A DNA stretch of 49,990 bases from Candidatus Omnitrophota bacterium (lineage in GTDB: Bacteria > Omnitrophota > Gorgyraeia > JAHJTE01). The notes under the pieces are model-generated. The model had not been told where the DNA came from. It ran no database searches and saw nothing but the letters and a program-made list of their open reading frames with translations. Below, one piece after another: positions 1 through 49,990 of the stretch. The stretch lies in assembly GCA_020058285.1 (NCBI GenBank), contig JAGVEL010000003.1, forward strand, positions 1-49,990. The letters are read 5' to 3'. The translations under genes and the position numbers were made by a program. Position 1 is the stretch's first letter; each line of letters opens with the position of its first letter.

Positions 1-938
<938 letters not shown>

Positions 939-1688
939 CTAACATCCAGAAGAAAGTCTTGTAGCTAGGAATTCCGGTAACCTCGCGTCTAATATCTTCT
1001 TTTGAGCTTTTTTTATATCGTAACCAATACGCTTTATGCAAATATCTTTTTTATCTGTGTCAAAGACACAATAACTTGCCCGGCTGTCTCCATCGCGCGG
1101 CTGGCCAACGCTACCCACGTTCACAATGTATTTATTATTCTTTCTAAGCTTTATACTGCTTGTGGCTAATAAAATTGGCCGGCAATCGTCTTTAAATTCA
1201 AAAATTTTAGGCTGATGCGTATGGCCGATAAAACAAACCTGAGATTCAAGCGCCTGAAAGCTCCTGATTGCCTGCTCGCTGTTAAGCAGATAATTAAAGC
1301 TTGAAGGCTCGTCTAATGTAGCGTGAACCAAAGTTAAACTATCCTGTTTAAAAACCAACGGCAAATTATTTAAGTAAGTTTTATCTTCTACTGAAAGTTG
1401 CAAAGCGTTCTGAATGACAGCTTTTTTCGCATAAGGATTAAAGTGGGCAAGAGCAAATTTACCTGTAGCTGCCCAATCATGATTACCCGCAACACAAACT
1501 GAAACAATACTCTTAATTAAATTTAGGCATTTTTCCGGATCAGCTGCATACCCTACAATATCGCCTACGCATAAATATTTATCAACGCGTTCTTGTTTTA
1601 AGGCAGCTAATACTGCTTCTAATGCTTCCAAGTTAGAATGAACATCGGAAAAAATTCCGTAACGCATGAGTGAGTGCTGTGTCGTCAT
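939..1688 (-). CDS. Calcineurin-like metallophosphoesterase (YfcE/MJ0936-like)
   Basis: A 249-residue binuclear metal phosphoesterase of the small cytosolic type. Visible metal-ligand motifs are FSDVHSN (Asp15, His17), GDIVGY (Asp43), GNHD (Asn69, His70) and, near residue 160, GHTHQP. Relatives cleave phosphodiesters such as cyclic nucleotides or Ap4A; the substrate cannot be read from the sequence. I chose the ATG at 1688-1686, which shares one base with the acylphosphatase stop codon. An open frame extends further upstream but lies inside the acylphosphatase gene, and the alternative ATG at 1667 lacks a ribosome-binding site. It is probably cotranscribed with the acylphosphatase upstream and ligA downstream. 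Confidence 0.9.
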   Translation of the reverse strand: MTTQHSLMRYGIFSDVHSNLEALEAVLAALKQERVDKYLCVGDIVGYAADPEKCLNLIKSIVSVCVAGNHDWAATGKFALAHFNPYAKKAVIQNALQLSVEDKTYLNNLPLVFKQDSLTLVHATLDEPSSFNYLLNSEQAIRSFQALESQVCFIGHTHQPKIFEFKDDCRPILLATSSIKLRKNNKYIVNVGSVGQPRDGDSRASYCVFDTDKKDICIKRIGYDIKKAQKKILDARLPEFLATRLSSGC

Positions 1689-1963
1689 TAAAACTTTATT
1701 CCAAATCCCTTTAAGCCTTCTACCGGCTCTTGCCAATCAACATCAACATCCTTAATATAGCTAACGAATTCTGTCTTTAGTTGTTCCAAAAAATTCTCTA
1801 GGTTTTTCTCTTGCCCTTCAGCTACAACTTCTACCCGGCCATCATCAAGATTTTTTACCCAGCCGTTTATTTTTAGACTCTCGGCAATATTTTCTGCAGT
1901 GAATCTAAACCCGACCCCTTGTACTCGGCCAGAAAAAAATGCATGAAATCTCTTTTTGGGCAT
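1688..1963 (-). CDS. acyP: Acylphosphatase
   Basis: A 91-residue acylphosphatase, which hydrolyses the carboxyl-phosphate bond of acylphosphates such as carbamoyl phosphate or 1,3-bisphosphoglycerate. The signature GRVQGVGFR spans residues 12-20, with the phosphate-binding Arg20. The second signature [13 protein letters not shown] contains the catalytic Asn38. Length and the full ferredoxin-like domain match the family, and no other domain is present. The gene begins 35 nt downstream of the tRNA-Pro 3' end on the same strand, so it may be read from the same transcript. Its stop overlaps the start of the phosphoesterase gene by one base. Confidence 0.95.
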
Positions 1964-1998
1964 AAGTTAATAGTAAACCGACTCGGAATGGATGGTGA

Positions 1999-2073
1999 TC
2001 GGGGAGAGCGGATTTGAACCGCTGACCTCTTGGTCCCGAACCAAGCGCTCTAGCCAAGCTGAGCCACTCCCCG
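1999..2073 (-). tRNA. tRNA-Pro, anticodon CGG
   Basis: A complete cloverleaf on the minus strand: 7-bp acceptor stem CGGGGAG/CTCCCCG, a D arm closed by GCTC/GAGC, a 5-bp anticodon stem CTTGG/CCAAG around the loop TTCGGGA, and a T arm AGCGG-TTCAAAT-CCGCT. The anticodon is CGG, reading the proline codon CCG. The discriminator base is A and the next three bases are TCA, so CCA is not encoded and must be added after transcription. The gene sits between ribE and the acylphosphatase gene. Confidence 0.97.
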
Positions 2074-2098
2074 TGATTTGCTGTCTATTAATCCTTTT

Positions 2099-2127
2099 AG
2101 TATATCAAAAAAAGAATAGTTAAGCAA
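2099..2127 (-). promoter_or_regulatory. Probable promoter for tRNA-Pro (and perhaps acyP onward)
   Basis: On the minus strand a TATACT -10 box (2104-2099) is preceded, at a 17-bp spacing, by a weak -35 TTGCTT (2127-2122). The predicted start lies about 20 nt before the mature tRNA 5' end. The -10 is good and the -35 is poor, so confidence is moderate. Confidence 0.55.
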
Positions 2128-2131
2128 TAAA

Positions 2132-2254
2132 CCCCGTAAGAGATTACACGCAATGCTTATATTATTAAATAATATACAAAATTAGGTAAGAAAAGTCCAT
2201 CTGGTATACAACTTTACTTTACGGCCGCCTAAAGGCGGCCTATCTCTTACGGGG
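2132..2254. repeat. Long inverted repeat with internal GC-rich hairpin between ribE and tRNA-Pro
   Basis: The 12-base arm CCCCGTAAGAGA (2132-2143) is the exact reverse complement of TCTCTTACGGGG (2243-2254), enclosing about 100 nt. Inside, GGCCGCC-TAAA-GGCGGCC (2223-2240) is a perfect 7-bp hairpin. On the minus strand this follows ribE, and the outer stem is followed by TTTATT, so it may act as the terminator of the riboflavin operon. The CTTACGG in the outer arm resembles the core of the structured elements at 7203, 21295 and 36366, but the remaining architecture differs. I list it as a possible distant relative only. Confidence 0.6.
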
Positions 2255-2282
2255 TAAACCGCAACTGGCTAAGGGTTATTTG

Positions 2283-2861
2283 TTATGGCATATCTTTTCT
2301 TTTAAGCAAGATATCAAATTCTAGATTTACCTTACTGGAAGGGCCTTTAAACTTAAGGTTAGTATTTTCTAGGGTATGGGGAATTATATTTACGGTTAGT
2401 AAATTTTCTCTGATTTTAGCAACAGTTAAACTTATGCCATCAACAGCAATAGAGCCTTTCTCAACAACATTATTTAAAAACTCTTTTGGAAATGCGATAT
2501 CAAAATAAGGATTGCCTGCGCTGTAAGATTTATTGCGTATAACACCAATACAATCAACATGGCCATTTACAAAATGACCAGAGATTCTATCTCCGACTTT
2601 TAGGCTACGTTCAAGATTAACTAATTCTCCAATTCTTAAGTAACCAAGAGTTGTGTTGCTAGCTGTTTCGTGCATAACATCAAACTCAATAAAGCGCTTT
2701 TCCTGACTAATCAAAGTCAAGCAAACACCATTTACAGATACGCTATCTCCGATCTTCAATCCCTCGATGATCTTTTCAGCTTCGATTTTAAGGCGCAATA
2801 CATTGTTTTGCCTTTGTATTTTTGTAACCTTGCCTAATTCTTCAATAATTCCAGTAAACAT
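2283..2861 (-). CDS. ribE: Riboflavin synthase, alpha chain
   Basis: The enzyme dismutates two 6,7-dimethyl-8-ribityllumazine molecules to riboflavin, the last step of the pathway. The protein (192 residues) begins with the family N-terminus MFTGIIEELGKV. It contains the two tandem lumazine-binding barrels, the second opening at about residue 98 with GHVDCIGV. Conserved stretches include SVNGVCLT in repeat one and the corresponding AVDGISLTV in repeat two. It lies 5 nt behind ribD as the last protein gene of the FMN-riboswitch operon. The length is slightly below the usual 200-215 because of a short C-terminal tail. Confidence 0.96.
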   Translation of the reverse strand: MFTGIIEELGKVTKIQRQNNVLRLKIEAEKIIEGLKIGDSVSVNGVCLTLISQEKRFIEFDVMHETASNTTLGYLRIGELVNLERSLKVGDRISGHFVNGHVDCIGVIRNKSYSAGNPYFDIAFPKEFLNNVVEKGSIAVDGISLTVAKIRENLLTVNIIPHTLENTNLKFKGPSSKVNLEFDILLKRKDMP

Positions 2862-2866
2862 GATAT

Positions 2867-3967
2867 TTAATGCGTTATTTTACCTTCAAATAAATAATCC
2901 TTGCCTATTTTTTTAACTAAAACATCCTCTATTTGAACCACATCCTTAATTCTGTTTATCCCATCACCCATTATTGAACTTATTGAGTCTTTGCCTCCAA
3001 TAATCTTTGGAGCAACAAAGAAAATAACCTTATCTACTAAATGTTGATCAAACATTGAGCCGATCAATGTACCGCCGCCCTCAACTAGAATATTTGTTAC
3101 CTCAATTCGGACTAATTTCTTTAATAAGGATTTTAAGTTTAAATTACCATTTTTACAAGCTATCCTCAAAATCTTAGCACCAAGCTGTTGTAGCCTTTTT
3201 GCCTTTGAAGAAGAGGAGTTAAGGCTACAAACTACGAAAACTTGTTGGCTGCTATGTTTTAATACCCATGAATCTATTGGAATATCTAAATTCGGATCAA
3301 TAATAATCTTATAAAAACGCCTCTTTTGTTTTGGCGCTTGGAGCTTTGGATTATCCTTAATTATTGTATTTATTCCAACCATTATTGCGTCAAAGTCAGC
3401 GCGAAGCTTATGAGCATAATCTCGGCTTTTCTTAGAGGTTATCCATTGAGATTCGCCAGATTTAGTAGCAATCTTTCCATCAAGGCTTTGACCAACCTTC
3501 ACAGTAACAAGCGGTAAACTCTTAGTAATATATTTTATATATGGCAAATTTATTTCCCGCAACTCTTTGTTTAAAAATCCTACCTCAACATTGATACCAG
3601 CACTGCGTAATATCTTGATGCCTTTGCCGTTATTTTTTGGATTGGGATCGCGCATGCCCACCACTACTTTCTTAATCCCGGCGTTTATTATTGCTTCTGT
3701 ACAGGGCGGAGTTCTGCCAAAAGTGCAACAAGGCTCTAGGGTAATATAAAGCGTGGAGTTTTTAGTAATTCCATTTGCATTTTTAAATGCCTCGATTTCA
3801 GCATGGGCAAGACCTGCCATCTTGTGATAGCCCTTAGACATTATCCTTCTGTCTTTAACCAGGACTGCGCCAACCAAAGGATTTGGCCAGGTATTGCCTT
3901 TTGCTTTTAACGCCTGTTTTAGAGCCAAGCGCATAAAATATTCGTTATCTGGCAATCTATCTTGCAT
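2867..3967 (-). CDS. ribD: Bifunctional riboflavin deaminase/reductase RibD
   Basis: RibD deaminates the pyrimidine product of GTP cyclohydrolase II and then reduces its ribosyl side chain. Residues 1-145 form a cytidine-deaminase-like domain with the zinc site HAEIEAF and PCCTFGRTPPC. Residues from about 150 form the DHFR-like reductase domain, with VKVGQSLDGKIAT, an intact SQWIT substrate motif and the nucleotide-binding VEGGGTLIGSMF. At 366 residues both domains are complete. The start overlaps the PHP gene by 11 nt, which implies translational coupling. Confidence 0.97.
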   Translation of the reverse strand: MQDRLPDNEYFMRLALKQALKAKGNTWPNPLVGAVLVKDRRIMSKGYHKMAGLAHAEIEAFKNANGITKNSTLYITLEPCCTFGRTPPCTEAIINAGIKKVVVGMRDPNPKNNGKGIKILRSAGINVEVGFLNKELREINLPYIKYITKSLPLVTVKVGQSLDGKIATKSGESQWITSKKSRDYAHKLRADFDAIMVGINTIIKDNPKLQAPKQKRRFYKIIIDPNLDIPIDSWVLKHSSQQVFVVCSLNSSSSKAKRLQQLGAKILRIACKNGNLNLKSLLKKLVRIEVTNILVEGGGTLIGSMFDQHLVDKVIFFVAPKIIGGKDSISSIMGDGINRIKDVVQIEDVLVKKIGKDYLFEGKITH

Positions 3968-4775
3968 TTCTTAATCTCTCTACAAGCTCATAACTAATAC
4001 GCACAGAGCCAACTTTGATATCTTCTTTAAGATCACCATGACAATCAGAGCCGCCAGTCATAACCAAGCCTAAACGCTCTGCCAAAACCTTATAGCGTTC
4101 AGTTCGGCTGGCTGAATGCTCTGGATAATAAACCTCAATACCTTTAAGGCCAAAACCGGCTAAATTAACAATGAACTCTTCATTTCCATAGGTATAGGGA
4201 TGTGCTAAAACAGGAACACCCTTGCAGTCTAAAATAATATTTATTGCTTCTTGTACGCTAAGCCTGAACCGACTTACATAAGCCGGACAATCTTCACCGA
4301 TGAATTTAATAAATGCTTCGCGGATATTAGTAATTGCCTTCTTTTCCAGTAGTATCCTGGCTAAGTGTAGCCTTCCAACAACGCCAAAACCAGATAGCTT
4401 GAACACCTCATCTGCTGTAATATCTATACCCATCTCTCTTAATTTCTCAACCATAAGCCCAATTCGCTCAAGCCGTTGTTCGCGGATAATCTCTAATTGC
4501 TTTAATAATTCTTTATTCTGATAATCAATAAAATAACCCAGGATATGAATCTCGCGGCCGTTGTAGTCGCAAGAGAGTTCTATACCTGGGATTATTTCTA
4601 AGTCAGCTGATTTTTGACTTAAGGCAATGGGCAGGGCTTCTACGCTATCATGGTCAGTAATTGCAATGCAGCTTATATTTTGGTTCAAAGCTTCCGCGAT
4701 TAATTGCTGGGGAGAAAAAGTCCCATCTGAATAATAAGTATGTAAATGCAAATCCGCAAATTTCTCTTTAGGCAT
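3957..4775 (-). CDS. PHP-domain phosphoesterase (YciV/RNase AM-like)
   Basis: A 272-residue PHP-fold hydrolase with all metal motifs visible: DLHLHTYYSDG near the N-terminus, ITDHD, PGIELS, HILGY, LAHP and the C-terminal GGSDCHG. This pattern matches the YciV/RNase AM group, whose members act on nucleoside 3',5'-bisphosphates or RNA 5' ends. Assignment to that exact activity is by family only. The gene is embedded in the riboflavin operon, overlapping nusB by 8 nt upstream and ribD by 11 nt downstream, so it is certainly cotranscribed, although no role in flavin synthesis is evident. Confidence 0.88.
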   Translation of the reverse strand: MPKEKFADLHLHTYYSDGTFSPQQLIAEALNQNISCIAITDHDSVEALPIALSQKSADLEIIPGIELSCDYNGREIHILGYFIDYQNKELLKQLEIIREQRLERIGLMVEKLREMGIDITADEVFKLSGFGVVGRLHLARILLEKKAITNIREAFIKFIGEDCPAYVSRFRLSVQEAINIILDCKGVPVLAHPYTYGNEEFIVNLAGFGLKGIEVYYPEHSASRTERYKVLAERLGLVMTGGSDCHGDLKEDIKVGSVRISYELVERLRNAR

Positions 4776-5193
4776 TTTTGGCTATTTTCTCGGATTTACT
4801 AATCTTATCTATAATCCCATTTATGAATTTTCCAGAATCAATGTCACCGTATTTTTTGGCCAAATCCACAGCTTCGTTTATTGATACCTTAATCGGGATA
4901 TCCGGCAAATGTAGTATTTCAAATGTTGCTAGCCTTAGGATATTGCGGTCAATCACTGCCATGCGCATAATCTGCCAGTTAACAGCATACTTGGCAATAA
5001 TCTCATCCATCTGCTTTAAATGGCTGATTGTACCGCGGATTAATTGTACGGCAAAATCTTTGACCTCTGGTTCAACTTCTGTGTATTGATTCTGCCAGAA
5101 TACAACAAGGGCGCTATCCAAATCTTCTGATGTGATATCTATCTGGAATAAAAGTTGGAGTGCTAATTCTCTAGCTTTGGTGCGTTTTCTCAT
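4768..5193 (-). CDS. nusB: Transcription antitermination factor NusB
   Basis: NusB binds boxA RNA together with S10 and promotes antitermination on rRNA operons. The 141-residue all-helical protein shows the family features: an N-terminal arginine-rich start followed by ARELALQLLFQID, YAVNWQIMRMAVIDRNILRLATFEIL in two parts (about 88-113), and SINEAVDLAKKYGDIDSGKFINGIID. Pairing of ribH and nusB is common in bacteria. The ATG at 5193 is preceded by GGG at a suitable distance, and the leader falls inside a cluster of hairpins (5195-5379). Confidence 0.95.
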   Translation of the reverse strand: MRKRTKARELALQLLFQIDITSEDLDSALVVFWQNQYTEVEPEVKDFAVQLIRGTISHLKQMDEIIAKYAVNWQIMRMAVIDRNILRLATFEILHLPDIPIKVSINEAVDLAKKYGDIDSGKFINGIIDKISKSEKIAKNA

Positions 5194-5194
5194 A

Positions 5195-5379
5195 AATGAG
5201 CCCTATTCATTATTTCTTGTTGAGGCGAATTATTCCTACACAATCTTGGCACAGCCAAGATTGTATTAGGACTAATCTTGAACAATTCTTGCCCGCTTTG
5301 CGGGCGCGAATTGTGCAAGGCCCGAAGCCAGCGCAGAAAATTTTAGGAGCAAAGCGAAAAAATTTTCAAGCGTTTTGGC
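5195..5379. repeat. Cluster of three hairpins between ribH and nusB, probable degenerate structured element
   Basis: This gap begins next to the nusB start with AATGAGCCC and GGCGAATTATTCC, matching the edge and linker of the elements at 21295 and 36366. It then holds three hairpins. The first is a perfect 11-bp stem with triloop ACA (5240-5264). The second is an interrupted stem CTTG..CAATTC..GCCCGC/GCGGGC..GAATTG..CAAG (5277-5319). The third (5327-5379) has outer pairs GCCA/TGGC and CGC/GCG, a 2-nt AA bulge, the stem AAAATTTT, and the apical GGAGC-AAA-GCGA. That third hairpin repeats the architecture of the P1 module. No coding function is supported. Confidence 0.6.
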
Positions 5380-5399
5380 AAGGGACGGGTTTACATTCC

Positions 5400-5864
5400 T
5401 TATATCTTATCCATCACATTAACCATCTCAATCGCGCTCAGTGCAGCATCACGGCCTTTGTTGCCTTCTTTGGTCCCGGCCCTTTCTATTGCCTGTTCAA
5501 CTGTATCAGCAGTAATCACGCCGAATATTACCGGCACGCCTGATTCTACTGATATTGAGGCAATGCCCCGAGATAGCTGGCTGGCAATATAATCAAAATG
5601 GCTTGTTGAGCCGCGAATTAAAGCGCCCAAGCAGATAACTGCAGAAAACTTTTTAGATTTTACGAGTTTTGCCACAACAGTTGGTATCTCAAACGAACCT
5701 GGCACCCAGATAAGTTCAAGATCATCATCCTTAGCCCCATGGCGCAATAATGTATCAGTAGCGCCTTCAATCAAGCTGTTGGTCACGAATTCATTAAACC
5801 GCGAAGCAACCATTGCTATCTTCTTGTCTTTTAATGTTAACGCGCCTGTTATTACTTTAACCAT
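5400..5864 (-). CDS. ribH: 6,7-dimethyl-8-ribityllumazine synthase
   Basis: RibH condenses the ribitylamino-pyrimidine with 3,4-dihydroxy-2-butanone 4-phosphate. Its 154-residue flavodoxin-like subunit has the expected conserved parts: ASRFNEFVT for the aromatic ring pocket, WVPGSFEIP, the catalytic loop CLGALIRGSTSHFDYI with the conserved His, VPVIFGVITADT, and AGTKEGNKGRDAA near the C-terminus. The ATG at 5864 has a strong GGAGG ribosome-binding site 7-8 nt upstream. It follows ribBA after a 116-nt gap holding two hairpins. Confidence 0.97.
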   Translation of the reverse strand: MVKVITGALTLKDKKIAMVASRFNEFVTNSLIEGATDTLLRHGAKDDDLELIWVPGSFEIPTVVAKLVKSKKFSAVICLGALIRGSTSHFDYIASQLSRGIASISVESGVPVIFGVITADTVEQAIERAGTKEGNKGRDAALSAIEMVNVMDKI

Positions 5865-5890
5865 ATCTAGCCTCCTTAATTTTGCCTTTA

Positions 5891-5968
5891 TTAGGTATTT
5901 TTACCTAACAAAATTAATCCCGCAGCTTACAGGGAAAATGTCGCAAGAGATTTTCCCGGTGTTTAAGC
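5891..5968. repeat. Two intergenic hairpins between ribBA and ribH
   Basis: The perfect stem TTAGGTA-TTTT-TACCTAA occupies 5891-5908. A second hairpin pairs GCTTA (5925-5929) with TAAGC (5964-5968), and inside it GGGAAAAT (5932-5939) with ATTTTCCC (5950-5957). Read on the minus strand, its loop ends in GCGAC, which is also found at the top of the P1 modules. They may be transcript-processing or attenuation sites inside the rib operon. There is no long U-tract. Confidence 0.5.
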
Positions 5969-5980
5969 AAGGGGTATCAA

Positions 5981-7195
5981 TTAAACCGACAACACATGTC
6001 CGAGTTTTTCTTTCTTTGTACGCAAATATTTTAGATTCATTTGAGATGCAGGAATTTCTATAGGCACTCGCTCTACTACTTTTAAGCCGTAGCCTTCTAG
6101 GCCAATAATTTTTTTAGGATTATTTGTGAGCAATTTAATCCTTCTTACGCCTAAATCGTAAAGAATCTGGGCTCCGATTCCATAATCGCGTAAATCAGCT
6201 TCAAAACCTAATGCCTGATTTGCCTCCACAGTATCTAAGCCCTTATCCTGCAAAGCATAGGCATGTAACTTATTTAATAAACCAATGCCCCGTCCTTCCT
6301 GGTACATATACAGAAGCACTCCTTCACGATGTTTAGAAATCATCTTTAAGGCTTTTTTTAATTGTGCACCACAATCGCAACGCAAAGAAGAAAATACATC
6401 TCCGGTCAGGCATTGAGAATGGACCCTGACTAGAATATCCTTATTGGCTTTGATGCTACCTTTAATCAACGCCAAATGATTGGCCTTATCAATAAGCGAT
6501 TCGTAAACCACTAACTTAAATTGGCCGTATTCTGTAGGCAGTTTTGTACTGACTACTCTTTTAATCAATGATTCTTTTTTTCTGCGGTATTCAATTAAAC
6601 TAGCTATTGTGCAAATTTTTAATTTAAATCTTTTAGAAAATTTTATTAAATCTTTTGTCCGGGCCATCGTACCGTCCGGATTCATAATTTCGCAGATTAC
6701 ACCTACGGGCCTTAATTTAGCCAGAGTCAACAAATCAATTGCCGCCTCGGTGTGTCCGGCTCTAACCAATACCCCGCCCTCTTGGGCTGCCAAAGGAAAC
6801 ATATGTCCTGGCCGCAATAAATCATGCAGCCTCGTCTTAGTATCAGCCAAAACCCTGATTGTCCTTGCCCGATCAAAAGCAGAAATACCTGTAGTCGTAC
6901 CTTTACGCGCATCAACAGAAATCATCCAGGCAGTATTAAATTTATCGTTAACCAATTGCCGGTTAATCTGTTTATCTAACATCGGATGAAGGTTTAAATA
7001 ATCAAGCCGCTGTTTAGTCATTGGAACACATATAAGGCCCCGGGCATATTTAGTCATAAAATTAATGTCCGCCGGCTTAATAAACTGGCCGGCTATAATC
7101 AGATCACCTTCGTTTTCGCGGCCTTCATCATCAATTACAATACACATCCTGCCGCGCTTTAAATCGTTAATTATCTCTGATATGGAATTAAACAT
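5981..7195 (-). CDS. ribBA: Bifunctional DHBP synthase / GTP cyclohydrolase II
   Basis: The N-terminal half (about 1-200) makes 3,4-dihydroxy-2-butanone 4-phosphate from ribulose 5-phosphate. It shows [14 protein letters not shown], the [11 protein letters not shown] region and [11 protein letters not shown]. The C-terminal half (about 205-404) is GTP cyclohydrolase II, with the zinc-binding [15 protein letters not shown], the catalytic [11 protein letters not shown] and the conserved NNPKK. Both active sites look intact, so this first gene supplies both branches of riboflavin synthesis. It is the first gene after the FMN riboswitch, its terminator and a structured element. No clear Shine-Dalgarno precedes the ATG at 7195 (upstream bases are GTGACTT). 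Confidence 0.97.
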
Positions 7196-7202
7196 AAGTC
7201 AC

Positions 7203-7420
7203 ATGAAGCCCAAAGTTATGGAAGCATAAGCTGAACATAACTTTGTTGGCTGAATTTGACCCAGCACTTATTTTACTGCTAGGCTTATAATTAAAATTTA
7301 TGTATTTTCTAAGACAAAACTTTTATTATCAATAATGGTATTTTTTTTGTAAAATAAGTGCTGGGGTAATTCGCCCATACAACTTACGTTCGTTAACACT
7401 CCGTAAGTTGTGGGCTCATT
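7203..7420. repeat. Structured palindromic element, copy B (ribBA leader)
   Basis: Three stems in order. P1 pairs 7208-7220 (GCCCAAAGTTATG) with 7236-7250, leaving a 2-nt bulge on the 3' strand. P2 is a perfect 17-bp stem, 7260-7276 (CCCAGCACTTATTTTAC) with 7349-7365, enclosing about 70 AT-rich bases. P3 pairs 7373-7388 with 7402-7415 and has a 2-nt TA bulge on its 5' strand. Linkers are GAATTTGA between P1 and P2 and GTAATTC between P2 and P3. It lies between the riboswitch terminator and the ribBA start, directly abutting the terminator U-tract. Compare the copies at 21295 and 36366. Confidence 0.85.
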
Positions 7421-7446
7421 AAAAAACCCGAAGATAAATCTCCGGG
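7421..7446 (-). terminator. Rho-independent terminator of the FMN riboswitch
   Basis: On the minus strand CCCGGAGAT (7446-7438) pairs with ATCTTCGGG (7435-7427), with one G-U pair, followed immediately by six U residues (7426-7421). It lies 13 nt after the aptamer. The 3' half contains ATCTTC, complementary to the GAAGAT of the aptamer P1 3' strand, which gives a plausible antiterminator. FMN binding would hold P1 closed and let the terminator form. Confidence 0.85.
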
Positions 7447-7459
7447 TAAAGTTAAAATA

Positions 7460-7649
7460 AATCTTCTCCCATCTGGACTTTGTGCAGTAAGCACACACCA
7501 AACCATCCGATAGGTTTGGGTGTACCATCAGCACGCCGCTTTCTGCGGCGCCATCGGCTCCGGAATTTAACCAGATCTATCTCGCTAAAATTAATTAGCG
7601 GACTCGCGGGCTTTACCGCCGGTAAGGACTCTCACCTTCCCCGAAGATT
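7460..7649 (-). promoter_or_regulatory. FMN riboswitch (RFN element)
   Basis: The minus strand carries the RFN consensus in order: P1 AATCTTC, then GGGGAAGGTGAGAGTCC, ACCGGCGGTAAAGCCCGCGAG, TCTGGTTAAATTCCGGAGCC, and finally AGTCCAGATGGGAGAAGAT closing P1. The segment between GCCGATGG and AGTCC is longer than in minimal examples and holds an extra GC-rich hairpin (CGCCGC/GCGGCG) plus a second arm. It controls the downstream ribBA-ribH-nusB-PHP-ribD-ribE operon, probably by transcription termination at 7421-7446. Confidence 0.96.
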
Positions 7650-7657
7650 GGATAATA

Positions 7658-7686
7658 ATTATAGACATATTATAATTAATTGTCAA
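7658..7686 (-). promoter_or_regulatory. Sigma-70-type promoter of the riboflavin operon
   Basis: Minus-strand TTGACA (7686-7681) and TATAAT (7663-7658) are both perfect consensus boxes with a 17-bp spacer. The predicted transcript starts near 7651, only a base or two before the P1 stem of the FMN riboswitch. It overlaps the divergent pncC promoter at the shared TTGTCAA. Confidence 0.9.
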
Positions 7687-7708
7687 TATGTTTAAAATTG
7701 TCTATAAT
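7680..7708 (+). promoter_or_regulatory. Divergent promoter for pncC-thpR
   Basis: Plus-strand TTGTCA (7680-7685) and TATAAT (7703-7708) have a 17-bp spacer. The expected start at about 7715 coincides with the GTG codon of pncC, implying a leaderless message. The -35 box is the same duplex as the -35 of the rib promoter read in the other direction, so the two polymerases should exclude one another. Confidence 0.8.
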
Positions 7709-7714
7709 GTACCT

Positions 7715-8185
7715 GTGATCAAAATACTAATTCAAACCCATAACCTGCTTATCCGCAAAAAATTAACCATTTCAGTGGCTGAATCATGTACTGGCGGATT
7801 GCTCTCTAACCTGCTTACGGATATCTCTGGCAGCTCAAATTATTTTAAAATCGGCATAGTTGCCTACAGCAATGAAATCAAAACTTCCTGGTTAAGGGTA
7901 GCTAAATTGCTGATAATTCAAAAAGGCGCAGTTAGCAAAGAAGTTGCGCTTAAGCTCGCTAAGTCTATACGTAAGCTCAGCCATACAAACCTTGGCCTTG
8001 CAATCACCGGCATAGCCGGCCCTACTGGCGCTACAAAACAAAAACCAATCGGTTTAGTCTACATTGCAATCTCAGACTCAAAAAAAACCGTATATTGGAA
8101 ATTTAATTTTAAAGGCAATAGAGGCCAAATTCGTAGCGCCGCAAGCTTCAAAGCATTAGAATTATTAAAAGAATGGATCAGCTAA
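7715..8185 (+). CDS. pncC: Nicotinamide-nucleotide amidase PncC (CinA C-terminal domain)
   Basis: PncC deamidates nicotinamide mononucleotide to nicotinate mononucleotide in pyridine nucleotide recycling. The 156-residue protein is a stand-alone CinA C-terminal domain. It has VAESCTGGLLSNLLTDISGSS with the conserved Ser-Cys, KGAVSKEVALKLA, the strand ITGIAGPTGATKQKPIGLVYIA, and a C-terminal helix. An in-frame ATG exists at 7688 but lies upstream of the -10 box, so I place the start at GTG 7715, where translation would begin at or next to the transcript 5' end. It overlaps thpR by 13 nt. Confidence 0.93.
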   Translation: MIKILIQTHNLLIRKKLTISVAESCTGGLLSNLLTDISGSSNYFKIGIVAYSNEIKTSWLRVAKLLIIQKGAVSKEVALKLAKSIRKLSHTNLGLAITGIAGPTGATKQKPIGLVYIAISDSKKTVYWKFNFKGNRGQIRSAASFKALELLKEWIS

Positions 8186-8739
8186 GAACATTCATTGCAG
8201 TTGAATTAGATGAACAGATTAAGAATGAATTATTTAAGATTACGAATGTTTTAAAATCTACTCAAGCAGATGTAAAATGGGTAGAAATAGAAAACCTACA
8301 CATAACTCTAAAATTTCTCGGCTCGGTTAGCTTAGGAAAAATCGAACGCATTATTCAAGTCTTAACAACATCCCTACTATCTTTAAAACCCTTTAGCTTG
8401 ACATTAAATTGCTTAGGCGTTTTCCCTAAAATAACTTATCCCCGGGTTATCTGGGTAGACGCACTAACAACCAATAATCAGCTAGAGAACTTGGCAAAAA
8501 TGATTGAAGATAATTTGGTTAGCCTGCACTTTGCTAAAGAGAAACGGCAGTTCCAGTCTCACATCACAATCGGCCGACTCAGAAGCAACAAAAACAAGCA
8601 AGAACTGATTAATTTAATCCAAAATACGCCAGTAGAAAAAAAACAAATGATTGTAAAGAATGTTACCTTATTTAAGAGTATTCTCTCTTCCAAGGGGCCG
8701 CACTACGAAAAACTCTCCACTTTTGATTTAAACGGATAG
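8173..8739 (+). CDS. thpR: RNA 2',3'-cyclic phosphodiesterase (2H family, ThpR/LigT)
   Basis: A 188-residue 2H phosphoesterase that opens 2',3'-cyclic phosphates or joins tRNA halves in vitro. Both HxTx catalytic motifs are present: HITL at 43-46 and HITI at 130-133. The N-terminus RTFIAVELDEQIK and the strand PRVIWVDA fit the family. It is translated from an ATG inside the end of pncC. Its 3' end overlaps the convergent pgpA gene by 12 bp and no terminator is visible between them. Confidence 0.93.
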   Translation: MDQLRTFIAVELDEQIKNELFKITNVLKSTQADVKWVEIENLHITLKFLGSVSLGKIERIIQVLTTSLLSLKPFSLTLNCLGVFPKITYPRVIWVDALTTNNQLENLAKMIEDNLVSLHFAKEKRQFQSHITIGRLRSNKNKQELINLIQNTPVEKKQMIVKNVTLFKSILSSKGPHYEKLSTFDLNG

Positions 8740-9198
8740 ATTAAAAAAAGGCAGGATTATATTTAGAATCTGCAGGCAAAGATTTGCATAAATAGCCGCT
8801 ACTAAATCATCAGTCATAACTCCGGCACTTCCAGGTAAATTTTCAAGGCTATCTGTGGGCGCAACTTTTAAGGTATCAAAAAGCCGAAAAAGAAAAAAAC
8901 CAAAGATAATATAAATAGTTTTAGCTGGCACAAAAAGTAAAGTTAATAACATGCCGGCTACTTCGTCAATAACAATCTGGCTGGCATCTTTTTTTTGAAA
9001 GATTTCTTCAGCCCTTGATGACACCGCAAAACCAAAGGCAATAATCATTGCCAAAATTAGTAAATGCAAGATTATATTTTGCCTTAAAAACAAAATATAA
9101 ACCAAAAGGCCAGCCAAAGACCCCCACGTGCCGTGGATAAAAGGAATGTTACCCGTACCAAAAAAAGTAGCTAATAACCTAATAATCGACTTATTCAT
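8728..9198 (-). CDS. pgpA: Phosphatidylglycerophosphatase A
   Basis: PgpA dephosphorylates phosphatidylglycerol phosphate in the inner membrane. The 156-residue protein has the family signature GTGNIPFIHGTWGSLAGLL (14-32) and the acidic block DASQIVIDEVAGM (71-83), with Asp71, Asp78 and Glu79 as likely metal ligands, plus three to four hydrophobic segments. It overlaps pgsA by 8 nt, so two consecutive steps of phosphatidylglycerol synthesis are translationally coupled. It is the last gene of the rpsO-led operon. Confidence 0.95.
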   Translation of the reverse strand: MNKSIIRLLATFFGTGNIPFIHGTWGSLAGLLVYILFLRQNIILHLLILAMIIAFGFAVSSRAEEIFQKKDASQIVIDEVAGMLLTLLFVPAKTIYIIFGFFLFRLFDTLKVAPTDSLENLPGSAGVMTDDLVAAIYANLCLQILNIILPFFNLSV

Positions 9199-9772
9199 TT
9201 TTTAAAAAAAGATCTCTATTTTGCCAAAGGAAACTTATCCCACTTGTGGTAGTAAGAATGACCGTAAGTGTCATTAAACAAATGATAAATACTCCAAGTC
9301 GGGATTCCAGAGACGAACTCCAGGCATTAAACCTTAAGGCTAATTCCCGAAATATCAAAAATAGTAAAATTACGAATATAGTGAACATCTGGGAAACTGT
9401 CTTATGTTTTCCAGAGCGAGCTGCCGAAATAACTTTTTTTCTTCCCAGAGCAAAAATCCTTAAACCGGTAATCAACAACTCTCTAAACATTATAATTACC
9501 ACCATCCAGGCAGGGATAATCCTCAATTCTACAAAGGAAAGAAAAGCACCGATTACCAAAACCTTATCTGCAATCGGATCCATAATCACGCCAAAATTTG
9601 AAATTGTTTTTAGTTTCCTGGCGAAAAAACCATCAAAATAATCAGTCAAGCTGGCAAGGGAAAAAATTAATAGGGCAATTAATTTAGCGCTTAGCCCGTG
9701 AACAAAGAGAAAAAACATAAAAACAAAAGTCAAGATAATGCGCAACACAGTTAATATATTTGAGATGTTCAA
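9191..9772 (-). CDS. pgsA: CDP-diacylglycerol--glycerol-3-phosphate 3-phosphatidyltransferase
   Basis: PgsA transfers phosphatidyl from CDP-diacylglycerol to glycerol 3-phosphate. The CDP-alcohol phosphotransferase signature is complete: DGFFAR at 47-52, then Gly61, Asp65 and Asp69 in the expected spacing. The 193-residue protein has about six hydrophobic segments. The start is TTG at 9772-9770, sharing TTGA with the rimO stop, and it has a strong GGAGG 5 nt upstream. The product feeds directly into PgpA, encoded next. Confidence 0.95.
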   Translation of the reverse strand: MNISNILTVLRIILTFVFMFFLFVHGLSAKLIALLIFSLASLTDYFDGFFARKLKTISNFGVIMDPIADKVLVIGAFLSFVELRIIPAWMVVIIMFRELLITGLRIFALGRKKVISAARSGKHKTVSQMFTIFVILLFLIFRELALRFNAWSSSLESRLGVFIICLMTLTVILTTTSGISFLWQNRDLFLKNE

Positions 9773-11085
9773 ATCTCCTCCCCAACTAAATCATACTCCA
9801 GACTATCAACAATCTTTACCTTGATAATCTCTCCGATTTTTATACCCTTGGCCTTCACGTATACGCAACCATCTACTTCTGGTGCATCGTGACTGCTGCG
9901 GCCAAGAAAAGTATCCGGGCTATCAGCGCATTTTTCATCAATAATCACTTCCTTAATCTCGCCGATGCTCTGTTTACAGGTTTTTTCTGAGATAGATTGC
10001 TGGGCCTGCATTATTTTATCAAAACGCTCATTCTTTATTTTTGCAGAAATCTGATTTTTAAAACTATAAGCTGGTGTATCCTCTTCTCTGGAATAAATAA
10101 AAACTCCCAGGCGTTCAAACCGTGCCACTTTAATAAAATCCAGAAGCTCGTTAAATTGTTTCTCAGTTTCTCCGGGAAAACCAACAATAAATGTTGTTCT
10201 TATGGCGACACCAGGAATTACTTTCCTAATATATTTTAACAGATTAATGATTTTCTGCCTTGTAATTTTTCTATTCATCCGCTTGAGGAGCTGATCATTA
10301 ATATGCTGAAACGGCAAGTCAATATATTTGCAAATCCTCGGTTCATCGGCAATAAATTTAATCAGTGTTTTCGTCAAAAATCTAGGCTGTAGGTATAAAA
10401 ACCTTAGCCAGCTAATACAATTTAGCTGTTTGACAATTTTACGCAGCAATTCTTCAAGTGTAGGTTTCTTATATAAGTCTAGGCCATATTGGCTTATATC
10501 CTGGCCAATCAAAATTAATTCTTTAACGCACTTTCTATCCAAAATTAAAATTTCTTCTAAGATTGATTCTATCGGTCGGCTGACAAATTTAGGCTTTATT
10601 TTAGGGATTACGCAATAACTGCAATTATTCCTACAGCCTTCGCAAATCTTTACGTAGCTGTAATGAGCCGGAGTCAAGCTTATTTGCGTGCAAATTTGAG
10701 AAGTTAAATCCTGTACGCCAATGAATGCATCTACTTCTGGTAAAGACGACACAAGTTGCTGTTTATAACGGCTGGCAAGACACCCAGCAACAATAATCTT
10801 CTTTAGTTTGCCTTCCTTTTTAAGCTCTATCAAATCCATTATCCGGTCAATAGATTCCTGAGTAGCCTCTTTAATAAACGAACAAGTATTAATTATCGCT
10901 ATCTGCGCATCTTGAATATCAACAATCTCAGCATTATGTAAATGTAAGCGGCTTAAAATAATCTGAGAATCAACAAGATTGCGCGGACAGCCCAAGCTTA
11001 ATATTCCAACTTTATCTAAAAGCTTATAGCTAGTGGGAGTTTTTTGTTTAAGGCGGGATCTAACAGGGGTTTTTTCATTTACCAA
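9769..11085 (-). CDS. rimO: Ribosomal protein S12 methylthiotransferase RimO
   Basis: RimO is a radical-SAM enzyme that methylthiolates an aspartate of ribosomal protein S12. Order of parts: an MTTase domain beginning LSLGCPRNLVDS with further cysteines in NTCSF and AGCLAS for the auxiliary cluster; the radical-SAM motif CRNNCSYC; and a C-terminal TRAM domain. The RimO-type tail GRSSHDAPEVDG distinguishes it from MiaB. At 438 residues it is full length. An N-terminal extension of about 25 residues rich in Lys/Arg precedes the MTTase domain; the true start could be a little downstream. It overlaps rodZ by 11 nt. Confidence 0.94.
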   Translation of the reverse strand: MVNEKTPVRSRLKQKTPTSYKLLDKVGILSLGCPRNLVDSQIILSRLHLHNAEIVDIQDAQIAIINTCSFIKEATQESIDRIMDLIELKKEGKLKKIIVAGCLASRYKQQLVSSLPEVDAFIGVQDLTSQICTQISLTPAHYSYVKICEGCRNNCSYCVIPKIKPKFVSRPIESILEEILILDRKCVKELILIGQDISQYGLDLYKKPTLEELLRKIVKQLNCISWLRFLYLQPRFLTKTLIKFIADEPRICKYIDLPFQHINDQLLKRMNRKITRQKIINLLKYIRKVIPGVAIRTTFIVGFPGETEKQFNELLDFIKVARFERLGVFIYSREEDTPAYSFKNQISAKIKNERFDKIMQAQQSISEKTCKQSIGEIKEVIIDEKCADSPDTFLGRSSHDAPEVDGCVYVKAKGIKIGEIIKVKIVDSLEYDLVGEEI

Positions 11086-11857
11086 GTTTTATGCCTTGCT
11101 TAGTAATCAAGACTGAACGGCTTTTAGAACTGCGTGTGCCGAATTGATCTAAAACCTTTCCATTAAGTTCCAAGTCTACTGCAGCCGGGTTGCCTAATTT
11201 TAAGTCGATTCTTTCTTGTGCCTGCCAATTCTCTACTTCAGCCTTTTTTAACGTTCCTTGAAAAATTAATTTATCATCTACTCTTACTTTTAACCAACAG
11301 TCTGACTTAGCATGTACTGAAAGCCTTAAATTATCATTTAAATTTAATCCCGCAAGAGGGTTATCTTTTTCCTCCTGATTAGACTTTACGTTGCTGGGCT
11401 TAGTGCGCTCTAATTCTGCTACGGCAGACCTGGCTTGTATACGCCTTACGGACCAAGCTTTGTAAATAGCCTTTAGCGCTAAAAATAATATAATTATACC
11501 AACAACAATAATGATTGTTTTTTTTCTTTTCTGGGCAATATGCGCAAATCCTTTTACGAGATTTTCTTCTGCGACCATCTGTGTTTGCTGAGGGACTTTC
11601 CTTTTAATATATTCTTCCTCAGGCAGCTGGGCAAATTCATGATAAAGCTTTAGTATTTTTTCAGTATCCAAACCCAAAAAATTTGCATATAATTTTACAA
11701 AACTCTTCATATATACCGGGCTTAATGCTTCAAAATTATCATCCTCAATACTTGAAATCATAGAGTGGCTTATATTGGTCCGTTTACTTACCTCGCCGAT
11801 ACTGAGTTCTTTTTGCCGGCGCGCGTCTTTAAAAATCTTACCTATTGATTCACTCAT
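11075..11857 (-). CDS. rodZ: RodZ-like membrane-anchored helix-turn-helix protein
   Basis: A 260-residue protein with the RodZ layout. It has a cytoplasmic Xre-type HTH (about 1-70, LSIGEVSKRTNISHSMISSIED), one transmembrane helix (114-132, followed by positive charges), a charged linker, and a periplasmic DUF4115-like beta domain (about 175-255, LRLSVHAKSDCWLKVRVDDK). In the family it links MreB to the membrane and supports rod shape. No mreB is in this window. It overlaps ftsK by 8 nt and rimO by 11 nt. Confidence 0.85.
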   Translation of the reverse strand: MSESIGKIFKDARRQKELSIGEVSKRTNISHSMISSIEDDNFEALSPVYMKSFVKLYANFLGLDTEKILKLYHEFAQLPEEEYIKRKVPQQTQMVAEENLVKGFAHIAQKRKKTIIIVVGIIILFLALKAIYKAWSVRRIQARSAVAELERTKPSNVKSNQEEKDNPLAGLNLNDNLRLSVHAKSDCWLKVRVDDKLIFQGTLKKAEVENWQAQERIDLKLGNPAAVDLELNGKVLDQFGTRSSKSRSVLITKQGIKLGK

Positions 11858-14051
11858 TTTCTTCCTTTAGTTGCATGTCTTTCTTTAGCCAACTTTCTCT
11901 GTCAACAAGTATTTCCCGCGGCTTAGAGCCTTGAAACGGCCCAACAATACCCTTTTCTTCCATTGCATCAATTAACCGGGCAGCGCGAGTATAGCCTAAG
12001 CGCATTCTGCGCTGCAATATTGAAACAGAGGCTTGGTTGCTTTCTAAGACCATCCTCACTGCCTCATCAAATAACTCATCATTTGCGGCAGTTACTCCAG
12101 AAAGCCTATCTGCATTCTTCAACACCTCTTCATTATACTCCGGTTTAGCCTGTGAATCTATAAATTGCACTACACGTTCTATCTCGCTATCTTTTATAAA
12201 ACATCCCTGGGCACGGATTAATTTAGACTCCCCGGGTTTTAAAAAAAGTAAATCACCCTTTCCCAAGAGTTTATCTGCGCCGTTCATGTCCAGGACTGTT
12301 CGCGAGTCTACTTTTGAGGCTACTTGAAAAGAAATACGCGCAGGAAAATTAGCTTTAATGACTCCGGTGATTACATCAACTGACGGCCTTTGTGTTGCTA
12401 AAATCAAGTGAATTCCAACAGCCCGCGAAAGCTGGGCCAAACGGGTAATCGCACTCTCGATATGATTCGCCGCAACTGCCATAAGATCAGCTAACTCGTC
12501 AATAATAACTATAATATAAGGTAATTTGGCGCTATCTGTTTGGCTATTAAATAATTCAATATTGCGTACTCCTGCCTCTGCTAGAACTCTATAGCGGCGT
12601 TCCATTTCTAATACCAGCCAATTCAACGCCCCGGAAACCTTATTTGCTGCAGTTACTACTGGACAGAGTAAATGCGGAATGCTGTTAAATGGCGCAAGCT
12701 CAACCATTTTCGGGTCAACCATAATCAACTTAACTTCATCTGGAGAATGTTTAAAAAGTAAGGACATTATCAGGCTATTTATGCAAACCGTCTTGCCGCT
12801 ACCTGTTGTTCCGGCAATTAACAAATGGGGCATTTGGGTCAAATCTGCAATTACCGGTTGTCCGGCAATATCCTTGCCAACTGACAGAGCCAGTTTTGAA
12901 GAAGAATTCATAAATTCCTTACAAGCAGCTAACTCTTGAAAATAGACTATTGAAGTGGAAGAATTTGGAACCTCTATGCCTACCCTTGCTTTTCCGGGTA
13001 TCGGAGCGACTATTCTTACGCTAGTTGCTTTCATTGCCAGCGCAATATCATCGCTTAACGTAACAATCCTTTGTAATTTTACACCCGGAGCAGGTTCAAG
13101 TTCATAACGGGTAATTACCGGGCCGCGTTCTATATCAGTAACGCGCACGCTTATACTAAAATCAGCTAAGGTTTCTTCTAAAATCCGGGCATTAGCATTT
13201 AAATCTTCTTTTAATTGACGAGCGCTTACTGCCGGCGGATCATCTAATAAATCTAAACCGGGTAATTTGTAATCAATTCTCTCTGTCTTTGCAGTAACTG
13301 GTTTAATTAACTCTTCTTCTTTTTTATCCGGTTTAATATCCCCTGTCTTGGCAATAGCAGGTTGTTTTAGGTTAGCAACTTTAATATTCGGTCCTTGATC
13401 TGCCCTAGGCTTAAGTATTACGGGTGGTGCTTTCTGATCTTTAGCCAAACCTTCAAACTTAGGTTTAGAAGCCCGTTTGTCAGAGCGATTAAACGGCCAC
13501 CTAGAAACTAAAGCATTGATCTTATCGCTAATTTTAAGCAAAATCGGCAAGAATAACATTTCTTCTGCGAGAATAAAAGAAATCACAATAAAAGTTAAAA
13601 GGATTATAGCTGAACCCACGTGGCCGAAATAATTTAGAAGAAAATCAGATAAGAGTAAACCAACCAAGCCGCCGCGCGAGAAACGGCTGCTAGCAATCTC
13701 GTTGCCGAATAGAGAAAAAAACGAAGATAATGATATGAAAAAAATCAGTAAACTTATAAAATTAGAAAGACGCAAGGTGCTTGCGCTTTTTTTCTCAAAC
13801 AAATCTTTTGCCCAGAGAAGAAAGAAAAGCGGAAATAGGAAACACGCCCAACCAAAGGTAAAAAATAAGCTGCCGGCGAGTTTTGCGCCAAAAATGCGCG
13901 CTAGGTTTTGGGCGGGGAGATTGGGCCGAGAGGTGTAAAAAACAAGATCTGTAGGTGTATAGGAGATTAAAGAAACAAAAATTAAAAGGCTTGCGCTTAA
14001 TAATAAAAGAGATTTTATTTCATTAATCCGGTCTCTATTTATCATTTTCAC
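11850..14051 (-). CDS. ftsK: DNA translocase FtsK/SpoIIIE
   Basis: FtsK pumps double-stranded DNA through the division septum and coordinates dimer resolution. The 733-residue protein has four to five hydrophobic segments in the first 170 residues, a linker rich in Lys/Pro, and an alpha domain. The RecA-like motor follows, with Walker A AGTTGSGKT at 413-421 and Walker B IIVIIDELADL. The C-terminal winged-helix gamma domain (SILQRRMRLGYTRAARLID) recognises polar KOPS-type sites. The linker is short, as in SpoIIIE rather than E. coli FtsK. It starts 2 nt after pnp. Confidence 0.96.
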   Translation of the reverse strand: MKMINRDRINEIKSLLLLSASLLIFVSLISYTPTDLVFYTSRPNLPAQNLARIFGAKLAGSLFFTFGWACFLFPLFFLLWAKDLFEKKSASTLRLSNFISLLIFFISLSSFFSLFGNEIASSRFSRGGLVGLLLSDFLLNYFGHVGSAIILLTFIVISFILAEEMLFLPILLKISDKINALVSRWPFNRSDKRASKPKFEGLAKDQKAPPVILKPRADQGPNIKVANLKQPAIAKTGDIKPDKKEEELIKPVTAKTERIDYKLPGLDLLDDPPAVSARQLKEDLNANARILEETLADFSISVRVTDIERGPVITRYELEPAPGVKLQRIVTLSDDIALAMKATSVRIVAPIPGKARVGIEVPNSSTSIVYFQELAACKEFMNSSSKLALSVGKDIAGQPVIADLTQMPHLLIAGTTGSGKTVCINSLIMSLLFKHSPDEVKLIMVDPKMVELAPFNSIPHLLCPVVTAANKVSGALNWLVLEMERRYRVLAEAGVRNIELFNSQTDSAKLPYIIVIIDELADLMAVAANHIESAITRLAQLSRAVGIHLILATQRPSVDVITGVIKANFPARISFQVASKVDSRTVLDMNGADKLLGKGDLLFLKPGESKLIRAQGCFIKDSEIERVVQFIDSQAKPEYNEEVLKNADRLSGVTAANDELFDEAVRMVLESNQASVSILQRRMRLGYTRAARLIDAMEEKGIVGPFQGSKPREILVDRESWLKKDMQLKEENE

Positions 14052-14053
14052 GT

Positions 14054-16132
14054 CTATTCTGAAGCCTGTTTCATACTGAGCCTTATCCGGCCCAGCTCAT
14101 CAATAGCAATAACCTTTACCTTAACCACATCGCCGACTTTTAAAACGCTATTCAAGTCCTTGACAAAATCTTGCGAAACTTCAGATATATGGACAAGGCC
14201 TTCTTTGCCCGGTAATATTTCACAAAATGCGCCAAAATTAGTAATACGTTTTATCTGGCCGGTATATATATTACCAACCTCAGCATCTTCAGTTAAGCCT
14301 TTAATCATATTTAAAGCTTCGATCATATTCTTTTCTTTATCCGAACCAACCATTACTGTGCCGTCATCTTCAATATCAATGGTTACTTCTGTAGCGCTTA
14401 TGATTTTCTTAATTGTTTTGCCGCCGGGACCGATTAAATCTCCAATCTTATCCTGGCTAATCTTGAAAATCTCTATGCGCGGAGCATAAGGAGAGATTGT
14501 TTTACGCGGAGCATCTAATGTCGCTTTAATTTTATCTAGGATTGTAAGCCTCGCTTCACGTGACTGGGTAAGAGCCTTATCTATCAAAGCCAAATCTATG
14601 CCTTCAATCTTTAAATCAAGCTGTATAGCTGTAATCCCCTTGGCTGTGCCGGCAATTTTAAAATCCATATCCCCAAAATGATCCTCGCCGCCAGAGATAT
14701 CTGTAAGTATTACCGATTTGTTGCCTTCCTTTACCAGTCCTAATGCTACTCCGGCAACCGGCGCTTTTATTGGTACGCCTGCATCCATAAGCGATAAGCT
14801 TGCAGCGCAAACCGTAGCCATGCTCGATGAACCGTTTGATTCTAAAATTTCAGAAACAACTCTAACTGTATAGGGAAATTCTTCCTTAGTCGGCATAACT
14901 GCTTGCAACGCCTTTCTGGCTAGTGCTCCATGGCCAATATCTCTGCGGCTGGGCCCACGCAGAGGCTTAACTTCACCAACGCTAAACGGCGGAAAACTAT
15001 AATGCAGCAAAAATGATTCATAACTTTTTCCCTGCATCGCCTCAATCATTTGCTCATCTTTACGCGTGCCCAATGTGGTAACTGCCAAGCTTTGCGTCTG
15101 GCCGCGAGTAAAAATACTCGAACCGTGCGTTCTGGGCAAAAACGATACGCGGCAACTAATTTGCCTGAGCTCATTAAATTTACGCCCATCAACCCTCTTG
15201 TTTTCTTCTAAAATATTGCGCCGCAATTCTTTTTCCTGCAAGGCAACCACAAAATCAGCTATTGCACTCTCTTCTATGGCCAATTCTTGGCTTACAAATT
15301 TTTCTTTTAATTCCTCAATTAATTTTGAAGTCAGGAGCTCACATTCTTCTTTGTTGTCAACTAGAATGCTTTTACGAATTCTTGTTTTTATATCCTCGCC
15401 TATTTTAGAATCCAAGTCCTCTTTTTTTACAAGCGGCGATTCAAAACTACCTTTGCCGATTACTTTTATAAAGTCTTCCTGCAATTTAATTATCTTTGTA
15501 TTAGCTTCCAAGCCATATTCTATTGCTGAAAGTATAACCTCTTCCGATTCTTCTTTGCCTTGGGCTTCGAGCATAATGATTCCGGCTTTGCTGGTAGCAA
15601 CTACAATTTCCAATGAACTTTTTTCTATCTCCTCATAAGTCGGATTCAATATAAAATCTGCACCGATCTTAGCCACACGGCAAATTGCCACTGGCCCATC
15701 AAACGGCAAACCGGTAAGAGAAACAGCAACTGAAGAACCGATTACGCTTAAGATATCCGAATCATTCTGGCCGTCACTGGAAAGTACAATTGCAATTATC
15801 TGGATTTCATTGTATAGATCCTTGCTGAATAATGGCCGTAGCGGACGGTCAATAAGCCGGGCAACCAGGGTCTCATTTGTAGAAGGCCGGCCTTCGCGTT
15901 TGAAAAACCCTCCAGGAATCCTGCCTGCAGCATAAGTCTTTTCCTGATATTCCACAGTTAAAGGAAGAAAATTTGTGCCTTCCCTTACTGTTCTAGAGTA
16001 ACATGCGCTTACCAGGACAACTGTCCCGCCATATTTTACTACAACCGAACCATCTGCCTGTTTGGCGAGTTCTCCTGTTTCTAAGATTAATTCCTCTTTA
16101 CCGAACTGTAATTTAGTACTTTGCATTTGCAT
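14054..16132 (-). CDS. pnp: Polyribonucleotide nucleotidyltransferase (PNPase)
   Basis: PNPase degrades RNA 3'-5' with phosphate and can add tails. The 692-residue protein carries the complete set of domains: first RNase PH domain, helical linker, catalytic second RNase PH domain (GGEDHFGDMDFKIAGT with the conserved aspartates), a KH domain (DKIGDLIGPGGKTIKKI) and a C-terminal S1 domain (GQIKRITNFGAFCEI). The classical rpsO-pnp order is kept, with a 32-33 nt gap. Two ATGs, two codons apart, could both serve as start. Confidence 0.98.
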   Translation of the reverse strand: MQMQSTKLQFGKEELILETGELAKQADGSVVVKYGGTVVLVSACYSRTVREGTNFLPLTVEYQEKTYAAGRIPGGFFKREGRPSTNETLVARLIDRPLRPLFSKDLYNEIQIIAIVLSSDGQNDSDILSVIGSSVAVSLTGLPFDGPVAICRVAKIGADFILNPTYEEIEKSSLEIVVATSKAGIIMLEAQGKEESEEVILSAIEYGLEANTKIIKLQEDFIKVIGKGSFESPLVKKEDLDSKIGEDIKTRIRKSILVDNKEECELLTSKLIEELKEKFVSQELAIEESAIADFVVALQEKELRRNILEENKRVDGRKFNELRQISCRVSFLPRTHGSSIFTRGQTQSLAVTTLGTRKDEQMIEAMQGKSYESFLLHYSFPPFSVGEVKPLRGPSRRDIGHGALARKALQAVMPTKEEFPYTVRVVSEILESNGSSSMATVCAASLSLMDAGVPIKAPVAGVALGLVKEGNKSVILTDISGGEDHFGDMDFKIAGTAKGITAIQLDLKIEGIDLALIDKALTQSREARLTILDKIKATLDAPRKTISPYAPRIEIFKISQDKIGDLIGPGGKTIKKIISATEVTIDIEDDGTVMVGSDKEKNMIEALNMIKGLTEDAEVGNIYTGQIKRITNFGAFCEILPGKEGLVHISEVSQDFVKDLNSVLKVGDVVKVKVIAIDELGRIRLSMKQASE

Positions 16133-16165
16133 AAAATCATCTTTCCTTTTTTAATTATTATTAAT

Positions 16166-16435
16166 TTATTTGCGCAGGTTTAATTTGTCTAATACTTCAT
16201 TGTACCTGGCAGGCGAACTCTTCTTTAGGTAATCCAAAAGTCTGCGGCGCTTACCGACCAATTTAAGCAATCCCACCCGCGAACTATGGTCTTTCTTGTG
16301 TTGCTTTAAATGTTCACCTAAATAATTAATTCTTTCGGTGAGAATGGCAACCTGAATTTGGGAAGAGCCAGTGTCTGTGGAATGAACCTTAAATTTTTCA
16401 ATTACTTTTTTCTTGTTATCCTTAGTCAGCGTCAA
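16166..16435 (-). CDS. rpsO: 30S ribosomal protein S15
   Basis: The 89-residue protein has the S15 core: [39 protein letters not shown] and the C-terminal [12 protein letters not shown]15 is an early 16S rRNA binder. The start codon is TTG (16435-16433) with GGAGG about 8 nt upstream and no better ATG in frame. It is the first gene of the pnp-ftsK-rodZ-rimO-pgsA-pgpA operon and has its own promoter about 90 bp upstream. The leader is very AT-rich and contains a small AATTTT/AAAATT hairpin, a possible autoregulation site that I cannot confirm. Confidence 0.97.
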
Positions 16436-16522
16436 CTTTGCACCCTCCTATTCTGTTGTTCAATTTTATAATGACAAAATTCTTATATATTATAATACTA
16501 TATTTTTTAATATTAGTAAAGG

Positions 16523-16551
16523 AGTATACACCGTCTAAAACCCTAAGTCAA
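16523..16551 (-). promoter_or_regulatory. Promoter of the rpsO operon
   Basis: Minus-strand TTGACT (16551-16546) and TATACT (16528-16523) with a 17-bp spacer, giving a leader of about 80 nt before the rpsO TTG start. A second TATTAT-like -10 lies further downstream in the AT-rich leader and might give an additional start. Confidence 0.8.
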
Positions 16552-16565
16552 GAGAAAGAAATACA

Positions 16566-19472
16566 CTAGATTTTAGCAAAATTGCAAATCTGATTAAATG
16601 CACAATAAGTGCAAGCCAGATAATTCGGATTTGCTTCAAAGTTTTCGCTTTTTAGGCCTGAAGAAACAAATGCAACGTTCTCTTTTAACTTATCAAAATC
16701 CTTTTTATCCTTTAGGGCTCTGCCCACTAAGCCGGATTCCAAGAAATGCAATTCGCTATACTTAGGCAAGAAACCAAAGATCTCCTTAAACGCAAAGGCG
16801 TATATTGCCAACTGCAGACTCTCCTTAGCCTTTTTATCAGCATCTTTTTGTTTATGGATATGGCTGGATTTAAAATCAATAATTATTGCCTCTTCTTTAG
16901 AAAGTAAATCAATCCTATCCCACCTGCCGACTATTCTTTTGCCATCTAAATTAAATGTGAAAGCCTTCTCAATATACGTCGGGATTCTACCATCTAGCTC
17001 TTCCTTCTCAAAGAATTTTTTGAGAGCAACGTGACCAAGCGCTCGGCGTGTTTCATAATGTTTCCTGCTTAGGAAACCTTCCGCAGAGAAATTTTCCTCA
17101 AAAGCACCGATGATTTCTGGCAGCGTTATTTTAGCCTTATTCATTTTGAATTGAAAATATTTCTGCACAGCATCGTGCAAAGCCTTGCCGTAAATTACAG
17201 TGTGATGCGTAAGAATCGGCACATGTATTATATGCACAAATTTATATTTTAAAGGACAAGTCAAATAATCATCAATCTGGTAAAAACTTAATGAAAAATT
17301 TTCTTTCATGCCTGAAATTTTTTTATTTTTCTCTAACTGCACTTTTTCGGCTTTGAATCTGTTAATTGTATCCAAGGCGCTTGATTTCAATTTTGGCGCT
17401 ACTTCTTCTTTGGACTTACCTAAGGCTTCAAAAATGAATTCACTGGGATTACGAAGTCTAACTGTACCATAATCATCAGCGCTGGTTAAATAGAGCTCGT
17501 CCTTAGCCCTGGTCATTGCCACATAGAATAACCTTCTCTCCTCCTGGGTGTGAAAATCTCCCACTGGCAAAACCTCTTTGATCAACTCATCAGGCAACTC
17601 TAAGGGATCACGGCGCTTTGGCCAGGGGAACCTACCCTGGATTAAAGCCACAATAAACACAACTTTAAATTCCAAGCCCTTAGCTTTATGCACAGTAGAG
17701 ATGTTTACTGCCGGCACATCTAAACTTGCCTCAACAGTAGCCGGGTCATCGCCGGATTGGATTAACATATCCAGATATTCAATAAAGTGTATAACTCGGT
17801 TTTCTGTGGAAACATTCTCAAATTCCCGAACAATTTCGAAAAATTTGGCTAAGTTCTCTATTTTTTCCTCATTTTCCAAGGACTGATTCTTTAGTAGTTC
17901 TTTTAAATATTTAGTCTCAGTCAAAAATAAATACAGCAATCTTCCACTGCTCACTTGAGTAGAAGAGGCAAAGAATTTTTCCAAATCAGCTACGAGCCTA
18001 TCTATATCTGATGCTGCCTGCTTAACTTTATCAGTCAACTCTGGGGTTTGCCGGAAGTTCTTCATAGTCCAGAATAAATCCTGATGAGTTCTCTTGGCAA
18101 AACTTGCCAAATATGCCAGCTCAACAGCATTAACTTTATAAATTTCACTTGAAGCTAGATAATAAAGGCTTATTGAATCAGCAATATTTGCCATGAATTT
18201 TAAAAATGAAATACATAGTTTTACTTCTGGCCGGCTATAAAGGCCCTGATTACCGCTAAACCTCCAAGGAACACCAATCATATTTAAACTGGCAATAAAC
18301 TCATCAGCATCATTGTTTGAACGCACTAGAATCGCAAAATCATCATAGGAATATTTTTCAGCAGCAACTAATTCCTTAATTATCTTTGCCACCTTGTCTG
18401 CCTCGTTAGAATGCCGGTCAAAATGCAGATAAGTTACCTGTTTACCCCCAGGAGTACCAATAAGCTGCTTATTTATATTTGACTTAACCTCAAATCTGTC
18501 GGGATTATTATGTTGGATTAACCTATAAGCAGCGTCAAGGATACTCTGGGTTGAGCGATAGTTACGAATTAAGGTTATCTGTTTTGCCTCTGGAAAAGCA
18601 TCAGCAAAACCTAAGATATTGCTATAGGCTGCACCGCGAAACCTGTATATAGACTGGTCATCATCAGCAACTACGGTAATATTTTTGAGTTTGCCGGCCA
18701 GGAGCTTTACTAATTGAAATTGGGCGTAATTTGTATCCTGAAACTCATCAACCAGGATATATTTGAATTTATCCTGGTAAAATTTCAAAATCTTCTTGTG
18801 CTTACGTAACATTTGTAAGGCAAGATAAAATTGGTTTGCAAAGTCAACCTTGCCGGATTTCTTTAATAAGGCCTGATATGCCTCAAAACACAAAGATAAC
18901 TCTTTATGCAAGCGAAAGTATTCTTTATTTGCCTCATCCTGAGAATTTGGCTTAGCTTCTAACTTTTTAATAAACTCTTTATATTCTTCAACTGAAATAT
19001 CCTCATCTCTTAACCGGCTGAAGAATCTTAAAAAATCATTAATGAATTTAGTCGGATCGCTTGCCGGACGCAGATAATCCAATGGAAAGTCAAAAAGATG
19101 CTCGCGTACCAAAACCGCTGCTTCGGGACGGGTTAAAACTTTAAAATCAGGATTAAATCCAACCTCTAATGCGTTCTCTCGCAAAATCCTGTCGCCAAAC
19201 GAATGAAATGTAGATATCCAGATATCTGTGTAGCCATAGGGAACAAGGATATCCACCTTTTCTACCATCTGCGCTGCTGCCCGGTCAGTAAAGGTTAATG
19301 CCAGTATTTCATCCTGCTTCGCCAGCTTCTGTTCAATGAGATAAGCAATCTTCCTGGTTATAACACTGGTCTTACCAGTGCCAGCACCAGCAATAATTAA
19401 TAACGGGCCGTCAGTATGTGTTACTGACTGGTTTTGTTCCTGGTTTAAGCCTTGTAAGATTTGAGATTCCAT
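16566..19472 (-). CDS. UvrD/PcrA-type helicase fused to a Cys-bearing PD-(D/E)XK nuclease
   Basis: A 968-residue superfamily 1A helicase-nuclease. The helicase part shows Walker A AGAGTGKTS (28-36), FTDRAA, STFHSFG, the DEFQDTN box, ADDDQSIYRFRGA, STVHKAKGLEF and AMTRAKDELYL. From about residue 730 there is a RecB-family nuclease: GKALHDAVQKYF, then IIDFKSS as the catalytic D-x-K centre. Cys739 (in DYLTCPLKY) and Cys954, Cys957 and Cys963 match the four-cysteine iron-sulfur arrangement of AddB, AdnA/B and Cas4 nucleases. It is probably a single-subunit end-processing enzyme for recombination or repair. No partner subunit is adjacent. Confidence 0.92.
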   Translation of the reverse strand: MESQILQGLNQEQNQSVTHTDGPLLIIAGAGTGKTSVITRKIAYLIEQKLAKQDEILALTFTDRAAAQMVEKVDILVPYGYTDIWISTFHSFGDRILRENALEVGFNPDFKVLTRPEAAVLVREHLFDFPLDYLRPASDPTKFINDFLRFFSRLRDEDISVEEYKEFIKKLEAKPNSQDEANKEYFRLHKELSLCFEAYQALLKKSGKVDFANQFYLALQMLRKHKKILKFYQDKFKYILVDEFQDTNYAQFQLVKLLAGKLKNITVVADDDQSIYRFRGAAYSNILGFADAFPEAKQITLIRNYRSTQSILDAAYRLIQHNNPDRFEVKSNINKQLIGTPGGKQVTYLHFDRHSNEADKVAKIIKELVAAEKYSYDDFAILVRSNNDADEFIASLNMIGVPWRFSGNQGLYSRPEVKLCISFLKFMANIADSISLYYLASSEIYKVNAVELAYLASFAKRTHQDLFWTMKNFRQTPELTDKVKQAASDIDRLVADLEKFFASSTQVSSGRLLYLFLTETKYLKELLKNQSLENEEKIENLAKFFEIVREFENVSTENRVIHFIEYLDMLIQSGDDPATVEASLDVPAVNISTVHKAKGLEFKVVFIVALIQGRFPWPKRRDPLELPDELIKEVLPVGDFHTQEERRLFYVAMTRAKDELYLTSADDYGTVRLRNPSEFIFEALGKSKEEVAPKLKSSALDTINRFKAEKVQLEKNKKISGMKENFSLSFYQIDDYLTCPLKYKFVHIIHVPILTHHTVIYGKALHDAVQKYFQFKMNKAKITLPEIIGAFEENFSAEGFLSRKHYETRRALGHVALKKFFEKEELDGRIPTYIEKAFTFNLDGKRIVGRWDRIDLLSKEEAIIIDFKSSHIHKQKDADKKAKESLQLAIYAFAFKEIFGFLPKYSELHFLESGLVGRALKDKKDFDKLKENVAFVSSGLKSENFEANPNYLACTYCAFNQICNFAKI

Positions 19473-19483
19473 TTTCTTAAAAT

Positions 19484-19624
19484 CTATTCACACCCATAAC
19501 ACATACATTTACATATCTTATCAACACAATAAGGCTCGTGGCCTTCTTTAACTCCGGGGATACTATATCCAGAACAATCAACATTTAGACAGTCTTTGTC
19601 AGAATTGCATTTTTTCTCTACTAT
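19484..19624 (-). pseudogene. Cys-rich C-terminal tail cut off from the preceding gene by an in-frame TAG
   Basis: Reading on past the TAG at 19627-19625 in the same frame gives 46 more codons ending in a second TAG at 19486-19484. The stretch contains eight cysteines in its last 41 residues (KKCNSDKDC, LNVDC, EPYC, VDKICKCMCYGC). The paralogous gene just upstream has a comparable Cys-rich tail in one uninterrupted frame, starting from the same VTIEVK/ITIEVK junction. I therefore read this as the original C-terminus of the gene at 19625-20158, separated by a nonsense mutation, a sequencing error or programmed readthrough. It has no start codon or ribosome-binding site of its own. Confidence 0.75.
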
Positions 19625-20158
19625 CTACTTCACCTCTATGGTGATGGTGTTGGAAACAAGTGTGCCCTCCCACATTGGCAACTTTTCATTAGCTGAAAAT
19701 GGCCTTTTGGATAAAAATGAGCAGACGATCGTATATGCTCCTGGTTTTGACATGATATACCATCTATTAAGGGTTGCCTTGAGCACAATTTCTTCACCGG
19801 TTTTTATTGGAATACTTTGATAAGGAACAGACATTTTACTTTGTTGTTCAATGTGCTTATATTGTTGTTCTTTTTCTGACTTATCTTTAAATACTCGAAA
19901 AACAAAATTACTTTGATGCCCAATTTCATCAATATCTTTGTAAAAGCGACCAAGCCATAATTCTTGGTCTCCATTGTTTTCAAGAATTACATCAACAATA
20001 ACATCTTCTCCTTTATCATACACCTGCTTATCTGATTTGATGAAGAGCGTAAGCGGTGAGCTTTTGTCGAACCGCTGAAGTTGCTGTTTTGATTCCTGGC
20101 AATAGCTAAACGGCGTAATTAAAAGTAAAATTGCAATTCCTAATAATATCTTTTTCAT
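19625..20158 (-). CDS. Secreted protein with BsuPI/Ig-like domain (C-terminus interrupted)
   Basis: I do not recognise a named gene. From the ATG at 20158, preceded by GGGGTC, the 177-residue product starts with a signal peptide (MKKILLGIAILLLITPFSYC). A Cys at its end could also be a lipoprotein site, but no clear lipobox is seen. The body is a beta-rich domain opening with FIKSDKQVYDKGEDVIVDVIL and ending TNTITIEVK-like, typical of BsuPI-type Ig-like folds. It is a paralogue of the gene 10 nt upstream, with the same SDKQVYD start and the same end. The paralogue then continues into a Cys-rich tail, whereas this gene stops at TAG, with the tail sequence beyond it. Confidence 0.75.
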   Translation of the reverse strand: MKKILLGIAILLLITPFSYCQESKQQLQRFDKSSPLTLFIKSDKQVYDKGEDVIVDVILENNGDQELWLGRFYKDIDEIGHQSNFVFRVFKDKSEKEQQYKHIEQQSKMSVPYQSIPIKTGEEIVLKATLNRWYIMSKPGAYTIVCSFLSKRPFSANEKLPMWEGTLVSNTITIEVK

Positions 20159-20168
20159 TTTGACCCCA

Positions 20169-21272
20169 CTATTCCTTTGGACCTTCAACACATTTATTAT
20201 TTACACAGTAGCAGATTAAGGTATCAAAGCCGCCAAATTTGCATTTTTTGTTATCTGGAGGACAATTTTCCAATTCAACATACTTATTTACACATCTATC
20301 TTGGCAATTGCAATAATCCCTTACCCACTTACAATCTTCATTGCGTTTGCAATATTTATCTGAAGGTGCCCCCTTGCTCTCATCCTCCTTCACCTCAATC
20401 GTGACAGCGTCAGAGGCAAGCTTACCTTGCCACACGGGTCTAATTGTTGTTCCTTGAAGAATAAATTCAACTTTTATATCCATAACACCTTTTTTTATGG
20501 GATTATTCACATTAATTAAAACTTCTCTATTCATAACTCCAGAAAAACGTTCTAGTTTATAACTTTTAGAGGGTTTTATACACACTATATCTCGATCCAT
20601 TGCTTGGCCACTTTCCGCGACTATTGGCCCTTCACTAATAAATTCCTTGCCTTCTTGAGTAAGTGTTATTATATACCTTAAATCATTGGCAAGCGTGTTA
20701 ATGCATACTTCGGAAGTGCTAATATTTTTCATTTCTGCTATAAGTTTTATTGGCTCCCCAGCGTCGTACACTTGCTTATCTGATTTAATGGAGAATTCAA
20801 GGGGTTGTTTTTGGTTAATTTCTTTTAGCCGTTTTAAATACACAGAATGTATAACTTCCATTTGCTGAAGTCTGTGTTTTACTTCTTGTAACTGTTCTTC
20901 AACTGGCACCTCAACACCCGCAGGTCTTCCTTTGGCAGCGTATGGGTCCAAATAACCTGCCAAATAAACTTTATCATCTTTGTAGCGAACCAAAAGCACT
21001 CCACCTTTATAGAGCTCATAAGAAAGATTGGAGCTGTCAGGAGTAGTGGTGGTGGGTAGCTTGCTAATAGTATCAGGCGCAGGCTTGCCTTCCCCGAAAA
21101 TTCTTTCCACTTCCTCTTTTGATGTTCCTTCCTTGGGCGTACAACTACTTTCAATATCTGATATTTTTTTACGAAGTAAGGTGATTTTTTCTTCTGGCGT
21201 TAGTTGACTCTGGCCAAAGCCACTTGTTCCAATTAAGAGTATTAAGATAATTATTGGAATAATCTTTTTCAT
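20169..21272 (-). CDS. Secreted protein: coiled-coil, Ig-like (BsuPI-like) and Cys-rich domains
   Basis: Unnamed 367-residue exported protein. The ATG at 21272 has a strong GAGGTGG site. Residues 1-19 form a signal peptide (MKKIIPIIILILLIGTSGFG). A segment TSKEEVERIFGEGKP near residue 50, followed by an ELYKGGVLLVRYKDDKVYLA strand pair, resembles the SmpA/BamE-like fold. A charged helix (about 120-150) follows, then an Ig-like domain starting FSIKSDKQVYDAGEPIKL, and finally a tail with ten cysteines ending CYCVNNKC, like small disulfide-rich inhibitor or EGF-type modules. Function unknown; an envelope or surface role is inferred. Element C lies directly upstream. Confidence 0.8.
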   Translation of the reverse strand: MKKIIPIIILILLIGTSGFGQSQLTPEEKITLLRKKISDIESSCTPKEGTSKEEVERIFGEGKPAPDTISKLPTTTTPDSSNLSYELYKGGVLLVRYKDDKVYLAGYLDPYAAKGRPAGVEVPVEEQLQEVKHRLQQMEVIHSVYLKRLKEINQKQPLEFSIKSDKQVYDAGEPIKLIAEMKNISTSEVCINTLANDLRYIITLTQEGKEFISEGPIVAESGQAMDRDIVCIKPSKSYKLERFSGVMNREVLINVNNPIKKGVMDIKVEFILQGTTIRPVWQGKLASDAVTIEVKEDESKGAPSDKYCKRNEDCKWVRDYCNCQDRCVNKYVELENCPPDNKKCKFGGFDTLICYCVNNKCVEGPKE

Positions 21273-21294
21273 ATCCACCTCAAGGAGCATTTCC

Positions 21295-21468
21295 AATGAG
21301 CACATAACTTATGGAGCTGTTTATTGACTTTGGCGACATAAGTTATCTGTGCGAATTGGACCCCCACACCCAGCTGCTACAAAGAAACACAAAAGTAGGA
21401 ACTGGGTGTGGGGTAAGTTCGTGCATACAATTTACGTTCACTGTCGTTCCGTAAATTGTGCACTTACC
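21295..21468. repeat. Structured palindromic element, copy C
   Basis: P1 pairs GCACATAACTTATG (21300-21313) with 21337-21352, with a 2-nt bulge on the 3' strand and the apical GGAGC...GCGA. P2 pairs CCCCACACCCAG (21362-21373) with CTGGGTGTGGGG (21402-21413). P3 pairs 21421-21436 (GTGCATACAATTTACG) with 21450-21463, with a 2-nt TA bulge on the 5' strand. Linkers are GAATTGGA and GTAAGTTC. It lies between the divergent rpmB promoter and the start of the secreted-protein gene. Confidence 0.88.
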
Positions 21469-21477
21469 TATTTTACA

Positions 21478-21505
21478 TTGACAAAAATTGATTTTCAAGT
21501 ATACT
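21478..21505 (+). promoter_or_regulatory. Promoter of rpmB
   Basis: TTGACA (21478-21483) and TATACT (21500-21505), spacer 16 bp, lying immediately beyond the end of element C. The predicted start near 21512 leaves a leader of about 38 nt before the rpmB ATG. Confidence 0.85.
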
Positions 21506-21549
21506 AATTGAAATTACTTAGATTTAAAGTAGCAAAAAACGGAGTATTA

Positions 21550-21777
21550 ATGTTAAGAAATTGTATTTTCTGCGGTAAAGGAAAAATATCCGGCAACACC
21601 ATAGTGCGTCGCGGTATGGCTAAAAAGAAAGGCGGCGCAGGAAGAAGAATTACCGGCATTTCTAAGCGTAAATTCTTGCCTAATTTGCAAAGAATTAAGG
21701 TTATTATTGATAAACAAACTAAAAGAGTTTATGTCTGCACCAAGTGTATAAAGGCAGGAAAAATTCAGAAAGCCTAG
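21550..21777 (+). CDS. rpmB: 50S ribosomal protein L28 (zinc-ribbon type)
   Basis: A 75-residue L28 protein starting at the ATG at 21550 with GGAG 5 nt upstream. An in-frame ATG at 21508 would add 14 residues unlike L28. The family core is present (GKGKISGNTIVRRGMAKKK, KRKFLPNLQRIKVIID). Two CxxC pairs, CIFC near the N-terminus and CTKC near the C-terminus, make this the zinc-binding (C+) form. It is one of only three plus-strand genes in the window and forms a transcription unit alone, convergent with recJ. Confidence 0.95.
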   Translation: MLRNCIFCGKGKISGNTIVRRGMAKKKGGAGRRITGISKRKFLPNLQRIKVIIDKQTKRVYVCTKCIKAGKIQKA

Positions 21778-21806
21778 TTTCTCACCTAAAAATCTTCTTT
21801 TAATCA

Positions 21807-21889
21807 CAGATGATCGCAGATAAATAAACAGATGATCGCAAGATTTTTATCTGTGCTAATCTGTATCTTTTAATCTGTGTTCATCTGCG
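21807..21889. repeat. Phased CAGAT/ATCTG inverted repeat array between rpmB and recJ
   Basis: CAGATGATCGCA occurs twice (21807-21818 and 21829-21840), with a further CAGAT at 21817. The right half holds ATCTG at 21849, 21859, 21873 and 21883, the reverse complement of the left-half unit, at 10-14 nt intervals. The two halves can pair into an imperfect long stem. It fills the gap between the convergent rpmB and recJ genes and may serve as a bidirectional transcription end. Confidence 0.7.
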
Positions 21890-21898
21890 TAAAGCTTT

Positions 21899-23578
21899 TT
21901 AATTTCGCAACCTTATATCTTTAATTTCCAGCTGTACCACAGGTTCATCCCAGGTATCTAAACTTACGCAATAAGCTAAATCTAGCGTCATCCCTTCCTT
22001 AAGCAAACTAGAGAAGTTTGCCAAGCCAAAACCAATTGCCTTACAAGTGCGTATTCCGTCGCTAACCCATAAACGTAATGAATTTTTGCCAACGCAGACC
22101 GGCGCGCAATTTAGCTGAATTCCCCTTGAGCAAAATACAGGCTTAGGATTTCCCGCTCCGAATGGAGCGAAGCCTTCAATACTTTCCAATAACCGCGAAT
22201 CCTCCCAGATTGATAAAGGTACATCTGCCTCAATATCCAATATCGGAATCAAATCTTCCTGCTTAAGACGGTTTTTGGCAACATTGTTTAAAAGCACCTT
22301 GAACTCTTTTAAATCTTTTTTTAATACAGTTAAGCCCGCTGCCCGTTTATGGCCACCATAATTTTTTAATAACGAATCACACTCGCATAATGCTTCAAAT
22401 AAATGAAAATTATTTATCGACCGGCCTGACCCCCTATAGCTATCCTCGTGGCTGGCTAAAACAAATGTCGGGCGAAAATACCTTTCAGTTAATTTTGCGG
22501 CAATTACGCCCACAACTCCCGGATGCCAATCGTCGCCTTCTATAACAATCACAGAGTGGTCTTTAAAATTCACATCCCGTTCTATTTTTATTACTGCCTC
22601 TTGTAAAATTTTTTCTTCTATTTTTTGTCTGCGCCGGTTTGTATCATTTAGGTCTTTTGCTAAAATCTTGGCATTTTCTTCATCACAACAATTGAGAAGC
22701 TCTAAAGAACTCTTGGCTGATTGCAGCCTGCCCATAGCATTAAGCCGCGGTCCCAAGACAAAACCTACCAAACCTGCAGTTATTTGCTTATCAGCAATCC
22801 CGCTAATTTCTTTTAAAGCCTGGATACCCAACCGCGGGCTATCCGTAATCCTTTTTAACCCTTCTTTTACAAGAATCCGGTTTTCTCCGAGCAGGCTCGC
22901 CACATCACAAATTGTACCTAAAGCTACAAAATCACAATATTCTTCCAGGCTGGAATCGAGGATGGCTTGAGCCAACTTAAACACCAAACCCACAGCTGTC
23001 AGGTCAATGTATTCTAATTGAATATTCGCCTTGGGATTTATAATAAATTTTGCTCGGGGCAGTTTATCCAGTTTTGGTTCATGATGATCAATAATTATTG
23101 CTTCAATATTAAACTCACGCAGTTTCTCCATTTCTGCAAAGCTGGTTATCCCGCAATCTACGCTGATAAAAAGCTTTACCCCCTGCTTTTTCGCTTGATT
23201 GACCGCCGCTATATTTACTCCGTAGCCTTCTTCCAGGCGATGCGGCAAATGAACAATCGGCTCTATGCCTATCCTCTCTAAGCAAGCCTTTAATAAAGCG
23301 CAAGCCGAAATTCCATCAGCGTCGTAATCGCCGAAGATAAACACTTTTTCATCTTGTAATTTTGCTTTTTGGATTCGCTCTGCTGCTTGAGTTACGCCGA
23401 ATAAATCTTGGGGTTTAGTTAGGAAAGAAAAATCTGCTTCTAAAAAATTTAAGGCTTGTTGGCGGTTGAGAATATTACGATTTATTAATAACTGACAAAT
23501 TAATGGGTGTAAATTTAATTCCTTCTCCAATTGGCAAATTAATTCTGGATTATTAGCCTTTATACGCCAGTTCATCAT
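21899..23578 (-). CDS. recJ: Single-stranded-DNA exonuclease RecJ
   Basis: RecJ degrades single-stranded DNA 5'-3' in recombination and repair. The protein of about 559 residues has the DHH-family metal motifs FGDYDADG (near 83-90), the ISVDCG strand, IIIDHHEP, and the DHHA1 motif GGHKRAAGLTV, followed by the C-terminal OB fold. Start choice is ambiguous: TTG 23581, ATG 23578 and ATG 23575 are consecutive codons. I use the first ATG. It follows argS by 3 nt. Confidence 0.95.
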   Translation of the reverse strand: MMNWRIKANNPELICQLEKELNLHPLICQLLINRNILNRQQALNFLEADFSFLTKPQDLFGVTQAAERIQKAKLQDEKVFIFGDYDADGISACALLKACLERIGIEPIVHLPHRLEEGYGVNIAAVNQAKKQGVKLFISVDCGITSFAEMEKLREFNIEAIIIDHHEPKLDKLPRAKFIINPKANIQLEYIDLTAVGLVFKLAQAILDSSLEEYCDFVALGTICDVASLLGENRILVKEGLKRITDSPRLGIQALKEISGIADKQITAGLVGFVLGPRLNAMGRLQSAKSSLELLNCCDEENAKILAKDLNDTNRRRQKIEEKILQEAVIKIERDVNFKDHSVIVIEGDDWHPGVVGVIAAKLTERYFRPTFVLASHEDSYRGSGRSINNFHLFEALCECDSLLKNYGGHKRAAGLTVLKKDLKEFKVLLNNVAKNRLKQEDLIPILDIEADVPLSIWEDSRLLESIEGFAPFGAGNPKPVFCSRGIQLNCAPVCVGKNSLRLWVSDGIRTCKAIGFGLANFSSLLKEGMTLDLAYCVSLDTWDEPVVQLEIKDIRLRN

Positions 23579-23581
23579 CAA

Positions 23582-25267
23582 TTACATTCTTTCCGGGCAG
23601 TTAATAGCCAATAACTCTAAGCCAAATGATATAATTACGCCTACAGACCTAGCTAGAATTAAACGAGATTGAGCTAAATCTAAATTATTATCTACTAATA
23701 TCTTGTGCCGGTCGTAATATCTGTGAAATTCCGTTGCTAGCTCCATGAGATATTGGCTTATCGGGTAAGGATCAATAATGTTTAGGCAATTTTCCAGGCA
23801 AGATGGGAATCTAAATATTAAATGCAGGAGTATTTTCTCTTCTTCCTCCTTAAGCAAACTAAAATCAATTTTTGACAAATTAATACTATCTAGTTTTTTA
23901 TCCTTAGCCTGTTTCATTACCCCACAAATCCGGGCATAGGTATATTGCACATAATACACAGGATTTTCGCTGCTTTGTTTTTTTGCCACTTCCAAATCAA
24001 AATCCAAATGGCTATCCGTGCGCCGGGTTAAAAAGAAAAATTTTGCTGCGTCACTTCCCACCTCATCCATTACCTCGCGTAAAGTTATATACTGCGCCTT
24101 ACGCGTAGACATAACTAAAGGCGCACCATTCCGAAAAATCCTGGCAAGCTGAACAATAACTACGGAAAGCCTATTCCTTTCAATGCCCGAAGCAACAACT
24201 GCTGCAGTCAATCGGGGAATATATCCGTGATGATCCGGCCCCCAAATATTTATAACCCGGGAGAAACCTCTTTTAAATTTATCCTGATGATAGGCAATAT
24301 CTGGAGCCAAATACGTAAAGCTGCCATCGCTTTTTATTAATACCCTGTCTTTATCATCTCCGAAATCAGTAGACTTAAACCAGACAGCCCCATCTTTTTC
24401 GTAAATATGGCCCTTATTCTTTAATAAATCCAGCGCTTTTTCAATCTTGCCAGACTCTCTTAAAGTTTTTTGAGAATACCAGACATCAAATTCTACTCCA
24501 AAATCATCTAACTCTTTTTTAATAATGTCTAAAATATATTTAACTGCATAGTCCCGAGCCTGCTCAATAATTTTATTGTCAGATTGCAAATCTTGCGAAA
24601 TCTCGCTCAATACTGATGATTTATCTTTTAAGAAACTTTGAGCAATTTCTTTGATATAATCCCCAAGGTAACCATTTTCAGGAAATTTACAGGGTTTGTT
24701 TTGTATTTCAAGCAATCGCGCAATTACTGACGCTCCTAAAAGATTAATCTGATTTCCCTCGTCATTTAAATAGTACTCCTTCGTTACTTTAAAATTGAAT
24801 AAACTGAATATCCGGCCCAGTGCCTCGCCTACTGCTGCCTGCCTGCCGTGAGCAACGCTTAACGGACCCGTAGGATTTGCGCTGACAAACTCAATCTGCA
24901 CTTTTTCATTTTTACCTAAATCACTCGCAAAACTCTTATCCGGCTTAGTAAGGAAGCATTTTAGGAAATTATAGTAAGTTTCATCGTTAACAAAAAAATT
25001 AATATAGCCCGGAGGTTCTACCTTTATTTGCTTTAGATCTAAACTGATATTTTTATTTAAAGAATCTTGTAAGTCTTTGGCAATCACCGGGGGGGCTTTT
25101 TTTAAAACCCCAGAGAGTTTCATTGCGATATTAGAGGAGAAATCACCGTGATTTCTGTCTTTAGGAAGCTCTATCTCTATTTCAGGTAAACCCGAAGTAG
25201 ATAGAGTTGGAAATGTTTCTAGTAATGATGAATTAATGAGTTTAATTATTTCTTGTTTTATATTCAT
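23582..25267 (-). CDS. argS: Arginyl-tRNA synthetase
   Basis: A class I synthetase of 561 residues. It has the N-terminal ArgRS additional domain (up to about 110), the HIGH-equivalent in SANPTGPLSVAHGR (129-142), INIWGPDHHGYIPRL, and the KMSKS-region MSTRKAQYITLREVMDEVG. The C-terminal anticodon-binding DALR domain follows (about 440-561). Length and order fit a standalone ArgRS. It is 8 nt downstream of rsfS and 2-3 nt upstream of recJ. Confidence 0.97.
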   Translation of the reverse strand: MNIKQEIIKLINSSLLETFPTLSTSGLPEIEIELPKDRNHGDFSSNIAMKLSGVLKKAPPVIAKDLQDSLNKNISLDLKQIKVEPPGYINFFVNDETYYNFLKCFLTKPDKSFASDLGKNEKVQIEFVSANPTGPLSVAHGRQAAVGEALGRIFSLFNFKVTKEYYLNDEGNQINLLGASVIARLLEIQNKPCKFPENGYLGDYIKEIAQSFLKDKSSVLSEISQDLQSDNKIIEQARDYAVKYILDIIKKELDDFGVEFDVWYSQKTLRESGKIEKALDLLKNKGHIYEKDGAVWFKSTDFGDDKDRVLIKSDGSFTYLAPDIAYHQDKFKRGFSRVINIWGPDHHGYIPRLTAAVVASGIERNRLSVVIVQLARIFRNGAPLVMSTRKAQYITLREVMDEVGSDAAKFFFLTRRTDSHLDFDLEVAKKQSSENPVYYVQYTYARICGVMKQAKDKKLDSINLSKIDFSLLKEEEEKILLHLIFRFPSCLENCLNIIDPYPISQYLMELATEFHRYYDRHKILVDNNLDLAQSRLILARSVGVIISFGLELLAINCPERM

Positions 25268-25275
25268 TAAACTGC

Positions 25276-25620
25276 CTAAGTCTTAAATTCTATTTTCTTT
25301 GCATCAGCCCAAAGCCGCTCGAGATTGTAATATTCTCTAATCGGAGCAAAAAATATGTGCACTACCACATCAAAAAAGTCTAACACCACCCAGGAAAATT
25401 CCGAATCGTTTTGGCAACGGAACAATCTAATCCCTTTTTGAAATAATGCTTCTTCAATTGCCTCAGCCAAGGCATGTACCTGGCGATGGCTGGCTGCACT
25501 GGCAATAACAAAAAAATCGCAGAAGTCAGTTATTTTCGTCATCTCCAAAACAACTAAATCCTCTGCTTTTTTATCTAGAGCACAGCGGGCAATTAGCTCA
25601 ACGGTGTTGAAAGATTCTAT
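25276..25620 (-). CDS. rsfS: Ribosomal silencing factor RsfS, probable AUA start
   Basis: RsfS binds L14 and blocks subunit joining in starvation. Family-typical sequence runs through ELIARCALDKKAEDLVVLEM, TKITDFCDFFVIAS and VLDFFDVVVHIF. The first in-frame ATG (25548) sits inside the conserved domain, after LDKKAEDLVVL, and would delete its first strand. Between the M16 stop and that ATG there is no in-frame ATG, GTG or TTG. The best fit is ATA at 25620-25618, 5-6 nt after GAGG, which gives 114 residues, the normal family size. The gene call is firm; the start is inferred. Confidence 0.88.
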   Translation of the reverse strand: MESFNTVELIARCALDKKAEDLVVLEMTKITDFCDFFVIASAASHRQVHALAEAIEEALFQKGIRLFRCQNDSEFSWVVLDFFDVVVHIFFAPIREYYNLERLWADAKKIEFKT

Positions 25621-25627
25621 ATTATCC

Positions 25628-26893
25628 TCACGTTTTGAATTTCTCGCCCAAGGCCTTTGCTTTATCCTCAGCTGCAGGGCTGATAAGCGATAAATTAATA
25701 TTATCTAAATCAAAAGTTTCTTTTGCCACGCGCTTAATATCAGAGATTGTAACTTTTGTCACCTTGGCTTTAATCTCTTTTAACGTATAAACCCGATCTA
25801 AAGACATAATACTCTCGCCCATGAGTAGCATATAGTCAGAAACATCCTCTAGGGACATAATAAGCTGTCCCAAGTAAAAATCCTTGGCTCTTTTAAATTC
25901 CGACAGGTTAACTCCCTTTTTAACCTTCTCTAGTTCCTGTGCGATGACCCCTACTGCATCCTCAACTTTGCGATTATCCACTCCGGCATGAACAATAAAA
26001 GCTCCTGTATCTTTAAAGCGTTTAACATTTGAACCTATAGCATAGGCTAAGCCTCTTTTTTCACGAACCTCCTGGAAAAGCCGGCTGCTCATATTCGCGC
26101 CCATTATAATATTGAGTAAATCCAGAGCAAACCGGTCAGGATGACTACGGTTATAAGAACGAAATCCTAAGGCGAGATGTGACTGCTCCGTATCCTTGTT
26201 TAAACATTTTATTTTAGCGGTTAAATTTTCATCTTTGATCGGTGAAGGATTTATAATTTGTCCTATCTGCTTATTGGAAAATATTTTTTTCACCCGGCTA
26301 GTTAATTTGTTAGAATCAAACGCTCCGCATACAGAAATCACGATATTACAATCCCGGTAAAATTTCTTTTGGAAATTAGATAGCTTTAGTTTATCAATCG
26401 CGCTTACTGTCTCTATCGTGCCGGCTAGGTTTTGCCCCAAAGGATGATTAGACCAGAGCAATTCATCAAGCAATTCTAAGACAAAATGCTGTGGCAGGTC
26501 CTTATACATCTTTATCTCTTCGATAATAACTGTGCGCTCTTTATTAATTTCCTCCTCATCTAATACTGGATTTAGCACCATATCCGAAAGTATATCCAAT
26601 GATTCATATAAATTATTTTTTAAAACCTTAACCAGATAGCAGGTAAATTCCTCGGCAGTAAAGGCATTCAGATAACCACCTTTACCTTCAATAGATTCCT
26701 TGATATCCTGGCAGCAATATTTTTTGGAGCCTTTAAATAACATATGCTCTAAATAATGCGATATTCCCCTATCTGCATCCGGCTCAAATCTGCCGCCCAC
26801 ACCAATCCAGATGCCCAGAGAAACCGCTTCTCTGGATTTTAAATTGTTACTAATAATCCTTAAGCCGTTATCCAGAATTGTCCGCTTATACAT
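25628..26893 (-). CDS. M16-family zinc peptidase (insulinase-like)
   Basis: A 421-residue processing-peptidase relative with the inverted zinc motif HYLEH (His46, Glu49, His50) and the downstream acidic segment NKERTVIIEEIKMY providing the third ligand. A second, inactive-type half begins near residue 210 with the M16_C domain (GANMSSRLFQEVREKRGLAYAI, about 265-290). No signal peptide is seen, so it is presumably cytosolic. The start overlaps trpA by 8 nt and the stop is 7 nt before the rsfS start. Confidence 0.93.
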   Translation of the reverse strand: MYKRTILDNGLRIISNNLKSREAVSLGIWIGVGGRFEPDADRGISHYLEHMLFKGSKKYCCQDIKESIEGKGGYLNAFTAEEFTCYLVKVLKNNLYESLDILSDMVLNPVLDEEEINKERTVIIEEIKMYKDLPQHFVLELLDELLWSNHPLGQNLAGTIETVSAIDKLKLSNFQKKFYRDCNIVISVCGAFDSNKLTSRVKKIFSNKQIGQIINPSPIKDENLTAKIKCLNKDTEQSHLALGFRSYNRSHPDRFALDLLNIIMGANMSSRLFQEVREKRGLAYAIGSNVKRFKDTGAFIVHAGVDNRKVEDAVGVIAQELEKVKKGVNLSEFKRAKDFYLGQLIMSLEDVSDYMLLMGESIMSLDRVYTLKEIKAKVTKVTISDIKRVAKETFDLDNINLSLISPAAEDKAKALGEKFKT

Positions 26894-27674
26894 TTAAACT
26901 CCTGACAAATTTGCTGATATTATCAATCATTTTGTTTTGTTCAATATTTTTTAGAGTCCAGGCTACCACTGCGCTACCAATTATACAACCGTCAGCAATT
27001 CTGTTTATTGCTCTTACCTGCTCTTGACTATTTATGCCAAAGCCAACGCACACCGGTTTTTTGCTTATTCTTCTAATCTGTCTGATTTGGGCTTTAAGCG
27101 TATCGGCTAATTTTGTTTTTTTGCCAGTGACGCCTGTCCGGGAAATATAATAAATAAATCCGGTTGATGCAAATATAGCGCGTTTCACGCGCTTAAAACT
27201 GCTAGTTGGCGTAACAAAAAATATTGTTGCCAAGTTATTCTTACGGCAGGTTCTTTTCAAGGATTGCGCTTCCTCAATCGGTAAATCCGGAACAATCAAA
27301 CCATCAATCCCTGAAAACTTAGCCTGTTTGCAGAATTTTTCCTCTCCCAGATGCAAGATTAAGTTATAATAAAGCATTAGAATCAATGGTATCTGAGTTT
27401 TTGCCCTGATTCTTTTGGCTAAAGAAAATACTGCTGCGATATTTACTGCGTGCTTTAAAGCACGAGTTCCTGCTTGCTGAATAATCGGACCATCAGCTAA
27501 CGGATCGCTAAATGGCACTCCCAACTCAACTAAATCAACCCCATTTTGTTCCAAGGCAAGCACTAACTTTTGGCTAAAGTTGATATTCGGCACACCAGCC
27601 ATAATATAGACAATTAAAGCCTTTTTGTTTGCTTTCTTTAATTTTGAAAATTTTAAATTTATGCGATTAGTCAT
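26886..27674 (-). CDS. trpA: Tryptophan synthase alpha subunit
   Basis: TrpA cleaves indole-3-glycerol phosphate and channels indole to TrpB. The 262-residue TIM barrel retains the catalytic Glu50 ([12 protein letters not shown]) and Asp61 (PLADGP), the phosphate-binding [10 protein letters not shown] and GSAVV, and the loop [10 protein letters not shown]. It overlaps trpB by 8 nt and the M16 peptidase gene by 8 nt. No trpE, D, C or F gene lies in this window, so the rest of the pathway must be elsewhere or absent. Confidence 0.97.
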
Positions 27675-28854
27675 AGTTTAATATTTTCGATACAGACATA
27701 ACATCTTTATCACCTCTGCCAGATAGGCAGAGTATTACAACTGAACCAGACTTAGCAAGTTTTGCCAAGTTTTTTAAAAAATAAATTGCATGTGCTGGCT
27801 CAAGAGCCGGAATAATTCCTTCTAATCGCGAAAGCATTTCAAAGCCTTCCAGAGCTTGTTTATCAGTAACTGCAAAGTACTGCGCTCTTTTTATGGCTTG
27901 ATAAAAACAATGTTCTGGCCCAACTCCGGGATAATCTAAGCCCGGCGCAATTGAATGGGCTATTTTTATCTGGCCAAAGTTATCCTGAAGCACTTTCATT
28001 TTTGAACCATGTAAAACTCCTGTACGGCCTTTAAGCAAACTTGCCGCGTGTTTATTGCTATCCACACCCTTACCAGCTGCTTCTATGCCGATGAACTTTA
28101 CTAATCTATCATTAAAAAATGGGTTGAATAATCCTATGGAATTACTACCTCCGCCAACACAAGCCACTAAATAATCAGGCAACTTCTTTTCAATTTTTAA
28201 AATCTGTTGCCTTGCTTCTTTGCCGATGATACTTTGGAAATCCCGGACAATCATTGGAAACGGATATGGCCCGATAATTGAACCAATAATATAGTGCGTT
28301 GTGGTAACGTTTGTTACCCAGTCGCGAATTGCCTCACTTGTCGCATCTTTTAATGTTTTTGAGCCAGAATTTACTGGTATTACCTTAGCGCCAAGCATCT
28401 TCATACGAAACACATTCAAACTCTGACGCGCAATATCCTCTTCGCCCATATAAATATCGCAGGACATATTAAAAAGTGCTGCAACTGTGGCTGTAGCCAC
28501 GCCGTGCTGGCCTGCTCCGGTCTCGGCAATAATCCTCTGTTTTTTCATCCGACGCGCCAGCAAAACCTGGCCTAGGGTATTATTTATCTTATGCGCTCCG
28601 GTATGCAGCAAATCCTCTCTTTTAAGATAAACCTTAATTCTCTTTAAGGATTTACTTAAATTAGGCGCTAGATAAAGTGGGGTAGGCCGGCCAGCGAAAT
28701 CTTTTAAATAATAATTCAGTTCAACTTTAAATTTTTTATCCTGCCTCGCCTTAGAGTATTCCCTCTCCAATTCTTCTAAGGCAAACATTAAAGTCTCTGG
28801 CGCGAATTGGCCGCCGAACTGGCCAAAATAACCTTTTCTTAATTTAGCTCTCAT
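27667..28854 (-). CDS. trpB: Tryptophan synthase beta subunit
   Basis: TrpB makes tryptophan from indole and serine with PLP. The 395-residue protein is a TrpB1-type chain with [16 protein letters not shown] at the start, the PLP lysine Lys89 in [19 protein letters not shown], the phosphate cup GGGSNSIG and the C-terminal LSGRGDKD. It overlaps the UDP-glucuronate decarboxylase gene by 11 nt upstream and trpA by 8 nt downstream, placing trpBA inside a sugar-nucleotide operon. Confidence 0.97.
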
Positions 28855-29803
28855 AAATAGAGTTTGTTTGTTTAAAATACTTAATTGTCCTTTTTACCCC
28901 ATCTTCTAAGGACACAACCGGCTGCCAATGAATTATTTTTTTGGCAAGACGAATATCCGGACAGCGTAGCTTTGGATCATCCTGAGGTAAAGAGCGAAAA
29001 ACAATTTTACTCTTAGAATTAGTTAATTTAATAATAAGCTTAGCTAATCCTAATATTGTAATTTCATTGGGATTGCCAATATTGACTGGCAAGCTATAAT
29101 CGCAAAACAACAGCTTAACCATACCATTAATCAAGTCCGAAACATAACAAAAAGAGCGAGTATGGCTACCTTTACCGTAAACAGTTAACGGCTTATTAGT
29201 TAATGCCTGATTTATAAAATTAGGCATTGCCCTGCCGTCGTTTTTACGCATCCGCTCTCCATAGGTATTGAAAATGCGCACAATACGCACGTCTAGCTTA
29301 TGCTCTCTTTTATAGGCAAGTGTTATACTTTCAGCAAATCTTTTAGCCTCATCATAAACCCCGCGCGGGCCAACCGGATTAACATTACCCCAGTAGGATT
29401 CTTTTTGGGGATGTTCCAAGGGATCTCCGTAAATTTCAGAAGTAGAAGCTAATAAAAATCTTGCATTTTTTGCTTTAGCCAAACCTAATACGTTATGAGT
29501 ACCCAAAGAACCTACTTTTAAAGTTGGAATGGGAAATTTCAAATAATCATCCGGACTGGCTGGAGAAGCCAGATGCAGACAATAATCAATCCGGCCCTTA
29601 ATATCAATATATTTTGTAACATCGTGCTTCAAAAATAAAAAATCCTTCAATTTTAAAAGATGATTAATATTTTTTAGTTCACCGGTTATAAGATTATCAA
29701 CGCAAATTACCCTCAACCCCTTATCTATTAAGGTTGTGCAAAGATGCGAACCTAAAAAACCTGCCCCACCGCTAATTACAGCTATCTTTTTTCGCTGAAC
29801 CAT
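28844..29803 (-). CDS. UDP-glucuronate decarboxylase (UDP-xylose synthase)
   Basis: An extended short-chain dehydrogenase of 319 residues that converts UDP-glucuronate to UDP-xylose. The NAD motif [10 protein letters not shown] is followed by [15 protein letters not shown], which is typical of UXS enzymes. STSEIYGDP and the catalytic YDEAK follow, then [10 protein letters not shown] and a C-terminal [15 protein letters not shown] that also fits UXS. Its substrate would come from Ugd, encoded at the head of the same gene block. The start overlaps the epimerase gene by 22 nt. Confidence 0.9.
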
Positions 29804-30717
29804 TTAACCGTCCTAATTAAACCTTGATCAAACGCAATCTTAGGAGTGTATCCTAATAATTTTTTAGCCCGGCTAATATCTGCCTTGGTGCGTATTACAT
29901 CCCCTGGCCGAGGCGCGTTAAACACCGGCTTTATCTTTGAGCCTAAAATATTTTTTATCTCCTGATAAAGTTTTATGACACTGTGGGTTTGGCCACAGCC
30001 AATGTTAAACACTAAACCGGAAACATTCTTTCTGGTCATAGCTATGAGGTTGGCATCAACAACATTATCAATATAGGTAAAATCGCGGGATTGCTTTCCA
30101 GTGCCATAAATCGGCGGGCTTTGATTATTTAATAAACAGATTATAAATTTAGGCACAACTACAGCATATTCAGACTCTAATGACTGACGCGGCCCAAAAA
30201 CATTAAAGTAACGTAAACTCACTGTTTCTAACGAATAAACTTTCGAAAATACCCGACAATAATATTCGCCGGCAAGCTTATTCGCAGCGTAAGGCGAAAT
30301 TAATAAAGGCAGATCAAGCTCATTTTGTTTTTCCTTTGTTGATTCGCCGTAAATGGAACTCGATGATGCAAGCACGAAACGCTTAACCTTTGCATCGGCA
30401 GCACATTTTAAGAGATGTAGCGTTGCCGTGACGTTCACCTCATTATATTCTAAAGGATGCGCAACTGATTTCGGTACAGAACGCAACGCTGCCTGATGCA
30501 GAACAAAATCAACTCCGGGCATAATTTTTTTAATCAAGTCGTTATCCCGGATATCGCCCTTAACAAGCTCAATCCTGGACATTGAACCTGCTAGATTTTC
30601 AATTTTCCCGGATGAAAAATTATCAATAACTATCACCTTAAAATTATCATGAACTAAACGGTCTACAATATTTGAACCAATAAACCCTGCGCCACCCGTA
30701 ACCAGTACTCTACTCAT
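29782..30717 (-). CDS. NAD-dependent sugar-nucleotide epimerase (UDP-GlcNAc/UDP-Glc 4-epimerase-like)
   Basis: A 311-residue extended SDR with [39 protein letters not shown], the catalytic [11 protein letters not shown] and [10 protein letters not shown]. The run of serines in ASSSSIYG and the VPKSVAHP motif point to the WbpP/TviC group of UDP-N-acetylglucosamine 4-epimerases, but UDP-glucose 4-epimerase cannot be excluded. I place the start at the ATG at 30717, which forms an ATGA overlap with the upstream dehydrogenase stop. A longer frame up to 30738 lacks support. Confidence 0.88.
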
Positions 30718-32015
30718 AGCCTGACTATCCTTTCGCACGTTTTACCCTCATAGACATTACGTGTATCAACAATTAATTTTGCATGCTTTAAAAGTAAATC
30801 ATAATCAATCTGCTTATGTGCTGTAACTATCACAATACAATCTTTACCCTTAATAGTTGATTTGGTTAAAGGGGTGGAGAGTAAATTAAATCCATTGATT
30901 TTTATATTTTTGGCAAATGGATCATGAAAAGAAACAATCGCCTCGTTTAGTTTTAGATGTTTAATTATCTCAATTGCCGGCGATTCCCGGACATCAGCAA
31001 CATTAGCTTTATAGGCAATGCCAATTATTAAAACCTTGGAATTTTTTAGTGATTTTGAATATTTATTTAAAGCCTGCGATATTTTTTCTACAACATGAAC
31101 CGGCATCGCTGAATTAATTTCATCGGCTAATTGGATAAACCGGCATTCAAAACCATGAAGCCTTGCTTTCCAGGATAGATATAAAGGATCTATCGGCAAA
31201 CAATGGCCGCCCAATCCTGGGCCGGGTTGGAAACTCATAAACCCAAATGGTTTTGTGCTCGCCGCCCTAATCACTTCCCAGACGTCTACATTTAGATGAC
31301 CAGCCATCAGGCATATTTCATTAATCAGGCCGATATTTACTGCTCTAAAAGTATTTTCTAATAATTTTACCATTTCTGCAACCCTGGCACTTGAAACCGG
31401 CACAACAACATCAATTACCTGGGAGTAAAGTGCCTTAATCGCTACTGTACAAGATTTAGTCACACCTCCGATAACCTTAGGAATATTCGCTGTATGATAC
31501 ATCTTGTTCGAAGGATCAACCCTTTCCGGAGAAAATCCCAGGAAAAAGTCCTTGCCGACTTTTAAACCATTCTCTTCTAAGATAGGCAAAACCAATTCTT
31601 CCGTAGTTCCGGGGTAGGTTGTACTTTCCAAGACGATAACTTCCTGACGATGTAAATATTTAGCGATTTTTTTTGCTGCATCAACAATAAACGAAATGTC
31701 CGGTTCTCTGGTTTTACCTAAAGGCGTAGGCACACAAACTATTACGCCGTCAACAAGTCTTAGCTGGCTATAATCATTTGTTGGCTTAAATTTGCCTTGT
31801 TTTACAATCTCAACTATATCCTTTGAAGACACATCCTGGATATAAGATATTCTTTTACGCAGGGAATTAACTTTATTTTTATCTATATCTATGCCTGTAA
31901 CCGCAAAACCCTTCTTAGCAAACTCTACTGCCAAGGGCAATCCCACATATCCTAAGCCAATAACTGCCACTTTAAATGTTCTTTTTCTTATTTTGTCAAT
32001 CAAGTTCGTTTCCAC
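30714..32015 (-). CDS. UDP-N-acetylglucosamine 6-dehydrogenase-like nucleotide-sugar dehydrogenase
   Basis: A 433-residue four-electron-oxidising dehydrogenase of the WbpA/WecC group, distinct from Ugd at 35064. Features: the NAD motif VIGLGYVGLPLAVEFAKKG, the FSPERVDPSN signature of HexNAc dehydrogenases, the active-site PGPGLGGHCLPIDP with its nucleophilic Cys, and the C-terminal UDP-binding domain (IGIAYKANVADVRESP). The start codon is GTG 32015, preceded by a GGGGG/AGGA-rich site. With the 4-epimerase next door it could make UDP-GlcNAcA/GalNAcA for a surface polysaccharide. Confidence 0.92.
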   Translation of the reverse strand: METNLIDKIRKRTFKVAVIGLGYVGLPLAVEFAKKGFAVTGIDIDKNKVNSLRKRISYIQDVSSKDIVEIVKQGKFKPTNDYSQLRLVDGVIVCVPTPLGKTREPDISFIVDAAKKIAKYLHRQEVIVLESTTYPGTTEELVLPILEENGLKVGKDFFLGFSPERVDPSNKMYHTANIPKVIGGVTKSCTVAIKALYSQVIDVVVPVSSARVAEMVKLLENTFRAVNIGLINEICLMAGHLNVDVWEVIRAASTKPFGFMSFQPGPGLGGHCLPIDPLYLSWKARLHGFECRFIQLADEINSAMPVHVVEKISQALNKYSKSLKNSKVLIIGIAYKANVADVRESPAIEIIKHLKLNEAIVSFHDPFAKNIKINGFNLLSTPLTKSTIKGKDCIVIVTAHKQIDYDLLLKHAKLIVDTRNVYEGKTCERIVRL

Positions 32016-32040
32016 TTTTTCCTACCCCCTTAAGAGTGTT

Positions 32041-32934
32041 TTAAGCTAAACATTTGTTTAATGCCTCCTGCCAGGTCAGTAGAGGCTGATTATAAAGCTT
32101 TAAGAATTTACTAATGTCTAAAATTGTACTTTTGGGCCTGGGCGCGGGTAAATTAAGCGCAGCTAATGTAATCGGCTTTATCATAATATCACTTAGGCCA
32201 CAAATTTTTATAATCTCTTTTGCATACTCAAGCCAAGAGCACCCCTGGCCATTGTTAGTAAAGTGAATAATTTCTCCAGAAAAAGTAAAATTATCTATCA
32301 AAAATTCTATTGCTTTACCTACATCACAAGTATAAGTCGGAGAACTAAATTTATCACAAACAATATTTATTTCTTTATTTTTTTTAGCTGATTTCAAAAC
32401 GAAATTTATAAAGCCCTTATCTCGCCTGCCAAATAACCAACTGACTCTAAGGATTAAATATTGCTTTAAGTTGCTTTTGATTATGTTTTCAGCTTGAAGT
32501 TTTGTCTGGCCATAAATATTCAGCGGCCTAGGTTTATCCTCCTCGCTGTATTTGGTCAGCTTATCACCGTCAAATACCTGATCAGTGCTTAAATATATCA
32601 GCTTGGCGTTTAATTTTTTGGCAACACTTGCAACAATTTCTGTTGCCGTAACATTATTTCTTATTGCTTCATCCGGATGTGTCTGGCAAAAATCAACATC
32701 GGTTAATGATGCAGCATGTACAATTATATCCGGATTCAATTTAATTAAATCTTTTTCTGCTGTATTTAGAGAAAGATCGATTTTTTTTTCCAGGACGTTT
32801 CTTTTACTACAATTTATTGCGTGTTCTCTGGTTATGGCTAAAATTTCAAAGTTGTTACTTAATACCTTGATTAAATCGCCGCCTAAAAGCCCGCTTGCAC
32901 CAGTAATTAATATTTTTTTAATGGCTTCCACCAT
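32041..32934 (-). CDS. rfbD: dTDP-4-dehydrorhamnose reductase (RmlD-like)
   Basis: The enzyme reduces dTDP-4-keto-L-rhamnose to dTDP-L-rhamnose. The protein (about 297 residues from the ATG at 32934) has ILITGASGLLGGDL, VHAASLTDVDFCQ, YLSTDQVFDGD, the catalytic YGQTKLQAE and LRVSWLFG, all typical of RmlD. The start is uncertain: ATG 32955 and 32934 and GTG 32931 are in frame, all inside the end of rfbB, and none has a clear ribosome-binding site. It follows rfbB in the same block. Confidence 0.88.
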   Translation of the reverse strand: MVEAIKKILITGASGLLGGDLIKVLSNNFEILAITREHAINCSKRNVLEKKIDLSLNTAEKDLIKLNPDIIVHAASLTDVDFCQTHPDEAIRNNVTATEIVASVAKKLNAKLIYLSTDQVFDGDKLTKYSEEDKPRPLNIYGQTKLQAENIIKSNLKQYLILRVSWLFGRRDKGFINFVLKSAKKNKEINIVCDKFSSPTYTCDVGKAIEFLIDNFTFSGEIIHFTNNGQGCSWLEYAKEIIKICGLSDIMIKPITLAALNLPAPRPKSTILDISKFLKLYNQPLLTWQEALNKCLA

Positions 32935-33866
32935 TTGCAATTCACGATATACCAATTAATCGTTAACCTTAATTGTTCCAAAAAGGTATACTTTAACTTA
33001 AAGCCTAAGTTCCTGATTTTTTTAGAATTGATTGCATAGCGAAAATCATGTCCTAACCTATCCGGAACAAAGCGGATAATGTCTTGCTTAGCTCCCATTT
33101 CTTTTAAGATTAGCCTAGCCAGGGTTATATTATTCAGGTAATTTCCAGCGCCAATATTATAGATCTCGCCGGGTTTTCCTTTATGCAAAACGAGATCAAT
33201 CGCCCGGCAATTGTCTAGAACAAAAATCCAATCCCGGATATTCTTACCTTGTGCATAAACCGGCAGCCTAACGCCATCAATTATATTTGTGATAAAAAGC
33301 GGTATAATTTTTTCCGGATATTGGTTTGGACCAAAATTATTAGAGCTCCGGGTAATGATAACTGGTAGGCGAAAAGTCTTATAGAAAGCTAAAGCCTGCA
33401 AATCAGCGCTTGCTTTGCTTGCTGAATAAGGGCTGCTGGGTTTTAATTTTTCTTCCTCGCGCGCCTCGCCAGCGCTAATACTGCCGTACACCTCATCCGT
33501 GCTAATCTGAATAAACCTTTTTATCTTATATTTTTTTGCTAAAGAAAGCAAAACATCGGTTCCGATTACATTTGTTCTTATAAATTCTTGTGATGAAACT
33601 ATTGACCTGTCTACATGGCTCTCAGCAGCAAAATTTATTATACAGTCGCAGGTCTTTATCAATCTCTGGCAGATTTTAGCATCGCAGATATCGCCTTTTA
33701 GGAAACGATAATTCTTGCAACACTCTACCTCTAAAAGATTCTCTAAATTCCCGGCATAGGTTAATTTATCTAAATTGCTAACCTTATAACCGGGATATTT
33801 TTTTAAAATCAAGCGGATGAAATTTGAGCCGATGAACCCCGCTCCACCTGTGACTAGAATATGCAT
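32907..33866 (-). CDS. rfbB: dTDP-glucose 4,6-dehydratase
   Basis: RmlB converts dTDP-glucose to dTDP-4-keto-6-deoxyglucose. The 319-residue SDR shows [38 protein letters not shown], the catalytic ISTDEVYGS and SPYSASKASAD, TRSSNNFGPNQYPEKIIP and NIRDWIFVLDNCRAI. All are diagnostic for RmlB over other SDRs. It overlaps rfbA by 13 nt and rfbD by about 28 nt. Confidence 0.96.
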   Translation of the reverse strand: MHILVTGGAGFIGSNFIRLILKKYPGYKVSNLDKLTYAGNLENLLEVECCKNYRFLKGDICDAKICQRLIKTCDCIINFAAESHVDRSIVSSQEFIRTNVIGTDVLLSLAKKYKIKRFIQISTDEVYGSISAGEAREEEKLKPSSPYSASKASADLQALAFYKTFRLPVIITRSSNNFGPNQYPEKIIPLFITNIIDGVRLPVYAQGKNIRDWIFVLDNCRAIDLVLHKGKPGEIYNIGAGNYLNNITLARLILKEMGAKQDIIRFVPDRLGHDFRYAINSKKIRNLGFKLKYTFLEQLRLTINWYIVNCKWWKPLKKY

Positions 33867-34600
33867 TTCTTTTCTTTGGGATATTTGGCAACTAGGTTAT
33901 TTGCCGCAAGTAAAGAATCAAATGTGCCGCAATCAGTCCACCAACAGTTTAACTTGTCAAAATAAAGCTCTCCCCTCTTAAGGTAGGCATTATTAACATC
34001 AGTAATCTCAAGTTCACCCCTGGCTGAAGGCACAAGGCGTTTGATAATCTCAAATACTTTGCGATCATACATATAAATTCCGGTTACAATAAAATTGGAT
34101 TTTGGTTTACGGGGTTTTTCTTCAATAGAAACAACCCTTTGCCCCCTAAACTCCACTACTCCGAAGCGACCCGGATTGTTAACTTGTTTTAACAAGACTC
34201 TTGCACCTTTTTTCTGCTTGGCAAATTTAGCTACATAAGGCGCAATACTAGCGCCAATAAGATTATCACCAAGTACAACTACAATCTTTGAACCAGCAGC
34301 AAAATGCTCTGCTAATTTTAATGCATCAGCAATACCGCCTTCGCCTCTCTGGTACGTATAATTAATGTGCCTCAAGCCAAACTCTGCGCCATTACCCAAA
34401 AGACGCAAAAATTCCCCGGCCATTTCTCCGCCGGTAACAATCAGGATATCCTTAATCCCGGCCTGAACAAGAGTCTGTATCGGGTAATAAATCATCGGCT
34501 TACAAAAAACCGGCAAAAGATGCTTATTTGTTATTCTAGTTAAAGGCTCAAGTCTCTTACCTAACCCACCGGCTAATATCACACCTTTAATCTTATTCAT
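33854..34600 (-). CDS. rfbA: Glucose-1-phosphate thymidylyltransferase, short form
   Basis: RmlA activates glucose 1-phosphate with dTTP. The 248-residue nucleotidyltransferase has VILAGGLGKRLEPLTRITNKHLLPV with the conserved Gly-Arg and Lys, KPMIYYPIQTL, the metal site LGDNLIG and GVVEF...SIEEKPRKPKSN. It lacks the C-terminal helices of the 290-residue enterobacterial type and resembles the short class. It has an ATGA overlap with the rfbC-like gene and a 13-nt overlap with rfbB. Confidence 0.93.
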   Translation of the reverse strand: MNKIKGVILAGGLGKRLEPLTRITNKHLLPVFCKPMIYYPIQTLVQAGIKDILIVTGGEMAGEFLRLLGNGAEFGLRHINYTYQRGEGGIADALKLAEHFAAGSKIVVVLGDNLIGASIAPYVAKFAKQKKGARVLLKQVNNPGRFGVVEFRGQRVVSIEEKPRKPKSNFIVTGIYMYDRKVFEIIKRLVPSARGELEITDVNNAYLKRGELYFDKLNCWWTDCGTFDSLLAANNLVAKYPKEKKCIF

Positions 34601-35067
34601 AATTTACCCCAATCGTAATTAATCTCCGGATCATCAAGGGCAATCCGCCACTCATCAGGTTTAGAATAATTATAGGCTTTTGTAGGAATGTTAATAACCA
34701 TTGCCTCTTCTTTGCTTATCGCCTTAAACCCGTGATAAACTCCCTTTGGAATCTTAACCAGGATAGGTTTTTCCAAACTTAAGATAAATTCATTAATGAT
34801 ACCGAACGTCTGAGATCGCTTTCTGGCGTCATATAGCGCCAGCCTAATTTTGCCCTTGATGCAAGTAAAGTGGTCATCCTGCAGACGATGATGATGCCAG
34901 GCTTTAACAACCCCAGGATAGGCAGTCGTAAAATAACACTGGCCGAATTTCTCAAATAATGCATCATCAGAGCGCAATATCTCCATAAGCCTTCCGCGTT
35001 GATCATTGATTATCTTTAATTGTTTTATTTTAACTCCGCAAATTTGCGGCTGAGACTTTTTACTCAT
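34597..35067 (-). CDS. dTDP-4-dehydrorhamnose 3,5-epimerase family cupin (RmlC-like)
   Basis: A 156-residue cupin related to RmlC. Conserved elements include DQRGRLMEILRSDD, the metal/base region around WHHHRLQDDHFTCIKG (His58-60, Asp64, Asp65), LALYDAR and the C-terminal NYSKPDEWRI. The residues before the first His read KAWH where canonical RmlC has RGLH, so the active site is variant. Given rfbA, rfbB and rfbD in the same operon, it is likely the 3,5-epimerase, but a different product stereochemistry is possible. It has ATGA overlaps on both sides. Confidence 0.82.
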   Translation of the reverse strand: MSKKSQPQICGVKIKQLKIINDQRGRLMEILRSDDALFEKFGQCYFTTAYPGVVKAWHHHRLQDDHFTCIKGKIRLALYDARKRSQTFGIINEFILSLEKPILVKIPKGVYHGFKAISKEEAMVINIPTKAYNYSKPDEWRIALDDPEINYDWGKL

Positions 35068-36353
35068 CTGCCCACTCCAAAATACCTAAACCCGAGGCTC
35101 TCTAAGGCTTGCCTGTCATATATATTGCGGCCGTCAATAATTACCGACTGCTTCATAATATGCTTTAATTTTACAAAATCCAGTGATTTAAACTCTAACC
35201 AATCAGTAACAATAACCAAGCAATCAGCGCCTTTAGCCACCTCATTTGGATTACGGCAATAAGTTATATCCGGGACTAATAATTTAAATTTATCCATCGC
35301 TTTTGGATCAAAAGCCTTAATCTTAGCCCCTTCCTCCAAAAGACTCTTGATTATAGTCAAGGCCGGCGTAAAACGAATATCATCTGTCTCGGGTTTAAAA
35401 GAAAGCCCTAATATACCTATGGTTTTATCTTTAATATTCCATAGGGCTTGCTCAATTTTTTTAATAAAGAAGGTAACTTGGTCCTGATTAATATTCCTTA
35501 CCTCTTTAAGTAAACGAAAATCATAACCGCACTGATTAGCGATTGCAATAAACGCATCCAAGTCTTTGGGAAAACAAAAACCGCCATAACCAATACCAGC
35601 TTGTAAAAACTGTTTGCCGATTCTTTTATCCAAGCCTAAACCTTCAGCGACTTTTGATATATCAGCTCCAGTAAGCTCGCAAATCCTGGAGATTGCATTA
35701 ATAAATGAAATCTTCATCGCCAGATATGAATTAGACGCGTGTTTTATTAATTCTGCGCTCTTTATATCCGTAACCACAATCGGTGCGCGGATTGGCGCAT
35801 AGAGCCGTTTAAGCAAGTTTAAGGCGCGCTTAGACTCAACTCCAATAACAATTCTATCTGGATTTAAAAAATCAGATATGGCCTGGCCTTCTCTTAAAAA
35901 TTCCGGGTTAGACGCAACGTCGAATAAACAATTCTTTCGTTTATGTATCTTAATCGTATGCTCAACCCAGATCCCTGTTTTCACCGGCACAGTTGATTTT
36001 TCTATAATCAACCTGTAGGAATTCATTGATTTTGCAATTTGTATTGCTACATTTTCAATAGCAGTTAGGTCTGCCTCGCCATTCTCTTTTGGCGGAGTAC
36101 TTACAGCTATAAAAATACACTCGCTTTCTCTAACTGCCTCTGGAATACTTGCGCTAAATTTAAGCCGGCCTTCTTTCATGTTAAGCTTTACCATTTCCTC
36201 CAGGCCTGGCTCGTAAAATGGCATTGTGCCTTTCTTTAGCTTAGCAATCTTCTTTAAATCATTATCCACACAGATAACTTGATTGCCTAAGTGGCCAAAG
36301 CAAGCGCCTGTCACTAGCCCAACATAACCACTGCCAATAACCGTAATTTTCAT
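35064..36353 (-). CDS. ugd: UDP-glucose 6-dehydrogenase
   Basis: Ugd oxidises UDP-glucose to UDP-glucuronate, the substrate of the UDP-xylose synthase at 28844. The 429-residue protein has VIGSGYVGLVTGACFGHLG, STPPKENGEADL, EKSTVPVKTG, SNPEFLREGQAI, GIGYGGFCFPKDLDAF with the catalytic Cys, and the C-terminal LSFKPETDDIRFTPA. The ATG at 36353 has AAGGAG about 6-7 nt upstream. It is the first gene after element D and heads the sugar-nucleotide block, with an ATGA overlap into the rfbC-like gene. Confidence 0.96.
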   Translation of the reverse strand: MKITVIGSGYVGLVTGACFGHLGNQVICVDNDLKKIAKLKKGTMPFYEPGLEEMVKLNMKEGRLKFSASIPEAVRESECIFIAVSTPPKENGEADLTAIENVAIQIAKSMNSYRLIIEKSTVPVKTGIWVEHTIKIHKRKNCLFDVASNPEFLREGQAISDFLNPDRIVIGVESKRALNLLKRLYAPIRAPIVVTDIKSAELIKHASNSYLAMKISFINAISRICELTGADISKVAEGLGLDKRIGKQFLQAGIGYGGFCFPKDLDAFIAIANQCGYDFRLLKEVRNINQDQVTFFIKKIEQALWNIKDKTIGILGLSFKPETDDIRFTPALTIIKSLLEEGAKIKAFDPKAMDKFKLLVPDITYCRNPNEVAKGADCLVIVTDWLEFKSLDFVKLKHIMKQSVIIDGRNIYDRQALESLGFRYFGVGR

Positions 36354-36365
36354 GATGACTCCTTC

Positions 36366-36553
36366 AATGAGCGCATAACTTACGGAGCAATCTATATCCT
36401 GCAGCGACGTAAGTTATTTTGCGCGAATTGAATCCCTCACCTTTTATCTATTCAAGTATTTTGGTATATTCCTGAATACCTAAAAAGGTGAGGGGTAAAT
36501 TCGGCCAACAAACTTACGGGAAGCCAAAGCTTCCGTAAGTTTGGGCCTCATTT
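36366..36553. repeat. Structured palindromic element, copy D
   Basis: P1 pairs GCGCATAACTTACG (36371-36384) with 36408-36424, with the bulge on the 3' strand and the apical GGAGC...GCGA. P2 pairs CCCTCACCTTTT (36434-36445) with AAAAGGTGAGGG (36483-36494). P3 pairs 36503-36519 with 36533-36547, and its apex is fully paired (GGGAAGC/GCTTCC). The linkers GAATTGAA and GTAAATTC match the other copies. The element occupies the whole gap from the lptD stop codon to just before the ugd ribosome-binding site. Confidence 0.88.
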
Positions 36554-38666
36554 AATAACTCTGCGACCCAGCTTTAGGTTCATGATAACTAGTATCAAAT
36601 TCAAAGCCAAGCTCAGGAAATGCCTTAACTTTAAACGCAAGCCAAATTGTCTCACCCTGAGCCCGATCTACATGATAAGCTGCTTCCATTGTCCAACAAT
36701 GTAAATCTCGCGATATGATATACTGCTGTTCCTTATTTCCTCCGCCGGTAAAATCAAAGCGTTGATAAACCCTAAATTTCCATTTAGGATTAAGCCGATA
36801 ATTAATATCAAAAGTAAATTGATTATCAGCATCTACCTGGTAGCGATGCCCTACACCTAAAGAGAATTTATCTCCTTTATCAATATAAAAATCAGTGTTA
36901 TTGACTACAATCTGATTCCTTATTCTGTTGATATCTGTATCCACTTCTAAACGAAGACCTTCTTTTGGCCTGATCTCTAATTTCGATTTTAAGATATCTG
37001 AAAAACGGCCGTTTAAACCACCACCTTTAAAAATAAAATCAGAACTCAAAATATGGCTCAACAAATCTACGCTCTGGCCTTTGCGTTTTGTCTGTAACTT
37101 ATTCTCTATGCCTAGGCCTGCGGAATTGCTTTTGCCTATTGAATCAATGCTATCAAAATTATACAATTTAGAACTGACTATCGTTGGTTCGTGAACATAA
37201 CTATATTGTATAGTAGGATTAATCACATGGCGCAAGCCCTTAATTTCATCACCTAAAAATTTTCCATTTACTTGATACACACGAAAAAAACGAGTAGAGA
37301 TATCAATGCCGCTACTAAAGATTGAACGCAACAAATCCTTATTCTGGTTAAGATCATCAGAATAATAGGTTTGACGCGAACTGACAAAAGGAGAAATATT
37401 TAAAAATGCTATCTTTGCCGGATAAGTGAATTTATTGAATGTATCAAATCGGCTCACGTAATCATCTTGCGTGCTTTGATTTGCGGTTTGATTTATTAAA
37501 TTTGCGAATTCAGTACTGTCCTGAAAATAAAGCCGGCTTTCGCCTAAGCGGAAATTAACTGTTTCAAATTTTATCTGCGGCAGCTTCTCCACATCGCTAG
37601 CAAAGCGGTTAACGCGTTTTTCAGCTAATACATTTAATGAGTAGAAACTTTGAGCATGAGTAAACTGAGCATAAGTCTTAGGGTCCATATCTTTTTCATA
37701 CTCACGGCGGAAATAATCTTTTAAAAAATCAACATCCTTCATTTTATTGTAATCCCAAAGGAGATTGGTATTATCGTTTATCTGCCATTTATGCCTCCAT
37801 TGCACTCGGAAGCGCTCTCGCTCTTGGGTCATCCTATCCTTATCCCAAATGTGACGGCTCTGAATTGCCCGCTCATTCATATAATAAAAACGCAGTAAAC
37901 CTTCACCCATATCTTTTGGTTTATAGGCTAAATCTAACCCTTCTGCTAAATCCTTTCTTTCCCGATAATCAAGATGGAGCCTGCCCTTAAACCCTTCATT
38001 AAAATAATACCTCCAGGCTGTCAAAACATAATAACCCCAATTTTTGTCCGAACCTGGAATTACAGTTACTCTGGGCCGGCGGTCATTCAAAACTTGCACA
38101 TACTGCGGCAAGGTAATTAATGGCCAGTTGCCGATTAAGAATGAAGCGTCTTTAGCCACAACCCTGTCCTCAGGATACATCTCCACTTTTTTTGCAACAA
38201 TACGCCAGTGAGGTTTATATAAATCGCAGGTTGTTAGATAACCGCGGCGCATTGTCAGTTCGCGCTCGCCGAGTTTTTTCACAATCGGTGATTTAACAAA
38301 AAATGGCTCAATATCAATATTGGCTTCAATAATCGAACCGGTTTTTTCTTCAAAATTATAAAGAATTTTCTCTCCTTCAAGCTGGCCTTTTTCATAAACT
38401 AATTTTACATTTCCTTCAGCAATGATATTTTTAGTCTGCGAATAAACCACAACTTTATCTGCAGTCAACTTTGTATCTTTATAATTAATCTTTACGTGGC
38501 CCTTTGCAATAATCTTATTTTCCTCGTTAAAATACTCAACATGGTCGCCGTCTACAACTATTGGCAGCTTGCTTTCTGCGGCAAAGATATTATCGCTAAA
38601 GATAAGAAAATTAAATAAAATTATCGGGAGGGTTATGCCAAAAAATAAGAAGTATTTTTTTCTCAT
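36552..38666 (-). CDS. lptD: LPS-assembly protein LptD
   Basis: LptD is the outer-membrane barrel that inserts lipopolysaccharide. The 704-residue protein has a signal peptide (about 1-30, ending FAAES) and an N-terminal OstA/LptA-like jellyroll (about 32-110: VVDGDHVEYFNEENKIIAKGHV, KLTADKVVVY, AEGNVKL). A central region, TTCDLYKPHWRIVAKKVEMYPEDRVVAKD, is typical of LptD, and a long beta-barrel of aromatic-rich alternating strands follows. It indicates a diderm cell. It shares one base with the ROK kinase stop, and its stop touches element D. Confidence 0.9.
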   Translation of the reverse strand: MRKKYFLFFGITLPIILFNFLIFSDNIFAAESKLPIVVDGDHVEYFNEENKIIAKGHVKINYKDTKLTADKVVVYSQTKNIIAEGNVKLVYEKGQLEGEKILYNFEEKTGSIIEANIDIEPFFVKSPIVKKLGERELTMRRGYLTTCDLYKPHWRIVAKKVEMYPEDRVVAKDASFLIGNWPLITLPQYVQVLNDRRPRVTVIPGSDKNWGYYVLTAWRYYFNEGFKGRLHLDYRERKDLAEGLDLAYKPKDMGEGLLRFYYMNERAIQSRHIWDKDRMTQERERFRVQWRHKWQINDNTNLLWDYNKMKDVDFLKDYFRREYEKDMDPKTYAQFTHAQSFYSLNVLAEKRVNRFASDVEKLPQIKFETVNFRLGESRLYFQDSTEFANLINQTANQSTQDDYVSRFDTFNKFTYPAKIAFLNISPFVSSRQTYYSDDLNQNKDLLRSIFSSGIDISTRFFRVYQVNGKFLGDEIKGLRHVINPTIQYSYVHEPTIVSSKLYNFDSIDSIGKSNSAGLGIENKLQTKRKGQSVDLLSHILSSDFIFKGGGLNGRFSDILKSKLEIRPKEGLRLEVDTDINRIRNQIVVNNTDFYIDKGDKFSLGVGHRYQVDADNQFTFDINYRLNPKWKFRVYQRFDFTGGGNKEQQYIISRDLHCWTMEAAYHVDRAQGETIWLAFKVKAFPELGFEFDTSYHEPKAGSQSY

Positions 38667-39607
38667 TAATTTAAATCTTTAAACAAACTTACCGCCACAA
38701 GAACGCTCGCTCCGACTAAAGGCGCGTTATAACCCAGGGAAGATTTTGTTATACTTACTACCTTGGAATGCGGGCGCATAGCTCTTTGCTTAACAGTTGA
38801 ACGCACTGATTTAAAAAGTATACTGCCGGCATTAGCTAGCCCGCCTCCGATAACAATTTTCTCCGGGTTAAACACATTGACTAGCCCGCTTAAGGCTATA
38901 CCTAATTTAAAACCCATATCCTGCCATATTTTACCAGCTTTTTTATTACCCTGTTTTGCTAGCCGAGAAATTTCCTCCAGGCTAATATCTCTACCAAATA
39001 ATTTTCTAGCATTTCTTAGGATTTGCTTATTACCAATAAACGCCTCTAGGCAGCCACGGCTACCGCAATTGCAATTCGGCCCATTCCAGTCTATCGACAA
39101 ATGGCCTATTTCACCAGCAACAAAACTGCTGCCTCGAAAAAGCGAACCATTCAGGATTAAAGCACCGCCAACACCTGTACCCAGGGTAAGGCACACGCAG
39201 TTTTTAACGCCTCGGGCTTGCCCGAATTTTAGTTCAGCCAAAGCCATGAGTTTAACATCATTTTCAACAAAAACCTTGAGCCCTAATTTTTGCTCAAGCT
39301 TTTCTTTTAAGGGAAAATTCTTCCAACCAGGAATGTTCGGAAAATAATAAACCAATCCTCTTTGGCTATTAACCGGGCCAGGCACTCCAATACCCACACC
39401 TAAAATATCAGATTTTTTTATTAAACAGCTACTAATCAAGCGGTTAATTGAATTAACTAATTTGTCAAACAATAGTTCCTGGCTAGGGTACCCTTTAGTA
39501 AAAAAAGTCTCCTTAAGAATAAGCCGTTTAAGACCCCTTTTAAACAGGGCTATTTTTACAACCGTAGCGCCTAAGTCTATTCCGATGATATAGGAAGGCT
39601 TGTGCAT
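38666..39607 (-). CDS. ROK-family sugar kinase (glucokinase-like)
   Basis: A 313-residue ROK protein without an N-terminal HTH, hence a kinase rather than a repressor. Motifs: IGIDLGATVVKIALF (phosphate 1), GVGIGVPGPVN, VENDVKLMALAE with the catalytic Asp, LGTGVGGALI, and the ROK zinc motif CNCGSRGCLEAF preceded by EIGHLSID. Glucose or N-acetylated hexoses are likely substrates; specificity is not readable. It lies between the GGDEF pair and lptD. Confidence 0.92.
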   Translation of the reverse strand: MHKPSYIIGIDLGATVVKIALFKRGLKRLILKETFFTKGYPSQELLFDKLVNSINRLISSCLIKKSDILGVGIGVPGPVNSQRGLVYYFPNIPGWKNFPLKEKLEQKLGLKVFVENDVKLMALAELKFGQARGVKNCVCLTLGTGVGGALILNGSLFRGSSFVAGEIGHLSIDWNGPNCNCGSRGCLEAFIGNKQILRNARKLFGRDISLEEISRLAKQGNKKAGKIWQDMGFKLGIALSGLVNVFNPEKIVIGGGLANAGSILFKSVRSTVKQRAMRPHSKVVSITKSSLGYNAPLVGASVLVAVSLFKDLN

Positions 39608-39656
39608 ATAAGGATTAATTGTAGCCTAAAATAACTGTATTTGCAACAGGTTACCC

Positions 39657-40679
39657 TTACTTATATACCCCATAAGTGCAAACACGGTCTCTGCCTGTCT
39701 GCTTTGCCCTGTACAGAGACCAATCAGCCCGATCAATAATTTTATCAGGCTTATCTGTATCATCAGGATATGTAGCTATCCCGATACTCATTGTAACGCT
39801 GATTTCTTCATCATAAGCCTTAATCATTCTGTTTTTAATTGCCACGCGGATTCTTTCAGCAGAAAGCTCTGCTCCAGGCTTATCGGTTTCAGGTAAGACT
39901 ACTGCAAACTCTTCTCCTCCGAATCTACCGACAAAATCCACCTGGCGTATGTTTTTCTTAATCTCATCAGCAACATTGGCTAAAACTATATCTCCAACCA
40001 AATGGCCGAATTTATCATTACAGTCCTTAAAATGATCAATGTCTAGCATTAAAAATGAAAGCTTATGATCAAATTTTAGAGAGCGGTTATATTCCTCCGT
40101 AAATCTTTCCATTAAGTATCTGCGGCTAAAAACATGCGTCAAGCCGTCTGTAATCGCCAGCTCCTGCAATTGATTATATAGCCTTATCTTTTTCAAAATC
40201 AGAGCAAATTGATTAACAATAATATATAGATGATCAAGGGTCAAACCCTTGATATTCAAATTTTTTATCGCCAGATATGCAAAAACCTTTCCTTCAATAA
40301 CTAGCGGCAAGTGATAGAAAATAACCTCTTCAAACTTATCCCTCTCTTCGCTATTCAATAGGAAGCAATCGTCAAATTCTACAAATTGTTTAAGTTTAAT
40401 TTTTAAAAGCGTTAAGGCTTCAGCTTCATCTAAGGTTTTAGATATGTCGCGCGTCGTTTCATAAAGCAAACTTATACCCGTAACCTGGATATTTAATTTT
40501 TCCTGCTCTAAAGTTAACGATTTTTTTTGTTGTTTGTACTCAGCGATTTTTTCATTGTAGAATTTATCCTTAAGTTCAATCTTAGCGCTTTTTACTAAAA
40601 TTGACAAAAGCCCGATATATATTAAAATAGCGGTTATAGAGTAACTTAGGCTTAGATATATTATTTCTCTAGGAAGCAT
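39657..40679 (-). CDS. Diguanylate cyclase with one membrane helix and GAF-like region
   Basis: A 340-residue GGDEF protein. A single transmembrane segment (8-29) precedes a coiled-coil (about 35-65), then a GAF-like stretch (about 70-165), then the GGDEF domain with the active site GGEEF at 254-258. The allosteric I-site RQVD (245-248) lies the canonical five residues upstream, so product inhibition is expected. It should synthesise cyclic di-GMP. The start lies inside the preceding GGDEF gene (19-nt overlap). Both proteins look like tandem duplicates with diverged sensors. Confidence 0.92.
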   Translation of the reverse strand: MLPREIIYLSLSYSITAILIYIGLLSILVKSAKIELKDKFYNEKIAEYKQQKKSLTLEQEKLNIQVTGISLLYETTRDISKTLDEAEALTLLKIKLKQFVEFDDCFLLNSEERDKFEEVIFYHLPLVIEGKVFAYLAIKNLNIKGLTLDHLYIIVNQFALILKKIRLYNQLQELAITDGLTHVFSRRYLMERFTEEYNRSLKFDHKLSFLMLDIDHFKDCNDKFGHLVGDIVLANVADEIKKNIRQVDFVGRFGGEEFAVVLPETDKPGAELSAERIRVAIKNRMIKAYDEEISVTMSIGIATYPDDTDKPDKIIDRADWSLYRAKQTGRDRVCTYGVYK

Positions 40680-41959
40680 ACCTTATCCCGGCCGGTTCTC
40701 TTTGCCTGATAAAGCAAAGAATCAACCTTTCTCATCAGATCCTCTAGTTCAAATCCATCCTCAGGGCAACCAACCACACCTAAGGATATAGTGATCCTGC
40801 TTGATTTGCGTCTTAGCACTATTTCTTTAGATTTAATACTTTTACGCAAATCTTCAGCTATACGTATAGCCTTATCTTTATCAGTATCAACAAAGAATAT
40901 TATAAATTCTTCTCCGCCAAAACGGCAGACAATATTGCCTTCTCTACCGCCGACTGCGACTAATTCCTTGCTTACGGTTTGTAAAACAAGATCACCGGCA
41001 ATATGGCCAAATTTATCATTAAAATCTTTGAACTTATCAATGTCAACCATCACTAGGGAAAGATGACCTTTTTTAATACTTGTTCGCTGTAATTCCTCTT
41101 CAAGGCGCTCTAAGAAATATTTTTTTAGATACAGGCCGGTAAGGCCATCGCGAATAGCTAAATCCAGAGAATGCTTGTAGAGTATCGCATTTTCAATTGC
41201 GGCTGCGGATAAATCAGAAAGGGTCACTAATAATCTCAAATCCTCTTGGCTAAAATTACAAACCCGAGAAGAATCAATGCGTAAAATTCCAATGATCTTA
41301 TTATAAGTTAACAGTGGGGCAATAATTAAAGAATTGATTCCCCGTAGTTCTTCTTCGCCAATCCTTGTTACATCAAAACGAAAATCTTTATTAACATCTT
41401 CAACTAACAAAGGCTGCATTTTTTTTAACACCCAATAATCAAAAATGTCACCTTTTTTAGACTTTACTATTGCACCTACTTTGCTTTTACTTAAGAAACA
41501 ATTTAGTTCGTAAGTCTTAGGGTCGATTAGATAAAGAATGCAGGAGTCGAAATCGCTCATCAGCGCAATGCTGTGAGCCAATACAATATTAGCCGTATCC
41601 TCTAAAAACACTACAGAGGTCAATTTGTCCGTGAAATCTTTTAATTGCGCATAACGCTTTAATTTTGCGCTCAAGGCATCCGCAAGTGCTTTTTTATTGC
41701 GGATATCCTCCTGGATACTATTGATCTCAGTCTCAATTGCCTCGCAATTTAAATTTAGCTTCTTGTCTTTCTTATTAAATTTGATTTTGAAGAATATTAG
41801 GATTGAAATTAAAATTAGGTAGGGATAGACAAAAATAAATCTTAAGCGCCAACCACCTGTCTCCAGGGAGTAAACAAAAGGTAGGAGGAGAAAGATGATC
41901 AGGAAAAATGCTGCAAAAATTGGGTTTCTAAATAATGGTCTCTTCGGTATCTTTATCAA
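40661..41959 (-). CDS. Diguanylate cyclase with two membrane helices and GAF domain
   Basis: A 432-residue protein: two hydrophobic segments (about 13-31 and 41-58), a coiled-coil (about 70-105), a GAF domain (about 110-260) and a GGDEF domain with GGEEF at 348-352. The I-site position reads REGN (339-342) instead of RxxD, so feedback inhibition by cyclic di-GMP is probably lost, unlike in its neighbour. Its start overlaps the ABC ATPase gene by 32 nt. The sensed signal is unknown. Confidence 0.92.
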   Translation of the reverse strand: MIKIPKRPLFRNPIFAAFFLIIFLLLPFVYSLETGGWRLRFIFVYPYLILISILIFFKIKFNKKDKKLNLNCEAIETEINSIQEDIRNKKALADALSAKLKRYAQLKDFTDKLTSVVFLEDTANIVLAHSIALMSDFDSCILYLIDPKTYELNCFLSKSKVGAIVKSKKGDIFDYWVLKKMQPLLVEDVNKDFRFDVTRIGEEELRGINSLIIAPLLTYNKIIGILRIDSSRVCNFSQEDLRLLVTLSDLSAAAIENAILYKHSLDLAIRDGLTGLYLKKYFLERLEEELQRTSIKKGHLSLVMVDIDKFKDFNDKFGHIAGDLVLQTVSKELVAVGGREGNIVCRFGGEEFIIFFVDTDKDKAIRIAEDLRKSIKSKEIVLRRKSSRITISLGVVGCPEDGFELEDLMRKVDSLLYQAKRTGRDKVCFLEK

Positions 41960-43031
41960 AGAAATGCACCTTACTCATATCAAAAACTAAATCCATATCC
42001 TCGTTTATCGGAGGACGGTCATGCGCCCCAACTTTAGCAATAAATGAATTGTGCGCAGTCTTTAGATAAAGATAGACCTCAGAACCCATTGGCTCGACAA
42101 CCTCGCACGTCGCTCTCACGATATTTTCCGGAGGAGCTTCAGAAACAAAAAGTTTATCATATATATCTTCGCTGCGAATGCCGAATATTACCTGCTTGTC
42201 AATGTAATCCAGGAGATTTCCATTCATTGCCTCTACAAGCTTGACCTGTACATCAGAATCGTCAAAATATAATTTGCCGCTTTTCTTCAAAATCCGGCCA
42301 CTTAAGAAATTCATTGGCGGAGTACCCATAAACCCGGCGACAAATTTATTTACCGGTTTATCGTAGATTGTAATCGGATCGCCAAACTGTTGAATTATTC
42401 CGTCACGCAGCACAGCGATTTTATCGCCAAGGGTCATTGCCTCAACCTGATCATGGGTAACATAGATCATCGTTGTTTGCAGTTTTAAATGTAACTTATG
42501 AATCTCAGTGCGCATCTGGACGCGCAATTTCGCATCCAGGTTACTTAATGGTTCGTCAAATAAAAATACCTTTGGTTTGCGCACAATCGCCCGGCCCAAA
42601 GCCACCCTTTGCCTTTCACCGCCGGAAAGCTCTCTGGGAAATCTATCCAAAAGAGCGCCTATACCCAAGATCTGCGCTGCCTCATCCACCCTGGCCTTGA
42701 CTTCAGCGCGCGGGTAACGCCTTAAGCGTAAACCAAAAGACATATTCTCAAAAACCGTCATATGCGGATAAAGTGCGTAATTTTGAAATACCATGGCAAT
42801 ATCCCTGTCTTTTGCTGGCATATTGTTAACATGCTTATCGGCAATATAGATATCTCCGCTGGTAACATCTTCTAGACCGGCAATCATCCGCAATGTCGTA
42901 GACTTACCGCATCCAGAAGGGCCGACTAAAACAATAAAATCCTTATTTTCAATATTCAGATTAACGTTATCCACAGCCTTAACATTGCCTGGATAAACTT
43001 TTGAAACATTTCTCAAGCTTACCTGCGCCAT
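41928..43031 (-). CDS. Carbohydrate ABC transporter ATPase (MalK/UgpC/MsmK type)
   Basis: A 367-residue ABC ATPase with Walker A GPSGCGKST (37-45), Q-loop VFQNYALYPHMTV, signature ELSGGERQRVALGRA, Walker B VFLFDEPLSNLDAKLR and the H-loop THDQVEAM. The C-terminal regulatory TOBE/OB region (FMGTPPMNFLSG, FGIRSEDIYD) is typical of MalK-type subunits that serve sugar or glycerol-phosphate importers. No permease or binding protein is encoded nearby, so it may be a shared ATPase for several importers. Confidence 0.94.
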   Translation of the reverse strand: MAQVSLRNVSKVYPGNVKAVDNVNLNIENKDFIVLVGPSGCGKSTTLRMIAGLEDVTSGDIYIADKHVNNMPAKDRDIAMVFQNYALYPHMTVFENMSFGLRLRRYPRAEVKARVDEAAQILGIGALLDRFPRELSGGERQRVALGRAIVRKPKVFLFDEPLSNLDAKLRVQMRTEIHKLHLKLQTTMIYVTHDQVEAMTLGDKIAVLRDGIIQQFGDPITIYDKPVNKFVAGFMGTPPMNFLSGRILKKSGKLYFDDSDVQVKLVEAMNGNLLDYIDKQVIFGIRSEDIYDKLFVSEAPPENIVRATCEVVEPMGSEVYLYLKTAHNSFIAKVGAHDRPPINEDMDLVFDMSKVHFFDKDTEETII

Positions 43032-43075
43032 TTTATATTAATTCTCCCTTGCTTTAATTATTTATGATACAACGT

Positions 43076-43915
43076 TTAAGCTAAATAATCAATGAGATTA
43101 AAAATTACTGTCTTTAAGTTTTTTCTCTCTGAAATCATATCAATAAGGCCGTGTTTTAGCAGAAATTCGCTACGCTGAAAATCAGGGGGTAATTTCTGGC
43201 GAATAGTCTGTTCAATTACCCTCGGGCCAGTAAAGCCGATCAATGCCTTGGGTTCAGCAATAATCACATCACCTATACCGGCAAAAGAAGCCATTACTCC
43301 AGCCATGGTCGGGTTTGTCAGGACAGATATATAAAACAGGTGATTTTCATGATGTCGACTCAAGGCTGCGCAAGTCTTGGCCATCTGCATTAGGCTAAAC
43401 ATACCTTCGTACATTCTCGCTCCGCCTCCAGAACCGGAAACGATTATCACTGGCAGCTTTTCCTTGGTTCCCTTTTCAATAATCCGGGTAATTTTTTCCC
43501 CGACTACTGAACCCATTGAACCCATAATAAAACGCGAATCAGTTACAGCCAAGACGCATTTCTTATCATTTATTCTGCCTGTGCCGGTAATCACTGCCTC
43601 TTTTAAGCCAGTGGCTTCCTGGTCTTGTTTAATTTTATCCAAATAAGTCTTAGGGCCTTTAAATTGCAAAGGATCAACTGCGGTTAGGTCCCCATCTATC
43701 TCTTTAAACGTTTCTTTATCAATTAAACTCTCTATCCGTTCATAGCTAGTTAAAGTGAAATGGTAATTACATTTAGGGCAAACCTTGAGATTTTCCTGAA
43801 GTTGTTTATTATAAAGGGTCGCCGCACATTCCGGGCATTTGGTCCACAGGCCGCCGGGAATGTCTTTCTTCTTGACATGAACAACAGTATATTTTGGTTT
43901 GCCGAATAACGCCAT
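43076..43915 (-). CDS. accD: Acetyl-CoA carboxylase carboxyltransferase subunit beta
   Basis: AccD forms half of the carboxyltransferase that makes malonyl-CoA for fatty acids. The 279-residue protein has the N-terminal zinc ribbon with Cys27, Cys30, Cys46 and Cys49, then the crotonase-fold core with FIMGSMGSVVGEKI, SGSGGGARMYEGMFSLMQMAKT, NPTMAGVMASFAGIGD and GFTGPRVIEQTI. The start at ATG 43915 has GAGGAAG just upstream. accA is not in this window. Confidence 0.97.
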   Translation of the reverse strand: MALFGKPKYTVVHVKKKDIPGGLWTKCPECAATLYNKQLQENLKVCPKCNYHFTLTSYERIESLIDKETFKEIDGDLTAVDPLQFKGPKTYLDKIKQDQEATGLKEAVITGTGRINDKKCVLAVTDSRFIMGSMGSVVGEKITRIIEKGTKEKLPVIIVSGSGGGARMYEGMFSLMQMAKTCAALSRHHENHLFYISVLTNPTMAGVMASFAGIGDVIIAEPKALIGFTGPRVIEQTIRQKLPPDFQRSEFLLKHGLIDMISERKNLKTVIFNLIDYLA

Positions 43916-43925
43916 TGCTTCCTCG

Positions 43926-45197
43926 CTAAAACTTATGCATTACCAAACCACTTAGCAACTTCGGGTAAAAATATGTAGACTTTGGCGGCATACGCCTGTT
44001 AGCTAAAGCAATTGCCTCAATTTGCTCAACGCGGGTTGGGCATAAGAAAAACACAGCCATATAAGTAGCATTATTGACAAGCTCTATCGCCTCATCCTCT
44101 TCTTTAATGAACTCTATTTGTGAAGCGTCTAAACTTAATATTTTTTCAAAAATAATCTTATGCAGTAAAACAACATCCAAGTTATTGTAACTACGCTCAT
44201 CTGCGTCTGGAGCCTGTAAGCTATGCTCACTCTTTAAGCGCAGTAGATAGAATTCATTGTCCAGGTACAAGCCAAAAGCATGTTCTACTGGTCCGGTTTT
44301 TTTTAGCAGGAAAAATAAGTCAAATTGATCAGCAACTTTTTCAATCTGGAAAAATTTATCTAATCTTTCTAGGGCATTTTTGGGAATCTTCTTTACCAAG
44401 CGATGAATTGGCAAAACTGTCAGACCCCGGCAATGTAAATCCATAAAATATGTCATAATATAATTAAAATCAGCCTGCTTTGCTTTACGTTCATCTCCAT
44501 ATCTTTTAAGCAATCTATCCCGGAATTCGCAGGCAACTTCATAACGGTGATGGCCATCAGCTATAACCACTGACTTATTGCGCATATAATCTTTAAGCCG
44601 GCGAATTAGCATTGGCTCTTCCAGCCGCCAGATTTTATGCGCCCCCTGGTGATTATCAACCAGCTGAAGCATCGGTTCTTTCTTAACCAGATAATTGTCA
44701 AAGATTCTTGAAATCTGACGCTCTTGATCAGAGAATATTGTAAAAATCGGGCTGAGGTTTGCCTTGACCGACTTAAGCAAGGCGTATCTATCATCCTTAG
44801 GTTCTTTACGCGTAGCCTCATGCGGATGAATGCTTATTTTACCGGCTGATTGCAGGCGCATTAGAGAAATAAAACCTAACCGGCTTTTTCTCTCACCCTT
44901 ATGCAGAAAATCCTGCAAATAAAAATAAATCGCCTCTTTCTTATCATCCACCAGCGTCAACTCATCCTGCCAGGCAAGAAAAGTCAATTTCGAATTCTTA
45001 TATTTGTCGATTGATTTATTATTCGTGATTTTCTCTTGAGGCAGGAGTATTTTAATAAAATTAAAGTCATCACGGTTATATAATTCGTTACGCTCTTTTT
45101 CTGAAATAACATCATAAGGCGGGCAAACAACGCGGCTGAGATCTTTAATCTTTTGGGGATTGTAGACTAGCGCTTTAAATGGTTTGATATCTGTCAT
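43926..45197 (-). CDS. DUF1015 family protein
   Basis: A 423-residue member of the DUF1015 family, widespread in anaerobes. It begins with KPFKALVYNPQKIKDLSRVVCPPYDV and contains the family motifs HPHEATRKEPKDDR (124-137) and VIADGHHRYE (211-220). The conserved His/Asp/Arg blocks suggest an enzyme. Relatives include a serine kinase studied in archaea, but I would not transfer that function here. It has no signal peptide or membrane helix. It sits between vanZ and accD with 4-10 nt gaps. Confidence 0.88.
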   Translation of the reverse strand: MTDIKPFKALVYNPQKIKDLSRVVCPPYDVISEKERNELYNRDDFNFIKILLPQEKITNNKSIDKYKNSKLTFLAWQDELTLVDDKKEAIYFYLQDFLHKGERKSRLGFISLMRLQSAGKISIHPHEATRKEPKDDRYALLKSVKANLSPIFTIFSDQERQISRIFDNYLVKKEPMLQLVDNHQGAHKIWRLEEPMLIRRLKDYMRNKSVVIADGHHRYEVACEFRDRLLKRYGDERKAKQADFNYIMTYFMDLHCRGLTVLPIHRLVKKIPKNALERLDKFFQIEKVADQFDLFFLLKKTGPVEHAFGLYLDNEFYLLRLKSEHSLQAPDADERSYNNLDVVLLHKIIFEKILSLDASQIEFIKEEDEAIELVNNATYMAVFFLCPTRVEQIEAIALANRRMPPKSTYFYPKLLSGLVMHKF

Positions 45198-45201
45198 AGA
45201 G

Positions 45202-45597
45202 TCAAGTAGAGAATTTTCTTAATTGGTAAATATAAGAGCCAAAGATTGAGCCAATTAAATCAAATAAGGCATCAAAAATACTCGCTGTCCTGCCTGGTAC
45301 AAAAATCTGATGCAGTTCATCGCTTATGCCATATAAAAAAGCAACAATCACCGCTAAACCAAATGCACTAAACCGGCTTAGATTAAAGCCAGTATTAAAA
45401 AATGCTCTGATTAGCAAAAAACCAAAAACTCCGTATTCAACAAAGTGCTCAAATTTATCAAAAAAAGGAATGTCTATTTGTATGCCTAAATCACTCTTTG
45501 AAGATAAATAATAAATAAGACCGGCATAAAATATTACCGGCAGCCAAAGAATTAACTGGTATTTTGTTGAGGGAGTTATTTCTTGCAACTTGAACAT
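45202..45597 (-). CDS. VanZ-family membrane protein
   Basis: A 131-residue protein with four predicted transmembrane segments. The VanZ signature residues are DKFEHFVEYGVFGFLL, DELHQIFVPGR and SIFDALFDLIGSIFG. In Enterococcus VanZ lowers teicoplanin binding; most chromosomal members have no known role, and this one is unlikely to be a resistance gene given its setting. It overlaps the FmdB-like gene by 22 nt. Confidence 0.9.
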   Translation of the reverse strand: MFKLQEITPSTKYQLILWLPVIFYAGLIYYLSSKSDLGIQIDIPFFDKFEHFVEYGVFGFLLIRAFFNTGFNLSRFSAFGLAVIVAFLYGISDELHQIFVPGRTASIFDALFDLIGSIFGSYIYQLRKFST

Positions 45598-45842
45598 CCG
45601 CTTGAGCTAGGAGAGCAACTTGAACAACTCTTTTTCCCAGAATTCTCTGCTGGTGTTTTTTTCTTATAATCAGTAGCGTAAAAACCGCTGCCTTTAAATA
45701 TTATACCTGCGCCAATACTGATTAATCTTTTTACGCTTAATTTTTTGCATTTAGGGCACACTTTCACTGGCGCAGCTGTCATTGCATGGAACTGCTCAAA
45801 TTTAAATCCACACCCCGTACATTTATATTCATAGGTAGGCAT
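45576..45842 (-). CDS. FmdB-family zinc-ribbon regulatory protein
   Basis: An 88-residue protein whose first 45 residues are the FmdB/CxxC_CxxC_SSSS zinc ribbon (MPTYEYKCTGCGFKFEQFH, VCPKCKK). The C-terminal 22 residues are a Ser/Cys-rich tail with six Cys in three pairs or near pairs (SCSSC, GCSSCKK), common in this family. FmdB proteins are putative regulators and the target is unknown. It lies between dnaJ and vanZ in the same direction. Confidence 0.9.
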   Translation of the reverse strand: MPTYEYKCTGCGFKFEQFHAMTAAPVKVCPKCKKLSVKRLISIGAGIIFKGSGFYATDYKKKTPAENSGKKSCSSCSPSSSGCSSCKK

Positions 45843-45863
45843 AAACTCCTAACTCGCGTTCGT

Positions 45864-47012
45864 CTAGCGAAATGCTTTCTTAATTTTCTCACCGAAAGAA
45901 TTTAAGCCTTCGCCGCTCTCTCTGGCGTATTCTTCTAGCAGCTGTCGCTGTCGACTGGTTAAACGCGAAGGAATTACTACATTAACCACTACTAATTCAT
46001 CTCCCTGGCCGCGGCCGTGTAAATCACTAATCCCTTTTCCTCTAATTCTAAATATTTTATCCGGTTGAGTTCCGGCTGGAATTTTCATTGTTACTTTCCC
46101 GTCAAGTGTTGGTACATCAATGTCTGCGCCCAAAATTAATTTAAGAAAACTTACATCTAAATTTAAGATTATATCGTTTTCTCTACGTTTAAATACTTGG
46201 TGAGGCTTTACAGCTAAACTGATATACAAATCTCCTCTTTCCCCGCCTGCTGCATCACCTTCTCCGGTTAAGCGCAAACGGCTTCCGGAATCCACCCCTG
46301 CCGGCACTTTTACCTGAATTCTTTTTTGTTTGCTGGTTGCACCTTTACCTCTGCAATCCGAACAAGGGTTATCAATAATAAACCCTTGGCCCTGGCAATG
46401 AGGACAAGTTGTAGCTATGCTAAAAAAACCACTGGAACGCGCAATCCTGCCTGATCCTCGGCAGTTGGGACAGGTTTTTCTTTTTGTTCCAGGCTTTAAG
46501 CCAGAACCTCTACAGGTTGAGCATGCTTCAAGCCGCGGCACAGTAATAATTTTCTCAACGCCGCTTGCTGCTTCTTCCAGGGTAATCTCTAATTCAAAAT
46601 GAAGATCATTGCCTCGTGCGCGGCGGCTGCGACTACCCCTTTGGCTTTTTTCTGCGCCAAATACATCAAAACCGCCGAAGAGTTCTTCAAAAATAGAACC
46701 TGCTCCAAAACTGGACAAGTCTTCAAATATCGAACCAAAATCAGCTCCGCGAAAAATATCTTCAGTAGTATATTTCTGGTCAATGCCAGCATGACCGTAT
46801 TGATCATAGAGGTTACGTTTATTAACATCGGACAATACTGCGTAAGCTTCGGAAATTTCTTTAAATCTTTCTTCAGCCTGTTTTTTTTCCGATTCCACTA
46901 CTCGATCCGGGTGATATTTCAAAGCAAGCTGCCGGTAAGCCTGTTTTATCTCGTCGGTGCTGGCAGTTTTCTTTACGCCAAGTATTTCATAATAATCACG
47001 CTGACTGGTCAT
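45864..47012 (-). CDS. dnaJ: Chaperone DnaJ
   Basis: DnaJ delivers unfolded clients to DnaK and triggers ATP hydrolysis. The protein (382 residues from the ATG at 47012) has the J domain with YHPDR, a Gly/Phe-rich linker, the zinc-finger domain with four CxxCxGxG repeats (CSTCRGSG, CPNCRGSG, CPHCQGQG, CSDCRGKG), and the two-lobed C-terminal client domain ending with a Lys-rich tail. I reject the longer frame from 47051 because it begins inside dnaK. The gap to the dnaK stop is 7 nt. Confidence 0.97.
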   Translation of the reverse strand: MTSQRDYYEILGVKKTASTDEIKQAYRQLALKYHPDRVVESEKKQAEERFKEISEAYAVLSDVNKRNLYDQYGHAGIDQKYTTEDIFRGADFGSIFEDLSSFGAGSIFEELFGGFDVFGAEKSQRGSRSRRARGNDLHFELEITLEEAASGVEKIITVPRLEACSTCRGSGLKPGTKRKTCPNCRGSGRIARSSGFFSIATTCPHCQGQGFIIDNPCSDCRGKGATSKQKRIQVKVPAGVDSGSRLRLTGEGDAAGGERGDLYISLAVKPHQVFKRRENDIILNLDVSFLKLILGADIDVPTLDGKVTMKIPAGTQPDKIFRIRGKGISDLHGRGQGDELVVVNVVIPSRLTSRQRQLLEEYARESGEGLNSFGEKIKKAFR

Positions 47013-47019
47013 AGTGGCT

Positions 47020-48936
47020 TCACTTACCCTCTTCCTTATATTCAGCATCAATGATGTCTTCGTCTTTGCCTTTTTCCGGTTTTGGTTCTTGCTCGGACTG
47101 TGGCTCTGCTTGTCCCGGCCTCGAAGATTCTGGTTTCTGCTTCTGTTGTTTTTGCGCAGCCTGCTTATACATCTCCTCAGCCATTTTGTGCGATGCCTTG
47201 GTCACATCCTCTGTAGCCCGTTTTATCCTATCAATATTTTTGTCCTTGATCGCAGATTTTAAATCATTGAGTTTTGTTTCGATATCTGCTCGCTCAGCCT
47301 GGCTTACCTTATCTCCATATTCCTTAAGCCCTTTTTCCGTTGCGTAAACCAGATTATCTGCCTGATTGGTTATCTCTACTTCTTCTTTTTTTCTTGTATC
47401 TTCTGCGGCAAATTTTTCTGCGTCTCTGACCATCTTATCAATCTCTTCTTTATCGAGCTTCTTAGGAGCAGTGATGCGTATTGATTGTTCTTTGCCAGTA
47501 CCTAAGTCTTTTGCGTTTACGTGGACAATGCCATTCGCATCAATGTCAAAACTAACCTCAATCTGCGGCACGCCGCGCGGCGCAGCTGGAATTCCGACTA
47601 AATCAAATCTTCCGAGTTCAACGTTATCATTAGCCATCGGCCGTTCACCTTGCAGAACACGCACAGTTACCGCAGTTTGACTATCCGCAGCTGTTGAGAA
47701 AATCTGGCTTTTCCTCGTAGGAATAGTTGTATTCCTGTCAATAAGCCGAGTACTTACTCCGCCTAAAGTCTCAATACCTAAAGACAACGGCGTGACGTCA
47801 AGCAACAACACATCTTTTACATCGCCTTTGATTATTGCTGCCTGAATTGCCGCACCCAAGGCAACGCATTCCATGGGATCAACTCCGCGCTCAATCTTCT
47901 TGCCAAAATAATCTTCAACAAATTTTTGGACAATGGGCATACGCGTTGGGCCGCCAACCATGATAATCTTATCTACGCTTTGATCTGCAAAATCAACGCC
48001 TTCTTTTTTAAACGCATCTTTTGCATCCTTTAATGCCTGCTCTAACGGACCGCGGCATCTTCCAATTATCGGACCAACTAATTCCTCAAGTTTTGCGCGG
48101 TTGATCGTCATAGTTAAATGTTTTGGGCCAGTGGTATCAGCAGTAATAAACGGCAAATTTATATCAGTAGTTAAGGTACTAGAAAGCTCAACCTTAGCTT
48201 TCTCCGCTGCTTCGCGTAAACGTTGCACAGCCATTTTATCGTTTCTTAAATCAATGCCTGTCTCTGCCTTAAACTGTTTCGCAATGTATTCAATTAAGGA
48301 ATTATCCATGTCTGTGCCGCCAAGTTGTGTATCTCCGCTAGTTGCCATGACTTTAAAACCGCCTTCTTTCCACATCTCCATAATTGTTACATCAAGCGTT
48401 CCGCCGCCGAAGTCAAAAACAAGAATCTTTAATTCCTTGCCTGCTTTTTCCAGGCCGTAAGCAAGGCACGCAGCCGTAGGCTCGTTGATGATACGCAGCA
48501 CCTTAAGCCCGGCAATCTCGCCAGCATCTTTTGTCGCTGTTCTCTGGTTATCGTCAAAATATGCCGGGCAAGTGATTACCACCTCTTCTATCTTGTCGCC
48601 AAGATAGCTTTCAGCGTCTTGTTTAATCTTCTGCAGGATAAACGCAGAAATCTGCTGAGGAGTATATTCCTTGCCATAAACTTTAAATTTAAAGTCCGTA
48701 CCCATTTTGCGTTTAGCTGCTTGTATTGTACCTTCAGGATTAATTGCTGCCTGGCGCCTTGCTGGCTCGCCAACAAGCCGCTGGCCGTCTTTAGTAAAAG
48801 CAACATAAGACGGAAACGCCTTGCCTGAAGCAACGCCTGCACCTTCTGCAGACGGAATGATAACCGGCCTGCCTGCCTCCATTACTGCAGCAGCAGAGTT
48901 AGATGTTCCTAAATCAATTCCAATTATTTTTGCCAT
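47020..48936 (-). CDS. dnaK: Chaperone DnaK (Hsp70)
   Basis: DnaK is the ATP-driven Hsp70. The 638-residue protein has the phosphate-1 motif [16 protein letters not shown], the connect segment [46 protein letters not shown], the interdomain linker [14 protein letters not shown], the substrate-binding beta sandwich, and a helical lid ending in an acidic EEGK tail (no EEVD-like end). It follows grpE by 16 nt with an SD-like GAGAGG in the gap. Confidence 0.98.
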
Positions 48937-48952
48937 TTTTCACCTCTCAAAT

Positions 48953-49534
48953 TTATATTTTCTCTTCTTTTGTTTCTTCTGTTTTCTTTTTTGCTACTTT
49001 AACCTTAGATGTACGAATAACCCTATTGTCTAATATGTAACCTTTCTGAAGTTCCTCAATTATTTTATTCTCTTTAGCAGAATCAGATTCAACAGTCATT
49101 AATGCTTCATGATACAGCGGATCAAACATTTTGTCTTTTGTCTCAATGGGCTTAACCCCATATTTTTTCAATAACTCATAAAGATGAGCTAAGATAATTT
49201 CTACGCCTTTTAAAAAAGACTCAAAATCCTGCTTATGTTCTTCAGCCATGCTAACCAGCCTTTCCAGATTATCCAGGACTTCTAACAACTGGACGATCAG
49301 GTTCTCGTTAGCATATTTGATAAATTCGTTGCGCTCTTTTTCCTGACGCTTACGAATATTATCAAATTCAGCTTGCTGGCGCAGAAGCTTATCCCAGTAT
49401 TCATCCTTCTGGCCGGCAGCCTTCGAAAGCTCGTCATACTCCTGTTTGCTGAGCGTAACCGAATCATCCTTCTGGCTGACTTTTAGATCTTGCGGATTCT
49501 GATGATTTTTTTCTTGGTTTGCGTTCGGTTTCAT
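48953..49534 (-). CDS. grpE: Nucleotide exchange factor GrpE
   Basis: GrpE releases ADP from DnaK. The 193-residue protein has an acidic/polar N-terminal arm, a long coiled-coil (LLRQQAEFDNIRKRQEKER), and the C-terminal beta head with FDPLYHEAL and LQKGYILDNRVIRTSKVKV. The start is the ATG at 49534. An in-frame GTG at 49543 would overlap hrcA, but no ribosome-binding site favours it. hrcA ends 2 nt upstream of this ATG, so the two are coupled. Confidence 0.96.
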   Translation of the reverse strand: MKPNANQEKNHQNPQDLKVSQKDDSVTLSKQEYDELSKAAGQKDEYWDKLLRQQAEFDNIRKRQEKERNEFIKYANENLIVQLLEVLDNLERLVSMAEEHKQDFESFLKGVEIILAHLYELLKKYGVKPIETKDKMFDPLYHEALMTVESDSAKENKIIEELQKGYILDNRVIRTSKVKVAKKKTEETKEEKI

Positions 49535-49536
49535 AA

Positions 49537-49990
49537 TTAACACTCGCTTAATAAATCACTTAACTCCTGAGACAAATATTCTAAAATTGCAATAACCCGG
49601 GAATAATTCATCCGTTTTGGCCCAATTATACCCAAATGGCCGTGGGAGCTGCCTTTATTAGAGAATGTTGTTACTAATAAGGAGCACTCTTCAATCTCAT
49701 CACAATGCGATTCTTTGCCGATATATATGTTAATACTGCCTTGCGGGGCGTTGTTAATCAACTCCAATAAGCGTTTACGCTCCTCAAGTATTGACAAAAA
49801 TAAGCGCAATTTTGCGATATCATTGAATTCCGGTAATTCCAGGAGAAAATGCAAGCCATTAAAATAAAATTTATCATCCCGGCTCAAGGAAGAAACAATG
49901 CTTGTATAATGAGTTAAATCTGCCAATACATCTGAGGCTTTTTCCAAGATAGACTCTAAATCTGAAATGTTTTCAAAGTGCAACGGCGAA
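49537..49990 (-). CDS. hrcA: Heat-inducible transcription repressor HrcA, C-terminal part (runs off the right edge)
   Basis: HrcA represses groE and dnaK operons by binding CIRCE sites. The visible 150 residues are the C-terminal part: SPLHFENISDLESILEKASDVLADLTHYTSIV near the window edge (in two pieces of the family's helix region), the GAF-like inserted domain, and the diagnostic end HLGIIGPKRMNYSRVIAILEYL. The frame is open to the window edge, so the winged-helix DNA-binding domain and any CIRCE operator lie outside. Order hrcA-grpE-dnaK-dnaJ is the classical heat-shock operon. Confidence 0.93.
   Translation of the reverse strand, partial: SPLHFENISDLESILEKASDVLADLTHYTSIVSSLSRDDKFYFNGLHFLLELPEFNDIAKLRLFLSILEERKRLLELINNAPQGSINIYIGKESHCDEIEECSLLVTTFSNKGSSHGHLGIIGPKRMNYSRVIAILEYLSQELSDLLSEC

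Follow-up and report, generated by a model that had tools for sequence, protein, structure and literature searches.

An in-frame TAG between an Ig-like domain and a Cys-rich tail in an Omnitrophota gene is most simply read as an ordinary truncation

The window analyzed here, a stretch of 49,990 nucleotides from an Omnitrophota MAG (contig JAGVEL010000003.1), carries a gene for a secreted protein in which a TAG codon separates an Ig-like domain from an in-frame Cys-rich tail. The TAG is most simply explained by the recent, ordinary loss of a dispensable module through truncation (or by a base error), and no new decoding trick is called for. In particular, we assign a probability of roughly 0.6 to the explanation that a recent or strain-level nonsense substitution removed an optional C-terminal Cys module and left a single-domain secreted protein.

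Overall organization of the gene

The gene and its surroundings contain the following features:

16566..19472, minus strand: putative UvrD/Rep-like helicase, the next gene downstream, named from its N-terminal sequence and starting 11 bp past the stop of the tail
19484..19624, minus strand: in-frame Cys-rich tail of 46 codons with 8 Cys and its own TAG stop at 19484-19486 (from sequence and the homologue in JADFZK010000063.1)
19625..19627, minus strand: in-frame TAG, one residue past the last Ig-like strand (from sequence, the strand in the AF2 model and the ends of relatives 1-9 residues past that strand)
19625..20158, minus strand: secreted single Ig-like-domain protein of 177 aa with the C-terminus ITIEVK-TAG (from sequence, profile match, AF2 model and Foldseek)
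19630..19636, minus strand: GAGGTGA, a Shine-Dalgarno-like motif 5 nt ahead of the ATA at 19624-19622 (from sequence)
20099..20158, minus strand: N-terminal signal peptide, approximately residues 1-20, MKKILLGIAILLLITPFSYC (read from sequence; helix 2-18 in the model; same start in relatives)
20169..21305, minus strand: upstream paralogue, an Ig-like domain in which VTIEVK runs straight into a different Cys-rich tail at 20172-20387 (from sequence)

The preliminary description had the gene at 19625-20158 end in ITIEVK-TAG and continue in frame for 46 residues with eight Cys before the next stop; its coordinates, its frame and both TAGs were confirmed. Read from 20158 to 19625 on the minus strand, the gene encodes MKKILLGIAILLLITPFSYCQ...SNTITIEVK and then TAG, which gives a product of 177 aa. 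The codon directly 3' of this TAG (19627-19625) is ATA (19624-19622) and, as had been noted, begins with A.

The AF2 model, built from a 10-row alignment with a mean pLDDT of 72, revealed a β-sandwich whose last strand comprised residues 172-177, with the TAG at position 178. Foldseek matches of the model were Ig/Fn3-like domains with low TM, and the PF20251 Big_14 profile scored 18.9 bits (E 0.0015), below its gathering cut-off of 27. The upstream paralogue contains a sense codon where the gene under study has TAG, and its VTIEVK does continue into a Cys-rich tail as the preliminary description stated. The two tails had been called comparable. Judged from their sequences, they are alike in Cys richness and in a C-x5-C start, but homology was not demonstrable by BLASTP, which aligned them just over KxCxxxxDC with an E-value of 0.75.

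Domain boundary in related proteins

Most relatives from the same class terminate 1-9 residues past the final Ig-like strand. G338, which is closest to the gene under study (38% identity, E 6e-26), has the C-terminus TSNTIKIRVFEFESPQK-stop, 9 residues past the same strand, and no Cys-rich sequence was found past its stop. Similarly, two further family members in the same genome as the gene under study (G000:C44:7517 and G000:C12:2615, both on the minus strand) end in EVKER-stop and IKITDDH-stop and contain no Cys tail. The single-domain protein without a tail is the normal form in the Omnitrophota relatives of this gene. Other relatives carry C-terminal additions at the boundary, which are MORN_2 repeats, other domains or another Cys tail, and the position after TIEV is a site where C-terminal modules come and go. 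Given this gain and loss of modules at the boundary, the single-domain secreted protein of 177 aa is probably complete and functional. In the relative L003 (499-1701), MORN_2 repeats follow the same Ig-like domain, an example of C-terminal module swapping at this boundary.

Neither an intact fusion of the Ig-like domain with a tail of the window type nor a relative with the TAG plus the tail was found among the sampled Omnitrophota genomes, none of which is of the same family; the nearest relatives are tail-less. The preliminary description had expected its case to weaken if orthologues stopped at the same place with no coding conservation beyond. The relatives do stop here without a tail, which goes part of the way against it.

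The Cys-rich tail and its homologue

A homologue of the tail was found in a different Omnitrophota MAG (G176), in contig JADFZK010000063.1 (G176:C35), where CGKHDSGVKSGYMPDCVENKCRCMCPGCE-stop aligned with SGYSIPGVKEGHEPYCVDKICKCMCYGCE-stop of the window. The two tails are identical at 15 of 29 residues and have a common C-terminal CMCxGCE-stop. Different synonymous codons are used at 8 of the 15 identical residues, which argues that the tail has been maintained at the protein level; it is a real protein domain. The gene at 19625-20158 is therefore followed, in frame past its stop, by homologous coding sequence, as in a nonsense-truncated gene.

The first 52-57 bases of JADFZK010000063.1 recur in eight further contigs of this genome, each time at a contig end. 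This near-identical sequence of approximately 52 bp was observed at nine G176 contig ends in all, C35:1-54 (L147/L160), C14, C26, C33, C41, C46, C50, C60 and C76, and appears to mark the terminus of a mobile element present in several copies, one of which cuts the gene of the tail homologue. An N-terminal similarity of the homologue (IVWKK) was rejected as spurious because the mobile-element end covers that part. The missing N-terminal part of the gene was not found in the other flanks of the element in G176. Both copies of the tail found, in the window and in G176, thus sit in interrupted genes.

All 8 Cys and the reading frame of the tail are intact, and no decay is visible. Across all six reading frames of the MAG after reassembly, the pattern C-x5-C-x(2-10)-C-x(3-25)-C-x4-C-x-C occurred once, in the tail. 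At least 8 Cys were present in 10 of 7994 open non-gene segments of 46 codons, the tail included, and among those listed of the 63 unclaimed in-frame extensions past stops, none but the tail had more than 4 Cys. The median gap between same-strand neighbours is 11 bp, which is precisely the distance from the TAG of the tail to the next gene; counted from the first TAG (19627-19625), the gap would be 152 bp, a size that 17% of gaps reach. This spacing is compatible with a formerly coding tail and is weak evidence for it. The in-frame codon usage score of the tail (3.1) was inside the coding range and the synonymous-only score (-3.1) was about 2 SD below the coding mean; these values are uninformative because the tail is short and Cys-rich.

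No significant match to the tail was found among solved structures, and AF2 modeled it with low confidence only. A search for the full-length protein in plasmids and a search for the tail in viral contigs and phages returned none. Weak tail matches (those read in L148-L150 and L192-L197) were rejected, as they lay in other genes, between genes or in the wrong frame. In one of these loci, L148, an intergenic frame at approximately 1501-1581, between the rplK-like and rplA-like genes of G083, reads CSGYSIPGV and so matches the tail at nine residues; this identity is probably due to chance.

Decoding of TAG in the genome

The MAG was put together from its stretches (1,244,441 of 1,244,920 bases, 70 contigs, about 93% complete). 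TAG terminates 234 of 1133 ORFs of at least 90 aa and 114 of 503 ORFs of at least 300 aa, and it is also the stop of the upstream gene and of the tail. RF1 scored above its profile cut-off and is intact; an apparent internal TGA was discarded, as it is the terminal stop of RF1 itself. TAG is an ordinary stop in this genome, in agreement with the preliminary judgment that a general reassignment was unlikely.

Pyrrolysine genes and a suppressor tRNA had been proposed as things to look for, and neither pylS nor such a tRNA turned up. PylS was absent from the MAG, where aminoacyl-tRNA synthetase matches to its profile stayed below the cut-off (best 29.7 bits against 178). None of the 40 tRNAs in the approximately 93% complete MAG had a CTA anticodon, an absence that is not absolute, as tRNA-Asn, -Glu and -Ile are missing too. 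Amber reassignment, Pyl insertion and a suppressor tRNA were accordingly rejected on this assembly, given the TAG usage, the RF1, the lack of PylS and the lack of a CTA-anticodon tRNA. A stimulatory 3' context or RNA structure for programmed readthrough was likewise rejected: the 100 nt after the stop showed no unusual structure (fold z -0.04), and the following ATA is not known as a strong leaky context.

Explanations for the in-frame TAG

Since the relatives stop at the same place without the tail, a tolerated truncation at the domain boundary is the simplest reading. The ancestral gene, or the gene in present sister strains, would have encoded a secreted Ig-like domain fused to a small Cys-rich module of the disulfide type. 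Through a nonsense substitution of recent date in the first codon of the linker, translation would now end right past the last Ig-like strand; the product expected in the cell is the single-domain protein of 177 aa, and the tail would be untranslated save for background readthrough and at the start of its decay. The order of these events is something we infer, because the compared genomes include none of the same family, as are the ancestral fused state, the recency of the stop and the dispensability of the tail. The dispensability fits the observation that the gene of the one tail homologue found is likewise broken, and a recent stop would be expected to leave the frame and all 8 Cys intact, as they are. 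Against truncation, the undecayed tail would fit an error or a bypass as well, and a random nonsense change would strike the exact boundary in a minority of cases, approximately 6 of 46 tail/linker codons.

The preliminary description had offered a recent stop, an error or a regular bypass. This set was well chosen, as the tail is a real domain, but bypass found no positive support. An error of base calling, assembly or strain consensus, with a sense codon and a full 224-aa protein in the true population, is rather unlikely. The sequence comes from a single MAG of 70 contigs, one substitution would be enough, and both the undecayed tail and the sense codon at the corresponding place of the upstream paralogue are compatible with it. 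However, there are few signs of other wrong stops in the MAG, where the top-scoring unclaimed extensions resemble ordinary small genes by sequence, and only by chance would an error coincide so precisely with the place where the domain naturally ends.

Selected (programmed) readthrough, which would yield mostly the Ig domain alone and a minority isoform with the Cys tail through TAG read as an amino acid, is unlikely. The stop lies precisely between two domains with the tail intact and no gap, and conserved in-frame stops with downstream dN/dS below 1, including a TAG/CAG example, have been reported across bacteria (PMC7918605); the same survey judged most of the conserved cases that it found to be short-lived and not functional recoding. 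In this MAG, RF1 is present, no suppressor or Pyl system was found, neither the RNA downstream nor the ATA context favors readthrough, and no orthologue with the TAG was found among the sampled Omnitrophota genomes. The specific form in which the boundary TAG acts as a leaky switch, with near-cognate readthrough under selection adding the 8-Cys tail to a small fraction of a mostly Ig-like product, is quite doubtful.

A reverse history, in which a tail-less Ig gene with a native TAG was joined by recombination to a tail fragment that was never co-translated, is improbable. Tail-less members that end here are the norm, and the tail was found in a distant family beside a mobile-element end; on the other hand, the tail is gapless, in frame and preceded by an open run of linker codons with no start, whereas a junction made at random would keep the frame in a third of cases and would rarely be gapless. 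It is hardly credible that the tail is a separate, translationally coupled small protein starting at ATA (19624) behind GAGGTGA: the motif has a suitable 5-nt spacing, but it is encoded by the conserved IEVK and is probably a by-product of those codons, ATA starts are very rare, the sole ATG of the tail is codon 41 with no ATG, GTG or TTG near its start, and an 8-Cys module suggests export while no signal peptide is present.

Comparison with known systems

If the TAG is a simple truncation, the gene adds to the cases in which a domain boundary is where an optional C-terminal module was lost, and it cautions against taking a conserved post-stop frame for recoding. If readthrough were shown, the gene would represent a chromosomal switch between two isoforms, of which viruses provide the better-known cases. 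Hardly any relatives of the small Cys-rich domain are known, and the domain is itself a minor new element.

The cases in the 2021 survey (PMC7918605) are similar to the present one in combining an in-frame TAG with conserved downstream coding sequence in an otherwise standard-code bacterium. They differ in that they were picked because orthologues share the stop, whereas here no such orthologue is known and the stop lies at the end of a domain. The 177-aa protein has a β-sandwich and weak profile matches in common with the Ig-like single-domain secreted proteins of the Big_14 (PF20251) and BsuPI (PF12690) families, although every profile match is below the curated cut-offs and membership is not established. 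The Cys spacing of the tail, C-x5-C...C-x4-C-x-C, is like that of defensin-like/nodule cysteine-rich peptides (PDB 7th8), although the match is not significant (E = 2), and the tail is bacterial and contains two extra Cys; the likeness to these plant peptides is most likely convergence.
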